A stretch of DNA of 64,000 nucleotides, from contig NZ_JAQTZU010000018.1 in the NCBI RefSeq assembly GCF_028687615.1, positions 1 to 64,000 on the forward strand, given 5' to 3'. This DNA comes from Methylovulum sp. (lineage in GTDB: Bacteria; Pseudomonadota; Gammaproteobacteria; Methylococcales; Methylomonadaceae). Position 1 is the stretch's first letter. Each line of letters starts with the position of its first letter. A program made the translations under genes and the position numbers. Positions 1 to 64,000 of this stretch are shown piece by piece. The notes below the pieces were generated by a model that was given only the letters and a program-made list of their open reading frames with translations, was not told the origin of the DNA and made no database searches.

Positions 1-102
1 ATGACGACATTCTTGATGTCTGCTGTCAGGCTTGGAATAAATTTGCTTTGCAACCGGACGCCATTCGATCCCTTTGCTCTCGGAGCTGGGCGGTGTTGTC
101 AT
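1..102 (-). CDS. Possible 5' end of a gene running off the left edge
   Basis: An open minus-strand frame starts at an ATG at 102 and stays open for 34 codons to the window edge, beginning MTTPPSSESKGIEW. It is not recognised. It sits directly upstream of, and divergent from, the integrase fragment, whose homology only begins near 119. This stretch could therefore belong to a different gene that joined or interrupted the integrase N-terminus. The length is too short to separate coding from chance. Confidence 0.2.
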   Translation of the reverse strand, partial: MTTPPSSESKGIEWRPVAKQIYSKPDSRHQECRH

Positions 103-118
103 AGAAACTTATTGGGAT

Positions 119-947
119 TGGTATTATTCCCACACATTGGCGTTAAACCCATCACCGACATTAAACCGCCTGAGCTATTGGCGGTATTACGGAAGATTGA
201 AGCCAGAAACGCCATTGACACGGCACATAAAGCCTTTAGTGTAGCCAGATATTCCGTTATGCCGTGGTTACAGGCCGCACCGAGCGGGATATAACCCCCG
301 ATTTGCGAGGTTCATTGATGCAAATCAAAGGCGGGCATTTTTCAGCCGTCACAGAACCCAAACAAGCCGCCGAATTGCTACGCGCCATTGATGGATATAG
401 CGGTTCGTTTATCGTTAAATCCGCGTTACAGCTTGCGCCCTTGGTATTCGTCAGACCGGGCGAACTCAGACAAGCCGAATGGGAACACATCGACCTTGAG
501 GCCAAAGAGTGGCGGTATCTGGTCACTAAAACCCAAACCCCGCATATTGTGCCGTTATCAGCCCAAGCCATTACCATCTTGCAAGAACTCAAGCCCCTGA
601 CTGGAAACGGGCGTTATATCTTCCCAAGCGCCAGAACGCCCAATGGATCGCGCCCAATGTCTGATATGGCCTTATTGGCGGCTCTAAGGCGTATGGGTAT
701 CAGTAAAGAAGAAATGACCATACACAGTTTTAGGGCGTTAGCCAGAACCGTATTAGATGAGGTGCTAGGCTTTCGCCCTGACTTTATCGAGCATCAGTTA
801 GCCCACGCCGTAAGAGACCCCAACGGGCGGGCATATAACCGCACGGCGCACCTGCCCGAACGCCATAAGATGATGCAAGCATGGGCGGACTATCTGGACG
901 GACTTAAAAACGGGGCGCAAGTGATACCGTTCAAAAAAGCCGTGTGA
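119..947 (+). pseudogene. P4-type tyrosine integrase, frameshifted and N-terminally truncated
   Basis: Two overlapping plus-strand frames together encode the later part of a phage/island tyrosine recombinase. The first frame gives LFPHIGVKPITDIKPPELL and runs to about 240, which matches the core-binding region of P4-type integrases. The second frame continues with CSQIFRYAVVTGRTERD, reading back from about 240, and then the catalytic domain: VRPGELRQAEW holds the first catalytic Arg, HSFRALARTVLDE the HxxR pair, and AYNRTAHLPER the nucleophilic Tyr. The join needs a frame change near 240. The usual N-terminal DUF4102 arm-binding domain is absent upstream. The catalytic residues are intact, but the broken frame and the missing N-terminus suggest an inactive integrase. 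Toxin-antitoxin and primase remnants follow, as expected for an integrated island. Confidence 0.85.
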
Positions 948-1026
948 TACTGGATTGCTTTTGTGGCTTGAATTGTCCAGAGACGTATAATAAAGGCCAA
1001 TAACCTACTAAATAGGCGGTGAGATC

Positions 1027-1224
1027 ATGAACCAACCCCAATTTATAACCAACGCTAACGGCGACAAGACCGCCGTTATTTTGTCAATGGCTGATTATCA
1101 AGAACTGATGGAAGACCTAGAAGACTTGGCGGCAATTGCAGAAATTAGCGAAGAGGAAAGCACCCCGTGGGAACAAGTAAAATTGGAATTGTCCGAACAT
1201 GGCTTGTTTATAAGGTCGAGTTAA
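1027..1224 (+). CDS. RelB/Phd-type antitoxin with altered C-terminus
   Basis: This 65-residue protein has the antitoxin pattern FITNANGDKTAVILSMADYQ followed by an acidic helix (ELMEDLEDLAAIAE) and WEQVKLEL. It would bind DNA through its N-terminal half and neutralise the toxin encoded next to it. The start ATG at 1027 follows a GGTGAG ribosome site. The final residues (GLFIRSS) look abnormal. Removing four bases around 1201-1206 would end the protein at HGL with a TAA that overlaps an ATG for the toxin, the usual arrangement. I infer that a 4-bp insertion extended the antitoxin and disconnected the toxin start. Confidence 0.7.
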   Translation: MNQPQFITNANGDKTAVILSMADYQELMEDLEDLAAIAEISEEESTPWEQVKLELSEHGLFIRSS

Positions 1225-1376
1225 AAAAATCCGCCCAAAAAGCCTTGCTAGGCTTACCCAAGCCGATTATTCAAAGCCTTACGCCGTTGATTGATTCATT
1301 AAGCGGCAACCCTTATCCATCAGGCTGTAAAAAGCTATCAGGCTTAGACCACACCTACAGAATAACCGTTCGCTGA
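1200..1376 (+). pseudogene. RelE/ParE-family toxin remnant, truncated at both ends
   Basis: The frame reads VYKVELKKSAQKALLGLPKP and then KKLSGLDHTYRI, matching the N-terminal and middle part of RelE/ParE mRNA-interferase-like toxins. The C-terminal third, which normally continues from YRI with the VGDYRVIY strand and the RxGHR region, is missing because the frame ends at a TGA after TYRITVR. The expected ATG in front of VYKVEL is displaced, probably by a 4-bp insertion. The sequence passes straight into the primase fragment, so a deletion seems to have fused toxin and primase. The product should be inactive. Confidence 0.65.
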
Positions 1377-2263
1377 TGATCGTCACCGCCGAAGATTTGC
1401 CGCGTGGGCAATCGCTGTTAGGCCGCTTGCTGATTCTGGAGCTTAGCCGTTCTGATGTCGATAACGCGGTGCTGACACGCCTACAGCAAGCCGCCGACGC
1501 GGGATGGTTTACGGGTTTGATGTCGGCTTACCTGCAATGGTTAGCCCCGCGCTTGGATGACTTAAAAAAGACCTTCCCCAAAACCGTTGAAGCGTTCCGC
1601 AATGCAGCTATCCGTGATGGCATTGCCACCAGCCACCCCCTCGCCCCTGAGATTTACGCCAATATGGTGGCGGGTGCTGAGCAGTTCTTGGCGTTCTTGG
1701 AGGCGGTGGGCTTGGTGACGGATGACAAGGGCAATGGCTTGCTGTTAGATGTCGAGAGCTATCTACAGCAAGCGTTCAGCGAGCAAGGCGCGTACCAAGC
1801 CGAACAGGACGAAATCGAGCGGTTCTTGCAACTGTTACGCGCCGCCATCAGTTCCGGCAATGCCCATGTGGCTTGCCGCCTCAAGCAACGTGAACCGACA
1901 TTGAGGCCACATGCGTGGGGGTGGCGGGTGGATGGTGAAAGCCCAATGGGTGATAAAAGCTATACGCCGATGGGTGATCATATCGGCTGGTATTGTGACC
2001 CGATGGACAACGCCCACGCCGAAATCTGGTTACAGCAGGACACCGCCTTCAAGGTGGTGCAACAGTTCGCCAGAAGCCAAGGCGATGCGTTCCTGATGAG
2101 CCCCGCCAGCTTATGGCGGCGGATGCACGAGAAGGGCTTGATACTGAAAACTGAACCGAACGCCAGCCGCAACCAACCCCGCTTGGCTGTCAAGCGCGTA
2201 GTGGGTGGGCGCAATGTCCGCGTGATGGTCTTGTCTGCTGAGTTGGTCGAGTCAGGCGAATAA
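1361..2263 (+). pseudogene. C-terminal fragment of an island primase/helicase-like protein
   Basis: The frame has an ATG at 1376 and homologous-looking codons from about 1361 (NNRSLMIVTAEDLPRG). GQSLLGRLLILELSRSDVD is typical of the part after the ATPase core in large DUF927/P4-primase-type proteins of integrative elements. No Walker A or B motif is present in the preserved 295 residues, so the helicase core has been lost. The upstream boundary abuts the truncated toxin. The region from residue 175 on (WGWRVDGESPMGDKSYTPMG and the basic end) resembles the C-terminal DNA-interaction part of such proteins. Family assignment comes from remembered motifs. It could be expressed from the ATG, but no ribosome site is obvious. 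Confidence 0.6.
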
Positions 2264-2302
2264 AAAAAAAGTTAATGGGGTATAGTAATATTTTGTTGGG
2301 AA

Positions 2303-2578
2303 TGTGGGGAGATAGGCTTCTAGCCCTTATATATCAAGCCTTCCAGCTTCCCACAGGGATTTTTTTTGTGGGGAGATTCCCCACAAATGTGGGGAGCAAG
2401 AAAAACCACGCCAGCATCAAAAATGCCGCCTGATGACCACAAAAACAGCCTAAAAAAGCCCAACTCCCCACAAAACAGCCAAATTGTGTGGGGAGATTCC
2501 CCACATTTTGAGGCCATGTGGGGAGCTGGAAGCCGCACCACACAAGGGCTAGGCGCCTATTTCCCCACATTCCCCACA
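2303..2578. repeat. Cluster of ten TGTGGGGA/TCCCCACA octamers (iteron-like)
   Basis: The exact octamer TGTGGGGA occurs on the plus strand at 2303, 2367, 2388, 2487 and 2517, and on the minus strand (read as TCCCCACA) at 2378, 2465, 2498, 2562 and 2571. Two places form identical 19-bp dyads, TGTGGGGAGATTCCCCACA, at 2367-2385 and 2487-2505. The cluster lies just after the primase-like fragment. In P4-type elements, iterons bound by the alpha primase-helicase lie near that gene, so this could be a replication origin or control region. That role is inference. Confidence 0.75.
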
Positions 2579-2612
2579 TCCTACACATAAGAGGGGTATA
2601 GAATTATTTTTT

Positions 2613-2660
2613 ATGCCCCCGTGGGGGCGGTCAAATCTCTAGGGTTTTCACCCTGCCTTT
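2613..2660. other. Possible phage cohesive-end (cos)-like motif
   Basis: A GC-rich hairpin GCCCCC-GT-GGGGGC (2615-2628) runs into GGCGGTCAAATCTCTAGGG, followed by a second small stem (AGGGT/ACCCT, 2641-2654). From memory this resembles the conserved stretch next to HNH-endonuclease/terminase genes at the cos region of HK97-like phages. No terminase or HNH gene is present here. Within a P4-like remnant it would fit a packaging signal, but the assignment rests on motif recall alone. Confidence 0.35.
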
Positions 2661-3650
2661 GCGTCGCCACAGCTATTTTTTTAACAGTTTAATTTTTGAA
2701 ATACAAAAAGCCCACCGGAAGCCATTCAATCGGGTATACAGGCCAGAAAAAAAGGTACTCCTAAAACATTTTTATAGCCAAGCGAGTCGAAGCGGAGCGG
2801 CCTTGTTCTATTTCTGTTCTCTATGGTCTCGACTATAAGCCAGTAATTCATTGATAATATTAGTTTATTAAACATTGGCTTGCAGGTTTTGCAGGTGATG
2901 GCCATACCAAGCCCTACCTTTTGGCGTATCTGATGGGGGCGGGGGGAGAGTAAGTATCTTCGCGCCTGCCTCACATTTGAGGTGGGCCATTGCAGGTAAA
3001 ACAAGCTTTCTGATGAATACCGGACAAACCCGAAAACCTTTAAATTCGCCTATAGGAGAAACTAAGGGAACAGATCGACAAGGCGGAACTGATGGAATGA
3101 TGGTGGCCTGATGTCAAAAACTAGCCAAAAAGGGGGGCAGCATTACTCACTTGGCGGTATTTTTGGCGGTATATTTAAAAATAAAAAACACAAAACCCAT
3201 TATTTAATGGGCTTTGTAGAACATTGTTAGATGCCCTGCCTAACCCTGTTTGGGCAACAGTTTGGTTGATGGGATTATTGTCTAACGGACTGGATTCTAG
3301 GGTAACTTGCACCCAAAAACGAGGTAATATTTCATATTTTTGGGTTTTTTATGAAGTTTTTACCGACTCTAGCAAGGCTTTTATCCACATAGCGATGATT
3401 AACTTAATGCTAAACCGGTTGGTTCAGGCTTAAACTGATAGCTTTTGAGACAAGCATTAAGACGAAACATGCGGGGTGTAGTGAATATGTTTTCGATAAA
3501 AAGATAAGGTATTGGGGGGATACAGCCAATAATTGGAAATTACAAGAGGTTGGGTAACGGATAATATGAGGTAAGAGATTTGTTGCCAATGACCGTACGA
3601 AAATTATCCCAATATCAGATGGCTTAGTTGGGAGGATAGACTTATTAAAA
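2661..3650. other. Gene-poor stretch after the island remnant
   Basis: I see no convincing gene here. The short open frames lack ribosome sites and recognisable motifs. A direct repeat of GGCGGTAT occurs at about 3154-3174, and a small AT hairpin (CCCATTATTTAATGGG) lies at 3196-3211. Both may belong to the right end of the mobile element, for example integrase arm sites, but this cannot be shown from one copy. Confidence 0.4.
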
Positions 3651-3654
3651 GTTA

Positions 3655-3838
3655 TCCTGATTAGCAAGATGATTCAGCCAACTCCAAAATCGTTATTCCG
3701 GCAGGGATTGCCGGAGCCGTTAGACCGCGAAGCGAATCCAGAAGCCAGGGATGGCAATTCGAAGTCACATCCCTTGAACTGGATATCGGCAATCCCTGCC
3801 GATATGACGGCTTAGCTGAATCATCTTGCTAATCAGGA
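3655..3838. mobile_element. MITE-like element with 23-bp terminal inverted repeats
   Basis: Perfect 23-bp inverted repeats lie at 3655-3677 (beginning TCCTGATTAGCAAG) and 3816-3838. A second nested inverted pair (CGGCAGGGATTGCCGG near 3700 against ATCGGCAATCCCTGCCGAT near 3784) gives a long foldback structure. It has no coding capacity. The right end touches the stop codon region of the gene that ends at 3842, so the element may double as its transcription terminator. Confidence 0.7.
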
Positions 3839-3841
3839 AAG

Positions 3842-5125
3842 TTATTGACCCATCAACAAATACAGGCCTAGCCCCACCATGACCAGGCCGCTGAGCAGTT
3901 TCAGCCAGCGTCCTTCCTTTTCTTGCAACCTGCGCTGGCTGAGCGTGATGACGCCGATACTGAGCACTATGATGTCGTCCAACATATAAGCAACATTGTA
4001 CAGCAGCAGATAAGCGTAATAGCCCATGCCCGTGGTTTGCCGCATCGTCAGGATACGGGTGAAAAGCGCCGGAAAACCCGATGTGCATAGAAACTCGACG
4101 ATTTGCACGAGAATTGCCAGGATGACCGCGCCCAGCATCGCAGCGGGGAGGTTTTCGGCTTGGAGGATGCCCCGGATTCTGGCGTAGACGCCGGGTTTTG
4201 CCGATTTTGGGATGGATAAAGAAACGCCCCAGCCAAAAGCCCAAAAATCTTTGAGATTGATCGCCCCTGCCAGTATCGCAATGCCTGCAATGATGATTTC
4301 CGATGCGCGTGACAAGCCAATCAGCAGGAACAAATTGAGCCATGCCGCCATGAACACAAAATAGGCGATGCCTTCAACGGCGATAAAAGCACCGGCAACC
4401 GCCAACATCCGTGTCCTGTCCTGCATGGGGGCCAGCAGCGAAATCATCAAGACTAGCACCCACATCGAACAGGGGTTGAAGCCGTCCAATAAGCCCATTG
4501 CGACAGTGAACAGCGGTAGGCCGACTTGTTCCAAGGAAATGCGTTGGCCTAACAAAGTCACGTCAAAATCAGTTGTTTTAGCTTGTGCCACCGCGTTTTC
4601 CGCTGTACAGGACAGCGATTCAGCCGCTTCGCAACTGCCTGATGTATCGGTTGATTGCTTTGTTGCACTGGGTTGTTGCGCCAATTCCGCCCGTAGCAGC
4701 TTCCCCGTTGTGGCTTCGTCGGAATAACCGATGACCAGATGTTTGTTGAGATAAAAAGCAGGAACCTTGGCGGTGCCTACGTTTTGCGTACTGGCTATTG
4801 CTTTTAACCGTTCTAGTGCGCTTGGATCTTTTTGAATATCGCGGATGCTTATTTGCAGCTTCGGTTGTTCGCGTTGTAACAATTGCAGGAACTCTTCCGC
4901 CTTCGCGCAATGCAGGCAACCATCACGGACAAACACTTCAATAGCGACGGTTTGCTGGATATTCTGGGAGGACTTAAGGTCATCGGCGGTCACCGCTCCT
5001 GGAAAATTTAGCAGTAATGCCAGCAACAACCAAAATGACAGCGTAAATAGGCTTTGCCGGATACCGGTTTCCACTCGGTATCGGATCAAGGGCGGGATTT
5101 GAAGGTTTTTCGTTGATGCCAACAT
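3842..5125 (-). CDS. Glutaredoxin-like domain fused to a CcdA/DsbD-type membrane protein
   Basis: This 427-residue protein has a signal-like hydrophobic segment at about 26-45. A thioredoxin-fold domain follows with the redox pair CLHC (Cys70, Cys73) and the cis-Pro region KVPAF. A linker with two further cysteines (SCEAAESLSC) leads to a polytopic membrane part from about residue 200 that contains GFNPCSMWVLVLMISLL, the conserved cysteine-bearing helix of CcdA/DsbD-like electron carriers. The layout suggests thiol electrons moving across the inner membrane between a membrane Cys pair and the attached redoxin. The ATG at 5125 is preceded by GAGGA. It is a single gene with a MITE-like repeat directly downstream. 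The substrate is unknown, and fold and motifs support only the general function. Confidence 0.7.
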   Translation of the reverse strand: MLASTKNLQIPPLIRYRVETGIRQSLFTLSFWLLLALLLNFPGAVTADDLKSSQNIQQTVAIEVFVRDGCLHCAKAEEFLQLLQREQPKLQISIRDIQKDPSALERLKAIASTQNVGTAKVPAFYLNKHLVIGYSDEATTGKLLRAELAQQPSATKQSTDTSGSCEAAESLSCTAENAVAQAKTTDFDVTLLGQRISLEQVGLPLFTVAMGLLDGFNPCSMWVLVLMISLLAPMQDRTRMLAVAGAFIAVEGIAYFVFMAAWLNLFLLIGLSRASEIIIAGIAILAGAINLKDFWAFGWGVSLSIPKSAKPGVYARIRGILQAENLPAAMLGAVILAILVQIVEFLCTSGFPALFTRILTMRQTTGMGYYAYLLLYNVAYMLDDIIVLSIGVITLSQRRLQEKEGRWLKLLSGLVMVGLGLYLLMGQ

Positions 5126-5340
5126 AGTGAAATCCTCAGAACAATAAGCGGAACTTATTAAGTTTGGCCTTTGCTGGCAAAGGCGCTCAATAGCCGCTAA
5201 GAATATATTTCAAAATATTAATTGTTTCATAAGCGTTTGCATTGGACATAGAATTTCCTGCCCAAACTTTCAGCTAACCGCGTCCGATATACTTAAAAAA
5301 CAGCTAAGGATTTGGCTAAAAATAACTTCCCTGAACCATT

Positions 5341-5389
5341 CTTGAAAACCTGACAGGTCTTGATCCGCGAATTTATTCCATGCACAATC
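5341..5389. repeat. Dispersed repeat at the galE 3' end (copy 1)
   Basis: About 49 bp, beginning CTTGAAAACCTGACAGGTC, recur in inverted orientation at 58030-58078 with only a few differences. The copy lies four bases beyond the galE stop codon. The second copy carries a full hairpin of the CCTGTCAGG type, so the repeat may act as a terminator or a mobile palindromic unit. Confidence 0.65.
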
Positions 5390-5392
5390 CTA

Positions 5393-6454
5393 TTATTCAT
5401 AACCCTGTGGATTGTTGCTTTGCCAATTCCAAGTATCGGCGACCATATCATCAAGATTTTTTTCCGCTTTCCAGCCCAATTCCTTAAAAGCCAGGTCGGG
5501 GTTTGCGAAACATTCCGCCAAATCCCCGGCCCTGCGTCCGACGATTTGGTAATTGACGGTGCGTCCGGTGACACGTTCAAAGGCTTGGATCATTTCCAAG
5601 ACGCTATAACCCCGGCCTGTACCCAGGTTATAGGGTTTGCAAGCACCCGCCGCAAAGGCGTCGCTATCCAAAATCTCGATGGCTTTGATATGGCCTTTCA
5701 CCAAATCGACGACATGGATGTAGTCACGGATGCCAGTACCGTCCGGGGTAGGGTAGTCATTGCCGAACACCGAGACTTGTTTCAGTTTGCCAACGGCAAC
5801 TTGCGCGATATAAGGCATCAGGTTATTGGGGATGCCGTTAGGATCTTCGCCTATCAAGCCGCTGGCGTGTGCGCCTATCGGGTTGAAATAGCGCAATAAG
5901 GCGATTTTCCACGGTGTTTGGACTTGATTGATGGCATCGGCGCGGGATAAGTCACGCAAAATGTCCTCAATCATGGTTTTTGAGCGGCCATAAGGGTTGA
6001 TCGGGCCAAGTGGGAAATCTTCGCTATATTGCGGGCAGGTGGATTCACCATAGACCGTCGCGGAAGAACTGAACACCAATTGCTTGACACCGGCGGCCGC
6101 CATGACTTCGGTCAACACCAAGGTGCCGTAGACGTTGTTGTGGTAATACAATTGCGGCTTAGCACAGGATTCGCCGACCGCTTTCAGGCCGGCAAAATGA
6201 ATGACGGTGTCAATGGCTTCTTTCACAAAGATGTCGGTTAATGCGGCTTTATCACGAATATCCGCTTGATAAAACGTTACCGGTTTGCCGGTTATTTGTT
6301 CCACCCGCACCAAGGATTGGGTTTTGCTGTTCGATAAATTATCGACCACCACCATCTCATAGCCTGCTTGGGTCAGCTCGACACAGGCATGGCTGCCGAT
6401 ATAGCCCGCACCGCCAGTCACCAGAATTTTTTTCTTAGCCATTATTTTAGCCAT
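5393..6454 (-). CDS. galE: UDP-glucose 4-epimerase
   Basis: GalE interconverts UDP-glucose and UDP-galactose for surface polysaccharide precursors in the cytoplasm. The 353-residue length is close to the family norm of about 340. The N-terminal NAD-binding motif is GGAGYIGSH, the catalytic Ser/Thr region is SSSATVYG, and the catalytic pair is in YGRSK. FNPIGAHASGLIGEDP and GTGIRDYIHVVDL are sugar-nucleotide binding motifs. The start is ambiguous: ATG at 6454 follows a GGAAA-like site, and a second ATG five codons in (6442) gives the more standard MAKKKILVTGG. It lies two bases after corC, so it is probably the last gene of the miaB-phoH-ybeY-corC transcript. Confidence 0.95.
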   Translation of the reverse strand: MAKIMAKKKILVTGGAGYIGSHACVELTQAGYEMVVVDNLSNSKTQSLVRVEQITGKPVTFYQADIRDKAALTDIFVKEAIDTVIHFAGLKAVGESCAKPQLYYHNNVYGTLVLTEVMAAAGVKQLVFSSSATVYGESTCPQYSEDFPLGPINPYGRSKTMIEDILRDLSRADAINQVQTPWKIALLRYFNPIGAHASGLIGEDPNGIPNNLMPYIAQVAVGKLKQVSVFGNDYPTPDGTGIRDYIHVVDLVKGHIKAIEILDSDAFAAGACKPYNLGTGRGYSVLEMIQAFERVTGRTVNYQIVGRRAGDLAECFANPDLAFKELGWKAEKNLDDMVADTWNWQSNNPQGYE

Positions 6455-6456
6455 TA

Positions 6457-7302
6457 TTAAGGTTTCCGGATTTTCAGTTTAATAAGATGGACGCGGCGGT
6501 TATCGGCCCGGATGACTTCAAAACGCAGATTATCGACGACCAGACTTTCGCCTTTTTTCGGCATGTGTTCAAGCTGGCTGACAATAAAGCCGCCGACGGT
6601 GTCGTATTCATCAGTGGCTAGATGGGTGCCGAAATGCTCGTCAAATTCTTCTATCGGCGTCAATGCCTTGATCAGGTATTCATGCTCATTGCGTTTAAAG
6701 ATGTAACCCTGGTCTTCATGGTCGTCGTGTTCATCTTCAATGTCGCCGACGATTTGTTCCAGGATGTCTTCAATGGTCACTAAACCGGCGGCCTGGCCGT
6801 ATTCATCAACGACTATCGCCATGTGGTTGCCGTTAGTGCGTAATTCTTTGAGCAATACATTCAGGCGTTTGCTTTCTGGTATCACACAGGCAGGGCGCAT
6901 AATTTGCTGTACGGTCATGGACTTGTCTTGCAAGACATGGGTGAGCAAGTCTTTTGCCAGCAACACGCCGACGACTTTGCTGCGGTCATCTTCAATCACG
7001 GGGTAACGCGAGTGGCAGAATTCGATGACCAAGGGAAAAATGTCTTCCAGTTCGGCTTCTTGGGGGACGGCCACCATTTGTATGCGCGGGATCATGATGT
7101 CGCGGACGCGCATTTGCGAGACTTGCAACACCCCCTCGATCATCGCCAAGGCATCGGTGTCCAATAGTTCATTTTCGCGGGCTTCTCTTAATATTTCCTT
7201 GAGATCTTCCAGATCTTGTGGCTCTCCGGTCAGTAAGTGGCTGATTTTTTCAACCCAGCTTTTCTGCGGAGAGTGTCTACTAGGAGGGTGGTCATCGCTC
7301 AT
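6457..7302 (-). CDS. corC: CorC/HlyC-type transporter-associated protein (YbeX)
   Basis: This 281-residue soluble protein has two CBS domains (about residues 65-185, with MIPRIQMVAVPQEAELEDIFP and VDEYGQAAGLVTIEDILEQIVGD split over them) and a C-terminal CorC/HlyC domain (YDTVGGFIVSQLEHMPKKGE). The family is linked to magnesium and cobalt efflux and, in enterobacteria, lies with ybeY, ybeZ and lnt. The start overlaps the ybeY stop by 11 bases, which implies translational coupling. Here galE follows where lnt often stands. The CBS pair probably binds an adenine nucleotide, as in the family. Confidence 0.93.
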   Translation of the reverse strand: MSDDHPPSRHSPQKSWVEKISHLLTGEPQDLEDLKEILREARENELLDTDALAMIEGVLQVSQMRVRDIMIPRIQMVAVPQEAELEDIFPLVIEFCHSRYPVIEDDRSKVVGVLLAKDLLTHVLQDKSMTVQQIMRPACVIPESKRLNVLLKELRTNGNHMAIVVDEYGQAAGLVTIEDILEQIVGDIEDEHDDHEDQGYIFKRNEHEYLIKALTPIEEFDEHFGTHLATDEYDTVGGFIVSQLEHMPKKGESLVVDNLRFEVIRADNRRVHLIKLKIRKP

Positions 7303-7765
7303 GGTCTGTTACCTGTGTATAAGGATTAGGAATGTTCAATTGTTGCAAAATGCTTATTTCTTTGCTTTCCATTGCTTGGGCATCGGCATCGTCGATATGG
7401 TCATAACCCAATAAATGCAAGACGCCGTGGATGACGATATGCGCCCAATGGTCTGACAGGGGCTTGTGTTGTTCTTGGGCTTCAGTTGCCAGCACGGGGG
7501 CGCAAATGACCAAATCACCGAGCAAATCGCATTCAAAACCGTCAATATCGGGTGCTTCAAAAGGGAAGCTGAGGATATTGGTGGGGCCAGATTTATGGCG
7601 GTAATTTTCATTCAGTCCGGCACTTTCCGCTACGTCAACAATACGGATCACCACTTCGGTGTCTTCTTCAGAGTTGGCAAGCGTAGTATCTACCCAAAGT
7701 TGCAGGCTGTTTTCGTCAGGTTGCCCGTCTGATTCAAACACACGCTGTATGTCGAGCTGATTCAT
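7292..7765 (-). CDS. ybeY: Endoribonuclease YbeY, rRNA maturation factor
   Basis: YbeY is a zinc-dependent single-strand RNase involved in 16S rRNA 3' processing and ribosome quality control. The 157-residue protein has the family signature HGVLHLLGYDH, whose three histidines bind the metal, and the upstream strand TNILSFPFE. It overlaps phoH by four bases on its 5' side and corC on its 3' side, the conserved operon order phoH-ybeY-corC. Length and motif order are typical. Confidence 0.96.
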   Translation of the reverse strand: MNQLDIQRVFESDGQPDENSLQLWVDTTLANSEEDTEVVIRIVDVAESAGLNENYRHKSGPTNILSFPFEAPDIDGFECDLLGDLVICAPVLATEAQEQHKPLSDHWAHIVIHGVLHLLGYDHIDDADAQAMESKEISILQQLNIPNPYTQVTDHER

Positions 7766-8742
7766 TCGGCTTTGGTTTTTTTATCGTAGGCTTCGTAAGC
7801 GGTGACGATGCGTTGCACCAGAGGATGGCGGATGACATCGCGGTTGTTAAAAAATGTAAAACTGATGCCTTCGACATCTATCAGCACTTCCAGTACATGC
7901 CGCAAACCGGACATTTTTTCGGAAGGCAAATCGACTTGGGTGATGTCGCCCGTGACTACGGCGGTTGAACCAAAGCCGATACGGGTCAGGAACATTTTGA
8001 TTTGTTCGACGGTGGTGTTTTGTGCTTCGTCGAGAATAATGAACGCGTCGTTCAAGGTCCGCCCGCGCATGAAGGCCAGCGGCGCGACTTCAATTATGCC
8101 CCGGTCTATCATTTTTTCGACCCGCTCATTGCCGAGCATATCGTATAAGGCATCGTACAGAGGCCGTAAATAAGGGTCGATTTTTTGCGCCATATCGCCG
8201 GGCAAGAAACCCAGTTTTTCGCCCGCTTCAACCGCCGGGCGCACCAGGATGATTTTTCTTACTTTTTCAGTTTGCAAGGCTTCAATCGCACAGGCCACCG
8301 CCAAAAAAGTCTTGCCCGTACCCGCCGGGCCGATGCCAAAATTGATGTCATGGCTGGCGATTTTACGCAGATATTCCTGTTGGTTTGCACCGCGCCCCTT
8401 GATCAAGCCACATTTAGTTTTGATGCAAACATGGGTTGGCGGCTGTTCCGCTTGGGCTTCGTTGAGGATTTCGTCTATCGACGCATCCTGCATGGCGAGA
8501 TGGATGGTTTCAGCAGTCAACAATTCTTTTTCGGTGCTGTCAAAGAGCTTTTGCATAATGGCGCAGGCGGCTTTGACGGACGCGTCCACGCCGGTGATTT
8601 TAAATTGGTTGCCACGGTTGGCGATTTCCACCTGCAAGCGGGCTTCAATTTGGCGCAAATGCGCGTCGAGCTGGCCGCAAAAATTGGATAATCTGCCGTT
8701 ATCGTCAGGAAGTAAGGCTATTTCTTGTGAAATCATGGACAT
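7762..8742 (-). CDS. ybeZ: PhoH-like ATPase (YbeZ)
   Basis: This 326-residue cytoplasmic ATPase belongs to the PhoH family and works with YbeY in RNA metabolism. Walker A is GPAGTGKTFLAV, and the Walker B region is NDAFIILDEAQN, followed by the conserved GDITQVDLP. The N-terminal 100 residues form the KH-like region seen in PhoH/YbeZ. The frame starts two bases downstream of the miaB stop and overlaps ybeY by four bases. The catalytic motifs appear complete. Confidence 0.94.
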   Translation of the reverse strand: MSMISQEIALLPDDNGRLSNFCGQLDAHLRQIEARLQVEIANRGNQFKITGVDASVKAACAIMQKLFDSTEKELLTAETIHLAMQDASIDEILNEAQAEQPPTHVCIKTKCGLIKGRGANQQEYLRKIASHDINFGIGPAGTGKTFLAVACAIEALQTEKVRKIILVRPAVEAGEKLGFLPGDMAQKIDPYLRPLYDALYDMLGNERVEKMIDRGIIEVAPLAFMRGRTLNDAFIILDEAQNTTVEQIKMFLTRIGFGSTAVVTGDITQVDLPSEKMSGLRHVLEVLIDVEGISFTFFNNRDVIRHPLVQRIVTAYEAYDKKTKAE

Positions 8743-8744
8743 GG

Positions 8745-10115
8745 TTAAGCGGCAATGATTTTATCGACGGATGATTCCACCAGTCGCCCGCGTAAGGAAT
8801 TGGGCAGGGCTTCGGCGATCAGGACATCGACAAATTGTCCGGCTAGGCGCGGATGGCCGATGAAATTGACCACGCGGTTATTTTCCGTGCGGCCTTGCAT
8901 TTGTAGCGGATTTTTTTTGGATTGGCCTTCCACCAAAACGGTTTGCACGGTGTTTATCATGCGGTTGGCTATCGCCGTCGCCATTGCGTTGATGCGGTTT
9001 TGGAATTGTTCCAGACGCAGTTTTTTGATGGACATGGGCACATCATCCGGCAAATCGGCGGCAGGTGTGCCAGGCCGTGCGCTGTAAATAAAACTGAACG
9101 ACAAATCGAAACCGATTTCTTCGATAAACGCCATCGTCTCGGCGAACTCTTCGTCAGTTTCGCCAGGGAAACCAATGATAAAATCGGATGACAGGCAAAT
9201 ATCAGGACGCACGGCGCGTAGCTTACGGATGGTTTCGAGGTAATCGGCGCGGGTATGTCCGCGTTTCATTTTCTTTAAAATCGAATCACTGCCGCTTTGT
9301 ACCGGCAAATGTAAATGGTTGACCAGTTGCGGGATTTCGGCAAAAGCTTCGATTAAATTGTCGGTGAATTCAACCGGATGGGAGGTGGTGAAGCGGATGC
9401 GGGCTATGCCGTCTATCGCCGCGACATAATGCAGCAGCAGGGCAAAATCGGCGATGTCGCCATCGTCCATGATGCCGCGATAGGCATTGACATTTTGCCC
9501 TAACAGATTGACTTCGCGCACACCTTGTTTGGCTAGGGACGTGATTTCAGCAATCACATCATCGAGCGGACGGCTGATTTCTTCGCCGCGCGTGTAAGGC
9601 ACGACACAAAACGAGCAGTATTTGCTGCAACCTTCCATCACCGATACGAAGGCTTTGACGCCCTCAGCGCGGGGTTCGGGCAGGGAATCAAATTTTTCAA
9701 TTTCAGGGAAGGAAATATCGACGACCGGTTGGCGCTTGTTGCGGACTTGATCCAGTAATTGTGGCAAGCGGTGCAAAGTCTGCGGGCCGAACACCATATC
9801 GACAAACGGCGCACGTTTTTGGAGGTCCGCGCCTTCCTGGCTGGCGACACAACCACCGACACCAATAATGACATCAGGACGTTTTTCTTTAATTATCCGC
9901 CATTTACCTAGTGCGGAAAAAACTTTTTCCTGGGCTTTTTCGCGGATGGAACAGGTATTAAGCAATAGCACATCGGCTAGCTTAGGGTCATCAGTCAATT
10001 CAAAACCGTGTGAAGCATGGAGCACATCCCGCATTTTGTCGGAATCGTACTCGTTCATTTGGCAACCGTTGGTTTGGATATACAGTTTTTGGGTCATATT
10101 GTGGGAATTAAACAT
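8745..10115 (-). CDS. miaB: tRNA-2-methylthio-N6-isopentenyladenosine synthase MiaB
   Basis: MiaB adds the methylthio group to i6A37 of tRNAs that read UNN codons. The domains are an N-terminal UPF0004 domain with an Fe-S cluster (cysteines in [21 protein letters not shown] and GVGGCVASQ), a radical SAM core with [17 protein letters not shown], and a C-terminal TRAM domain from about residue 385. The length of 456 is normal. The ATG at 10115 sits right against an AAGG, while an ATG six codons later (10097) gives the more standard [13 protein letters not shown], so the start is uncertain. It heads the minus-strand operon that continues through ybeZ, ybeY, corC and galE. Confidence 0.96.
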
Positions 10116-10564
10116 CCTTAATCAATGGGGTGGACATACCAGGATTTATCGATGTGTCCGTACCCCGGGGCTTTACAAGCGATATATCTAATGATGAATC
10201 TATGGGATTCTTTTGGTAAGCATTATAACCTGAACAGTGCTTGAACAAGCAAGCAGTGTCCAGGGTGGTTTATTTGGATCGGTTGGGCGGTTATTAAAAA
10301 GCAATGGGTGAAGTTTTGCAAAAAATAAAGCTATTCCCTGTATTGGCGTCTGTGCCAAGCTTGTGTTTAATAAAACGATAAAACAATCAGTTAAGTGTTT
10401 GGTAATTCTTCCTTGAGAAAACTGTGGATTGGTAGACAATATTGGTGATTTTTAAAACAAAGTCACGCTTATAAATCATAACATTGTTCTTGAACCGATA
10501 AATTACAGGGAAAAAGCGTTCAAGTACCCCCCACTATCCGGCACTTAGCACGAGGAGAGACTAG
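10116..10564. other. Intergenic region between divergent miaB and the GH5 gene
   Basis: About 450 bp with no credible gene. A short minus-strand open frame at 10200-10439 has no motif and no ribosome site. The region should hold promoters for both divergent genes, but I cannot single out a convincing -35/-10 pair. Confidence 0.4.
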
Positions 10565-11689
10565 ATGACAAATACGTCCACCAACAAATTCGGGAAAAAA
10601 CTGCGCGGCGTAAACCTGGGCGGTTGGTTAGTCATAGAAAAATGGATGGTCCCCAGCTTGTTCGATGGTTTGGAAGCCACCGATGAAACATCGTATTGCG
10701 TAGAGCTGGGCGAACGGGCGGAACAAACCTTAAAGCCGCATTGGGACACCTTCATCACCCGCGATGATTTTGCCTGGATAGCCGACAGAGGGCTAAATGC
10801 CGTGCGTATCCCGCTAGGACATTGGATTTTTGGCCCCGATTATCCGTATCACCGTGCTTACGGGGAAATCCAGTATCCGTTTGTGCAAGGCGGCATAGAC
10901 GTGCTTGACCGGGCTTTTGATTGGGCCGAAGAATTTGGGCTGCATATCGTTTTGGATTTGCATGCCGCACCCGGTTGCCAAAATGGTTTCGACAATGGCG
11001 GCATCAAAGACGTGTGTGAATGGCATACCGAACCAGCTTATATTGAACATGCCTTGAACGTTTTGGAACGGCTGGCGGAACGTTACCACACCCGTCCGGC
11101 CTTACACGCCATCGAAACCCTTAACGAGCCGCGTTGGGACATCCCCACCGATTTGTTAAAAAAATACCAGACCGATGCTTACCACCGCATCCGCAAATAT
11201 TGCCCGGCCGAAGCCGTTGCCGTGGTTTTTCATGACGGTTTCCGTTCTTATACCGAATACAGCGGTTTTATGACCGGGCCGGAATTTCGCAATGTGATTT
11301 TTGACATCCACCGTTACCAATGTTTCGTGCGTGAAGACATAGACCTGGATGTGCAAGGCCATATCGAAAAATCCGTCGTTGAATGGAAAAACGAAGCCGA
11401 TGCGATCAATAATGACCGTGGTGTCTGGACGGTGGTCGGCGAATGGAGTTTGGGCATAGATTTACGGGTCGTGTCACTGTGGGCCAATGGCCCGTTCAAC
11501 CATGCCCTGGAAGGGCTTGACGATTTTCAAACCGATGTCGCCTACCGCGCCCATGCGGGGGCGCAACTGATCACGTTTGAAAAATATCTGGGCTGGTTTT
11601 TCTGGAGTTACAAAACCGAAACCACACCCGCCTGGTGTTTCCGTGAAGGCGTGGAAAGAGGCTGGTTGCCAAACCGGTTTTCCTGGTAG
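10565..11689 (+). CDS. Glycoside hydrolase family 5, exo-1,3-beta-glucanase-like
   Basis: This 374-residue enzyme has the GH5 (clan A) barrel layout. It opens with LRGVNLGGWLVIEKWM, followed by GLNAVRIPLGHW and LDLHAAPGCQNGFDNGG, the hallmarks of the fungal exo-beta-1,3-glucanase branch. The acid/base is Glu188 in ETLNEPRW and the nucleophile is Glu293 in VVGEWS. No signal peptide is visible, so it appears cytoplasmic. The ATG follows a GAGGAGAG ribosome site. It is a single gene ending in a strong hairpin terminator. Substrate specificity (beta-1,3-glucan, oligosaccharides or a glycolipid) cannot be settled here. A lone cytoplasmic enzyme of this branch is unusual in a bacterium and may be horizontally acquired. 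Confidence 0.88.
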   Translation: MTNTSTNKFGKKLRGVNLGGWLVIEKWMVPSLFDGLEATDETSYCVELGERAEQTLKPHWDTFITRDDFAWIADRGLNAVRIPLGHWIFGPDYPYHRAYGEIQYPFVQGGIDVLDRAFDWAEEFGLHIVLDLHAAPGCQNGFDNGGIKDVCEWHTEPAYIEHALNVLERLAERYHTRPALHAIETLNEPRWDIPTDLLKKYQTDAYHRIRKYCPAEAVAVVFHDGFRSYTEYSGFMTGPEFRNVIFDIHRYQCFVREDIDLDVQGHIEKSVVEWKNEADAINNDRGVWTVVGEWSLGIDLRVVSLWANGPFNHALEGLDDFQTDVAYRAHAGAQLITFEKYLGWFFWSYKTETTPAWCFREGVERGWLPNRFSW

Positions 11690-11725
11690 CAAACAGCTTG
11701 TTGGGTAGGCTTGCCGAATGCGGAT

Positions 11726-11757
11726 CTGGAGTGAAAGGCTTATTCACTCCAGTTTTT
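11726..11757 (+). terminator. Rho-independent terminator after the GH5 gene
   Basis: A 10-bp perfect stem, CTGGAGTGAA against TTCACTCCAG, has a short loop and is followed by TTTTT. A direct repeat of TTTGGATAGCTAAG follows immediately. Confidence 0.8.
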
Positions 11758-11977
11758 GGATAGCTAAGTTTTTTTGGATAGCTAAGTTGTCTGGCCTGTC
11801 TTACCCGACAACCAATTTGCGTTGCCGGTTCGTCCGCCGTTTTTGCAGCCAGCGGACGACGCCAACAATTCTGTTAATTTTAGAATATAGAATTACGGAA
11901 CAGCGTAAATTGAATATTAACTTCATGTTTTATTTAAAATTTTATAAAATGGCTATTATTTGTCCTAGGAATATTTA

Positions 11978-12682
11978 ATGAACGTAAACCAAGCACTAAA
12001 CCAAGCACTAAACCACCCACTGGTTGAACCCAGTCTTACCTTAGCCGGAAATTGTGGTTACGAGATCCAAAACGACCAAGTCATCATAACCATTGCAGAA
12101 ATTGCCAATAACCGTGATGCCGACAATATTAGCGGAACGCTCGCGATTGAATTGTGGGCGGTGGCCCAGCCTTATAGGGGCGGCGATTTTAACGGTCTCG
12201 CCTTGGCTGGCAATAGCATTGGCGAACTTTACGGGCAACATTTTCTGGCGGATTGCCGGTATGAAATGGCTTTTCAAGAACCAGGCGACGGCACTTGGTA
12301 TTTGGCCCTGATGTTGCGCGAATGGACTGAAGTCGGTTATATCACCCGTGATTACATTAATTTTGACCTGCCTTATATCGTCGGCACCAAGCCCACCATA
12401 GTGCGTAGCGATGAAAGCAATATCATCAATGTCAGTTTTGCCGATAATAACAAACCCTCGGTGAAGAAAGTGTCTAAAAATGCCAAAGCCGCCAAAAAAC
12501 CAACCAGTGTGTCGCTGAATCAAGCCAGCCTGGAAGAGATTGAAGCACTGAAAGGCGTTTCCAAGAAACTTGCGGAAAATATCGTCTCCGAACGTCCGTT
12601 TGAATCATTGGACGAAGTTTTGAAAGTGAAGGGGATAGGGTCAAGGTTATTGGACAAAATACGCCAATTTATCACGCTGTAA
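11978..12682 (+). CDS. Uncharacterised protein with C-terminal helix-hairpin-helix pair
   Basis: This 234-residue protein has two parts. Residues 1-150 form a beta-rich domain I do not recognise (GYEIQNDQVIITIAEIANNR, SGTLAIELWAVAQPY, YEMAFQEPGDGTWYLALMLREW). A basic Ala/Lys linker (KKVSKNAKAAKKP) leads to a ComEA-like double helix-hairpin-helix at about 178-234 (LNQASLEEIEALKGVSKKLA and LDEVLKVKGIGSRLLDKI), a fold that usually binds DNA without sequence specificity. No signal peptide is present, so it is unlikely to be a DNA-uptake ComEA. It stands alone between a terminator and a hairpin. I cannot assign a function; the N-terminal domain may be specific to this lineage. Confidence 0.6.
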   Translation: MNVNQALNQALNHPLVEPSLTLAGNCGYEIQNDQVIITIAEIANNRDADNISGTLAIELWAVAQPYRGGDFNGLALAGNSIGELYGQHFLADCRYEMAFQEPGDGTWYLALMLREWTEVGYITRDYINFDLPYIVGTKPTIVRSDESNIINVSFADNNKPSVKKVSKNAKAAKKPTSVSLNQASLEEIEALKGVSKKLAENIVSERPFESLDEVLKVKGIGSRLLDKIRQFITL

Positions 12683-12710
12683 ATCGGCGGATGAATAGGT
12701 GGGCGGGTAG

Positions 12711-12740
12711 GCTGGGATGGAGCGCAAGCGTAATCCCAGC
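12711..12740. repeat. Palindromic hairpin between convergent genes
   Basis: GCTGGGAT at 12711-12718 pairs with ATCCCAGC at 12733-12740 around a 14-base loop. It lies between the convergent HhH and lipoprotein genes and could end transcription from either side, though it lacks a T-run. It resembles the short REP-like units common in such genomes. Confidence 0.5.
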
Positions 12741-12813
12741 AACAGAAGCCGCAATAAGTTGTGATTGTGTACCACACCCTGTTTATAGGCTGGTTTTGAT
12801 GGTTTAGCCACGC

Positions 12814-13128
12814 TCAGTTTTTCATATTTTTGTAGCTTTCTTCGCTTTCGCGCATGATTTTGCTGCCTTCCTCAATCAAGCGGTTGCCTTCTTCAACCTT
12901 CGTTTGGCCTTCGCGCACCAGATTGTTACCGCGTTCAGTCAACTCTTTGCCGCTTTTCCAACGGTTGCCTAAATGCGCCATGCCTTGGCTGTCGCGGAGC
13001 ATTTGCTCATCTGAAATAATTCTCGCGGGCGTTTGCGGTGCGGGAGGCGGTGTAGAAGCACAAGCACTAGCCAATAAGCTCAGCAAGATAATGGTTAGCG
13101 GTTTTCTGTAAATGGAAAGGTATTGCAT
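12814..13128 (-). CDS. Small lipoprotein with amphipathic repeat region
   Basis: This 104-residue protein has a lipoprotein signal: a basic start, a hydrophobic stretch (TIILLSLLASAC) and a lipobox with Cys at about position 23. A Pro-rich linker follows. Residues 55-104 are mostly helical, with a repeated pattern of Glu-Gly-Asn/Ser (ELTERGNNLVREGQTKVEEG, then NRLIEEGSKIMRES), suggesting a coiled or amphipathic helix in the periplasm. The residue after Cys is Ala, so outer-membrane sorting is likely. The family is not recognised and the function is unknown. Confidence 0.7.
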   Translation of the reverse strand: MQYLSIYRKPLTIILLSLLASACASTPPPAPQTPARIISDEQMLRDSQGMAHLGNRWKSGKELTERGNNLVREGQTKVEEGNRLIEEGSKIMRESEESYKNMKN

Positions 13129-13516
13129 GGAAGCTCCAAAAGATTGTTAAAGTTAAGACTTGAAAGTTAAGACTTGCTTAATTTTATACATTCTACTGGG
13201 TTCGGCAACTTCGTTTTGATTTACCCGTTGTGGGGGGATGGATGGTCAAGTTTTTTGCACGCCATTTCAATGTTGGTATTTGCTGGCGGTTGGGGTTCGT
13301 ACCCATACGCATCAAACTAAGGAGTTTTTTCCACGAAAGCCAACAGTAGGCATCACGGCGACACGAAAGACACGAAAATTTATCTAGTTTTTTTCGTGTT
13401 TTTTCGTGTCTTTCGTGGACAGGTTTTTTGGTAAATTCATTGCAGGAAATCACCTAATTCCTTTCCCTACCAAAATGCTACAATAGCCACTTTTTTAAAT
13501 CCCCCTCTCCATTCCC
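13129..13516. other. Intergenic region with a CACGAAA palindromic element
   Basis: No gene is visible. The stretch 13330-13419 holds a dispersed palindromic element, listed separately. Upstream of it, GTACCCATACGCATCAAACTAAGG looks like a remnant of a repeat but has no second copy in this window. The 13420-13516 segment should carry the promoter of the ABC exporter gene. Confidence 0.4.
13330..13419. repeat. CACGAAA palindromic repeat, copy 1
   Basis: The unit opens with TCCACGAAAGCCAACAGTAG and ends with CTTTCGTGGA. Internal GACACGAAAGACACGAAAA at 13360-13378 pairs with the TTTTCGTGTCTTTCGTG side, giving one long foldback. Related copies lie at 16205-16487 and 28179-28358. Such modules have no coding content and sit only between genes here. 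Confidence 0.7.
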
Positions 13517-15307
13517 GTGCAAGCCAAACCGGACTCCCCCGTTTACAGTTGGAACCACATCAAAAAAATCGCGCTTGAACATAAAAAAGCCCTGGTTTAT
13601 TCCCATTTGATTGCCATTTTGGCGACGGTCGCCAGTGTCCCTGTGCCTTTGTTGATGCCCTTGTTGGTCGATGAAGTGTTGCTGCATCAACCTGGCATGG
13701 TGATCGGGTTCATCAACCGATTTTCGCCAGTGGAATGGCAACAGCCCATCCTTTATATTGGTGTGGTGCTGTTCGCCAGCGTGTTGTTGCGCTTGTTGGC
13801 GATTATTTTCAATATTATCCAGTTGCGGCAGTTTTCGGTGATTGCCAAGGACATTGTGTTCCGCATCCGCAAAGATTTGATCGGGCGTTTGCGGACGATT
13901 TCGATGGCGGAATATGAAAGCTTAGGCACGGGCACGGTGGTGACGCATTTAGTCACGGATTTGGACACGCTGGACAGTTTTATCGGCAACACCATCAGCA
14001 AGTTGTTGATTGCGGTGCTGACGACCATCGGCACGGCGGTGATTTTGCTGTGGATGCACTGGCAACTGGGTTTGTTTATTTTGCTGCTGAACCCGGTCGT
14101 GATTTATTTCACCCGTGTCGTCGGGGCGAATGTCAAGCATTTGAAAGCCAAGGAAAATTCGGCGTATGAAGTGTTCCAACAAGCCTTGACAGAAACCCTG
14201 GAAGCCATCCACCAAATCCGCGCCAGCAACCGCGAGGAACATTATTGCCAGCAACTCATTAACGCGGCGCTGTCGGTGAAAGACACCACCATTGCCTACT
14301 CGTGGAAAAGCGATGCAGCCAACCGTTTCAGCTTCTTTGTCTTCCTGTTCGGTTTTGACGTGTTCCGCGCCGGGGCGATGTTGATGGTGTTCTATTCCAA
14401 TTTGACGATGGGGCAAATGTTCGCGGTGTTTGGCTACCTGTGGTTCATGATGGCGCCGGTGCAGGAAATTTTGAACATCCAATACAGTTTTTTTGCCGCC
14501 AAAGCAGCGTTGACGCGCATCAACCGGCTCAATGCCTTGAAACAGGAGCCGCAGTTCCCGCATCTGGAAAATCCGTTCAAAGGCCATAAAAGCGTATCGG
14601 TGCGGGTCGATAATCTGCATTTTAGTTACGGTGAAGAGTCCGTCCTCAATGGCATCAATCTGCATATCAAAGCAGGTGAAAAAGTGGCCTTGGTCGGGGC
14701 GAGCGGCGGCGGCAAATCGACGTTGATCCAAATCTTGATCGGCCTGTATCCGTGTGCAGCACAGCGGATTTATTTTGATGAGGTGCCGATAGAACACATT
14801 GGCCTGGATGTCGTCAGGGAAAATGTCGTCACGGTCTTGCAGCATCCGGTGCTGTTCAACGACACCATCCGCGCCAATCTGACGCTAGGAAAGCCAGTCC
14901 CTGACCAAGCCCTGTGGAATGCCTTGGCAATTGCCCAACTGGGCGATGTCATCAAAGACTTGCAACATGGCTTGGATACGGTGGTAGGCAGGCACGGGAT
15001 GCGCCTGTCCGGCGGGCAACGCCAGCGTATGGCGATTGCACGCATGGTGGTCGCCAACCCCAAAGTGGTGATTTTAGATGAAGCAACTTCTGCGCTCGAC
15101 AGCGAAACGGAATATAATTTACATCAAGCACTTGCGGAATTTTTAACTGGCCGCACCACGCTCATCATCGCCCACCGCCTGAGTGCCGTCAAACAAGCCG
15201 ACCATGTCTATGTGTTCGAAGACGGCGTGATTTGCGAACAAGGGCGGCACGAAACCTTAATCCAGCAAAATGGCCTTTATGCCAAACTTTATGGCGAGTA
15301 CCAATAA
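13517..15307 (+). CDS. ABC exporter, fused membrane and ATPase domains
   Basis: A 596-residue half-transporter of the MsbA/lipid-peptide exporter class. The transmembrane domain has about six helices within residues 25-330. The nucleotide-binding domain has Walker A GASGGGKS at about 394, the signature LSGGQRQR at about 496, Walker B VVILDEATSALD at about 517 and the switch His in IIAHRLS. It would homodimerise in the inner membrane and export a lipid, peptide or drug; the substrate is not evident. The start is GTG at 13517 (VQAKPDSPVYSW); no better start is nearby. The PHP gene follows after two bases and is likely co-transcribed. Confidence 0.9.
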   Translation: MQAKPDSPVYSWNHIKKIALEHKKALVYSHLIAILATVASVPVPLLMPLLVDEVLLHQPGMVIGFINRFSPVEWQQPILYIGVVLFASVLLRLLAIIFNIIQLRQFSVIAKDIVFRIRKDLIGRLRTISMAEYESLGTGTVVTHLVTDLDTLDSFIGNTISKLLIAVLTTIGTAVILLWMHWQLGLFILLLNPVVIYFTRVVGANVKHLKAKENSAYEVFQQALTETLEAIHQIRASNREEHYCQQLINAALSVKDTTIAYSWKSDAANRFSFFVFLFGFDVFRAGAMLMVFYSNLTMGQMFAVFGYLWFMMAPVQEILNIQYSFFAAKAALTRINRLNALKQEPQFPHLENPFKGHKSVSVRVDNLHFSYGEESVLNGINLHIKAGEKVALVGASGGGKSTLIQILIGLYPCAAQRIYFDEVPIEHIGLDVVRENVVTVLQHPVLFNDTIRANLTLGKPVPDQALWNALAIAQLGDVIKDLQHGLDTVVGRHGMRLSGGQRQRMAIARMVVANPKVVILDEATSALDSETEYNLHQALAEFLTGRTTLIIAHRLSAVKQADHVYVFEDGVICEQGRHETLIQQNGLYAKLYGEYQ

Positions 15308-15309
15308 CC

Positions 15310-16170
15310 ATGCCTGAACCCTCTTCACCTGATCCCGGTAAGCCTGAAATTTACGACCTGCACTGCCATTCCACCGCTTCAGATGGATCGTTATCCCCCA
15401 CAGCCGTAGTGCAACGCGCGTTTGAACGTGGTGTGACCGCCTTGGCCTTGACCGACCACGACACCACCGCCGGACTCGCGGAAGCACGGCTTTGCGCCAC
15501 GGCGGCGGGCATTAAATTGATCCCCGGCATTGAATTGTCAGCCCAGTGGCAAAAGCAATGCTTCCACATCGTCGGTTTGGGAATTGATCCCGACTACGCT
15601 CCGCTAGCGGAAGCCACCCATCTTTTGCAAGGCACACGGATGTGCCGGGCCGAAAAGATTGCCGAAAAACTCGCGCAAAAGCACATTCCAGGCGCATTGG
15701 AAGCGGTTATGAAAGCGGCGGGTGACGGCATGGTCACGCGTAGCCATTTTGCCGATTTTCTCGTCGCCGGGCATCATGTCGATAGCCAGCAAGACGCGTT
15801 CGACCGCTATCTCGCCAAAGGCAAACCCGCCTATGTGGCAACACCTTGGGCGGAATTGGCACAAGCCGTGGCGTGGATCATCGAATCCGGCGGCGTGGCG
15901 GTGTTGGCACATCCCTTACGTTACAATCTCACCGCCAATAAAATGAAAAAGCTGTTGGCTGTGTTTAAAGAGGCTGGCGGACAAGGTATGGAAATTGTCA
16001 CCGGACGGATTAGTCCCGATGAAATCAGACGCGCCGCCCACTTTGCCAAAAGTTTTGGACTTTCCGGTTCTATGGGTTCGGATTTTCACAGCCCCGACCA
16101 ATGGGTGGAATTAGGGCGTTTGGCTGCGTTACCGACCGGCATCCAACCCGTTTGGGAATTGCTGGATTGA
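15310..16170 (+). CDS. PHP-domain phosphoesterase (RNase AM / YciV type)
   Basis: The 286-residue protein starts at ATG 15310, two bases after the exporter stop. PHP metal-binding motifs are in order: DLHCHSTASDGSLSP, ALTDHDTTAGLAEA, PGIELSAQW, then HPLRYN and GSDFHSP. Homologues (YciV/TrpH, RNase AM) hydrolyse 3',5'-bisphosphonucleosides and trim 5' ends of RNA with a trinuclear metal site. A longer frame begins upstream inside the exporter gene, but the in-frame ATG with a complete PHP N-terminus makes 15310 the better start. The link with the exporter appears to be positional only. Confidence 0.9.
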   Translation: MPEPSSPDPGKPEIYDLHCHSTASDGSLSPTAVVQRAFERGVTALALTDHDTTAGLAEARLCATAAGIKLIPGIELSAQWQKQCFHIVGLGIDPDYAPLAEATHLLQGTRMCRAEKIAEKLAQKHIPGALEAVMKAAGDGMVTRSHFADFLVAGHHVDSQQDAFDRYLAKGKPAYVATPWAELAQAVAWIIESGGVAVLAHPLRYNLTANKMKKLLAVFKEAGGQGMEIVTGRISPDEIRRAAHFAKSFGLSGSMGSDFHSPDQWVELGRLAALPTGIQPVWELLD

Positions 16171-16599
16171 TTGTCCACTGAGCCAAATCGCTGAAATCGC
16201 CATTGTCCACGAAAAGCACGACTCATTGAGCACGAAGTGAGATACACGAAAATGGCGGATATGCTCAGCCTGTAGAATAGACCTTGTACGTTAAAAAGAA
16301 AGGATAATAGCAGTTTTTCAGAGCCGGGATGGCTCGAAAAAAAAGAGCAAAGCAGACCGTCAAGACCTCGATTCAAGATTTAAAATCGGCTGAAAGCTAA
16401 GGTCGCTTTCAGGTTTTCAAAATCTGAAAGGTCTAAAAAATATGTCCTGCTTACAGCCCGTATCTTATTTTCGTGTCTTTCGTGGACAAATCTCCCCATC
16501 CGTCGCGGAGAACCCGACAAACAAAGTTTCATGGCATAGTATCGCCAACCCTATTGCGTTAAAATAACCCAAATTCAACCTACTAAAGAAGTCAAGATT
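16171..16599. other. Intergenic region filled by repeat elements
   Basis: No gene is visible. The larger part is a CACGAAA-family element (16205-16487). Within it, near 16410-16430, a hairpin CTTTCAGGTTTTCAAAATCTGAAAG resembles the stem seen in the 5341/58030 repeat family. The remaining 110 bases hold the promoter region of ispH. Confidence 0.5.
16205..16487. repeat. CACGAAA palindromic repeat, copy 2 (expanded)
   Basis: It begins GTCCACGAAAAGCACGA at 16205 and ends CTTTCGTGGAC at 16477-16487, the same ends as the copies at 13330 and 28179. The interior is longer and contains unrelated sequence, including a pair of short hairpins, so it may be a composite with another repeat inserted. Confidence 0.6.
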
Positions 16600-17559
16600 A
16601 TGCAAATCGTACTCGCAAACCCCCGTGGATTCTGTGCTGGCGTAGACCGCGCCATTGAAATCGTCGACCAAGCCATCGAAGCGTTCGGCGCACCGATTTA
16701 TGTCCGCCATGAGGTTGTGCATAACCGCACTGTCGTTGATGGCCTAAAAGAAAAAGGCGCGATTTTTATTGAAGACCTGACCGATGTGCCAGTCGGTTCG
16801 TATTTGATATTCAGTGCCCACGGTGTTTCCAAACAAGTGCAGCAAGAAGCCAAAGAACGCAATCTGACCATTTTTGACGCCACCTGCCCGCTGGTCACCA
16901 AAGTGCACTTGCAGGTCGCCAAACATGCCAAATCTGACCGCGAAGTGATTCTGATCGGTCACGCCGGACATCCCGAAGTGGAAGGCACGATGGGCCAATA
17001 CGAAAAATGCACCGAAAATGGCGGCATTTATTTAGTCGAAACGCCGGAAGATGTCGTGAACCTGCACGTCAACAATCCCGACAATCTGGCTTATGTCACC
17101 CAAACCACCTTGTCGATGACTGATACGCAAATTATGGTCGATGCCTTACGCACCCGTTTTTCGTCCATCCAGGACCAGAAAAAAGACGATATTTGCTACG
17201 CCACGCAAAACCGCCAGGATGCCGTGCATGAATTGGCAAAATCTGCCGATACGATTTTAGTCGTCGGTTCGCCCAACAGTTCCAACTCCAACCGTTTGCG
17301 CGAAATCGCCGAACAATTGGGCAAACCCGCCTATTTGATCGACACAGCCAAAGACATGCAGCAAGATTGGTTTGAGGGAATAAATGTCGTCGGCGTCACC
17401 GCTGGCGCATCCGCGCCCGAAGTATTGGTGCAAGAAGTGATCAATCAATTGAAACAATGGGGCGGGCAATCGACGATTGAAATCCAAGGCATTGAAGAAA
17501 AAGTTGTTTTCTCCTTACCCAAAGGCCTGAAAAAAGCCAGTGAACAAGCCAACGCCTGA
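16600..17559 (+). CDS. ispH: 4-hydroxy-3-methylbut-2-enyl diphosphate reductase
   Basis: IspH makes IPP and DMAPP in the last step of the MEP isoprenoid pathway using a [4Fe-4S] cluster. The 319-residue protein has the three cluster cysteines: Cys12 in [12 protein letters not shown], one in [11 protein letters not shown] (about 96) and one in [10 protein letters not shown] (about 197). The substrate motifs [14 protein letters not shown] and [11 protein letters not shown] are present. Start and length are typical. The hslR start codon overlaps the last 20 bases, so the two are probably coupled. Confidence 0.97.
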
Positions 17560-17944
17560 ATTGGATGCTGTCCGGCTAGATAAATGGCTGTGGGCGGCGC
17601 GGTTTTTCAAGACCCGCTCGCTCGCCGCCGAAGCTATCAGCGGCGGCAAAGTCCACGTCAACAAACAACGCGTCAAATCCGGTAAAGAAATCAAGGTCGG
17701 GGCGCAATTGTCCATCAGCAAAGACCAACTGCGCTGGGAAATCACTGTCATTGCCCTGACCACGCAACGCCGCGCCGCCAAAGACGCGGCGCTGCTCTAC
17801 GAAGAATCCCCCGAAAGCCACGCGGCGCGGCAGTTGCAAATCATCCAACAACGCGAACAGCGGGAATTTATGGCGCACAATGGCATAGACCATAAGCCGA
17901 ATAAAAAGGAACGGCGGTTGATCCATCGGTTTAAGGAAGGTTAG
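17540..17944 (+). CDS. hslR: S4-domain RNA-binding heat-shock protein Hsp15
   Basis: A 134-residue basic protein with an N-terminal S4 domain ([31 protein letters not shown]) and a Lys/Arg-rich tail. Hsp15 binds stalled 50S subunits carrying nascent chains and helps recycle them. The start is GTG at 17540 inside the end of ispH; the first in-frame residues ([12 protein letters not shown]) then lead directly into the S4 domain. In many relatives hslR lies by hslO; here ispH is its partner. Confidence 0.92.
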
Positions 17945-18118
17945 GCCAGCGATTTTTAAGATGATGACATGAATCCACAATAGGCCAATACCGCCCCTTG
18001 AGCGGGTCGGGATTCCTACGCTACCGTTTTCAGGTTTCCCTTCTGCCACAGCAACATCGAAAAACGCAGGGAAAAAGTGACGGCGTAACATCAGGTTTCA
18101 ACACATTTGGCCTTGACT

Positions 18119-18709
18119 CTACGCCGGCCCATTTTCCCCATCGGTCAAAACCTTATCGTAAACTTCGCGCAAACTAAGCACACAATCTATGCTTTCCAGC
18201 GATAAATCCGCATCCAGTCCCAACGCTTCGGATAAAACCCAAGCCCCACCTTGGCGCACATAGCGTTCAATAGCTGGCTGATCCTGCATCACCAAGAGAT
18301 ACTCACGCAAGCTGGGGATTTTACGGTAATGGGCAAATTTGCCGCCCCTGTCATAAGCCTCCGTGGAAGGCGACAAGACCTCAACCAACAGCGTAGGGTT
18401 GAGCAAAGTGTCCACATGGGCATCTTCAAATTCCGGCTTCCCGCACACAACCGCAATGTCAGGATAATGGTAACTGCGGGCTTCTGCCGCCTTGACCCGC
18501 ATATCGTTGACGTAAGCTTCGCAGGGGCGTTTTTTGAGTTGTTGGCTTAGTTCCCGGTAAATATTTCCTAAAACCAGATTATGCTCCCGGCTCGCGCCAG
18601 TCATGGCATAAATCTGACCGTCATGGAATTCGCTTTTAGACGAGGTGCCACGTTCCATTTTTAAATAGTCTTTGGCGGTAATGAGGGGTTGTTTGAGTAT
18701 GGCAGACAT
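18119..18709 (-). CDS. Uma2-family (DUF820) restriction-endonuclease-like protein
   Basis: A 196-residue protein of the Uma2/DUF820 family, which has a PD-(D/E)XK nuclease-like fold. The characteristic parts are YPDIAVVCGKPEF (the Asp of the active site), LLVEVLSPSTEAYDRGGKFAHYR (E-x-L...K) and EYLLVMQDQPAIERY. The family is expanded in cyanobacteria and some mobile-rich proteobacteria, and its biological role is unsettled. It stands alone with no methylase or partner beside it. The start ATG at 18709 precedes MSAILKQPLITAKDYLKME, a normal family N-terminus. Confidence 0.85.
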   Translation of the reverse strand: MSAILKQPLITAKDYLKMERGTSSKSEFHDGQIYAMTGASREHNLVLGNIYRELSQQLKKRPCEAYVNDMRVKAAEARSYHYPDIAVVCGKPEFEDAHVDTLLNPTLLVEVLSPSTEAYDRGGKFAHYRKIPSLREYLLVMQDQPAIERYVRQGGAWVLSEALGLDADLSLESIDCVLSLREVYDKVLTDGENGPA

Positions 18710-19084
18710 TAGACGCCTCGATAAAGCGTAATTTGTTAAAAGCCAAGCATATCATAGCGTTTAGCCACATCAATCCCAACTTTTAATAGGGTTTAAATAA
18801 TAAGCCAAGCGGGCATTCTCGAAATGTCGCCAAATCCGCTTTATCACTTCCAGGTTTTAAAAACTGACGGCGAGCCTAAGACCTAATATGTGTGTTGGGT
18901 TGCCAAACCGCAGGCAGGCAAGCCAACCTACCGAGCGGGACGGGGTTTTGCAACCCCGTCCTTGATTTTTTGAAGTGCCTTCAATCAATTGAAACGTTAT
19001 GGAACAGGTCGCCTAATGCGTCTACTGTTGGAACAAACCCGTTCCATCCGCAGTGCTAGGGCCTCTACTTGTATTATCGGTTTG
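18710..19084. other. Intergenic region with a strong GC hairpin
   Basis: No gene is visible. GACGGGGTT at 18939-18947 pairs with AACCCCGTC at 18952-18960 around TTGC and is followed by TTGATTTTTT on the plus strand. No plus-strand gene lies just upstream, so it may be a repeat or the end of an unannotated transcript. Confidence 0.45.
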
Positions 19085-19417
19085 CTACAAACAAGTCGGT
19101 GGCTTAGCTAAGCCCGCCAATTTGCAGGTATATTTCAGAGGCCCGTCAGGAAACAGCTTCAACAAATAGCGGCTATTGCCCTTGTCTTCCCCTAGCGTTT
19201 TGGCTATGGCTTTGGCAAACACCCGCGCGTTTGGCAGATGTTTATATTGCTGGTAATAATGGCGCATAAATCCAATTAGTTCCCAATGGGCATCGGTCAG
19301 TTGGATATGCTCCACCTCGGCTAGGGCAAGCGCGACCTGTTCATTCCAATCGGCCAGATTGACCAAGAAACCTTGTTCGGTGGTTGCCAAGGCCATGCCA
19401 TCAACCATCAAGACCAT
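19085..19417 (-). CDS. DsrC/TusE-family sulfur carrier with both C-terminal cysteines
   Basis: A 110-residue protein of the DsrC/TusE/RspA family, which carries sulfur as a per- or trisulfide on a mobile C-terminal arm. The family motifs are TEQGFLVNLADWNEQVA, HWELIGFMRHYY and GNSRYLLKLFPDGPLKY. The C-terminus TCKLAGLAKPPTCL holds two Cys, the penultimate one and one eleven residues before it. That is the pattern of true DsrC; the tRNA-thiolation protein TusE keeps only the penultimate Cys. The start could also be the ATG at 19408, which overlaps the stop of the upstream gene as TGATG. It is the last gene of a minus-strand operon with a DsrH-like protein and an SMR protein. Confidence 0.85.
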   Translation of the reverse strand: MVLMVDGMALATTEQGFLVNLADWNEQVALALAEVEHIQLTDAHWELIGFMRHYYQQYKHLPNARVFAKAIAKTLGEDKGNSRYLLKLFPDGPLKYTCKLAGLAKPPTCL

Positions 19418-19698
19418 GATTGGATTGCCGTGTTTTTGACCGTCAAGGCGACTAGCCCCGCATAGTCCAGCACCGTCAAACCCGCCGCCAATCTCTCTTC
19501 GGCGATGCCACGCACTTTCAACTCATCGACCAGAGCAAACAATTGGCAGGATTGTGCCAATAATTCCAGATGTTCCGCCCAGCGGCTGTTTTTTAACAAG
19601 CCCAGCACGGCACTATCGAGGAATACCACGTCATCACCAGCGGTAACGCGCTCCAGCACCGCACACTCCAAGGGCGATTGGAAAATCAGGTGCAACAT
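19408..19698 (-). CDS. DsrH/TusB-family sulfur-relay protein
   Basis: A 96-residue protein beginning [18 protein letters not shown] and ending VLDYAGLVALTVKNTAIQSW, the start and end patterns of DsrH/TusB. The family forms a hexamer with DsrE/TusD and DsrF/TusC that passes sulfur to DsrC/TusE. The ATG at 19698 overlaps the stop of the SMR gene by one base, and its TGA overlaps an ATG of the dsrC-like gene, so all three are coupled. No DsrE or DsrF gene is adjacent. An upstream extension of the frame by 24 codons is possible but lacks family similarity. Confidence 0.8.
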   Translation of the reverse strand: MLHLIFQSPLECAVLERVTAGDDVVFLDSAVLGLLKNSRWAEHLELLAQSCQLFALVDELKVRGIAEERLAAGLTVLDYAGLVALTVKNTAIQSWS

Positions 19699-20018
19699 TA
19701 GGCGGTGTCCGTCAATTTCAAACCGATAATACCGGCGATGACCAATACAATGGACAATATCCGCAGCCAATCCGCCGATTCTTTAAACACCAAAATCCCT
19801 ACAATCGCCACACCGACCGCGCCTATCCCTGTCCATACCGCGTAGGCCGTGCCTATCGGTAAGGTTTTGATCGCGACCGTCAGTAAATAAAAACTGACCG
19901 CACCAGAGCCGGCAGTCAATAGACTAGGCCAAAGCTTAGTAAAACCTTCGTTATATTTAAGGCTGATCGCAAACACAATCTCCACCCATCCAGCCAAAAG
20001 CAGCAACAACCACGCCAC
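19698..20018 (-). CDS. Small multidrug resistance (SMR/Gdx-EmrE type) transporter
   Basis: A 106-residue membrane protein with four hydrophobic helices and the SMR signature: [25 protein letters not shown], with the essential membrane Glu at about position 12, then [17 protein letters not shown] and [13 protein letters not shown]. It would exchange cationic compounds or guanidinium for protons as an antiparallel dimer. I place the start at GTG 20018, which gives the usual MAWLLLL N-terminus and has AAGGGAT upstream. A TTG at 20036 is an alternative. Its position at the head of a DsrH-DsrC operon is unusual. Confidence 0.85.
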
Positions 20019-20144
20019 AGCAACATCCCTTATCAAAAAAATTAGTGGTTATTTTACCTCAGTAGCATAGCCTTTGGACGATGGCTTTGTCGTTTCAGGC
20101 GGCTTTTCGCGGTTATAACCATTTTCCGCACAATGCCTATCCAT

Positions 20145-20582
20145 TCAAAAACGTAGCGGTGTAACTTGGCCCGTCGTCAGATAATATTGATAATCCGCCA
20201 ACACCAGGGCATGGTCGAACGCCAATTCGCTGGTCAAATTATCAAAAGTAAAAATAGCGCAATTTTTGGCATCATCCGCCGCTTTTGGCATTCCTTTGGC
20301 TTCTGCGATATAAACGGCGGTCACGGTATGATTGCGGGCATCGCGTTTAGGATCAGAATATAAGCCCAGTAAAACCTTGAGTGTGACATCCAGGCAAACT
20401 TCTTCCTGCGCTTCACGAATCGCAGTCTGTTCAATGGTTTCGCCAACATCGGCAAAACCGCCCGGCAATGCCCAGCCATACGGCGGATTTGCCCGTTCTA
20501 TCAACACAAAAGGGCGGTTTGGCAGGTCAACCAGCTCAATGATAATATCGGCGGCCAATAGTGGTGTGACAGGATTGTGCAT
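20145..20582 (-). CDS. NUDIX hydrolase
   Basis: A 145-residue NUDIX protein with the full Nudix box: GGFADVGETIEQTAIREAQE followed by EV, the conserved G-x5-E-x7-REUxEE-x-G/D pattern. It probably hydrolyses a nucleoside diphosphate derivative; NPVTPLLAADIIIEL and PPYGWALPGG suggest an ADP-ribose-pyrophosphatase-like branch. ATG 20582 (MHNPVTPLL) is chosen over an upstream extension to 20684 because the extra N-terminus is Cys/Arg-rich and unlike the family. It stands alone. Confidence 0.88.
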   Translation of the reverse strand: MHNPVTPLLAADIIIELVDLPNRPFVLIERANPPYGWALPGGFADVGETIEQTAIREAQEEVCLDVTLKVLLGLYSDPKRDARNHTVTAVYIAEAKGMPKAADDAKNCAIFTFDNLTSELAFDHALVLADYQYYLTTGQVTPLRF

Positions 20583-20815
20583 AGGGTTCCTAGGAAAGTA
20601 GCGGTTAAACGGGCGATTGTAACCTTTACCAAGCACAAAGGTAAAACAACTGCCTGCACACTTAAAAGGACATGTTGGCGTCATTTTGTGCCACCAGTGC
20701 CACTAAAATAGGGGCGGTTGAATTTCGACAGTTTTTCAATAGGGTACGGCTTTATAACTTTATAAACTGGAACGGCTCCTGCAATCCCTGCAGGGATGGC
20801 AAGAACCACTGCCCC

Positions 20816-20835
20816 AAAAAGCCCTGTCAGGCTTT
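20816..20835 (-). terminator. Probable terminator of alaC
   Basis: On the minus strand the sequence AAAGCCTGACAGGGCTTTTT forms a 6-bp stem followed by a T-run, 30 bases after the alaC stop. Confidence 0.55.
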
Positions 20836-20864
20836 AATTCCGTCGTATGATCCTAGCGGGAAGC

Positions 20865-22049
20865 TTACACCACTTGATCCTTTTTCATCATCATGCGGAT
20901 GCCGCGTATCGCCTGGCGGGTGCGGTGTTCGTTTTCTATCAGGCCGAAACGGACATGGTCATCGCCGTACTGGCCAAAACCTATGCCCGGCGCGACGGCG
21001 ACTTTGGCTTCCAGCAATAGTTTCTTGGAAAATTCCAACGAACCCATCGCTTGGTAGGCTTCAGGGATTTTCGCCCAGACAAACATCGTCGCCTTGGGTT
21101 TTTCCACGGGCCAGCCCGCCGCCGTCAGGCCATCACACAAGACATCGCGGCGTTTGCGGTACATTTCGGAAATTTCCGCGACACAGTCTTGCGGGCCTTC
21201 CAGTGCGGCAATCGCGGCGATTTGGATCGGCGTGAACGTGCCGTAATCCAGATACGATTTGATCCGCGCCAAGGCCGACACCAATTCCTTATTGCCGCAC
21301 ATGAAGCCGACGCGCCAGCCCGGCATATTGTAGCTTTTGGACATGGAGAAAAATTCCACGGCAATGTCCTTCGCGCCGTCGATTTGCAGGATGGATGGCG
21401 GCTTATAACCGTCAAAAGCAATATCGACATAGGCAATGTCATGCACGACCCAGATACTGTGTTCTTTCGCCAGGGCGATGATTTTCTCAAAAAAGTCCAG
21501 CTCCACGCATTGTGCGGTAGGATTGCCTGGGAAATTGATGATCAGCATTTTCGGCTTGGGCCAGCTATCAATAATGGCCTTGTGCAACTCGTCAAAAAAA
21601 TCCACGCCAGGGATCAGCGGCACATGGCGCAAGTCGGCTCCGGCAATCACCACGCCATAAGGATGTATCGGATACGCGGGATTAGGGACCAGCACGACAT
21701 CGCCAGGGCCTAGCGTCGCCAAGGCCAAATGCGCCAAGCCTTCTTTTGAGCCTATCGTGACAATGGCTTCGGTTTCTGGGTCTAAATCAACATCGAAGCG
21801 GGTTTTATACCAGTTACAAATCGCTTTGCGTAGGCGAGGGATGCCTTTGGACATCGAATAACGGTGCGTGTCTTCGCGTTGTGCCGCTTCTATCATCTTA
21901 TCGACGATGTGCTTAGGTGTCGGTTGGTCGGGGTTCCCCATACCAAAATCAATAATATCCTCGCCCGCCGCCCGCGCCTTGGCTTTCAGTTCGTTGACAA
22001 TGTTAAAAACGTAGGGGGGTAAGCGGCTTATTCTTTGAAATTGTTCCAT
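20865..22049 (-). CDS. alaC: Alanine transaminase (AlaC/YfdZ-type aminotransferase)
   Basis: A 394-residue PLP-dependent class I aminotransferase. The PLP lysine is Lys238 in [15 protein letters not shown]; other motifs are [25 protein letters not shown] and the C-terminal Arg region [24 protein letters not shown] near the start and the C-terminus match the AlaC group, which makes alanine from pyruvate and glutamate. The start ATG 22049 gives [18 protein letters not shown], the standard N-terminus. In many relatives homoserine dehydrogenase follows; here nothing does, and a terminator comes next. Confidence 0.93.
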
Positions 22050-22350
22050 GTACAGCTCTTGGGCGACCAGATGGCGGGTGAAGTTAAAAACTATCTAAAG
22101 TACTGTTATGGCATATATTTGTCAAATAATAGACACTTTAAGTTACGAGCCTCAAAATTTGGACACGGGCATTCAAAGACATTGTAGGCATACATCAAGC
22201 GCAATGCCATTTATATTATCCAACAACACAAGTTAATGAAAAGATTAGCAAACTGCGCTCATCGCCATTACCGGTATTGGTGATGGTAATGTCGATTTTG
22301 GGGGCGATGCCTGTGGATTTAAGGATGCACTGCCATTAAGTTAAGAAAAA

Positions 22351-22487
22351 CGGTAGTCCTGCAATCGGAATGATTTGTAAAAAGTCAAGCCTACCGATTT
22401 ATTGGGTCGAATGCCCGTACTTCAAGGCGTACAGTCATCGCAATATTTTATTGACAAATCTATTATCATTCCGATTGCAGGACTACC
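22351..22487 (+). mobile_element. MITE-like element E, copy 1
   Basis: Perfect 23-bp terminal inverted repeats (GGTAGTCCTGCAATCGGAAT... at 22351-22373 and its complement at 22465-22487) enclose about 90 bp. A nearly identical copy in opposite orientation is at 24038-24173. The copies enclose murI and the IS66-like fragment. Confidence 0.85.
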
Positions 22488-22540
22488 CATCTTTTGAAGG
22501 GATGTTATCGATTTTATGCCATCACCAAACAATCGAAATT
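22488..22540 (+). repeat. Repeat segment F, copy 1
   Basis: A 53-bp segment beginning CATCTTTTGAAGGGATGTTA follows element E directly. Its inverted copy lies at 24174-24227, next to the other E copy. The order of E and F differs between the two sites (E-F here, F-E when the other is read in the same orientation), so F is not simply an extension of E. Confidence 0.75.
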
Positions 22541-22652
22541 TAAACATCTATCAGTCCGCAGTGATTTTGGAGTAGGTTGGTGGCGGGCTTGCGAACTCCA
22601 ACATTTGTATTCGATGCGTTGGGGCGCGCAAACCCAGCACCAACCTAGCGCA

Positions 22653-23453
22653 TTACACAAGGCCTTGCACATTCACGCTTTCGCCCCATAGCCTTGAAAC
22701 AAGGGCATGGGCCTTATCAACCGCTCCGGTTGTATAAAAATGCTCTTGTGGCATACCAGCGGATGCGACATTTATGCAACCCATCAGTCGGCGTTCCAGT
22801 TGACGCGCCACTGCCGTTGATGGTTCGACTATGGTGATTTGATCGCCAACGAGTCTTCTAATTTGCGGCTCTAAAAACGGGTAATGGGTACAGCCTAGCA
22901 CCAGGGTGTCAGCACCTTCGGCTAACAAGGGGGCAATATAGCGCCCAAGAAGTTGACGCGTGAATTCTGTATCGGCTTCACCACGCTCGACTTGCTCCAC
23001 CAATCCTGGACAAGGTTGCAGAATAATACGGGTGTTTTCGCCATATAAGCGGCAAAGGTCAGCAACCGCCGGACTTTCTAGAGTTCTGCGTGTAGCAAGC
23101 ACTCCGATAATTTGCGATTTTGTGAGCCTGACAGCAGGCTTGATAGCGGGTTCCATCGCTATGATGGGAAGCCGATAAGTGGATCGAAGTTTCTCTATGG
23201 CAACCACGGTTGCCGTGTTACACGCGACAACAATAGCTTTGGCGTTAGACTCGACCAAAAACTGGGCTATCGCCAACGCCCTCCCTTCGATAAAACCGAC
23301 ATGGCGGTCTCCATAAGGGGCGTTGGCGGAATCGGCGACATAAAGCAAATGCTCTTGCGGCATCACTTTCCTAACCGCTTTGAGGACGGACAACCCACCC
23401 ACACCTGAATCGAAAACGCCTATGGGGGCTATTGATGACGGTTGCTTGGACAT
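22653..23453 (-). CDS. murI: Glutamate racemase
   Basis: MurI supplies D-glutamate for peptidoglycan. The 266-residue protein has the two catalytic cysteines in VVACNTATVVA and VLGCTHYPFL and the substrate motif GVFDSGVGGLSVLKAV near the N-terminus. Length and motif order are typical. The start ATG is at 23453. It is a single gene between repeat-rich spacers. Confidence 0.95.
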   Translation of the reverse strand: MSKQPSSIAPIGVFDSGVGGLSVLKAVRKVMPQEHLLYVADSANAPYGDRHVGFIEGRALAIAQFLVESNAKAIVVACNTATVVAIEKLRSTYRLPIIAMEPAIKPAVRLTKSQIIGVLATRRTLESPAVADLCRLYGENTRIILQPCPGLVEQVERGEADTEFTRQLLGRYIAPLLAEGADTLVLGCTHYPFLEPQIRRLVGDQITIVEPSTAVARQLERRLMGCINVASAGMPQEHFYTTGAVDKAHALVSRLWGESVNVQGLV

Positions 23454-23658
23454 TGATGGCTACAGACTTGACGTGTTTTTTTGTATAGCTTAACAGTACA
23501 CATAGCCTGTATGCGATAGCGGAATATAGGATTAAAGAATTACACTGATTCGATATACAGTAGACATTATCGAAATTAGCATCCGTCCTGAGTATATTCC
23601 AGTTGGGCAGGAAAATACTGTAAACCACAGGCGGTTTGTATAAACTTCAAACGGTCAC

Positions 23659-23718
23659 GTTTTCGGTTTTTAGTGAGAAGGGCGAGGTCAAGATGACCTC
23701 GCTCCAAAAACCGAAAAC
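23659..23718. other. Two-tier stem-loop
   Basis: GTTTTCGGTTTTT (23659-23671) pairs with AAAAACCGAAAAC (23706-23718), and inside it GCGAGGTCA (23682-23690) pairs with TGACCTCGC (23694-23702) around a 3-base loop. The structure could be an IS end, a structured RNA or a terminator. There is no matching copy in the window. Confidence 0.6.
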
Positions 23719-23799
23719 TTGGTCGTTCAGAGTATAATCAGATAAGTAACTTCTCATTACCCACAGGCAACACGATAAAAATCAGGTTAAAATAGCCAC

Positions 23800-24037
23800 A
23801 TGGATTCAGTCAAACCGCAATTGCCCCCTATCAACAACGAAAACCGCACACCCCGCTAGCCGATGTGTTGCTAGCCGATGTGTTGTTGGAATTGCTTGCG
23901 TGGCAGCAAAAACAGATAGATCAGTTGGGGCAGGAAATACTCAAACTGAAAGGTGAAACGACCAAACCCGACCGAGTAAGATTGACAAGGATACGGCTGA
24001 GAGCGGAACTGGAGATGGCTGCGGTGCTTCAAAAAAA
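23800..24037 (+). pseudogene. IS66-like transposase N-terminal fragment
   Basis: An ATG at 23800 opens MDSVKPQLPPINNENRTP, and after a frame change near 23858 the sequence continues LADVLLELLAWQQKQIDQLG and EILKLKGETTKP. This is the N-terminal leader and leucine-zipper-like region of IS66-type transposases. A 15-bp tandem duplication (GCTAGCCGATGTGTT) lies at the frameshift. The frame is cut off at 24038 by element E. Everything downstream in the transposase (zinc finger and DDE domain) is absent. Confidence 0.6.
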
Positions 24038-24173
24038 GGTAGTCCTGCAATCGGAATGATAATAGATTTGTCAATAAAATATTGCGATGACTGTACGCCT
24101 TGAAGTACGGGCATTCGACCCAATAAATCGGTAGGCTTGACTTTTTACAAATCATTCCGATTGCAGGACTACC
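24038..24173 (-). mobile_element. MITE-like element E, copy 2 (inverted)
   Basis: Same 23-bp ends (24038-24060 and 24151-24173) and the same interior as 22351-22487, but inverted. It interrupts the IS66-like fragment, so it either inserted there or is a shared derivative of that insertion sequence. Confidence 0.85.
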
Positions 24174-24227
24174 AGATTTCGATTGTTTGGTGATGGCATA
24201 AAATCGATAACATCCCTTCAAAAGATG
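24174..24227 (-). repeat. Repeat segment F, copy 2 (inverted)
   Basis: The reverse complement of 22488-22540 with minimal change, following element E copy 2 directly. Confidence 0.75.
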
Positions 24228-24285
24228 TTATCTGCGATTAACTTTGGGATTATTTATGCCAACTCCTGAATAAAAGCCAATGCCA

Positions 24286-24420
24286 TCAGATCACCGCTGA
24301 TTGTCTGATCATCCTTTTTAATTTACGCATGAAACCCTCGATGGGTTTTCTTTTGTAATGGTTCATAATGCCATCAACTTTATTATTGACTTGATCGTGC
24401 ATGTGGATTTTACGTTGCAT
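24286..24420 (-). CDS. Possible small basic protein downstream of lexA
   Basis: A 44-codon frame starts at ATG 24420, preceded by GAGG at a workable distance, 29 bases beyond the lexA stop and on the same strand. The product (MQRKIHMHDQVNNKVDGIMN, then a basic HYKRKPIEGFMRKLKRM) is highly basic and probably helical. In several gammaproteobacteria an SOS cell-division inhibitor follows lexA, but I see no SulA similarity. It may instead be a decayed transposase piece, given the repeats next to it. Confidence 0.3.
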   Translation of the reverse strand: MQRKIHMHDQVNNKVDGIMNHYKRKPIEGFMRKLKRMIRQSAVI

Positions 24421-24449
24421 AGCGATTTTCCTCGTTTTAAATGACAGGG

Positions 24450-25076
24450 TTAATGTGAACGGTAACTGCGCATTTGTCCTATCAGTACGCCCTGTATTTC
24501 AACTTGTTCAGGACGGTAAGATAGGGCGGTCATGGTGGCATTGGCGGGGAGCAGCAATACTTGCCCGGCGGTTTGCTCGATATATTTCAGGGTGGCTTCG
24601 GTGTTTTCGATCAGGGCGACGACGATTTCACCGTTACGTGCGTAGGGGCGTTGTTCGATAACGACCCAGTCGCCATCAAAAATCCCCGCTTCAATCATGG
24701 AATCGCCTTTCACCTGCAACACATAGCAAGGTTTGTCGCTTTTCAGGGCATCGGGTACGCTCATGTAACTGAGGGTTTCCAGGGCTTCAATCGGCTTGCC
24801 TGCGGCGATGGAACCGACGAAGGGCAGGTCTTGCCCTGCCGCCACATCCTCTAGCCGTGCTTGTGCGGTCAGGCGTATCCCCGTTTGTTTATTGCCATTG
24901 AAAGGCTCCACCAGACCTGCGTTGATCAAAGCCATGATGTGCTTGTGCAAGGAGCCGCGCGAAGCCATGTCCAAAGCCGCACAGAGTTCATCCAGGCTGG
25001 GCGGGTAAGTAAAATTTTCTTGATTGTCACGGAGAAAATTGAAGATTTCCCGTTGGCGGCGGGTTAATACATCCAT
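24450..25076 (-). CDS. lexA: LexA-type SOS repressor with divergent DNA-binding domain
   Basis: A 208-residue LexA with self-cleavage machinery intact: the cleavage bond is Ala92-Gly93 in GSIAAGKP, the nucleophile is Ser126 in GDSMIEAG and the general base is Lys164 in ATLKYI. DNA damage (RecA filaments) would trigger cleavage. The winged-helix domain (residues 1-65) has a recognition region MASRGSLHKHIMALINAG, different from the classical gammaproteobacterial SPNAAEEHLKAL pattern, so its operator probably is not CTGT-N8-ACAG. No such box is seen upstream; a GAAC-N7-GAAC pair is. Confidence 0.93.
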   Translation of the reverse strand: MDVLTRRQREIFNFLRDNQENFTYPPSLDELCAALDMASRGSLHKHIMALINAGLVEPFNGNKQTGIRLTAQARLEDVAAGQDLPFVGSIAAGKPIEALETLSYMSVPDALKSDKPCYVLQVKGDSMIEAGIFDGDWVVIEQRPYARNGEIVVALIENTEATLKYIEQTAGQVLLLPANATMTALSYRPEQVEIQGVLIGQMRSYRSH

Positions 25077-25149
25077 GATGCTTGGGTTCTCAGTTGGTTT
25101 GGATTTTGGCTTAGCTTAACAATATTTCAGTGGAAAGCAACAAAAAAGA

Positions 25150-25164
25150 GAACAAAAAGAGAAC
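25150..25164. promoter_or_regulatory. Candidate non-canonical LexA operator
   Basis: GAAC-AAAAAGA-GAAC (the reverse strand reads GTTC-N7-GTTC) lies 74-88 bases upstream of lexA. This equals the direct-repeat SOS box known for alphaproteobacteria. The surroundings are A-rich, with two tandem AGAACAAAAAG units, so chance repetition is possible. Confidence 0.4.
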
Positions 25165-25289
25165 AAAAAAATAAGCAAGATGGTGTTTTACAACTTATCT
25201 ATTTGATGTTATACGCTTTTCGTCTCTTTTGTGAACGACCCGTAATTTCGTTTCTGTGTATCCGTAGGAAATTTTGATGCGGCATAGAT

Positions 25290-26129
25290 TTAACTGGCTT
25301 GACGCGCTAAGAGCCAAGTTTCCACGTCATTGAGCACTTGGGCGCGTTCAGGTTCATTGAACACTTCGTGGTACAGCCCCATATAAATTTTAAGGGCTTT
25401 GTCTTTGGAACCGGCTTGTTCATAGAATGTCCGCGCTCCGTCAGGATCGACAATTTTATCTTCGCTACCTTGCAGGATGATCAAGGGCAGGGTGATTTTG
25501 CCAAATTCTGCGCTGACGTATTGCATGGCTTTCAATAATTCCGCCGCCAGGCGTGCGGGGGTTTTGCCGTGGAATACTAAAGGATCTCTGGCACAGGCCG
25601 ACACCACTTCCGGGTCACGCGAAAGGGTGCTGGTATCCAATGCCATCAGTCCCAGCCTGGGGGACAATACGGACAGGATTTTACCGATGAGAATGATGCG
25701 GCGTGGAATGTTGTCGCTGACTTTGATACAAGGAGATGAAATGACCGCGCCATTGAAGTGGTCTTGGTGGGCTAGCAGGTAATGGCCGGCAATCAAACCG
25801 CCCATGCTGTGGCCTATCAGGAAGAAAGGTTTGTCCGGTTGCCAGTCCCTGACCAGATGGTGGTAAATCGAGAGCGTGTCGGTGTAATCTTCAAAACGAT
25901 CCACCACTTCGCGTTGGCCTTCTGACTTGCCATGACCGATATGGTCAAATCCATACACGGCATAACCTAGCGGGACGAAGTGTTGGACTACATTCAAATA
26001 TCGCCCGCAATGTTCCCCCAACCCGTGGACGATAATCAGCACGGCTGTTATGCCGCCTTCGGGAAGCCAAGCCTGGTAATAGATGCTGGCGTCCCGTATG
26101 CCAGTAAAATAGCCTTCGATATGCTTCAT
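25290..26129 (-). CDS. Monoglyceride-lipase-like alpha/beta hydrolase
   Basis: A 279-residue alpha/beta hydrolase of the lysophospholipase/monoacylglycerol lipase (hydrolase_4) group. The oxyanion-hole motif is VHGLGEHCGRY, the nucleophile is Ser108 in IGHSMGG, the acid lies in GSEDKIVDP and the His in LYHEVFNEPE. No signal peptide is present, so it is cytoplasmic. It would release fatty acids or glycerol from monoglycerides or lysophospholipids. The start ATG 26129 gives MKHIEGYFTG. It stands alone between lexA and an inverted-repeat element. Confidence 0.88.
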   Translation of the reverse strand: MKHIEGYFTGIRDASIYYQAWLPEGGITAVLIIVHGLGEHCGRYLNVVQHFVPLGYAVYGFDHIGHGKSEGQREVVDRFEDYTDTLSIYHHLVRDWQPDKPFFLIGHSMGGLIAGHYLLAHQDHFNGAVISSPCIKVSDNIPRRIILIGKILSVLSPRLGLMALDTSTLSRDPEVVSACARDPLVFHGKTPARLAAELLKAMQYVSAEFGKITLPLIILQGSEDKIVDPDGARTFYEQAGSKDKALKIYMGLYHEVFNEPERAQVLNDVETWLLARQAS

Positions 26130-26501
26130 AAATCCTCTTTATTCTGGTCAATGGTACGGAGCCGGCACGGTTGACTGTCAGACCTTTGCAAACAGGGCTG
26201 AAAACCTGCGCGACATTTCTTCATTAAGTGTTGGAAAAAACCGATTTTCACCCAATTCTAAATAGATTATGGCTCTATATGGGTTTCAGGGTCTTTTTAC
26301 TAAAGGCGTAAGCTAAACTGTCAATAAGCATGGCAACCTCCAAAAATGGACAAAAGACCCTGAAACCCATATAGAGCCTAGATTATTTTGTCCAGGGTGG
26401 CGAAAATTCTTAAATTGACACGCTAATACTTCAATACAACTCAAAATTGGGTTAAGCTGGTAAGCCTTTCCAATTTTTTTCCATACTAGCTAAATTACCC
26501 A
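26130..26501. other. Intergenic region with a MITE
   Basis: No gene is visible. A 108-bp inverted-repeat element with target duplication occupies 26271-26378. The 26379-26501 segment leads to the HerA gene; TTGACA at about 26414 may be a -35 box. Confidence 0.5.
26271..26378. mobile_element. MITE with 27-bp terminal repeats and 8-bp target duplication
   Basis: Perfect 27-bp inverted repeats lie at 26271-26297 (GGCTCTATATGGGTTTCAGG...) and 26352-26378. The 8-bp sequence TAGATTAT flanks both sides (26263-26270 and 26379-26386), the mark of a transposition event. The 54-bp interior encodes nothing. A full-length parent element is not in the window. Confidence 0.9.
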
Positions 26502-28163
26502 ATGTCCGAATCACAACCCGATATTTTATTGGCTTATTTGACTGAAGTCCGCGGTGATGGCATGGATGCCAGGGTCACCGAGGAATATACCAACGAAATA
26601 CCTTTAATTACAATTGATAATGAAGCCATGCTCGCAGGGAACGTCGGTGCTTATGTGCTGATCCGCCAGGCCAATATTGCGTTGATGGCCCTGGTTTTTA
26701 AGAGTTGGGAACAAGATCGTTTTAACAAACAAGATGAACGCCTCACTGACCGCTATATTTCGTTGATTCCAGTCGGGGAAATCAAAGATGACGGGACCTT
26801 TCTCCGAGGCATACGCCATTATCCGACCCCTGGCGCAAAAGTGTATGCGGTGGGCATTAAGGAAATCAATGCGATTTTTGCAAAATTCAGGGAATACGAG
26901 TTTTTTATCGGGCAATTGGCTTCGCATAAAGATTATCAAGTCAGCCTCGACCCTAAAGCTTTTTTTAGCCGCCATTTTGCCATCATCGGCCAATCCGGTT
27001 CCGGTAAATCCTGGACGGTTGCCAGTTTGATCCAAAGTACGATCAACGCCATGCCCAATTGCCACATGATCATGCTGGACTTGCATGGTGAATATTGCTG
27101 GAAAACCCCTAATGGTACGATCAAATCGGCATTTCCCAGCCACCAGGTCAATTATGTCGAGGCCACGGAAATGGAAATGCCGTATTGGATGATGAGCTAT
27201 GCCGAGCTGGTGGATTTGTTTATCGACAGGGAAGACAAGAGTGCGACCATGCAGATGTCGTATATGCGCGAGTTGATCCAGCAACTGAAACGCAAAGAGG
27301 CGCAAAGAATCGGCATGCCGACGGTGTCGGTCGATACGCCGATTTATTTTTCGCTGGCGGAATTGTATATGCACTTTAAATCGGCCAACGAAGAACGGCG
27401 TGAGTTCGGTAAAGTGCAGGGTGCGTTATTCGGGCAATTTGATGAATTTTTGATCAGGATGCAAAGCCGTTTTAATGATGTCCGTTATGATTTTTTACTC
27501 AAGCCGAAAATCCGCAACACGTCCGAGAGCATGGCGCCTTTGTTGCGTCAGTTTGTAGGCTTGGGTGAATTTAAGGCGAATATTACGATTGTGGATTTAA
27601 GCTCGGTACCGACGGATATCAGGCCGGCCATTTCTGCCCAAGTCGGGCGTTTGGCTTATGAATTCAACTATTGGAATCCGCATCGGCGCGAATTTCCAAT
27701 CACCTTGATTTGTGAAGAAGCCCACGCTTATATTCCCAGGGAAAAAGGCGGTCAGTTTGACGGCACCAAAAAAGTGATGGAACGGATTGCCAAAGAAGGC
27801 CGTAAATACGGGGTGTCCATCGGGGTGGTCAGCCAACGTCCGACGGAATTGTCAGAAACCATGCTCGCGCAATGCAGTTCGTTTATTTGCCTGCGCACGT
27901 CCAACCCGGACGACCAGGCTTATATCAAGGGCCTGATGCCGGAAGCGGAAGGGGATTTGGCGGACATGTTAAGTTCTCTGGGACGGGGGGAAGCCTTGGT
28001 GTTGGGCGAAGCGGCCCCGTTACCGACACGGGTGCAGATTTACCGGCCCAATCCTGAGCCGAAAAGTAATGACGTCGATTATTACAGCAATTGGCGCGAT
28101 GGTGCGCATGATCTGGATGTCGAAGAAATTGTGCAGTTGTGGCGGACTCAGGATCGTAAATAG
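26502..28163 (+). CDS. HerA-type hexameric DNA translocase ATPase
   Basis: A 553-residue FtsK/HerA-superfamily ATPase. An N-terminal HAS-barrel-like domain (1-155) precedes the motor domain: Walker A GQSGSGKS (about 163-170), Walker B TLICEEAHAYIP and the arginine-finger region IAKEGRKYGVSIGVVSQRP. HerA proteins form hexameric rings that move along DNA, in archaea with the NurA nuclease for end resection and in bacteria often with nuclease or effector partners, some antiviral. No nuclease gene is adjacent; the next gene is convergent. Start ATG 26502. The function cannot be specified beyond DNA translocation. Confidence 0.88.
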   Translation: MSESQPDILLAYLTEVRGDGMDARVTEEYTNEIPLITIDNEAMLAGNVGAYVLIRQANIALMALVFKSWEQDRFNKQDERLTDRYISLIPVGEIKDDGTFLRGIRHYPTPGAKVYAVGIKEINAIFAKFREYEFFIGQLASHKDYQVSLDPKAFFSRHFAIIGQSGSGKSWTVASLIQSTINAMPNCHMIMLDLHGEYCWKTPNGTIKSAFPSHQVNYVEATEMEMPYWMMSYAELVDLFIDREDKSATMQMSYMRELIQQLKRKEAQRIGMPTVSVDTPIYFSLAELYMHFKSANEERREFGKVQGALFGQFDEFLIRMQSRFNDVRYDFLLKPKIRNTSESMAPLLRQFVGLGEFKANITIVDLSSVPTDIRPAISAQVGRLAYEFNYWNPHRREFPITLICEEAHAYIPREKGGQFDGTKKVMERIAKEGRKYGVSIGVVSQRPTELSETMLAQCSSFICLRTSNPDDQAYIKGLMPEAEGDLADMLSSLGRGEALVLGEAAPLPTRVQIYRPNPEPKSNDVDYYSNWRDGAHDLDVEEIVQLWRTQDRK

Positions 28164-28178
28164 CAGGTTTTCAAAATT

Positions 28179-28358
28179 GTCCACGAAAGCCAAACAGTAG
28201 GCGGCACAAAAAAACACGAAAGCGAGAGTGGTGCGGGTTTTTAGTTTGTGATGACAAGGTGCGCACAGCTTACGGGAATGGCAAACACCGGACGAGCTTC
28301 CAGAGTATAGGTTTCAGTCCTTTCGCTTTTTTTCGTGCTGTTTGTGGCTTTCGTGGAC
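28179..28358. repeat. CACGAAA palindromic repeat, copy 3
   Basis: It opens GTCCACGAAAGCCAAACAGT and closes CTTTCGTGGAC (28348-28358), with the same ends as copies at 13330 and 16205. The interior differs. It separates the convergent HerA and secretion-F genes and may end both transcripts. Confidence 0.7.
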
Positions 28359-28368
28359 AAAACTCCCG

Positions 28369-29352
28369 TTATTGAATCGCTGGCAACGATGGCAAGCCTT
28401 GTTGCAAAATGCCGTAGGCTATCCATAAACCGATGGCGGTGTAAACCAGTCTGGGCAGCCATTCCGCGAATGCCTCGTCTTGCAAGGCCAGGGTTTGTGC
28501 GTCAATCTGGGTGAAATGCAGCAACGTGTCCGCCAGTTGCCCGCTGTGTTCACCTGTGTTGATGATCTGTAGGGTGGACGCTGTGATGCTACCCACCGTA
28601 GCTAAAGATTCGCCCACGCTTGCACCCGATTTCATCAATGCCAGGGCAGGGTCGAACTGTTTTCTTAAGCCGGTGTTTTTGATGCTGGCAACGGCTTGCG
28701 GCAAAGCTGCCGAATAAGCCAAGCCCGCATCCAGCATCATCGCCAGCATAAAATAGAAACTGTTCAACTGGCGTTCCACCACCCAGTTGGCGACTGGTGG
28801 AAATGCCAGTTGCCAGCGGTGCAACAATGCCGCTTGGCTGCTGGTAAGAAAACTCGGAAACTTTACAAGTAAGGCTATCCCTGTCGCCATAAGCAACAAT
28901 TGTCCCGCGCTGTCGAATAAATACCTGCCCAACGTGATTTGGGCGGTGACCAGGGCGGGCAGTGGTTGCACAAAAAAAGCAAGGATCAGCACGAAAGCCG
29001 GTAAATACAGGCGCGAGCGCATTTTTTTCCGCCGCCGAGCATCGTTGCCATAAAAATCCGCCAATTTTGTGTAAACAGCCGCCAGCTTGCCGCTGTTTTC
29101 GCCCGCCGTAACCAATATGCGTTGGTTATCGTCAAAAAGCCCCGTTTTGTAGCCCGCTTCGGCAATTTTTTGGCCTTTTCTTAAACGCGATGGCATGGTT
29201 TTAAGTGGCTTGCGCAAGAGCGGGTCATTTTTGGCGATCATGGCAAACGCTTCTGCCGCCGGCAGTCCGGCTTTTTCTAAGTGAGTCAATTGCAAGAACA
29301 AGCGGGCTAGCTTGTCGGAAGTCAGTAATGGCGGTTTTATGGTAGTTGGCAT
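28369..29352 (-). CDS. Orphan type II secretion/type IV pilus F-family membrane protein
   Basis: A 327-residue protein with a T2SSF-domain pattern repeated twice, as in GspF/PilC: LFLQLTHLEKAGLPAAEAFAM and AGENSGKLAAVYTKLADFY in the first half; FYFMLAMMLDAGLAYSAALP and INTGEHSGQLADTLLHF in the second. Three hydrophobic segments lie at about 112-135, 147-165 and 305-320. GspF anchors the assembly ATPase in the inner membrane. No ATPase (GspE/PilB), secretin or pilin gene is nearby, so its partner system is elsewhere or it serves another role. It is shorter than PilC (about 400). Confidence 0.8.
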   Translation of the reverse strand: MPTTIKPPLLTSDKLARLFLQLTHLEKAGLPAAEAFAMIAKNDPLLRKPLKTMPSRLRKGQKIAEAGYKTGLFDDNQRILVTAGENSGKLAAVYTKLADFYGNDARRRKKMRSRLYLPAFVLILAFFVQPLPALVTAQITLGRYLFDSAGQLLLMATGIALLVKFPSFLTSSQAALLHRWQLAFPPVANWVVERQLNSFYFMLAMMLDAGLAYSAALPQAVASIKNTGLRKQFDPALALMKSGASVGESLATVGSITASTLQIINTGEHSGQLADTLLHFTQIDAQTLALQDEAFAEWLPRLVYTAIGLWIAYGILQQGLPSLPAIQ

Positions 29353-29419
29353 CGCAGATCAAGGTTTAATGAAAATAAAATAGCGGTGTAAGTTAAACGT
29401 AGCTTACCAAAAATGGCAT

Positions 29420-29489
29420 TATTACAATCCCATCAGTTTTTGCACAGCGTCCTAATCATACTAAAGCAAGAACTGATGGGATTGTAATA
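29420..29489. mobile_element. Short inverted-repeat element
   Basis: TATTACAATCCCATCAGTT (29420-29438) is exactly complementary to 29471-29489, separated by 32 bp. It lies between the divergent secretion-F and yciA genes. It may be a small MITE or a strong stem-loop; no target duplication is obvious. Confidence 0.6.
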
Positions 29490-29545
29490 TCCATTCAATA
29501 AGAAACCCGTCCAGGGCCTCGCTCAGATAAAATACAGAATTTCAA

Positions 29546-29595
29546 ACCAAAGAATTATTAACCAAAGAATTATTAACCAAAGAATTATTAACCAA
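29546..29595. repeat. 15-bp tandem repeat upstream of yciA
   Basis: ACCAAAGAATTATTA occurs three times in tandem (29546, 29561, 29576) with a fourth partial unit (ACCAA). It sits 15 bases ahead of the yciA start, so it may affect the promoter or leader, and copy number could vary between strains. Confidence 0.85.
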
Positions 29596-29609
29596 TTAGT
29601 CATGACAAA

Positions 29610-30104
29610 ATGAGTAAACAAGAAAAAACCCTGACCATGACGGTGCTGATGACGCCGGACATGGCGAATTTTTCCGGCAATGTCCACGGCGGTTCCTTAT
29701 TGAAGCTGCTGGATCAAGTCGCCTATGCCTGTGCCGCGAAATATTGCAAACAATATGTCGTCACGGCGGCTTTAGACCAGGTGTTCTTCAAACAACATGT
29801 CAATGTCGGTGAATTGGTGACTTTTTACGCACGGGTCAACCATGTCGGGCGGTCGTCTATGGAAGTGGGTGTAAAAGTCATTGCCGAGCATTTACGCACG
29901 TATGAAAAACGATATACCACCTCTTGTTATTTCACGATGGTCGCCATTGATGAAAACGGTAAATCGGTGGAAGTCCCACGCTTGGAACTGGAGACCGACG
30001 AAGAAAAACGGCTTTATGCGGCGGCCGAGATGCGCAAAAAATTGCGTCAGGAAAGCCTGGAAAGAAGCCGGGCCTTAGAAATGGATAACGGGGATGATTG
30101 TTAA
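29610..30104 (+). CDS. yciA: Acyl-CoA thioesterase, YciA type
   Basis: A 164-residue hot-dog-fold thioesterase. The hallmark segment is MTPDMANFSGNVHGGSLLKL followed by LDQVAYACA, with the catalytic Asn/Asp of the BACH/YciA group. YciA hydrolyses medium and long acyl-CoAs in the cytoplasm. The C-terminal tail (residues 130-164) is a charged helix. The stop is directly followed by the GTG of parC, so the two are likely co-transcribed. No unusual residue is seen. Confidence 0.88.
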   Translation: MSKQEKTLTMTVLMTPDMANFSGNVHGGSLLKLLDQVAYACAAKYCKQYVVTAALDQVFFKQHVNVGELVTFYARVNHVGRSSMEVGVKVIAEHLRTYEKRYTTSCYFTMVAIDENGKSVEVPRLELETDEEKRLYAAAEMRKKLRQESLERSRALEMDNGDDC

Positions 30105-32339
30105 GTGGCTTTACAAGAGAATTTTGAACAACTGCCGTTAAAGGATTTTGCCGAGAAGGCGTATTTGGATTATTCCATGTACGTCATTTTGGATCGCGCC
30201 CTGCCAAGTTTGGCGGATGGCCTGAAGCCCGTGCAGCGGCGTATTGTTTACGCCATGTCCGAACTGGGGTTGAACGCCGCCGCCAAGTACAAAAAGTCCG
30301 CGCGTACCGTCGGGGATGTGTTGGGTAAATACCATCCGCACGGCGATTCGGCGTGTTACGAAGCGATGGTGTTGATGGCGCAGAATTTTTCCTATCGCTA
30401 TCCGCTGATCGACGGGCAGGGCAACTGGGGATCGCCCGATGATCCGAAATCCTTTGCCGCGATGCGTTACACCGAATCGCGCCTGACCGCCTACGCCAAC
30501 ACCTTGTTGAGTGAGCTAGAACAAGGCACGGTGGCATGGACGGATAATTTTGACGGCACGATGAAAGAACCCGCGCTGCTGCCCGCCCGCTTGCCGAATA
30601 TCCTGCTCAACGGCACGATGGGCATTGCCGTGGGCATGGCGACGGACATCCCGCCGCATAATCTGCGCGAAGTGGCAAACGCTTGCATCGCCTTGCTGGA
30701 TGATCCCGATAGCCCGCCGGAGAGGGTGTTCCAGCACATCAAAGGCCCGGATTATCCGACTGCCGCCGAAATCATCACCTCGGCGGAAGACATCCAAAAA
30801 ATCTACAACACGGGCGGCGGTTCGGTGAAGATGCGGGCCAAATACGAGCTGGAAGATGGCGTGATCGTCATCACCGCCTTGCCGCACCAAGTCTCCGGCA
30901 ACAAATTGATGGAGCAAATCGCCGCGCAAATGCTGGCGAAAAAATTGCCGATGATTGAGGACTTGCGTGACGAGTCCGACCATGAAAACCCCACGCGCTT
31001 GTTGATTATCCCCAAAACCAAACGCGGGCTGGATGTGGACGCGGTCATGTCGCATTTGTTCGCCACCACTGATTTGGAAAAAAGTTACCGTATCAACCTG
31101 AACATGATCGGTTTGGATGGCAGGCCGCAAGTTAAAAACCTGCATGGGATTTTGGTCGAATGGCTGGCGTTCCGTACCGAAACCGTGCGCCGCCGCTTGC
31201 AATTCCGCTTGGATAAGGTGCTGGCGCGTCTGCATATTCTCGATGGGTTGCTGGTTGCTTACCTGAACATCGACGAAGTGATCGCCATTATCCGCAACGA
31301 AGACAAGCCCAAGCCGGTGTTGATGGCGCGTTTTGGCCTCAGCGATGTGCAAGCCGAAGCCATCTTGGAATTGAAATTGCGGCATTTGGCGAAATTGGAA
31401 GAAATGAAAATTCGCGGCGAACAAGATGAATTGGCGAAAGAGCGCGACAGCCTGGAAAAAACCTTAGGCTCCGAGCGTTTGCTGAACCGCCTCATCAAAA
31501 AAGAGCTGCAAAGCGATGCCGACAAATACGGCGATGACCGCCGCTCACCGATAATTGAACGCGAAGCGTCGCAAGCTATGGAAGCCGTCGCGCTGATCAG
31601 CAACGAGCCATTGACGGCGATTTTGTCGGAAAAAGGCTGGATACGCGCCGCCAAAGGCCATGATATTGATGTCGCGAGCTTGAATTACCGCTCTGGCGAC
31701 AGTTTTCTCGATGCCGTCAAATGCCGTTCCACCCAGCCGGTTTATATTTTTGATTCCACAGGTAAAGTCTATACGACTTCCACCCACGATTTACCTTCCG
31801 CCCGTACCCAGGGCGAACCGTTGACCGCGCGGCTCAATCCGCCCGCTGGCGCGTTGTTCACACATTTGCTGGCGGGTAATCCTGATGACTGGATAGTCTT
31901 GGCAAGCCATTTAGGTTTGGGGTTTAAAGTGCAATTGCAAGAATTAATGACCAAGAATAAAGCGGGTAAGGCCGTGATAACCTTGTCAGACAACGCAAAG
32001 TTGTTGAAGCCCGCTTTGGTCAATAATAATGCCGATTTATTAGCCGTGGCGACCCAGCAAGGGCGGTTGCTGATTTTCCCGGTCGTGGATTTGCCTGTTT
32101 TGGTACGCGGTAAGGGTAATAAATTGATCCAACTGACTGCTGCCGATTTGCAAACAGCTAAGGACTGTGTGGTTGCGGCGGTTGTCTTGCCAATTGACTC
32201 ACCGTTAAAAGTGCTGTCTGGTAAACAATTTTTGACCTTGAAAGCCACTGATATAACGCAATATTCCGGCAAACGCGCCAACCGGGGCTTGCCGTTGCCG
32301 CGTGGTTTCCAGCGCGTGGACGGCTTGGTGGTGGAATAA
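30105..32339 (+). CDS. parC: DNA topoisomerase IV subunit A
   Basis: ParC cuts and rejoins DNA to decatenate daughter chromosomes, together with ParE. The 744-residue length fits ParC. The catalytic Tyr is Tyr122 in [10 protein letters not shown]. The quinolone region reads [16 protein letters not shown], with the wild-type Ser. Five degenerate C-terminal beta-pinwheel strands follow residue 495. The start is GTG at 30105 ([20 protein letters not shown]), right after the yciA stop. parE is not in the window. Confidence 0.95.
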
Positions 32340-32402
32340 TTGCGGCGAGTTTGTGTCGTTAATTTGATGTTTTTCAGTGGTTTTTTGTGGAGGTTAAATA
32401 GT

Positions 32403-33026
32403 ATGACCGACGAGGAATTGAGACAATTGGTCGCCAGCTTGGCGATAGACCAGAAGGCGTTGGCGGCCCAGGTCAAAGCCACATCCGAACAACTCAAAGA
32501 AACGGACTTGCAGGTAAAAGCCACATCTGCGCAAATGAGGGAAACCGATGTGCAAATGAAAAAAACCGACCACCAAATCAAGGAACTCGGCAAGCAAATC
32601 GGTGGTTTGGGCGAGAAGTTCGGCAGTTTCACCGAAGGCATGGCCTTCCCTTCGATGCAAAAAGTGCTGGCTGAGCGTTTTGGTATGGAAGCCGTCACCA
32701 CCCGCTATAAAATCCGTAAAGGCGGTAAAACCTTGGAGCTGGATGTGTTCGCCTATTGCAACGCCCAGCAAAACAAGGCGGTGATCGTCGAAGTCAAAAG
32801 CCATTTGCGGGATGAGCATATCGAACAATTGCTCAAACAATTGACGGAAGCGAAAACTTTTTTGCCTGAACATGCCGACAAACAGTTTTACGGTATTTTG
32901 GCAGTGGTGGACAGCCCCGAAGATTTAAAACAACGGGTGTTTGACAATGGCTTGTATTACGCGGAAATCCATGACAATTTGTTTGAGTTGAAAACCCCCG
33001 CCACGTTTGCGGCAAAGGCATTTTAA
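32403..33026 (+). CDS. Coiled-coil PD-(D/E)XK nuclease-like protein (DUF3782 type)
   Basis: A 207-residue protein with two parts. Residues 1-75 form a heptad-like coiled coil with repeated segments of the type QVKATSEQLKETDLQVKATS. Residues 90-207 hold a restriction-endonuclease-like core: GGKTLELDVFAY supplies the Asp and VIVEVKSHL the E-x-K pair. Such proteins are common in mobile-rich bacteria, and their role is unknown. Start at ATG 32403, chosen over an upstream extension because of the ribosome site GGAGG just before it. It ends inside a terminator stem. Confidence 0.75.
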   Translation: MTDEELRQLVASLAIDQKALAAQVKATSEQLKETDLQVKATSAQMRETDVQMKKTDHQIKELGKQIGGLGEKFGSFTEGMAFPSMQKVLAERFGMEAVTTRYKIRKGGKTLELDVFAYCNAQQNKAVIVEVKSHLRDEHIEQLLKQLTEAKTFLPEHADKQFYGILAVVDSPEDLKQRVFDNGLYYAEIHDNLFELKTPATFAAKAF

Positions 33027-33053
33027 ACGGCGCGAAACGGATTCGCGCCGTTT
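33025..33053. terminator. Bidirectional terminator hairpin
   Basis: AAACGGCGCGAA (33025-33036) pairs with TTCGCGCCGTTT (33042-33053). The stem includes the stop codon of the nuclease-like gene and separates it from the convergent alcohol dehydrogenase. Confidence 0.8.
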
Positions 33054-33063
33054 AACAAAATGT

Positions 33064-34116
33064 CTAGCCTTTCGCCAAGCTCGCCAAATCAATCACAAAG
33101 CGGTATTTCACATCGCTTTTCAATACCCGCTCATAAGCTTCGTTGATTTGCTGGATAGGGATGATTTCAATGTCTGACGTGATATTGTGTTCGGCGCAAA
33201 AGTCGAGCATTTCTTGGGTTTCTTTGATGCCACCGATTAATGAGCCTGCAATATGGCGGCGTTTGAAAATCAAGTTGCCAACTGATGGGGAAGGGTGGGG
33301 TTGATCGGGTACGCCGACTAGGCATAACGTGCCATCGCGTTTGAGCAGTGCCGTGTAGGCATCGAGGTTATGCGGTGCGGCGACGGTGTTGAGGATAAAA
33401 TCAAAGCTCAGCAGATGACTAGCCATTTCTTCAGGATTTTTTGAGATCACCACGCTGTCCGCGCCTAGGCGTTTGGCATCGGCGACTTTGTCCGGCGAGG
33501 TCGTGAACAGCACCACTTCTGCACCCATCGCGTGGGCGAATTTGACTGCCATGTGGCCCAAGCCACCCAAACCCACCACGCCGACTTTATCACCCGCACC
33601 GACTTGCCAGTGGCGTAGCGGCGAGTAAGTGGTGATGCCGGCGCATAACAACGGTGCGGCGGCGGCTAGATCCAGGTTGTCGGCAATTTTTAACACGAAA
33701 TGTTCATCGACGACGATGTTGTCGGAATAGCCGCCGTAAGTGTTGCCGGGCATGTTCGGGTCCGGGCTGTTGTAAGTGAACACCGGATGGTTGCAGTATT
33801 GCTCCAGATCATCCTGGCATTCCGGGCAAGTACGGCAGGAATCGACCAGACAGCCGACACCGACGGAATCGCCGATTTTAAAATGGGTCACTGCGCTGCC
33901 GATGTTGATGACTTTACCGACAATTTCATGGCCCGGCACCATCGGGAACGAGGCATTGCCCCATTCGTTACGGGCCTGGTGGATGTCCGAATGGCAAACG
34001 CCACAAAAGAGGATGTTGATATGCACGTCGCTAGGTTGCAGTTCGCGGCGGTTGAACTGGAACGGCACTAGCGGCGACGTGTGGGTGTGGGCGGCATAGC
34101 CACGGCTGGCATACAT
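33064..34116 (-). CDS. Zinc-dependent NAD(P) alcohol/aldehyde reductase (YahK/CAD type)
   Basis: A 350-residue medium-chain dehydrogenase. Catalytic zinc is bound by Cys in CGVCHSDIHQARNEW, the GHE motif (VPGHEIVGKV) and a later Cys. The structural zinc lobe is CRTCPECQDDLEQYC. The Rossmann motif is GLGGLGHMAVKFA, and the following residues fit NADP preference. It reduces aldehydes to alcohols in the cytoplasm, a common detoxification role; the true substrate is unknown. Start ATG 34116 (MYASRGYAAHTHTSPLV) is standard for the group. Confidence 0.9.
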   Translation of the reverse strand: MYASRGYAAHTHTSPLVPFQFNRRELQPSDVHINILFCGVCHSDIHQARNEWGNASFPMVPGHEIVGKVINIGSAVTHFKIGDSVGVGCLVDSCRTCPECQDDLEQYCNHPVFTYNSPDPNMPGNTYGGYSDNIVVDEHFVLKIADNLDLAAAAPLLCAGITTYSPLRHWQVGAGDKVGVVGLGGLGHMAVKFAHAMGAEVVLFTTSPDKVADAKRLGADSVVISKNPEEMASHLLSFDFILNTVAAPHNLDAYTALLKRDGTLCLVGVPDQPHPSPSVGNLIFKRRHIAGSLIGGIKETQEMLDFCAEHNITSDIEIIPIQQINEAYERVLKSDVKYRFVIDLASLAKG

Positions 34117-34179
34117 AATTAACTCCTATCTAATCTATTATGGTGGGATGGGGCATTGCACGGAAAGTTTACCGCTTTT

Positions 34180-35154
34180 TTAGGGATTGTTGGCAATTAC
34201 AATCGCCCGTTTCGGAGCGGGTAAACCTTCAACGGTCAATTGCAGGTTGTTTGGATCGAGAAAATCTGGCAAGGAATGAAAGCGCATCCATGCGGTGCCG
34301 CGTTGTTCCTCGACACTTGTAACGGTGACATCGACTACGCGGACATTGACAAAACCACAACGTTGCAGCCAGCTTACCAAGGTTGGGCAACTAGGTAGGA
34401 ACCAGACATTACGCATCCGTGCATAACGGTCTTTCGGTATTAGGGTGTCGCCTAAATCGCCGTCAATCACCAGGGTTTCCAAAACCAATTCACCGCCCGT
34501 TTGCAAACAGCCTTTCAATTCCAATAAATGGTCAATGGGTGAGCGGCGGTGGTACAACACGCCCATCGAAAAAACTGTGTCAAACAATTGTAAATCACGC
34601 GGCAAATCTTCTATGCCCAACGGCAGGACATAAATCGGCGCGGTGCCGTGCAGTTTTTTGATGAGCTGGAATTGCATGACATTGAGCAGCATGGGATCTA
34701 TGCCAATCACCATTTTTGCACCGGCTCCGAGCATGCGCCAGCAATGGTAGCCGTTGCCGCAGCCGACATCGAGCACGCGGCGGTAGCTGAGCGGCGCGAT
34801 ATGGTCTTGCAGCCGTTGCCATTTCCAATCGGAACGCCATTCGGTGTCGATAGGGATGCCAAACAGTTGGTACGGGCCTTTGCGCCAAGGATGCAGTGTT
34901 TGGAGTTGTTGTTCCAATGATTGCCGTTGCTGTTGGGGCAAATCCTCGGTGCGGCCAATTTCGATGGCATCGGCATCAAGGCGTTTGTGGTTGGCTTGGA
35001 AATCAGGGATTGCGTCGATCACGGCTTGCCATTTTGCCAAATCGCCGTGTTTGCTGGTATCGAAAGCGTCAGCCAATTGCCGGGTCAGCGTGGCACCCCA
35101 GACATCAGCTTTGGCTTCCAGCAGATCATGGAACAACGCTTGGTAATCGGACAT
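34180..35154 (-). CDS. cmoB: tRNA U34 carboxymethyltransferase
   Basis: CmoB transfers a carboxymethyl group from carboxy-SAM to 5-hydroxyuridine at the tRNA wobble position, completing cmo5U. The 324-residue length is as expected. The SAM-binding motif is VLDVGCGNGYHCWRM; FGIPIDTEWRSDWKW and FDTVFSMGVLYHRRSPIDHL are family signatures. cmoA, the enzyme that makes carboxy-SAM, is not adjacent, so it must lie elsewhere. Start ATG 35154. Confidence 0.95.
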   Translation of the reverse strand: MSDYQALFHDLLEAKADVWGATLTRQLADAFDTSKHGDLAKWQAVIDAIPDFQANHKRLDADAIEIGRTEDLPQQQRQSLEQQLQTLHPWRKGPYQLFGIPIDTEWRSDWKWQRLQDHIAPLSYRRVLDVGCGNGYHCWRMLGAGAKMVIGIDPMLLNVMQFQLIKKLHGTAPIYVLPLGIEDLPRDLQLFDTVFSMGVLYHRRSPIDHLLELKGCLQTGGELVLETLVIDGDLGDTLIPKDRYARMRNVWFLPSCPTLVSWLQRCGFVNVRVVDVTVTSVEEQRGTAWMRFHSLPDFLDPNNLQLTVEGLPAPKRAIVIANNP

Positions 35155-35223
35155 GACCGGAAAAGAGGGTGGAATTGTTTAGCCCTTCAGGGTGACTACC
35201 CTGAAAGGTTTTGATAGTGCGGA

Positions 35224-35865
35224 TCAGGAATTTTTTTCTGGTTTGGCGGCCAATGCTTCGACATTGCGTTTGGCCAGGCTGTCGATGACGGCATTCAACG
35301 AGCCTTTGGTTTGCATTTCGTTGTTGAAGGTAGTACGGTAATTGGTGACCAAGCTGACGCCTTCAATCATGATGTCGTAGGCTTTCCATTGGCCTTCATG
35401 TAAAGCCATGCGGTAGTCTATCGCGATAGGTTGGATGCCGGGTTGCAATACTTCGGTCTTGACTACGACTTTAGTGGCGCCGGGTTCCATATCCAGCGGC
35501 AAAAAGCGCACGGACCACTCTTTAAATTCGACAAAGGCGCGGGAATAAGTCCGTACCAACAAGGTTTGGAATTCGTGTTTGAAGCGGTTGCGTTCGTCGA
35601 TTGTTGCGGTTTTCCATAGTTTTCCTAACACTAACGCGGCAATGCGGTCAAAATCGACCCGTGGATTGATGACTTCGTTAACAAATTGGTTGATTTTGGC
35701 AAAATCCTTGGTGAAGTTTTTTTCCTGCAATCTTGACTGTAATTGTGCGGAAGCCGTTTCTATCGCTTGTTGCGGAGCTTGCAAGCCGGCTGCCATGAGC
35801 TTGAATGGGGCAACCGTCAAAAATAATGCCAAGAATGCAAATAATAGTGTGTGTCTAGCCTTCAT
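35224..35865 (-). CDS. MlaC/Ttg2D-family periplasmic phospholipid-binding protein
   Basis: A 213-residue protein with a cleavable signal peptide (about 1-25, ending PFKLMAAG). The mature part matches the MlaC/Tol_Tol_Ttg2 fold: INQFVNEVINPRVDFDRIAALVLGKLWKTA and FQTLLVRTYSRAF, then VKTEVLQPG and ISYRMALHEGQWKAYDIMIEGVSLV-type strands. MlaC carries phospholipids between the outer-membrane MlaA and the MlaFEDB transporter. Here it is an orphan, with no mlaF, E, D or B gene next to it. It could also serve a hopanoid or other lipid export system. Confidence 0.85.
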   Translation of the reverse strand: MKARHTLLFAFLALFLTVAPFKLMAAGLQAPQQAIETASAQLQSRLQEKNFTKDFAKINQFVNEVINPRVDFDRIAALVLGKLWKTATIDERNRFKHEFQTLLVRTYSRAFVEFKEWSVRFLPLDMEPGATKVVVKTEVLQPGIQPIAIDYRMALHEGQWKAYDIMIEGVSLVTNYRTTFNNEMQTKGSLNAVIDSLAKRNVEALAAKPEKNS

Positions 35866-35934
35866 AAAATCCTCTAAAATGCAGCGTGAAAACCTAAGTC
35901 AATTTAAAATGAATTTAGTTTCTTGAAAATATAA

Positions 35935-37785
<1,851 letters not shown>

Positions 37786-37802
<17 letters not shown>

Positions 37803-37870
37803 ATGCTTGCACAAAAATGTGTAAATACTCACTCAAATCATTTCGGCAAGCACTTATGAAACGATTAATA
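37786..37870. mobile_element. MITE-like element G, copy 1 (aroE/sixA)
   Basis: 25-bp inverted repeats lie at 37786-37810 and 37846-37870 (TATTAATCGTTTCATAAATG... with one mismatch). The same element lies at 60403-60488 between moaD and moaC. Similarity to that copy continues to the right (A-TATTGAAT, to about 37881). The left arm encodes the end of AroE. Confidence 0.8.
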
Positions 37871-37896
37871 ACTTATTGAATTGGACAATTAATATA

Positions 37897-38403
37897 ATGA
37901 TCAGAGAGTTGTGGTTATTGAGACACGGTAAAGCCGAACGTGATGGGCTAATAGCCGATTTTCAGCGGTCTTTGAAAAAATCTGGCAAACAATCTGTCCG
38001 GCGTATCGGCCTATGGTTGAAGCAACAAGGGTTAAAACCCGATTTTTTGCTTACTTCACCAGCAACCAGGGCTTTTGACACGGCAAGCATTATTGTTGAT
38101 ACCTTGGATGAAGATAATTTTTTGTTAAAACAGGATGATCGTTTGTATTTTCAAGGGCCAGATGCGTTAAAACAAATACTGGTGGAAATCCCGCCAGCAT
38201 TTAAACGAGTGTTGTTAGTGGGCCATAATCCTGATTTTGAAGACTTGTTCAGCTATCTTGCCGGTGCCGCGAATTTACCTGCCACAGATAAATTACTGCC
38301 CACAGCCGCTTTAGTGCGTCTTAAGATGCCGGACGATTGGCGCGACTTGTCTCTTGGCTGCGCCCAGGTGCTTTCAATAACCTACCCAAAATCCTTAGAG
38401 TGA
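37897..38403 (+). CDS. sixA: SixA-type phosphohistidine phosphatase
   Basis: A 168-residue histidine-phosphatase-superfamily protein. The RHG motif is LWLLRHGKAERDG, and the second catalytic His lies in VGHNPDFEDLFSYL. SixA dephosphorylates His in phosphotransfer proteins. ATG 37897 is preceded by a poor ribosome site; a TTG seven codons upstream is inside the MITE-like element, so 37897 is preferred. The mobile element between aroE and sixA may have separated it from the operon promoter. Confidence 0.88.
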   Translation: MIRELWLLRHGKAERDGLIADFQRSLKKSGKQSVRRIGLWLKQQGLKPDFLLTSPATRAFDTASIIVDTLDEDNFLLKQDDRLYFQGPDALKQILVEIPPAFKRVLLVGHNPDFEDLFSYLAGAANLPATDKLLPTAALVRLKMPDDWRDLSLGCAQVLSITYPKSLE

Positions 38404-38428
38404 AAGTAAGTCCTTGAAGTAATAATCT

Positions 38429-38450
38429 TGTCATATAAAATCAATATGCT
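38429..38450 (+). promoter_or_regulatory. Weak candidate Pho box upstream of pstS
   Basis: TTGTCATATAAAATCAATATGC contains one good PhoB half-site (TGTCATATAA) followed by a poor second half, about 55-75 bases before pstS. The position fits a phosphate-starvation promoter. Confidence 0.3.
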
Positions 38451-38505
38451 GGACAGGTTTTATAGTCCGCGTTGCGCCCATAACACTATTTTTTGAGAGT
38501 TGATA

Positions 38506-39489
38506 ATGACTTTATCTTTTAAATCAAAATCGCTGATCATGGCGATGAGTTTGGTATCCGTTATATTAGCCAGTCCTGCGGGTCAGGCCGTGCAAACCGT
38601 TGAGGCCGGTGTGCCTGAATACCAAAAAGCCAGTGGTGTTTCAGGCAATTTGTCCAGTGTCGGTTCAGATACGTTGGCGAACCAAATGACCTTGTGGGCG
38701 GAAGCTTTCAATCGCTTTTATCCTAATGTCAATATCCAAATTCAAGCTGCGGGTTCATCTACCGCGCCACCGGCTTTGACCGAGGGCACATCAAATCTTG
38801 GCCCTATGAGCCGTGAAATGAAAGATGACGAACTGGAGGCTTTCGAAAAGAAATTTGGCTATAAACCCACTAAGGTTCCGGTGGCGGTTGATGCCTTGGC
38901 GGTTTTTGTCAATAAAGACAACCCGCTTAAAGGTTTGACCATTGACCAAGTGGATGCGATTTTTTCATCTACGCGTAAATGTGGCTATAGCACCGATATT
39001 TTGAACTGGGGTGATGCGGGCGTTGCCAAGTGGAAAGACAAAAGCATCCAGTTATACGGTCGCAACTCGGTGTCAGGCACTTATGGCTATTTTAAAGAAC
39101 ACGCTTTATGTAAAGGGGACTTTAAAAACAACGTCAACGAGCAACCTGGTTCCGCTTCGGTAATACAATCCGTAACGACTTCAGTCAATGGTATCGGTTA
39201 TTCTGGTTTAGGTTACGTCACTTCGGGTATTAAAGCGTTGCCTTTGGCGAAAAAAGGCAGTAATACTTTTGTCGCCGCCACACCAGAAAACGCGTTGGCG
39301 GGCAAATATCCTTTGGCGCGTTTCTTATATGTTTATGTCAACAAAAAACCTAATCAACCCTTGGCACCACTTGAGAACGAGTTTATTAAAATGGTGTTAT
39401 CAAAAACCGGCCAAGAAGTTGTTATAAAAGATGGATACATACCACTGCCCGCCAAGGTTATCAAAAAAGCATTGGCGACGTTAAAATAA
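38506..39489 (+). CDS. pstS: Phosphate ABC transporter, periplasmic binding protein
   Basis: A 327-residue phosphate-binding protein with a signal peptide (about 1-30, cleaved near AGQA-VQ). Mature motifs are [17 protein letters not shown], the phosphate loop [23 protein letters not shown] and [12 protein letters not shown]. It delivers phosphate to PstCAB under limitation. The start is ATG 38506 after GAGAG. A terminator-like hairpin separates it from pstC, allowing more PstS than permease to be made. Confidence 0.95.
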
Positions 39490-39534
39490 AAACCCTTTGA
39501 GTAAATCCTCAAAAGGCAACTATTTGCAAATTTC

Positions 39535-39573
39535 GGCCGGGCTTTGTTTGGCAAAGCACCGGCCATTTTTTTT
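39535..39573 (+). terminator. Hairpin between pstS and pstC
   Basis: GGCCGG-GCTTTG pairs with CAAAGC-A-CCGGCC (39535-39564), followed by eight Ts. It probably attenuates read-through from pstS into the permease genes. Confidence 0.8.
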
Positions 39574-39582
39574 AATGCTTAT

Positions 39583-39604
39583 TGTTATATCATTGTCACA
39601 TTTC
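39583..39604 (+). promoter_or_regulatory. Candidate Pho box upstream of pstC
   Basis: Two adjacent 11-bp half-sites, TGTTATATCAT and TGTCACATTTC, match the TGTCATAAA-type PhoB repeat with correct spacing. It lies 20 bases before the pstC start, close for an activator, so a short leader or another role is possible. Confidence 0.4.
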
Positions 39605-39623
39605 GTTTCTATAATCATCAAAA

Positions 39624-41897
39624 ATGTCTGAAACAAATATCAAGATTCCCGCCTCAGTTATGCAAAAATCATCCAGTTCCTATTACCAGCAATGGCGTTT
39701 AATTAAAGATAACTTAGCGCGTTATGGTGTGATAGCCGGCGGTATGGGAGTCATTGTTGCTGTTGTCATGATTTTCTTTTACTTGCTCTATGTCGTTTTC
39801 CCCTTATTTTTGCCCGCCTCCGCCGAGCCTGTCAGCCAATATTCCTTGCCAGAGAAAAACTTAGGTAAAACTTTGTTGCTGGATATGGAAGAACAGAATC
39901 AGGTTGCCGCCCGTTTTACCGACACCGGGAAAATTGTGTTTTTTGATTTGGGAAACGGTAAAACGATATTAAGCCAAACAGTGGCTATTCCAGCAGAAGC
40001 TAAGATTGTCAGCTTTGCCCAAGCGACTCCAATGAGCGAGGGTGCTGTCATTTACGGACTTTCTGATGGCAGGGCGGTAATCGTCAAGCATGAATACAAT
40101 GTTTCCTATGTTAATAACGTCAAGGTCATCACGCCATCCATTGTTTATCCTATGGGCGAGCAAGCTTTGGTGTTAGATGACACCCATGCCCCATTGGAAA
40201 AAATTGCTGCACAGGTTAGCGATGGATCAACGACTATTATTGCTAAAACAGTTGATAAAATCCGCCTGAGCAGTTTTCAAAAGGAACAAGCCTTATTTGC
40301 GGATGACACAGCATTAACCCGTACCGATGCGCAATTAAGCCTTCCTGCTACAGGTGTCGACGATATTTTGATCGATAAGGATGGCAGCCACTTTTATTTG
40401 TTGAGTAGTAATGGTCGATTGGCTTTTTATGATATTAGCGACAAAAGTGCGCCGGCACTAAAGCAAGCACAAAATGTGGTTGAAACGGGGCAAAAAGTCA
40501 CCAGCATTGCATTTTTGAATGGTGATCTGTCTTTGATGATAGGAGATTCCAGCGGTTTGGTGTCGCAATGGACTATGGTCAGGGATGAATCCAATCGTCT
40601 GGCAATGCAAAAAATCAGGGTTTTCAAGGTTTCAGATAGACCTATAACCGCGATAAAATCCGAGCAGCGGCGTAAGGGTTTTTTTACGGTTGATGCGGCG
40701 GGTGACATTGGTATTTATCACGCGACTTCCGAAAAACAACTGATCCAAAAACATGTGTCGGATGCGTTGGTTTCTGTCGCCTTGGCTCCTCGGGCAAATG
40801 GCCTGTTGATGCAGTCGGCGGATGGTAATCTCCATTTCTGGAAAGTGGAAAACGAGCATCCTGAAGTTTCACTAAAGGCATTGTGGCAAAAAGTATGGTA
40901 CGAGAGCTATCCTAAGCCGGATTATATTTGGCAGTCTTCAGCATCTAACAATGACTTTGAACCTAAATACAGCCTGACACCGTTAGTGTTCGGTACGTTA
41001 AAAGCGGCATTTTATGCGATGCTGGTGGGAATGCCATTGGCATTGATGGGCGCAATTTATACCGCTTATTTTATGAATCCAGTGATGCGCCAATATGTGA
41101 AACCGATGATCGAGTTGATGGGTGCATTACCAACGGTTATCTTGGGTTTTTTGGCGGGGCTATGGCTGGCACCATTTATTGAAGAACACCTTGCCGGATT
41201 TTTCTCCCTGCTCGTAGTCGTGCCGGTTTCAGTCATGTTGTTTGCCTATTTTTGGCAATTTATGCCCAAGTCGATTCTTGAGAAAATTCCTGAAGGGTCG
41301 GATGCCGTATTACTGGCGCCAATTATTATACTCAGCGGAATATTGGCGTTTTACATCAGTACACCACTAGAGGCAGCCATTTTTCACGGTAGTTTGCGTG
41401 ACTGGTTTAAAAACGAATTAGGTATTGGTTACGATCAGCGCAACGCCTTAGTGGTCGGTGTCGCGATGGGTTTTGCCGTTATCCCAACGATATTTTCGAT
41501 TGCTGAAGACGCGATCTTCAGCGTCCCCAAACATCTGACCGTCGGTTCTTTGGCACTAGGTGCAACACCTTGGCAGACCTTATCCAAAGTGGTGTTGCTA
41601 ACCGCAAGTCCAGGTATCTTTTCGGCAGTGATGATCGGTTTCGGACGTGCGGTAGGTGAAACTATGATTGTACTCATGTCCACCGGAAATACGCCGGTAA
41701 TGGATCTAAGTATTTTCCAAGGCATGCGGACATTGGCGGCAAATATCGCGGTGGAAATGCCAGAATCGGAAGTCGATAGCACCCACTACCGGATATTGTT
41801 CCTGGCGGCGTTGGTGCTGTTTGCTTTTACCTTTATTTTTAATACACTCGCCGAAGTTGTTCGTCAGCGTTTACGCGAAAAATACAGTTCATTATGA
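39624..41897 (+). CDS. pstC: Phosphate ABC transporter permease PstC, long form
   Basis: A 757-residue permease, more than twice the E. coli PstC length. A transmembrane helix at about 35-60 is followed by a 370-residue periplasmic region with repeated blade-like segments (DDILIDKDGSHFYLLSSNGR, LSLMIGDSSGLVSQWTM, VSVALAPRANGLLMQSADGN), suggesting a beta-propeller. The permease core (about 450-750) has the EAA-like loop LGATPWQTLSKVVLLTASPG and GFGRAVGETMIVLM. It pairs with PstA, which starts four bases before the end. The propeller may interact with PstS or periplasmic polymers. Confidence 0.93.
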   Translation: MSETNIKIPASVMQKSSSSYYQQWRLIKDNLARYGVIAGGMGVIVAVVMIFFYLLYVVFPLFLPASAEPVSQYSLPEKNLGKTLLLDMEEQNQVAARFTDTGKIVFFDLGNGKTILSQTVAIPAEAKIVSFAQATPMSEGAVIYGLSDGRAVIVKHEYNVSYVNNVKVITPSIVYPMGEQALVLDDTHAPLEKIAAQVSDGSTTIIAKTVDKIRLSSFQKEQALFADDTALTRTDAQLSLPATGVDDILIDKDGSHFYLLSSNGRLAFYDISDKSAPALKQAQNVVETGQKVTSIAFLNGDLSLMIGDSSGLVSQWTMVRDESNRLAMQKIRVFKVSDRPITAIKSEQRRKGFFTVDAAGDIGIYHATSEKQLIQKHVSDALVSVALAPRANGLLMQSADGNLHFWKVENEHPEVSLKALWQKVWYESYPKPDYIWQSSASNNDFEPKYSLTPLVFGTLKAAFYAMLVGMPLALMGAIYTAYFMNPVMRQYVKPMIELMGALPTVILGFLAGLWLAPFIEEHLAGFFSLLVVVPVSVMLFAYFWQFMPKSILEKIPEGSDAVLLAPIIILSGILAFYISTPLEAAIFHGSLRDWFKNELGIGYDQRNALVVGVAMGFAVIPTIFSIAEDAIFSVPKHLTVGSLALGATPWQTLSKVVLLTASPGIFSAVMIGFGRAVGETMIVLMSTGNTPVMDLSIFQGMRTLAANIAVEMPESEVDSTHYRILFLAALVLFAFTFIFNTLAEVVRQRLREKYSSL

Positions 41898-43549
41898 TCA
41901 AAGAATGGTTTAAAACAGGATTGCCCTGGGTGTGGCTGAATGCCGCCGCCGTCAGTGTTTGTCTTATTATGATTGTCTCCGTATTGGGGTTGATTGCCGT
42001 GCGGGGTGCAAGCCATTTTTGGCCTGCCGAAGTCATCCAATTCAAATATCAGGACGATGATGGCCAGTTAAAAACGATTATAGGTGAACATGTTGATAGC
42101 AGCGTGACACCGGCGGCGATGGCGAAATCGGCAGGCTATAAAATGGCCGATGATGAAGACGCGTTAGTGCAGTATTTGATCAAAACTGGAAACCGGGACG
42201 TGACAGGGGCTGATTTTCGTTGGATCCAGGTGCGCAATATAAAGCAGCAGGAAGCTCCGGCCGGATTAGTGGTTATTGAGCGGCGCGAATGGGGTAATTT
42301 TTATGGGCAACTCACGGCAGTCAAAGAAAATGGCAATGTGATTGCATCAGGAGAAGAAGCCGTGCCCATTGCCATGCAGAAACTTGATGCGGCACTGGCA
42401 GTTTTTAAAGAAATAAACCATATAGAGAAAAAAGAAATTGGTGCAGTCAACTATGAATTGGAACGTTTAAGGCTTAAGCAAAAAAGTTTGCAGTTAAAAA
42501 ATCGTTGGAATGCCGAAACTGAGAAAACTTTGGCTGTTGAAACAGCGGCCTATAATGAACAATATAAATCCTATCAGTCGCAGTTACAGGCGTTGTACCA
42601 AAAAATCAGATTGGATAGCGTAGTTGTTAAGACAGACGGCGGAAATGAAGCTGATATTTCCCTATCTAAAATAGTAAAAATTTATCAACCCAATGGCATG
42701 GGCTTGTTTGATAAGCTAGTCCATTATGTGAATAAATTCATCGAGTTTTTGAGCGATGATCCACGCGAAGCTAATACTGAGGGCGGGATTTTTCCGGCTA
42801 TTTTCGGCACTATCATGATGGTTATGATGATGTCGGTTATTGTGACGCCGTTTGGGGTGGTCGCCGCAGTTTATTTGCGGGAATATGCCAAGCAGGGTTT
42901 CATTACCAGATTAATCAGAATCGCAGTGAACAATCTGGCGGGTGTCCCTTCAATTGTTTACGGCGTGTTTGGCTTGGGATTTTTTGTTTATATTCTCGGT
43001 GGCAACATAGATCAATTGTTCTTTCCAGAATCGGCTCCGGCTCCGGTTTTTGGAACGCCTGGATTGTTATGGGCTTCAATCACACTCGCCCTGTTGACCC
43101 TGCCTGTCGTCATTGTCTCAACTGAGGAAGGTTTGGCGCGTATCCCTAAATCTATCCGTGAAGGCAGTTTGGCATTAGGTGCCACTAAGATGGAGACTTT
43201 GTGGCTGACAGTATTGCCAATGGCAAGTCCAGCCATGATGACAGGGTTAATTCTGGCGGTTGCCCGTGCGGCGGGTGAAGTTGCCCCATTAATGTTGGTT
43301 GGGGTTGTCAAAATGGCACCAACCTTGCCATTGGACGGTAACTTCCCCTTTTTACATTTAGATAGAAAATTTATGCACTTGGGATTTCACATCTATGATG
43401 TAGGCTTTCAAAGCCCTAACGTAGAAGCGGCAAGGCCCTTAGTTTATGCAACATCACTATTATTGGTGGTGGTGATTTTGGGGCTCAATTTATCAGCCAT
43501 TCTCATTAGAAATCATTTGCGCGAAAAATACCGGGCATTGGAAGGATAA
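41894..43549 (+). CDS. pstA: Phosphate ABC transporter permease PstA, long form
   Basis: A 551-residue permease, against about 300 in E. coli. Transmembrane helix 1 lies at about 13-36. Residues 40-260 are periplasmic and include a coiled-coil stretch ([20 protein letters not shown]). The permease core starts near 290 ([17 protein letters not shown]) with the EAA loop [20 protein letters not shown]. It overlaps pstC by four bases (ATGA), and pstB follows after four bases. The same long form is known in pseudomonads. Confidence 0.93.
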
Positions 43550-43553
43550 AAAA

Positions 43554-44387
43554 ATGACAGCACAAGAAGTACGCACACATGCAATTGACATCAATTCAGT
43601 TTTGAATAACCGTGCAAAACACAGCGAAACAAATGAGATCAGCATTAAAGTAGAAAACTTAAATCTTTTTTACGGTGACAAACAGGCTTTGCATGCTATC
43701 AACATGGAAATGTCCAAGAAAAAAGTGACTGCTTATATCGGTCCCAGCGGCTGTGGGAAATCAACTTTATTGCGCTGTATCAACCGTATGAATGACTTGG
43801 TTGATAACGTCACAATTGACGGCAAGATTTTGCTGGATAACGAAAATATTTTTGATAAAAGTGTCAATGTAGCGGCCTTGCGTAGACGGGTAGGCATGGT
43901 ATTCCAAAAGCCCAATCCGTTTCCTAAGTCCATTTTTGAAAATGTAGCTTATGGGCTAAGGATTCAAGGTATTAACGATAAGCGGATACTTGAGGAAACT
44001 GTCGAAAATGCTTTACGCGGTGCCGCTCTTTGGGATGAGATGAAAGACCGCTTGGATGATAATGCCTTAGGTATGTCGGGAGGTCAGCAACAGCGTTTGG
44101 TTATTGCCCGGGCCATTGCGATTGAACCTGAAGTTTTATTGTTGGACGAGCCGGCATCAGCGCTTGATCCGATTTCAACACTTAAAATTGAAGAGTTGAT
44201 TAACGAATTGAAAGAGAAATATACCATCGTCATTGTTACGCATAATATGCAGCAAGCCGCCCGTGTTTCTGATTATACGGCGTTTATGTACATGGGGGAG
44301 TTGGTCGAGATGGGCACAACCAGCGAGTTGTTCACCAATCCTAAAAAGAAACAAACTGAAGACTATATAACAGGCCGCTACGGTTAA
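43554..44387 (+). CDS. pstB: Phosphate ABC transporter ATPase
   Basis: A 277-residue ABC ATPase. Walker A is GPSGCGKS, the signature [14 protein letters not shown] and Walker [14 protein letters not shown]; the switch His lies in [28 protein letters not shown]. It powers PstCA phosphate import and, with PhoU and PhoR, takes part in Pho signalling. The N-terminal 30 residues are a slightly longer leader than usual. phoU follows. Confidence 0.96.
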
Positions 44388-44398
44388 ACAGGAGCTTA

Positions 44399-45118
44399 AT
44401 GATGGACAATAATAAAATAGGCCATCACATTTCCGGCCAGTTTAATAGAGAACTAGAAGACATCCGCAATAAAGTGTTGACTATGGGGGGTCTGGTCGAA
44501 CAACAAATTGAATTGGCTATCCAGGCATTTACCAGCAATGATATGGAGATGGCGGAACTGGTGATCAAACAAGATAACCAGGTCGACGCGATGGAAATGG
44601 ACATCGATTTGGAATGTACGCAAATTTTGGCACTGAGGCAACCCACCGCATTTGATTTAAGGTTATTGCTGACAGTTATTAAAGTCATCAATGAACTGGA
44701 AATAGCAGGCGATTTGGCTGAACGGATAGCTAAAATGGCTATTCAATTATCTGATGTAGACGGTAAAAACGACCAGTATTACGAAATCCAGCACATGTCT
44801 GATTTGGTCAAAGAAATGTTGCATGGAGCCTTGGATGCGTTTGCCAGGATGTCCATTGATGACATTACCTTGATTACTGGCAAAGATGAAAATGTTGACC
44901 GTGAATATGGCAGCATCGTAAGGCAGTTGATTACCCACATGATGGAAGATCCCAGAAACATTACGCGTACTTTAAATGTATTGTGGACAGTCCGGGCTAT
45001 GGAGCGTATTGGCGACCATGCTTGTTACATCTGTGAACATTTGATATTTATGATAAAAGGCGAGGCTGTCCGGCATTTGAGCCAAGAAGAATTGGAACAG
45101 AAAGTCAAAAGCCAATAA
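44399..45118 (+). CDS. phoU: Phosphate signalling regulator PhoU
   Basis: A 239-residue all-helical protein with two PhoU repeats, metal-binding motifs ExxxD around MAELVIKQDNQVDAMEMDID and LITGKDENVDREYGSI. PhoU connects PstB with PhoR to hold Pho regulon expression off when phosphate is plentiful. ATG 44399 follows AGGAG. It is the last gene before a terminator shared with bamD. The phoB/phoR genes are not in the window. Confidence 0.95.
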   Translation: MMDNNKIGHHISGQFNRELEDIRNKVLTMGGLVEQQIELAIQAFTSNDMEMAELVIKQDNQVDAMEMDIDLECTQILALRQPTAFDLRLLLTVIKVINELEIAGDLAERIAKMAIQLSDVDGKNDQYYEIQHMSDLVKEMLHGALDAFARMSIDDITLITGKDENVDREYGSIVRQLITHMMEDPRNITRTLNVLWTVRAMERIGDHACYICEHLIFMIKGEAVRHLSQEELEQKVKSQ

Positions 45119-45138
45119 AGTCATAGGCGCACACTTAA

Positions 45139-45171
45139 AAAAGGCAAGAAATCAAGAATTTCTTGCCTTTT
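45139..45171. terminator. Bidirectional terminator between phoU and bamD
   Basis: AAAAGGCAAGAAAT (45139-45152) pairs with ATTTCTTGCCTTTT (45158-45171), with A- and T-runs on either side. Confidence 0.88.
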
Positions 45172-45186
45172 TGCTTTTTATTGGAA

Positions 45187-46023
45187 TCATTTTTCAAAGC
45201 CAATAAAATCCCACAGCCTGTGCGAGAAAGTCACATTTTTAAATTCCGGTACAAGTGGGCCATCAGGATAATTTTGTTCATAAACGCGTTTGGTGTCATT
45301 AGCCAGATCTTTCATGCCTAATTCGGTGTAGGCATCTTGCATTACTTGCAGGGCATAAGGAACGGCAGGGGTGCGTTGGTAATTTTCAATAACACCGGAA
45401 GCACGGTTGGCTGCGGCAATATAGGCTTTGCGTTTCATGTAATAACGGGCGACATGTACTTCGTGCATTGCCAGATTGTTTTTTAAGGCGATCATGCGCA
45501 GTCGTGCGTCGGCTAAATAGCGGCTGCCAGGATAGCGGCGTATCAATTCTTCAAAATTACGATAGGCTTCACGGGCACTGCCTGGGTCACGTTGTGATGT
45601 GTCTGTGGGTAGAAAGCGGTCAATAAAACCGATGTCCCGGTTGTAATTGACCAAGCCTTTCAAATAATAAGCGTAATCGACATGGGGATTGCGCGGGTTC
45701 ATCTTAATAAACCGGTCAGCGGCAGCAATTGCCGATTCAGGTTCACTATTTTTGTAATACGCATAGGCAATGTCCAATTGGGTTTGTGCGGATGACTCGC
45801 CAAATGGATAACGCGATTCCAAAGCCTCATACAATTTGATGGCTTTCTCGTAATTGCCGGAATCTACCGTTTTTTGGGCTTCGCTACGAAACTTTTCGGC
45901 ATTCCAACCCGCATATTCATTTTCAGCATTGGCTTCATCGGATGAGTCGCCGAATGTCCCGCATCCTTGCAAAAACAGCCCCAAACAGAAAATAATTAAT
46001 AAATTTATTGAAATTAATCGCAT
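45187..46023 (-). CDS. bamD: Outer membrane assembly lipoprotein BamD
   Basis: BamD is an essential TPR lipoprotein of the BAM complex that folds beta-barrel proteins into the outer membrane. The 278-residue protein has a lipobox ending at Cys21 (LFLQGC) and TPR-like segments: YEKAIKLYEALESRYPFGES, LDIAYAYYKNSEPESAIAAADRF and DADARLRMIALKNNLAMHE-type helices. Length and order are normal. It is divergent from rluD, the common gammaproteobacterial arrangement. Confidence 0.95.
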   Translation of the reverse strand: MRLISINLLIIFCLGLFLQGCGTFGDSSDEANAENEYAGWNAEKFRSEAQKTVDSGNYEKAIKLYEALESRYPFGESSAQTQLDIAYAYYKNSEPESAIAAADRFIKMNPRNPHVDYAYYLKGLVNYNRDIGFIDRFLPTDTSQRDPGSAREAYRNFEELIRRYPGSRYLADARLRMIALKNNLAMHEVHVARYYMKRKAYIAAANRASGVIENYQRTPAVPYALQVMQDAYTELGMKDLANDTKRVYEQNYPDGPLVPEFKNVTFSHRLWDFIGFEK

Positions 46024-46142
46024 AGTTCTAACGACACGTTGTAATATAAGAGGTTTTTCTCGCCGGATTGACTGCGATAGGGTGGAGTGATCCAGATAAT
46101 CGGTGAGTATAACTTAACAAAAGGTTATTCAGAAAATTTGTT

Positions 46143-47087
46143 ATGACAAAATTGACAGCAGAAGTGCCATATGAAATGGCTGGAATGCGCTTGGATCAAG
46201 TATTGGCTGGGTTGTTTGCGGAGTATTCGCGCAGTAAATTACAAACATGGATCAAATCAGACCGTGTGCAAGTCAACGGGCTGACACTTAAGGCCAGGGA
46301 CAAGCTGGAAGGTGGGGAGGAAATCACCTTGGATGCGGAAGCCGAAGTGGTGATTACTTCAGAACCGGAAAATATCCCGTTGGACATTGCCTACGAAGAC
46401 GACAGCCTGCTGATTGTCAACAAACCGGCGGGCTTGGTGGTGCATCCGGCGATTGGCAATTGGCGCGGTACCTTAGTGAATGCTTTGCTGCATCACGAGC
46501 CAAAATTGGAAACCCTGCCCCGTGCCGGGATCGTCCATCGTATCGACAAAGACACCAGTGGCTTGTTGATGATCGCCAAAACCTTGCAGGCGCACAATAG
46601 TTTGACCGGGCAATTGCAAGAGAGGGAAATTAACCGTGAGTATCTGGCAATAACCCGTGGGCGCATGACCGCCGGTGGTACGGTAGATGAACCGATAGGG
46701 CGGCATCCTTCCGACCGTCTACGCTATGTGGTCAGGGAATCCGGAAAATTTGCGGTGACGCATTATCGGGTGGCGCAACGTTTCACCCGCCATACGTTAG
46801 TCCAGGTGAAACTGGAAACGGGGCGTACCCATCAAATTCGGGTGCACATGGCACATATCCGCTTTCCTTTGGTGGGCGACCCTGTCTACGGTGGACGCTT
46901 CCAAATGCCGCCCGATTGCAGTGAACGGCTGGAAAAAGCCTTGCGGGGTTTCAAACGCCAGGCATTACATGCGGCGAAATTAGGTTTGGCCCATCCCGCG
47001 ACTGACGAATATATGGAATGGGAGCAAGCTATGCCGGACGATATGGTCGAGCTGTTGGAGGCATTGACTGACAATGAACAAGAATAA
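46143..47087 (+). CDS. rluD: 23S rRNA pseudouridine synthase RluD
   Basis: RluD makes pseudouridines 1911, 1915 and 1917 in helix 69 of 23S rRNA. The 314-residue protein has an N-terminal S4 domain (MRLDQVLAGLFAEYSRSKLQ and VQVNGL) and the catalytic Asp in GIVHRIDKDTSGLLMIAK. GRTHQIRVHMAHI is the conserved third motif. The start is ATG 46143. The end overlaps pgeF by 14 bases; the pair next to bamD is conserved. Confidence 0.95.
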   Translation: MTKLTAEVPYEMAGMRLDQVLAGLFAEYSRSKLQTWIKSDRVQVNGLTLKARDKLEGGEEITLDAEAEVVITSEPENIPLDIAYEDDSLLIVNKPAGLVVHPAIGNWRGTLVNALLHHEPKLETLPRAGIVHRIDKDTSGLLMIAKTLQAHNSLTGQLQEREINREYLAITRGRMTAGGTVDEPIGRHPSDRLRYVVRESGKFAVTHYRVAQRFTRHTLVQVKLETGRTHQIRVHMAHIRFPLVGDPVYGGRFQMPPDCSERLEKALRGFKRQALHAAKLGLAHPATDEYMEWEQAMPDDMVELLEALTDNEQE

Positions 47088-47808
47088 ATTTTGGCTGAGG
47101 CCAAATTGGCCGGCTCCTGAAACAATCCAGGCCGCATGTACACTGCGTACTGGTGGGGTCAGCGTAGCTCCCTATAATAGCTTGAATCCGGCCTTGCATG
47201 TGGGTGACCATGTCGATTCTGTAAGACAGAACCGGCAAATTATTGGCGATATGTTGCACTTGCCTGGTGAGCCGAAATGGTTGGCGCAAATCCACAGCGG
47301 TCGTGTTGTTGATGCCGCCAGTGTGGATGGCCAGGAAGAAGCTGATGCCAGTTTTACCGATCAAGCAGGAATCGTTTGTGCGGTGATGACCGCTGATTGC
47401 CTGCCCATGCTTGTGGGTTCGTGTGACGGGCAAAAAATTGCCGCCGTACACGCTGGCTGGCGGGGATTGTTGGCGGGCATCATCAGCAATACGATTGCCG
47501 CAATGCAAACTAATGACGTATTGGTTTGGCTAGGGCCTGCGATAAGCCCGGACTGTTTTGAAGTCGGCGTAGAAGTGCGTGACGCCTTTGTTGCAAAATC
47601 CGACCTATCCGCGCCGGCTTTTACACCGATAGCAAACGGTAAATGCTTTGCGGACATTTATCAATTGGCTCGTGTGGAATTAGCCGGATTAGGCATCACC
47701 CGTGTGTATGGCGGCAATTTTTGCACCGTTACCGAGCAAGAACGTTTTTTTTCCTATCGTCGTGACCAAGTCACCGGACGCATGGCGACGCTCATTTGGA
47801 GAACCTGA
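47074..47808 (+). CDS. pgeF: Polyphenol oxidase/purine nucleoside hydrolase family protein PgeF (YfiH)
   Basis: A 244-residue protein of the DUF152 group. Zinc ligands are in VMTADCLPMLV and AAVHAGWRGLLAG, and GPAISPDCFEVG contributes a third motif. Homologues edit peptidoglycan precursors carrying L-Ser (PgeF) and cleave purine nucleosides. The start ATG 47074 overlaps rluD, and the end overlaps or abuts the ZIP transporter gene, so the three probably form one transcript. Confidence 0.92.
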   Translation: MNKNKFWLRPNWPAPETIQAACTLRTGGVSVAPYNSLNPALHVGDHVDSVRQNRQIIGDMLHLPGEPKWLAQIHSGRVVDAASVDGQEEADASFTDQAGIVCAVMTADCLPMLVGSCDGQKIAAVHAGWRGLLAGIISNTIAAMQTNDVLVWLGPAISPDCFEVGVEVRDAFVAKSDLSAPAFTPIANGKCFADIYQLARVELAGLGITRVYGGNFCTVTEQERFFSYRRDQVTGRMATLIWRT

Positions 47809-47813
47809 CCCTA

Positions 47814-48641
47814 GTGGATTTATTGTTGTTGATCATTATCTTTACTGCCATTGGCGGCGTTTTTAGCGTGTTGGCCGCCGCTGTTTTTTTGCTGTTGCCA
47901 GATCGTCAAAGAATGGCGGTATTGCCTCATGGCATCAGTTTTGCGATTGGTGCTTTACTGACCGTGGCCTTTTACGGGTTGATCCCGCAAGCCTTTGCAG
48001 AAGTCAAGCCAGCCATGTTCCAATCCTTATCAGCAACCATTTTGGCGGGGATTTTGGGCTTTTTTGTTTTGGAGAAATTACTGATTTGGCGGCATTGCCA
48101 TTTTGGCAGTTGTGAAGCCCACGGGGATGACGAGGCGCATCAACATGATGGGGGGAAGCATCATCGGCAGGGTGTCAAATCAGCCGGTGTTTTGATTATT
48201 TTGGGGGATGGCATCCATAATTTTGTCGATGGCATATTGATCGCCGCGGCATTTTTAACTGACGTGCAATTGGGGGTCGTGTCCAGCCTTGCTGTGGCGG
48301 CGCACGAAATCCCGCAGGAAGTGGGAGATTTTGCCATACTGCTGGAGAGCGGTTATTCCAAAGGCAAAGCCCTTTTTTACAATATCCTGGCGAGCCTGAC
48401 GACGGTGGTCGGTGGGGTGCTGGCTTATTACTGCCTGGAAGATTTACACGATAGCTTGCCTTATTTCCTTGCTTTGGCGGCATCCAGCTTTATTTATATC
48501 GCCGTTGCAGATCTGATTCCGTCATTGCATAAAAAAACGGACATGAAAACTTCATTGAAACAAATTGCATTGATCGCTGCGGGGGTATTTTTGATCAGTT
48601 ATTTGCATAATGTCATCCATCATGTTGACGCACTGAGGTAA
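47814..48641 (+). CDS. ZIP-family metal transporter
   Basis: A membrane protein of about 275 residues with eight hydrophobic segments. Metal-site helices read HNFVDGILIAAAFL and AAHEIPQEVGDFAILLESG, the paired ZIP motifs that bind Zn, Fe or Mn. A His/Asp-rich cytoplasmic loop (EAHGDDEAHQHDGGKHHRQG) between helices 3 and 4 is a metal sensor or buffer. GTG 47814 follows GGAG; TTG 47796 six codons earlier is an alternative that overlaps pgeF. It is the final gene of the rluD-pgeF cluster. Confidence 0.88.
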   Translation: MDLLLLIIIFTAIGGVFSVLAAAVFLLLPDRQRMAVLPHGISFAIGALLTVAFYGLIPQAFAEVKPAMFQSLSATILAGILGFFVLEKLLIWRHCHFGSCEAHGDDEAHQHDGGKHHRQGVKSAGVLIILGDGIHNFVDGILIAAAFLTDVQLGVVSSLAVAAHEIPQEVGDFAILLESGYSKGKALFYNILASLTTVVGGVLAYYCLEDLHDSLPYFLALAASSFIYIAVADLIPSLHKKTDMKTSLKQIALIAAGVFLISYLHNVIHHVDALR

Positions 48642-48643
48642 TC

Positions 48644-48675
48644 CAGCAGGGGCGGATGTTTGTGCGCCTCTGCTG
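48644..48675. terminator. Hairpin between convergent ZIP and pgm genes
   Basis: CAGCAGgGGCG (48644-48654) pairs with CGCCtCTGCTG near 48665-48675 around a short loop, with no T-run. The position fits a shared terminator. Confidence 0.6.
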
Positions 48676-48694
48676 ATCTACCAAATCCCTCCTA

Positions 48695-50359
<1,665 letters not shown>

Positions 50360-50405
50360 TTAGTACACTAAAATTTTTTCGAGTGTAAACGTTAGTAGAA
50401 GTTAT

Positions 50406-50948
50406 ATGTTACGAATATTTTTAATACTGTGTTGCAGTTTTTTTTCTGTGGTGGTGTCTGCCAATAATGATGTCTGGTTGCTGGTAGATACTAAAGCCCG
50501 TAAAATCGAAGTTAAAAAAGGCGAGCAGACCATCGAAACCCTGGAAAGTATTGCGATTGGCCGCGGCGGTGCGGGCATGAAGTTGTATCGGGGTGACAAT
50601 GTGACCCCGCACGGCAGCTATAAAATAGGCTGGATTGGTGAAAAATCTTCTTTTCGACGCTTTTTTGGTTTAACCTATCCGTCGGTTGACGATGCACAAA
50701 AAGCGTTTGCACACCATATCATCGACGAGCCCACTTATTATCGAATTGTGTCTGCACATATCAATAATCAAATACCGCCGCAAAATACGCCATTAGGAGG
50801 CCAAATAGGCATCCATGGGCTTGGGCGGGCAGATGAACGAGTCCATAAAACTTTTGATTGGACACACGGCTGTATCGCTCTGACGAATGGTCAGATTGAT
50901 CATTTAAGCCAGCTAGTCGATACAGGAACAGTAGTAAAGATAAAATAA
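50406..50948 (+). CDS. L,D-transpeptidase (YkuD domain)
   Basis: A 180-residue exported protein: a signal peptide of about 19 residues (ending VSA-NN), then a YkuD domain. The catalytic motif is IGIHGLGRADERVHK... DWTHGCIALTN, with the Cys nucleophile in HGCI and two His. It cross-links peptidoglycan or attaches an Lpp-type lipoprotein to diaminopimelate. The Lpp-like gene just downstream supports the second role. Start ATG 50406. Confidence 0.9.
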   Translation: MLRIFLILCCSFFSVVVSANNDVWLLVDTKARKIEVKKGEQTIETLESIAIGRGGAGMKLYRGDNVTPHGSYKIGWIGEKSSFRRFFGLTYPSVDDAQKAFAHHIIDEPTYYRIVSAHINNQIPPQNTPLGGQIGIHGLGRADERVHKTFDWTHGCIALTNGQIDHLSQLVDTGTVVKIK

Positions 50949-51034
50949 AGCTGGAAAATGCAGTAATCGGTGATAAAATTACACTCAGGTGTAAATTTCT
51001 TTTGTTGTAATAACTTTAAATTTAGGAAAATGAT

Positions 51035-51313
51035 ATGAAAAGAGTAGTGAAATTATCAATGATAGCTTTGGCTGTTAGTATGGTTGTTGGTTGCGCAAGC
51101 AGCTCAGATATTGACAATCTGCAATCACAAATTGACAGCTTGAAAACTTCTGTTGCACAAGCTTCTTCTGATGCTGCTAGTGCACAAAGTGCCGCTAACG
51201 ATGCTGCATCAAGAGCTGCTGCTGCCGAATCTGCCGCTAACCGTGCCGCTCAATACGCACAAGAAACTAGCAGCAAATTGGACAGCATGTTCAAAAAATC
51301 AATGATGAAATAA
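51035..51313 (+). CDS. Lpp/OprI-type Ala-rich lipoprotein
   Basis: A 92-residue lipoprotein with lipobox VVGC (Cys20). A short linker precedes an Ala/Ser/Glu helix with heptad-spaced Ala (SAANDAASRAAAAESAANRA), a trimeric alanine-zipper of the Lpp/OprI type. It ends in FKKSMMK, so a C-terminal Lys is available for attachment to peptidoglycan. Expected role: tethering the outer membrane to the wall. A strong terminator follows, typical for a highly expressed short gene. Confidence 0.88.
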   Translation: MKRVVKLSMIALAVSMVVGCASSSDIDNLQSQIDSLKTSVAQASSDAASAQSAANDAASRAAAAESAANRAAQYAQETSSKLDSMFKKSMMK

Positions 51314-51337
51314 ATCATCCATTGTTTTTGAGCTAAT

Positions 51338-51369
51338 AAAAAGCCCGATGGTTCGCCATCGGGCTTTTT
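51338..51369. terminator. Bidirectional terminator after the Lpp-like gene
   Basis: AAAAAGCCCGATGG pairs with CCATCGGGCTTTTT around TTCG, with flanking A and T runs. It also serves the convergent rdgC gene. Confidence 0.92.
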
Positions 51370-51382
51370 TTATGCCTGGTTT

Positions 51383-52291
51383 TTAGGCTTGTTGTTCGCC
51401 GCCAAACAATTCCAGCAAGCGTGGCAAGAATTGGCTGAGTTCTAGCGACATGATTGAAAAATCGGCATCAAATTTTTCCGCATCGTTGTCGGTTTCAATG
51501 TCGGCGACCTGATCCTGGATCAAATCCAGAAAACGCAAGCGTTTGATGGCGAGATGCTCGTCGAGGATAAATGCCAAGCGGTCTGCCCAATTGACAGCCA
51601 GTTTAATCACTTCTTTACCGGTATCCAGATGGTTTTTGATTTCAGGTAATGCCAAATCATGGCGTTTGCAACGGATAATGCCTCCTGCTTCTTCAGGCGA
51701 ACGCAATTCGCATTCATCTTCTATCGTTATATCATCGGGTGTTTGATGGGTGCTTAACCATTGGGTCATGGTCATGGCTGGTTTGTGAATGGTATTGGGT
51801 GGCACTGCGGGCAATGAACCTAAGCATTTGCGTAACAGGCTTAGCAAGTCCTCGGCATTTTTTGCCGAAGCCGCATCGGCAATGATCCAACCGCCTTTAG
51901 TGTCAATATACGCATAGATTTTGCGTGAAAAGGTGAAGGCTTTGGGTAATAATTCAAAAACCAGTTCGTCCTTGATTGCCGTGCGTTCTTTTTTCCCTAA
52001 TTTCCGTCCTTGTTTTTCTTCGGTTTCCAGGATTTTTTCCTGAACCAATTCGTTAAGTACCGATGACGGCAACACCCGTTCTTCTTTTTTTCCGCACAGC
52101 ATCATAAAACCATTGCTGCTATGCACTAACTGCTGTCCGTTTTTGCCCACCGGCGAAGTCCAGCCGAATGCAGATTCCTCGTGAGGCCCGCATGGACGGA
52201 ACGCCAAGGCGGCGAGTTTTTGTTCCAGCTCCTCGGCTGACAATGTAAAGGCTTCGGTGAGACGAAAAATGCTAAGATTTTTAAACCACAT
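51383..52291 (-). CDS. rdgC: Recombination-associated protein RdgC
   Basis: RdgC forms a ring dimer around duplex DNA and restrains RecA in the cell; it is found with exonuclease and replication defects in E. coli. The 302-residue protein matches the family N-terminus (MWFKNLSIFRLTEAFTLSAEELE) and FRPCGPHEESAFGWTSPVG. The C-terminal Gly-rich ring contacts are less clear. Start ATG 52291. Single gene, divergent from the DNA glycosylase. Confidence 0.94.
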   Translation of the reverse strand: MWFKNLSIFRLTEAFTLSAEELEQKLAALAFRPCGPHEESAFGWTSPVGKNGQQLVHSSNGFMMLCGKKEERVLPSSVLNELVQEKILETEEKQGRKLGKKERTAIKDELVFELLPKAFTFSRKIYAYIDTKGGWIIADAASAKNAEDLLSLLRKCLGSLPAVPPNTIHKPAMTMTQWLSTHQTPDDITIEDECELRSPEEAGGIIRCKRHDLALPEIKNHLDTGKEVIKLAVNWADRLAFILDEHLAIKRLRFLDLIQDQVADIETDNDAEKFDADFSIMSLELSQFLPRLLELFGGEQQA

Positions 52292-52372
52292 GGTGGGACT
52301 GATCCTGTAAAAATAATGACCGGCTATTATCGCAAATTTAATCCTGTAAAAATGAAAATTTCTTAACGCTAA

Positions 52373-52882
52373 ATGTCCATCAACGAAGGTTTCCAGCCGA
52401 TAGCCGATGAAAAGGCTTCGGTGCTGATATTGGGTTCCATGCCTAGCGTCGCGTCATTACAAGCCAAGCAATATTATGCGCATCCCAGAAATGCGTTTTG
52501 GATGATTATGGGTGAATTATTCGGGGCGAATCCAGAATTGGACTATCAGCAGCGGCAAAAACTGTTGATGGTCCATCACATTGCGGTTTGGGATGTCTTG
52601 CAGAGTGGTTACCGCTGTGGCAGCCTCGATGCCAATATCGACATGAAAAGTATTCAGGTCAACGATTTTGCAGGGTTTTACACACATCATCCGGCGATTT
52701 CCCTCGTGTTTTTTAATGGCGGCATGGCGGAAAAAATGTATCGGCAACGGGTTTTGCCCAAATTGGTGCAAGAATTTAACCATCTGCGCTATCAACGTTT
52801 GCCATCGACCAGTCCGGCCCATGCGTCGTTGACATTGCCACAAAAAATGGTTGCGTGGCAGGTGATTAAACAAGCGACGTAA
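52373..52882 (+). CDS. Hypoxanthine-DNA glycosylase (UDG family 6)
   Basis: A 169-residue uracil-DNA-glycosylase-fold protein of the hypoxanthine-DNA glycosylase group, which removes deaminated adenine. The signature pieces are VLILGSMPSVASLQAKQYYA, HPRNAFWMIMGELFG, SLVFFNGGMAEK and LPSTSPAHAS. It probably acts alone in base excision. The frame starts at ATG 52373, adjacent to the divergent rdgC, and ends before darP. Confidence 0.9.
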   Translation: MSINEGFQPIADEKASVLILGSMPSVASLQAKQYYAHPRNAFWMIMGELFGANPELDYQQRQKLLMVHHIAVWDVLQSGYRCGSLDANIDMKSIQVNDFAGFYTHHPAISLVFFNGGMAEKMYRQRVLPKLVQEFNHLRYQRLPSTSPAHASLTLPQKMVAWQVIKQAT

Positions 52883-52951
52883 ACTGACTGTGATAAAGTA
52901 AAATGTTTTATTGCCGGATTTGCCGGTTATTTGGTTACTTTTAGGTTTGCT

Positions 52952-53551
52952 ATGAATGAAGAATACGATTATGAATACGAATATGATGACAATGGCGAAA
53001 TTGTCTATTACGCGGTTCGTCCGAACAAAACTCAAATAAAAAAAGAGATAGCGGGGCTTTTTGAATTAGGTGAAAAAATGTCCGAATTATCACCTGCCCA
53101 GCTTAGCACCTTGGAGTTGCCTGCCAACATCCATAAAGCGGTAACGGAAGTGTCAGGCATGCCGCACAAGGGGGCCAGAAAACGCTTGCTGAAATATATA
53201 GCCGGACAGCTACATAAAATCGACGTAGATGAGTTTACGGAAAAATTGGCGCGTATCGAAAATAAAAGCGCCCACGCCGTTAGGGAGCATCATATTGTCG
53301 AACGCTGGCGCGAGCGTTTGTTGGCGGAAAGCAATGAAGCCCTAAGCGAATTGCTTGATGAATATCCCCAGGCAGATAGGCAACATCTGAGGCAATTGGT
53401 GCGCAATGCACAAAAAGAAGTGGAAATGGCTAAGCCGCCCAAATCATCGAGGCTGTTGTACCGTTATCTTAAAACACTATTTAATTTTACCGGTGGCGTA
53501 GAAGAAGAGGACTTTGCTGACGACGGTAGGGAGGCGGAGGAAGATTTATAA
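52952..53551 (+). CDS. darP: Ribosome-associated DUF615 protein DarP (YjgA)
   Basis: DarP (YjgA) binds the late 50S ribosomal subunit and helps its final assembly. The 199-residue protein has a Tyr/Asp-rich start (MNEEYDYEYEYDDNGEIVYY) and the family core VRPNKTQIKKEIAGLFELGE and VREHHIVERWRERLL. The acidic tail (EEEDFADDGREAEEDL) is extra. ATG 52952 is preferred over an upstream extension with a poor N-terminus. It is convergent with the Crp-type gene, overlapping its stop by six bases. Confidence 0.93.
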   Translation: MNEEYDYEYEYDDNGEIVYYAVRPNKTQIKKEIAGLFELGEKMSELSPAQLSTLELPANIHKAVTEVSGMPHKGARKRLLKYIAGQLHKIDVDEFTEKLARIENKSAHAVREHHIVERWRERLLAESNEALSELLDEYPQADRQHLRQLVRNAQKEVEMAKPPKSSRLLYRYLKTLFNFTGGVEEEDFADDGREAEEDL

Positions 53552-54214
53552 GCGTATAGACGGCGGAATCTTGATTAATATGGATTTGTCGTGGTTTTCC
53601 AAATACCCCTTTTTCTCCAATTCCCTGAGGACTTTGTTGATCATTTCCCTAGATGCGCCGATCATGCTGGCGAGTTCCAATTGTGTGGGCCGGTCATGGA
53701 TGACTAAATCACCATTCTCTTCTTTGCAGGCCAATTTATACAATACTTGCACGGTCCGCTCATGGACATTGGACAGGGCGAGGTTTTTTACTCTCCGGGT
53801 GAGGATCCTGATTTTTTCTGACATGTCTTTTAGCAAATTTAAAGTCACATCAGGATATTCAGTAAGCCAAATCTTAAAATCACCCTTGGAAATAATGCCA
53901 CATACCGTTTTTTCCAAAGTCATCACCGACGCTGAACGCGGTTCATTCCCCAATAAGGCCAGCTCGCCAAAGTAAGATCCGGTTTCTTGGGTCATCAAAG
54001 TCACTTCCCGCCCGCCATTGTCGCTGGTAAAGATCTTCACCCTGCCGGAAACAATAATATAAAGGGAATCCGTTTCATCTTTTTCGGAAATGATGATGGT
54101 TTGTTTCGGAAAGGTACAACATTTGGCCTTGAGCGCTAATGACTCAATGGCTTCATCAGGTAACAGGGAAAGAAACGCGATTTTTTTTAAACCTAATAAA
54201 GCTTCTTGCTGCAT
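53546..54214 (-). CDS. Crp/Fnr-family transcription regulator
   Basis: A 222-residue regulator: a cyclic-nucleotide-type sensor domain (about 10-125, with SDNGGREVTLMTQETGSYFGELALLGNEPRSASV; the E and R of the phosphate cassette are present), a long dimer helix and a Crp-type winged helix (RPTQLELASMIGASREMINKVLRE). No N-terminal Cys cluster is seen, so it is not an oxygen-sensing Fnr. It may respond to cAMP, c-di-GMP or a fatty acid signal. The start is at ATG 54214; an upstream TTG extension gives no similarity. Confidence 0.88.
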   Translation of the reverse strand: MQQEALLGLKKIAFLSLLPDEAIESLALKAKCCTFPKQTIIISEKDETDSLYIIVSGRVKIFTSDNGGREVTLMTQETGSYFGELALLGNEPRSASVMTLEKTVCGIISKGDFKIWLTEYPDVTLNLLKDMSEKIRILTRRVKNLALSNVHERTVQVLYKLACKEENGDLVIHDRPTQLELASMIGASREMINKVLRELEKKGYLENHDKSILIKIPPSIRL

Positions 54215-54268
54215 GGCTAATGTTCCAGATTTAAGATAATGGGGGAATGGTAGGCACTTGAGCGTCAA

Positions 54269-54704
54269 GACGAAACTTTAACATGCTATGAAACACTTTG
54301 GGAGTATAAAGCATAGACGCGGAAACCAAGCAATCGCAATAAAATCGGCCAGAAACTAACAAAGCAACCGGGTTTCAATTCGGCGAAATCTGATTGTTAT
54401 TGCAACCGCAATGATTGACGGCAATTTTTAGAAATACTCCTTTTATTGCGAGTTTATTGCGAGTTTATTGCGAGTTTATTGCGAGTTTATTGCGAGTTTA
54501 TTGCGAGTTTATTGCGAGTTTATTGCGAGTTTATTGCGGGTTTATTGCGGGTTTATTGCGAGGCGCACCAAGCCCAAAAGCCGTAGTCGCTAAGCTATAA
54601 TGACCAAGCCTTGCATCGCTGTTTTTTTGCTTTAAAAATAAGTGTATTATCTCGATTCACCTAAAAATAATAAGAGAATTAAATTTACTAATTGAGGAGG
54701 AATC
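54269..54704. other. Intergenic region with an 11-bp tandem array
   Basis: No protein gene is supported. The open frame across the array only repeats a short hydrophobic peptide. The array at 54442-54562 dominates the region. Upstream lies the promoter region of the Crp-type gene, and 54630-54690 leads to the small membrane protein gene with AT-rich sequence. Confidence 0.6.
54442..54562. repeat. Tandem array of eleven 11-bp repeats
   Basis: TTTATTGCGAG is repeated eleven times without interruption (54442-54562, exactly 121 bp); units nine and ten read TTTATTGCGGG. The 11-bp period is near one helical turn, so any bound protein would sit on one face. It could be a variable-number tandem repeat, a multi-site binding array or a by-product of slippage. 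Confidence 0.95.
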
Positions 54705-54911
54705 ATGGGTGATGTAACTGAGTTGTTTTTGATTATGTTGATTATTGCGACTGCGGCCTTCCTGCCGTTGGGTTACTTTATTTATAAATTCACAAAAAAA
54801 AATGGTAAACCTTTTGGTGAAACCGAGCCGCATGGTGACAGCCCGTCATTGATTAATGACTTTGCGGAAAATGTCATCCATTTTGTGCAAAGCCGGTTAG
54901 CTAAAAAATAA
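54705..54911 (+). CDS. Small single-pass membrane protein of unknown function
   Basis: A 68-residue protein with a strong ribosome site (GAGGAGG, 7 bases ahead) and one hydrophobic segment (LFLIMLIIATAAFLPLGYFI, residues 8-27). A positively charged stretch (YKFTKKNGK) follows, then a short soluble tail ending in a possible amphipathic helix (NDFAENVIHFVQSRLAKK). The topology would place the tail in the cytoplasm. No family is recognised; a similar arrangement is seen in small subunits of membrane complexes. Confidence 0.7.
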   Translation: MGDVTELFLIMLIIATAAFLPLGYFIYKFTKKNGKPFGETEPHGDSPSLINDFAENVIHFVQSRLAKK

Positions 54912-54946
54912 GTTTATGGTGGATGGGGGCTTTGCTGTGTAAGCCC

Positions 54947-55699
54947 TCATTTTCCAACGCTGCCGCAACTTGGGCAGAAAGGGTTTTTTTTCAAGCGCAT
55001 CGCGTTGACCTCCATCGACAGCCCATCTATCAGCAATAATTTCCCCATCAAGGTTTCGCCAATTGACATAATCAGCTTCATCGCTTCTAAGGCTTGGATG
55101 CTGCCGATTATGCCGGTAATCGGTGCAATGACGCCGTTGCTTGCACAGTTGACCAATTCCTCGCCATCGCTATGGTAAAGGCAGTTGTAACAGGGGCTAT
55201 TGTTTCTTCCTGGTGTAAATACCGACACTTGCCCTTCAAAACGTATTGCCGCACCCGAAACCAAAGGCGTTTGCCGGTTTACACACGCTAGATTGACTGC
55301 AAAACGGGTGGCAAAATTATCGCTGCAATCCAGTACCACATCCGCTTTTTTCACTTCTGCATCAAGCAGTTCACCTGCCAGACGCTGTTTTACGGCGATC
55401 ACCTGCACATCGGGATTTAATTTATTCAAGGTTTGTTTGCTTGAAATTACCTTTTCTATCCCAATATCAGGGGTGTGATGAGCAATCTGCCGTTGTAAAT
55501 TGGATAAATCAACCACGTCATCGTCATAAATTGTGATACAGCCGACTCCGGCAGCCGCTAGATACATCGCGGCGGGTGAACCTAGTCCGCCCGCGCCGAT
55601 GATTAAAATCTTGGCGGCGAGGAGTTTTTGCTGCCCGTCCACGTCGATTTGCGGCAGCATGATTTGGCGGCTATAGCGTAAAAGTTGGTCGTCATTCAT
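54947..55699 (-). CDS. moeB: MoeB/ThiF-type E1-like adenylyltransferase
   Basis: A 250-residue protein of the ThiF/MoeB/HesA family. It adenylates the C-terminal Gly of a ubiquitin-like sulfur carrier such as MoaD. Motifs are the nucleotide loop GAGGLGSPAAMYLAAAG, DDDVVDLSNLQRQ, the catalytic Asp in VLDCSDNFATRFAVN and two Cys pairs for zinc (CYNCLYH and CPSCGSV). MoaD (77 residues, ending GG) and MoaE are encoded at 60117-60120 in the same window. MoeB and ThiF cannot be told apart with certainty from sequence alone. Confidence 0.88.
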   Translation of the reverse strand: MNDDQLLRYSRQIMLPQIDVDGQQKLLAAKILIIGAGGLGSPAAMYLAAAGVGCITIYDDDVVDLSNLQRQIAHHTPDIGIEKVISSKQTLNKLNPDVQVIAVKQRLAGELLDAEVKKADVVLDCSDNFATRFAVNLACVNRQTPLVSGAAIRFEGQVSVFTPGRNNSPCYNCLYHSDGEELVNCASNGVIAPITGIIGSIQALEAMKLIMSIGETLMGKLLLIDGLSMEVNAMRLKKNPFCPSCGSVGK

Positions 55700-55744
55700 A
55701 AGTTATCGGGTTTGGGAAGGTGAGGGGAGATGATGCCAAAGAAC

Positions 55745-55772
55745 TTGACACACTGCAAAAGCTCATTATCAT
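55745..55772 (+). promoter_or_regulatory. groESL promoter
   Basis: TTGACA (55745-55750) and TATCAT (55767-55772) are separated by 16 bases, a good vegetative promoter. The downstream CIRCE site overlaps the -10 edge. Confidence 0.7.
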
Positions 55773-55798
55773 TAGCACTCGTTACTGGTGAGTGCCAA
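55772..55798. promoter_or_regulatory. CIRCE operator for the HrcA repressor
   Basis: TTAGCACTC-N9-GAGTGCCAA (55772-55798) matches the CIRCE inverted repeat with one substitution in the right arm. It lies just upstream of groES and predicts heat-shock control by HrcA, whose gene is not in the window. Confidence 0.92.
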
Positions 55799-55836
55799 AA
55801 ATATTCAACCATCAATTTTAATCTTAGGAGAGTTAG

Positions 55837-56124
55837 ATGAATATACGTCCGTTACACGATAGAGTCATTGTCAAACGCGTTGAAGAAGAAACCAAAACCG
55901 CTAGCGGCATCGTATTGCCTGGCTCCGCCGCAGAAAAACCAAGCCAAGGTGTGATTTTGGCGGTTGGTGCAGGCAAGCCTTTAGACAACGGCACACTCCG
56001 CGCGTTGGAAGTGAAAGTCGGGGACAAAGTGTTGTTCGGCAAATACGCAGGCAACGAAGTGAAAGTTGACGGTGAAGAAGTCATCGTAATGCGTGAAGAA
56101 GACATCATGGGAATCTTGGGTTAA
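55837..56124 (+). CDS. groES: Co-chaperonin GroES
   Basis: The 95-residue lid of the GroEL chamber. Family start [18 protein letters not shown], mobile loop [18 protein letters not shown] and the [15 protein letters not shown] strand are intact. A CIRCE site precedes it and groEL follows after 111 bases with direct repeats. Start ATG 55837 follows TAGGAGAG. Confidence 0.98.
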
Positions 56125-56162
56125 ATCTAGCCGGGTTAAATCAAGCCGGGTTAAATCAGACT
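56118..56162. repeat. 15-bp tandem repeat between groES and groEL
   Basis: GGGTTAAATCTAGCC, GGGTTAAATCAAGCC and GGGTTAAATCAGACT follow each other from 56118, the first including the groES stop codon. A related TTTAATCCGAG follows. It might be an RNA-processing site or a slippage product. Confidence 0.8.
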
Positions 56163-56226
56163 GGTTTAATCCGAGTTAATCAATCCCAACCCCTTTTAGA
56201 AACCAATCACACACAAACGAATTTAG

Positions 56227-57885
<1,659 letters not shown>

Positions 57886-57934
57886 TCATGCGGTCTTGAA
57901 GCCTTTGGCTTTAAACCCTCTGCTTTGAAAATGG

Positions 57935-57970
57935 AAAGCCCCGGTTGCTGTTTGCAATCGGGGCTTTTTT
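57935..57970 (+). terminator. Terminator after groEL
   Basis: AAAGCCCCGgTTGC pairs with GCAAtCGGGGCTTT around a short loop, ending in six Ts. Confidence 0.92.
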
Positions 57971-58302
57971 ACGGCAGCTTAAAAAAGGATCAATATGCCA
58001 GTAGATTTAACCACTAATAAATCATTTAGGAATGTGCATGGAATAAATTCGCAGATCACAAGACCTGTCAGGTTTTCAAAACCTGACAGGTCTGACGAGC
58101 CGGTGCGGAAATTATTTCATGCCCGTTCCTTAACATTTTTATGCCTGTAAGCTTCTAAAAATCCGGCTTGCCTGTTAAAAGACTTTTGCACGGTTACTTA
58201 TGTTAATTTTCGTGTTCCCTTATACAATAACCTACCATTGGAAACCGAAAAATTGACTGTTCAAAGAATATAATGCGTTTTTTTCTACCGAAGGCTTTGT
58301 AT
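57971..58302. other. Intergenic region after groEL
   Basis: No gene. It contains copy 2 of the galE-type repeat (58030-58078) with a hairpin of the CCTGTCAGG type (58062-58093). The remainder leads to the CDGSH gene. Confidence 0.5.
58030..58093. repeat. Dispersed repeat and hairpin (copy 2)
   Basis: 58030-58078 is the inverted counterpart of 5341-5389. The copy extends into a perfect hairpin: GACCTGTCAGGTTTT with AAAACCTGACAGGTC. It has no gene within it and sits after the groEL terminator. Confidence 0.7.
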
Positions 58303-58542
58303 ATGACCAACAAAACCAACTCCCCGCTGCCTGTTGAAGTCAAAGCCGGAAGGATCTATTCCTGGTGCCAATGTGGTTTAAGTGAAGACATGCCTTTGTG
58401 CGACAATACGCATAGCGGGCGTTCCAATATTAAATCTTTTAAATTCATGGCGGAAGAAACCACCACGTTGTATTTATGCGCTTGTGCTGCAACCCAAACG
58501 CCGCCTTATTGTGACGGCGGCCAACAATGTAAAACAGTCTAA
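58303..58542 (+). CDS. Tandem CDGSH iron-sulfur protein with one altered motif
   Basis: A 79-residue protein with two CDGSH-type motifs. The first (CQCGLSEDMPLCDNTH) has three Cys and the His ligand. The second (CACAATQTPPYCDGGQ) has the three Cys but Gln in place of the His. The second 2Fe-2S site might have a different ligand or be unstable. Bacterial tandem CDGSH proteins are thought to be redox or cluster-carrier proteins. The start is ATG 58303 (MTNKTNSPLP). The CYTH gene follows after two bases. Confidence 0.8.
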   Translation: MTNKTNSPLPVEVKAGRIYSWCQCGLSEDMPLCDNTHSGRSNIKSFKFMAEETTTLYLCACAATQTPPYCDGGQQCKTV

Positions 58543-58544
58543 TT

Positions 58545-59024
58545 ATGGCAATTGAAATTGAACACAAATTTTTGCTGGCCAATGATGATTGGCGCAAATA
58601 CGTCCACCATTCAACTGTTTATCGGCAAGGTTACTTAAGTTCCCAGGCGAACACGTCGATTCGGGTCAGGATCAGTGACGAACACGCTTGGCTGAATATA
58701 AAGAGTGCAATCATCGGTACGCATAGGCATGAATATGAATATGAGATACCATCGGCGGATGCCGATGAAATTATTAGCAATTTATGTCGAAAACCCTTGA
58801 TTGAGAAAACCCGCCATTGGGTTTTTGATGACGGAAATCTCTGGGAGATTGACGAATTTGCCGGAGCCAACCAAGGCTTGCTCGTAGCTGAAATTGAGTT
58901 GCCTGAAATCGGCATGGCGTTCCGCAAACCGGCTTGGCTGGGGGTGGAAGTGACGGATGACTTACGCTATTACAATAATAATCTAGTCGCGCATCCTTAT
59001 TCGCAATGGCGCGATGAAGTCTAA
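58545..59024 (+). CDS. CYTH-domain triphosphatase-like protein
   Basis: A 159-residue CYTH tunnel-fold protein. The metal-binding ExExK motif is at the N-terminus (IEIEHKFLL). Basic and acidic residues of the tunnel are in SIRVRISDEHAWLNIKS and LWEIDEFAG...LLVAEIELPE. Members hydrolyse inorganic triphosphate or act on thiamine triphosphate. No CHAD domain is attached. Translation is probably coupled to the CDGSH gene. Confidence 0.88.
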   Translation: MAIEIEHKFLLANDDWRKYVHHSTVYRQGYLSSQANTSIRVRISDEHAWLNIKSAIIGTHRHEYEYEIPSADADEIISNLCRKPLIEKTRHWVFDDGNLWEIDEFAGANQGLLVAEIELPEIGMAFRKPAWLGVEVTDDLRYYNNNLVAHPYSQWRDEV

Positions 59025-59079
59025 GGCATAGCCTTTAGTTTCGAAATTTAGCCGAAAGGGACATAACGTATCCATAGTC

Positions 59080-59649
59080 TCAATACGGCGCAGAAAAAGC
59101 CGCCAACAATGTAGATACTTGCCCGGCGGGCAACTGGATTTGCACGTTGACTTGCTGGGCAAAATCCTGGGCGATAATGCGTCCGTCCAATTTTTTCAGC
59201 AGATATTCCAAGGGCTGGATCTGGTTATATTCCAAAGTGAGGGGGACTGTCGCCCATTCGATGTACGGGCATAATTCGGCGGCGGCGATGGTTTGGCTGG
59301 CGGTGTTGCTATAGGCGCGGGTCAGGCCGCCTGCACCGAGTTTGATGCCGCCGAAGTAGCGTATGACGATCAGCAGGACATTAATCAGCTCTTTGCCGTC
59401 GATTTGCTGAAAAATCGGCTTGCCTGCCGTGCCGGTGGGTTCTCCTGCGTCGTGGAAGCGGTAAACGATGCCGTTGGCGGTTTTGATGCGGTAAGCGTAA
59501 ACGATATGGCTGGCGTTGGGATGTTCGTCGTGTGCCTGTTTGAGATTAAGCGCGACATCCTGCTCGTTATCGCAAGGGACGATCACACCGATAAAGCGGG
59601 ATTTTTTGATCAGGATTTCCAGGGTTTGGCGGGTTTTAACTTCATTCAT
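59080..59649 (-). CDS. yigZ: IMPACT/YigZ-family protein
   Basis: A 189-residue protein of the UPF0029/IMPACT family. Signatures are KKSRFIGVIVPCDN, ASHIVYAYRI, DDAGEPTGTAGKPIF-type loop (here FHDAGEPTGTAGKPIFQ) and IRYFGGIKLGAGGLTRAY. The bacterial members are thought to bind RNA or ribosomes; the precise role is unknown. Start ATG 59649, ten bases from the moaE stop, so it may be co-transcribed with moaD-moaE. Confidence 0.9.
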   Translation of the reverse strand: MNEVKTRQTLEILIKKSRFIGVIVPCDNEQDVALNLKQAHDEHPNASHIVYAYRIKTANGIVYRFHDAGEPTGTAGKPIFQQIDGKELINVLLIVIRYFGGIKLGAGGLTRAYSNTASQTIAAAELCPYIEWATVPLTLEYNQIQPLEYLLKKLDGRIIAQDFAQQVNVQIQLPAGQVSTLLAAFSAPY

Positions 59650-59658
59650 GCGAGGTTT

Positions 59659-60120
59659 TTATTTGGCGGATTTATAGCCATCGGTATTTTCCTTAACCCA
59701 ACGGCTATCTGCCGAAATGAGGCGTTCTTTTTTCCAAAACGGGGCTTTGGTTTTTAAGGCTTCCATGAGGTAACGGCAGGCATCAAACGCATCGCCACGG
59801 TGCGCGGCCCAAACGGCAACCAAGACGATAGCCTCGTTCGGGAAAATATCGCCGACCCGATGGATGACCAAGGCATCAAGCACTTGCCATTGCTGCCGGG
59901 CTTCTGCGACACTGTTCTCCAGTTGCTTTTCGGTCATGCCCGGATAATGTTCCAGCGTCATGGCTTGCACTTCGCTGCCGTCATTAAAATCACGCATCGT
60001 GCCGATAAAAACATCGGTCGCGCCGACTTGTCCGTCCAGCAAATTGGCGGCGTTTTGATAATTCTGGATTTCCTGCCAAGGGTCAAAACTTTGTTCAGTG
60101 ACAATAACCGTCATTCTCAA
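59659..60120 (-). CDS. moaE: Molybdopterin synthase large subunit
   Basis: MoaE, with MoaD, converts precursor Z to molybdopterin. The 153-residue length is standard. Motifs include GATDVFIGTMRDFNDGSEV, ALTLEHYPGMTEKQL-type (here MTLEHYPGMTE), the HRVG loop and the catalytic lysine region MEALKTKAPFWKKE. Start ATG 60120 overlaps the moaD stop by four bases. Confidence 0.95.
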   Translation of the reverse strand: MRMTVIVTEQSFDPWQEIQNYQNAANLLDGQVGATDVFIGTMRDFNDGSEVQAMTLEHYPGMTEKQLENSVAEARQQWQVLDALVIHRVGDIFPNEAIVLVAVWAAHRGDAFDACRYLMEALKTKAPFWKKERLISADSRWVKENTDGYKSAK

Positions 60121-60350
60121 CCTCCGGTGACGGGTGGGAAAAATGCGACTTCATCGCCATCGTTTACCTGGTCGTTCAAACTGGCATAATCTTGATTGAT
60201 TGCGACCAGAATCCGATCCGGCAAAACCAGTTCTGGATTGGCCTGTTGCCAAACCTCGCGGACGGAGGCCAAACCATCCGCCAAGAGGGTGTCTTCCGAA
60301 CGCCCCAGGCTTTCTTTCAAACTGGCAAAATAGCGTATTTTAATTGACAT
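60117..60350 (-). CDS. moaD: Molybdopterin synthase small subunit (sulfur carrier)
   Basis: A 77-residue beta-grasp protein ending in VTGG. The C-terminal Gly is adenylated and thiocarboxylated by the MoeB-type enzyme before sulfur transfer in MoaE. Start ATG 60350 (MSIKIRYFASLKESLG) is standard. A MITE-like element (60403-60488) lies in the promoter region shared with moaC. Confidence 0.93.
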   Translation of the reverse strand: MSIKIRYFASLKESLGRSEDTLLADGLASVREVWQQANPELVLPDRILVAINQDYASLNDQVNDGDEVAFFPPVTGG

Positions 60351-60402
60351 ATTCGTTCACACGATCACAAAAACAGGGATAATGGCTAGTAGTTTCCTGC
60401 AT

Positions 60403-60488
60403 TATTAATCGTTTCCTAAGTGCTTGCCGAAATTATTTTGGCGAGAATTTGCACATCTTTTATGCAAGCACTTAGGAAACGATTAGTA
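60403..60488. mobile_element. MITE-like element G, copy 2 (moaD/moaC)
   Basis: 25-bp inverted repeats at 60403-60427 and 60464-60488 match the element at 37786-37870 (one mismatch in the outermost bases). The interior differs in sequence. It occupies half of the 186-bp spacer between divergent moaD and moaC. Confidence 0.8.
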
Positions 60489-60536
60489 ACCTATTGAATA
60501 CCCGCTAATTTTACATGCTTTTCACATTCCAGCCTT

Positions 60537-61007
60537 ATGCAGCTCACTCATTTTAATCAAGCTGGCGACGCGCACATGGTCGATGTCGGTGACAAAGCCG
60601 CGACCCAGCGTACCGCCATCACCGAAGGCTTTATCCAGATGCAGCCGGAAACGCTGAAACTGATTATCGACGGAGGCCACAAAAAAGGCGATGTGTTGGC
60701 GATAGCGCGGATAGCGGGCATTATGGCAAGCAAAAAAACCGCCGAGTTAATTCCGCTTTGCCATCCCTTGCCGATCACGCATGTCGATATTACTTTTAAC
60801 CCCGACATCGAAAAAAATCATATCCACTGCCAAACTACCGTGAAAACCAACGGTCAGACCGGCGTGGAAATGGAAGCCTTGACGGCCACAGCCTGCGCGT
60901 TGTTGACCATTTATGACATGTGCAAAGCGGTTGACCGCGGCATGGTGATCCAGTCCATACAGTTACTGGAAAAAGACGGTGGAAAATCGGGGCATTGGCA
61001 ACGATAG
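60537..61007 (+). CDS. moaC: Cyclic pyranopterin monophosphate synthase
   Basis: MoaC makes cyclic pyranopterin monophosphate, the first committed intermediate of Moco synthesis, with MoaA. The 156-residue protein has the family signature [22 protein letters not shown] and the Glu/Lys region [25 protein letters not shown]. Start ATG 60537 gives [18 protein letters not shown], standard for the family. It is divergent from moaD-moaE. moaA is not in the window. Confidence 0.96.
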
Positions 61008-61221
61008 TGACCGTATTTCAAACGGCGTCCCAGTCCACATGCCCAGTGAAAACTTGCGGTACAGTTTAGTAATGCTCAATACTGGACTTGGATTTGGACT
61101 TGAGCTTCTCTCCCCCGTTGTTGAACCATTTTCATTTTGCAAAAAACCATTCATTTCTTTATTAACACAATGGCAGTGGCCTATACCCAGCCAAATTTAA
61201 AACCTACCCACAGAGACCAGT

Positions 61222-62259
61222 ATGTCAATGACTTTAAAAGAACTTGCTGATGCGTGTAATGCCCGTATTGAAGGTGGCGACAGTTCAGCATTAATTGCTT
61301 CGGTTGCCGATATTAGCTCGGCGGGCACAGGCCAAGTGACGCAATTGACCAATAGCCGTTACGCAAAATACATGAAAGGCTCAACGGCTACCGCCTGTTT
61401 TGTGCCAGAAGATTTTGCCATTCCTGATGTTCCGGCAACGATGGCGTTATTGATCACCCAAGACCCGGAAATGAGTTTTATCAAGGCAATTGAACTTTTG
61501 CACCCGGAACGTGCATACCCGGCGGAGATTGCCGGGCAGGCGGTGTTAGCGGCAACTGTCAGCTTGGGTGATGGCGTGTTCATCGGCCCATACTCAGTTA
61601 TTGGCGAAAACACTTGTATTGGCGATGGCACCGCCATTCTCGCGGGGGCATACATAGGCCGCCATGTCAAAATCGGCAAAAACTGCCGGATTTACCCTTA
61701 TGTGGTGATTTACGATGATGCCATCATCGGCGATAACGTCATTATCCATTCCGGCGCGGTTATCGGAGCCGATGGTTTTGGCTATAAATTCCGCAACTAT
61801 CAGCATGTCAAAGTCCCGCAAATCGGCAATGTCGTCATTGAAGACAATGTCGAAATCGGGGCCAATACTTGTATCGACCGTGGTGCCTTGGGCGGCACCA
61901 CTTTAGGCACCGGCAGCAAAATAGATAATCTGGTGCAAATCGGCCACAACAACAAAATTGGCCGTCATGTCATTATGTGCGGACAAGTCGGTGTGTCCGG
62001 TTCCTGTAACATCGAAGACTACGCCATCCTCGCCGGCAGTGCCGGTATCGCTGATCATGTGACCATTGGCCAGGGTGCAGTGGTGATGGCACGGGCCGGA
62101 GTTGCCGCAGATGTTGCCGCAAAAACCCAAGTCTTTGGCAGCCCGGCAAAAGATAAGCGTACCGCCTATAAAGAACAAGTCGCACTGAGCAAATTGCCCG
62201 AATTATTAAAAAAAGTGAAATGGCTAGAAGAACAGCTACTTATGGTTAAAAATAAATAA
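61222..62259 (+). CDS. lpxD: UDP-3-O-(3-hydroxyacyl)glucosamine N-acyltransferase
   Basis: LpxD adds the second hydroxyacyl chain in lipid A synthesis. The 345-residue protein has an N-terminal uridine-binding domain (1-100), a left-handed beta-helix of hexapeptide repeats (about 105-300) and the catalytic His in VQIGHNNKIGRHVIM. Usual neighbours (bamA, skp, fabZ, lpxA) are absent, so this may be a second or relocated lpxD. Start ATG 61222. Confidence 0.93.
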   Translation: MSMTLKELADACNARIEGGDSSALIASVADISSAGTGQVTQLTNSRYAKYMKGSTATACFVPEDFAIPDVPATMALLITQDPEMSFIKAIELLHPERAYPAEIAGQAVLAATVSLGDGVFIGPYSVIGENTCIGDGTAILAGAYIGRHVKIGKNCRIYPYVVIYDDAIIGDNVIIHSGAVIGADGFGYKFRNYQHVKVPQIGNVVIEDNVEIGANTCIDRGALGGTTLGTGSKIDNLVQIGHNNKIGRHVIMCGQVGVSGSCNIEDYAILAGSAGIADHVTIGQGAVVMARAGVAADVAAKTQVFGSPAKDKRTAYKEQVALSKLPELLKKVKWLEEQLLMVKNK

Positions 62260-62483
62260 AACCCTATATTTCAATAAGTTTTGATATATTGCATAGGGCA
62301 TTCAAGCACCAATCCCAAGCTTAAACGCCAAAGTGCTTTACAATTATTAACTTTTCAATAATTACCTTATGAAAAACAACGATTTTCAAGCAACAATGTA
62401 ACTAAGCTGTCATGTTCTACTTATAGAATAACAGATGAATAATTCAGACTTTTGCTGTTGAACAGATCATTTCCAGGTTACCT

Positions 62484-64000
62484 ATGCTTGACTCCCCCAA
62501 AAACAAACGCGACCTTAACGGTTCCGTCAAGTTTTCCGCCCCCAGTGTCCTTGAACTAACAAAACCAGTCAAACCCATCACGCTAGAAATGATGGTACTG
62601 GAAGTGTTGGGCTTATTTCAAGGAGACCCGGAATTAGCCGCGCTACCTGTGCTTACAGATAACGACAAATTTTTGGGCATTATATCAAGGCGTAATTACC
62701 TTAACTTAATGACCAAAGCCTTTGCCCGTGAACTGTATGCGCGTAAATCACTGTTCACCTTGCTGGACAGCAATGCGGAAATTTTCGTCGCACCGTTGAT
62801 TGTGCGTACAGAAGACCGTATTGACCAAGTCATCGCCGATTTTTTAAGCCGTGACCCAGGCATCCATTACGAAGCCTTGCCGGTTATTGACGATACGGGT
62901 ATTGTCGGTGTCGTAAAAATTGCCGACATGATGCTCAAGATGTCGCAATCGCAAGGCAACTTGATTGAAACCATGCAACAACTCAGTGCGCGTTTAAATG
63001 ATGAAGTCGCCAACGCCGCCACCTTGCAAAAAAACCTGTTACGCTCTGCTGACATTGCGTTGCCTGGAGTGACGGGGCTGTCCACGATGATGACGTCAAG
63101 CGAAGTCGGCGGGGACTTTTATGATTACTATATCGTCGATAACCGCTGGGTGGTCATCTTGGTCGGCGATGTCAGCGGACACGGTATTGCCGCCGGCACT
63201 ATCGTTTGTGCCGCCAAAGCCTCTGTCAACTTCCTTGAATCCCAACGCGAAAAAGAACCTGGCAAGATCCTCGCCCGCCTGAGCAACATCATTTTCAACA
63301 CCGCACACCAATCTTTATTGATGACCATGTTCGCCATTTGCCTGGACACCCAAACTGGTGAACTACGCTATGCCAACGCCGGCCATCAATTTGCCTACCT
63401 TTACCGTGCCATGCTCGGTCAATTGGATTGTTTGGAGATTGGCGGCTTGCCGTTAGGGAAAAACATCGACACGGAATACGAACAAATCGTCACGGAAATG
63501 GACTTAGGGGATCGATTGTTCCTTTATACGGATAGTATCGTCGAAGAAGAATGTCCCGCTGGTGAATGTTTTGGCTATGAACGTCTGGAAGCCTTATTGG
63601 TTAGCCAAGCCGATAGCGACATGCCGACACTACATGCGAAAATCTTGAGCAATTTGAGCTCGCATACCCAGCGCAGCACTTTTGGTGACGACTTGACTAT
63701 GTTCGGCGTAGACTATCTGGAAAAAACTTACGATACGGGTAACACGATTAGCTCAACACCAGCCCAAAGCCAGGAGCTGGATGAAGTTTATATTTTCGAT
63801 GCGGATTATCGCGTCAATCCCGCGCCTATCGCGGCAAGAATTAACCGGCAAGAAGTGGTGTTCATGGCCAAACACCAATTTTCCGACCTGATCCCCAATC
63901 TGGCGGCACAAGGTGTCCGGCGCGTCCTGCAACAAGACCACCCTATCAACGAGTTATTAGGCTGGGAAAATTTACTTAACCAACATCTTCATAAAACCCC
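62484..64000 (+). CDS. CBS-PP2C (SpoIIE-type) serine phosphatase, cut by window end
   Basis: An open frame from ATG 62484 runs past the right edge (505 codons visible). Residues about 25-150 hold a CBS pair (LPVLTDNDKFLGIISRRNYL and LPVIDDTGIVGVVKIADMML). A coiled linker precedes a PP2C/SpoIIE phosphatase (about 180-410) with the metal motifs EVGGDFYDYYIVDNRWVVIL, VGDVSGHGIAAG and YANAGHQFAY. The C-terminal part (from about 435) is a domain I cannot assign (VYIFDADYRVNPAPIAARIN); an anti-sigma-type kinase could follow. It probably acts in a partner-switch signalling pathway; no anti-sigma antagonist is seen. Confidence 0.82.
   Translation, partial: MLDSPKNKRDLNGSVKFSAPSVLELTKPVKPITLEMMVLEVLGLFQGDPELAALPVLTDNDKFLGIISRRNYLNLMTKAFARELYARKSLFTLLDSNAEIFVAPLIVRTEDRIDQVIADFLSRDPGIHYEALPVIDDTGIVGVVKIADMMLKMSQSQGNLIETMQQLSARLNDEVANAATLQKNLLRSADIALPGVTGLSTMMTSSEVGGDFYDYYIVDNRWVVILVGDVSGHGIAAGTIVCAAKASVNFLESQREKEPGKILARLSNIIFNTAHQSLLMTMFAICLDTQTGELRYANAGHQFAYLYRAMLGQLDCLEIGGLPLGKNIDTEYEQIVTEMDLGDRLFLYTDSIVEEECPAGECFGYERLEALLVSQADSDMPTLHAKILSNLSSHTQRSTFGDDLTMFGVDYLEKTYDTGNTISSTPAQSQELDEVYIFDADYRVNPAPIAARINRQEVVFMAKHQFSDLIPNLAAQGVRRVLQQDHPINELLGWENLLNQHLHKT

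Follow-up and report, generated by a model that had tools for sequence, protein, structure and literature searches.

A probable relic phage satellite in Methylovulum with a P4-like iteron array and an HK97-type cos block, and its intact relatives in Methylococcales

The window, the whole 64,000-nucleotide stretch of Methylovulum sp. DNA analyzed here, starts at a contig edge and carries the features listed in Table 1 at that end. The integrase pseudogene has three internal stops and is 74% identical to the integrase of a satellite of Methylovulum miyakonense. The open reading frame at the position of a toxin gene had no Pfam match; in one relative (L004) a ParE toxin occupies the matching position. 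The 300-residue reading frame that follows, which an earlier note on this DNA took for a primase-like fragment, is instead the C-terminus of a helicase, with 84% identity to P0001, an intact 667-aa protein of M. miyakonense HT12, and is the only match to the satellite helicase in the window's genome. Since this genome lacks both the N-terminal half of the helicase, which contains the Walker motif, and the gene for the TOPRIM primase, the element reads as an internally deleted, non-functional relic. Neither a helper terminase of the HK97-type region nor a co-resident satellite helicase was found in the same genome, and the window copy could not replicate or be packaged without help in trans.

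Table 1. Features of the satellite relic, in window coordinates
Feature	Position	Strand	Remarks
Integrase pseudogene, C-terminal two thirds	1..947	+	Pfam Phage_int_M + Phage_integrase; frameshift near 230
Antitoxin, RelB/Phd-like	1027..1224	+	PF18506, E 3.4e-07
Start of partner toxin gene, truncated at deletion joint (~1361)	1167..1376	+	ORF
Replication helicase, C-terminal 300 residues (368-667)	1361..2263	+	ATPase core deleted
Iteron set 1	2294..2395		Sites 2294+, 2303+, 2348-, 2367+, 2378-, 2388+; spacing as in P4 ori
Spacer between iteron sets	2396..2464		54% A+T
Iteron set 2	2465..2578		Sites 2465-, 2487+, 2498-, 2517+, 2562-, 2571-
GC hairpin GCCCCC-GT-GGGGGC	2615..2628	+	On the left side of the cos-like block; in phages, too, this G-rich block comes before the motif
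HK97-type cos-region block	2626..2672	+	GGTCAAATCTCTAGGG + right half CCTTTGCGTCGCC (2656-2668)
Satellite right end (integrase arm/att region)	3126..3240		End probably near 3.2 kb

At the right end, positions 3136-3182 are 85% identical to a stretch about 60 bp before attR of an intact element (L064), and chromosomal genes start again at 3842. A unit of about 190 bp at 3640-3835, with inverted CTGATTAGCAAGATGATTCAGC copies at its ends and CCGGCAGGGATTGCCGG inside, resembles a small non-coding mobile repeat. The genes of the window copy are ruined, yet its DNA sites that look like an origin and a packaging signal are almost intact.

A pattern search bore out the ten octamer copies within 276 bp and the two identical 19-bp dyads described in the earlier note: ten exact copies of TGTGGGGA lie on both strands at 2303-2578, and the dyad TGTGGGGAGATTCCCCACA at 2367 and 2487. 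When the 64-kb window was shuffled, the octamer occurred 1.98 times on average and at most nine times (100 shuffles; ten never reached). Octamers at equal density throughout the genome, named in advance as evidence against the proposed reading, were not seen, because the window holds no further copy outside 2303-2578 and the other 43 of the 53 copies in the whole genome (3.49 Mb, 56 contigs) are scattered singly.

Phage satellites are mobile elements that ride in the particles of other viruses. In a search of 84,980 genomes, the dyad was matched only in M. miyakonense, whose strain HT12 carries two intact elements, each with an integrase, toxin-antitoxin genes, small genes, a TOPRIM protein, the helicase, the octamer array and the cos motif. 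Directly after an M. miyakonense satellite (L062 / L002, from ~1129) lies a remnant of a second integrase and toxin-antitoxin pair, as if elements were stacking at one site. The helicase was present in 46 of the 301 sampled genomes of the order, and 16-kb regions around 20 of its copies were compared. Many of these regions have direct repeats at both ends, several of which contain tRNA sequence. Nine relatives are bounded by a plausible repeat pair, measure 8.2-12.2 kb and each have an integrase. Amongst the proteins of the bounded elements were integrases, TOPRIM primases and a few head-protease or capsid genes, with no terminase among the families listed (25 of 69 PHROGs, 25 of 28 Pfam).

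The helicase had no close relative in IMG/VR, phages or plasmids, where only distant ones were found. Such distant relatives on Rhodococcus plasmids (NZ_CP015236.1 8700-10163, and others) show ~24-28% identity and are annotated 'telomere-binding protein'. Comparison with PDB sequences returned only a choline-binding repeat match, and an AlphaFold2 model from a three-sequence alignment reached a pLDDT of 33, so that no fold is claimed. Additionally, a second satellite-like family (L195, L196, L197, L201, L203, L206) was observed in Methylococcales genomes, with a different, large primase-like protein (~500-770 aa) and tandem cos pairs, followed in several members by a head-protease-like gene and accompanied in some by a tape-measure-like gene.

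A 12-site template, orientation included, was taken from one M. miyakonense element and fitted to all elements, with eight shuffles of each. In the window it added the degenerate sites TGTTGGGA (2294-2301) and TTCCCACA (2348-2355), giving 12 of 12 sites in two inverted sets of six, of which set 2 is an inverted copy of set 1 with ~74% identity over 100 bp. An AT-rich melting region was sought in the spacer between the sets and was not found there, the A+T content being 54% against 52% for the window. The fit also reached 12/12 in L063, 11/12 in L069 and L077, 10/12 in L066 and L071, and 6-9 sites in most others, compared with at most 5 in the shuffled controls; L068 and L073, scoring only 5, were left out as support. 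The 12-site layout was found 3' of the replication helicase gene in most of the 20 relatives. The octamer itself changes in concert between elements and is nearly uniform within each (TGTGGGGA, TCTGGGGA, TTTGGGGA, TTGAGGGA, TTGGGGGA, TTAGGGGA). The three elements of one genome (G115) appear to differ in octamer, with two of the three fits weak. In another genome (L058, G067), a 1071-aa open frame comprises the helicase and a long N-terminal extension and is followed by nine copies of AGTGGGGA.

The earlier note had likened these iterons to those of P4, and the spacing supports the comparison: octamer offsets in the annotated P4 ori (0, 10, 53, 75, 86, 96) and in window set 1 (0, 9, 54, 73, 84, 94) agree within 2 bp at each of the six sites, with equal orientation at five of them. 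The chance of such agreement is 3.4e-5 under a simple placement model, before allowing for the few comparisons made. In set 2, the sixth site lies at 106, not 94. P4 alpha binds the type I iterons of P4, and their octamer, TGTTCACC, differs from those of the Methylococcales elements. P4 also has crr, directly 3' of alpha, with the same octamers as its ori, 4.5 kb away. The TOPRIM protein of the relatives is 41% identical to P4 alpha over 141 aa (E 3e-19); the satellite helicase showed no convincing homology to alpha (hhalign probability 9%, not significant). Because of the ori spacing, the position of crr 3' of alpha, the similarity of the TOPRIM protein to alpha and the reported location of PICI origins, which directly adjoin the 3' end of rep and contain two iteron sets (PMC6092414), we infer that the array is best explained as the replication origin of the satellite.

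Alternatively, the array could serve regulation, incompatibility or partition through the binding of a satellite protein, and the true origin would have been elsewhere, in the lost part. Iterons serve copy control in plasmids too, and P4 possesses both ori and crr with shared octamers. However, the array comprises two complete six-site sets with the P4 ori spacing, placed directly 3' of the helicase, the location demonstrated for PICI origins (PMC6092414), and we regard this alternative as improbable.

Past the putative origin, the GC hairpin, 36 bp after the array (about 35 bp in the earlier note), runs into the 19-mer GGCGGTCAAATCTCTAGGG at 2626-2644, and the cos-like block reaches ~2672, beyond the 2660 at which that note had ended it. 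The 19-mer is unique in the window's genome, with up to three mismatches allowed. One IMG/VR contig contains its exact sequence, flanked by an HNH gene and a gene for a Terminase_4 small subunit; a 16-mer of the motif occurs in 19 contigs, and the spaced pattern GGTCAAATCTCTA-N10..25-GACCG in 88 viral contigs, compared with one for a scrambled control, its length being sharply fixed at 34-35. An HNH gene on the same strand lies no more than 1.5 kb upstream in 42 of the 48 contigs that extend far enough in that direction (22% for random positions), and in most cases it ends less than 100 bp from the motif; TerL lies downstream in 27 of 45 (23% at random positions). In HK97 the block, GGGGGGGGGATCAAATCTTCA...TGACCGCCGCCAAA, stands at the end of the genome record, with HNH to its left and TerS at the other end, and the motif is 44 nt from the end of the chromosome record; mEp235 has a similar arrangement. 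By analogy with HK97, the equivalent of the chromosome end would be expected near 2672 in the window. A sequence profile matched the window block at 37.3 bits (E 5.9e-9), the window sequence being one of the 32 rows on which the profile was trained.

Methylococcales prophages show the order HNH-cos-TerS-TerL-portal. The cos of one prophage (genome G281) reads GGTCAAAAGTCTAGGG...CCTTTGCGTCGCCC and has the right half CCTTTGCGTCGCC in common with the window; prophages of G233, G179, G188 and G288 carry variants of the block. Genome G179 contains a satellite as well as a prophage, and their cos blocks are similar (...TATAAATCTCTA...CCTTTGCCCGG in the satellite, ...TATAATCTCTA...CCTTTGCCCGC in the prophage). 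The search of related genomes and prophages that the earlier note had suggested placed the array 3' of the helicase in elements with a TOPRIM primase and the motif between HNH and terminase genes, and the proposed resemblance to HK97-type cos regions holds for the HK97 record end, mEp235, the viral contigs and the Methylococcales prophages alike. Judged by this context, the hairpin and GGCGGTCAAATCTCTAGGG form a genuine motif of phage packaging regions. The idea that the 19-mer is a homing or repeat sequence was rejected because of its HNH-TerS context. Motif matches in five genomes of one genus (g2, L024-L028), where GGTCAAATCTCTAGGG falls inside an apparent type VI secretion gene, were rejected as chance.

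The block might also have been conserved for another reason, as the target of an HNH endonuclease or a recombination hot spot, with the satellites not packaged through it. In phages it does nearly always adjoin HNH genes; however, 44 nt separate its end from the mature chromosome end in the HK97 record, the HNH protein and terminase cooperate at cos (as a 2014 PNAS paper on cos SaPIs reportedly describes), and the satellites carry the motif without an HNH gene, all of which makes this explanation decidedly unlikely. The reading of the array and motif as chance, or as a repeat scattered over the chromosome, has a negligible probability, being refuted by the shuffle controls and genome-wide counts, with no point found in its favor.

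Returning to the block as a putative packaging signal, it was found downstream of the helicase in 13 elements, including a weak site in L067 (8 bits). Two cos sites, ~90-190 bp apart and differing in sequence, are present in L062, L065, L070, L073, L075, L076 and L213; L200, whose helicase is shortened, likewise carries two, so that tandem cos occurs in 8 of the 14 cos-bearing elements (the 13 and L200); the window element has one site. Amongst 68 sources scanned as phage contigs, two sites were seen only in L204, itself satellite-like and with the sites on opposite strands, and in none of the other 67, a contrast somewhat favored by the fact that second sites of satellites helped train the profile. 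L204 (~3513) resembles a capsid-forming satellite: primase-like and HNH-like genes and a cos block are followed by genes resembling those of capsid and prohead protease, and no terminase was seen close by. A clear HK97-type cos is missing from about 10 of the 22 helicase elements and is therefore not universal in the family. Two functional cos sites are reported for EcCICFT073 and two putative ones for SaPIbov4 (PMC6092414), and the reason for such pairs is a question raised in PMC6739421.

Altogether, the segment very probably represents the cis-acting end of a degenerate phage satellite, whose relatives would replicate by means of the octamers and be packaged by HK97-type helpers through a copied cos. 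The satellite remnant proposed in the earlier note gains support from the complete relatives with direct repeats and no terminase seen; as to its content, the primase is gone, the supposed primase fragment belongs to a helicase, and the relic is non-functional. The sequences establish how the elements are built, that this layout is conserved, what the cos motif is and that the window copy has decayed; that the octamers are bound, the origin fires, terminase cuts and the satellite is transferred we infer from them, and these steps would proceed as follows. A tyrosine integrase would insert and excise the element, several relatives sitting in tRNA genes. A helper would trigger replication from the array by the TOPRIM primase, related to P4 alpha, and the separate helicase, with the helicase or its partner attaching to the octamers immediately downstream, in the way that P4 alpha binds type I iterons. 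An HK97-type helper, with its own cos between HNH and TerS genes, may then recognize the copied block in the concatemer, and its HNH, TerS and TerL proteins would cut near the block and package the satellite.

These elements add a phage satellite lineage in methane-oxidizing bacteria, with a helicase outside Pfam, and the shared cos sequence ties it to resident helper-type prophages. In the openly available literature, no paper naming both phage satellites and methane-oxidizing bacteria was found. A possible but rather doubtful reading is that the satellites use two codes, a private octamer at the 12 sites of a P4-type origin and different tandem cos sites tuned to different helpers. If so, private octamers would let several satellites share one cell without cross-talk, and helper-tuned pairs would answer why some satellites have two cos sites.

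With P4, the Methylococcales elements share a size of ~10 kb, an integrase, a TOPRIM primase with homology to alpha, a replication gene followed closely on its 3' side by octamer iterons that match the six-site ori spacing within 2 bp, and cos packaging by a helper, which in their case is predicted from sequence. P4 alpha, however, is a fused protein with Zn ribbon, TOPRIM, D5_N and Pox_D5 domains, whereas the TOPRIM protein is separate in most members and the 667-aa helicase has none of the other three domains. The iteron sets are adjacent and inverted, unlike the distant ori and crr of P4, and the cos is HK97-type rather than P2-type.

Gram-negative PICIs (EcCICFT073) likewise have int, a primase and Rep, iteron sets immediately 3' of rep, and one or two cos sites resembling the helper cos (PMC6092414). 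The PICI hallmarks of an integrase with flanking direct repeats, small size and freedom from terminase are found in the nine bounded relatives (among the families listed). A primase and Rep that precede a putative origin comprising two iteron sets, the arrangement by which PMC6092414 defines PICIs, are likewise seen in the lineage. In contrast to PICIs, the window spacer (54% A+T) has no AT-rich region between the sets, and the Methylococcales cos is HK97-type, not lambda-type as in EcCICFT073-type PICIs. AlpA (PF05930, Pfam) was matched by one of the 66 proteins of the nine bounded elements, in addition to other HTH/PrtN matches.

In the cos-type SaPIs SaPIbov4 and SaPIbov5 the cos region of the helper is likewise copied (PMC5052747), but these elements are Gram-positive, with other genes and another replication module. 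The cos region of HK97 and mEp235 has the same G-rich block, GATCAAATC/GGTCAAAAG core and right half near the chromosome end; there it lies between HNH and TerS, whereas the satellites have the block alone, without HNH or terminase genes. Not strictly P4, since the alpha domains fail, and not a proven PICI, the lineage is on sequence grounds one of P4/PICI-like satellites.
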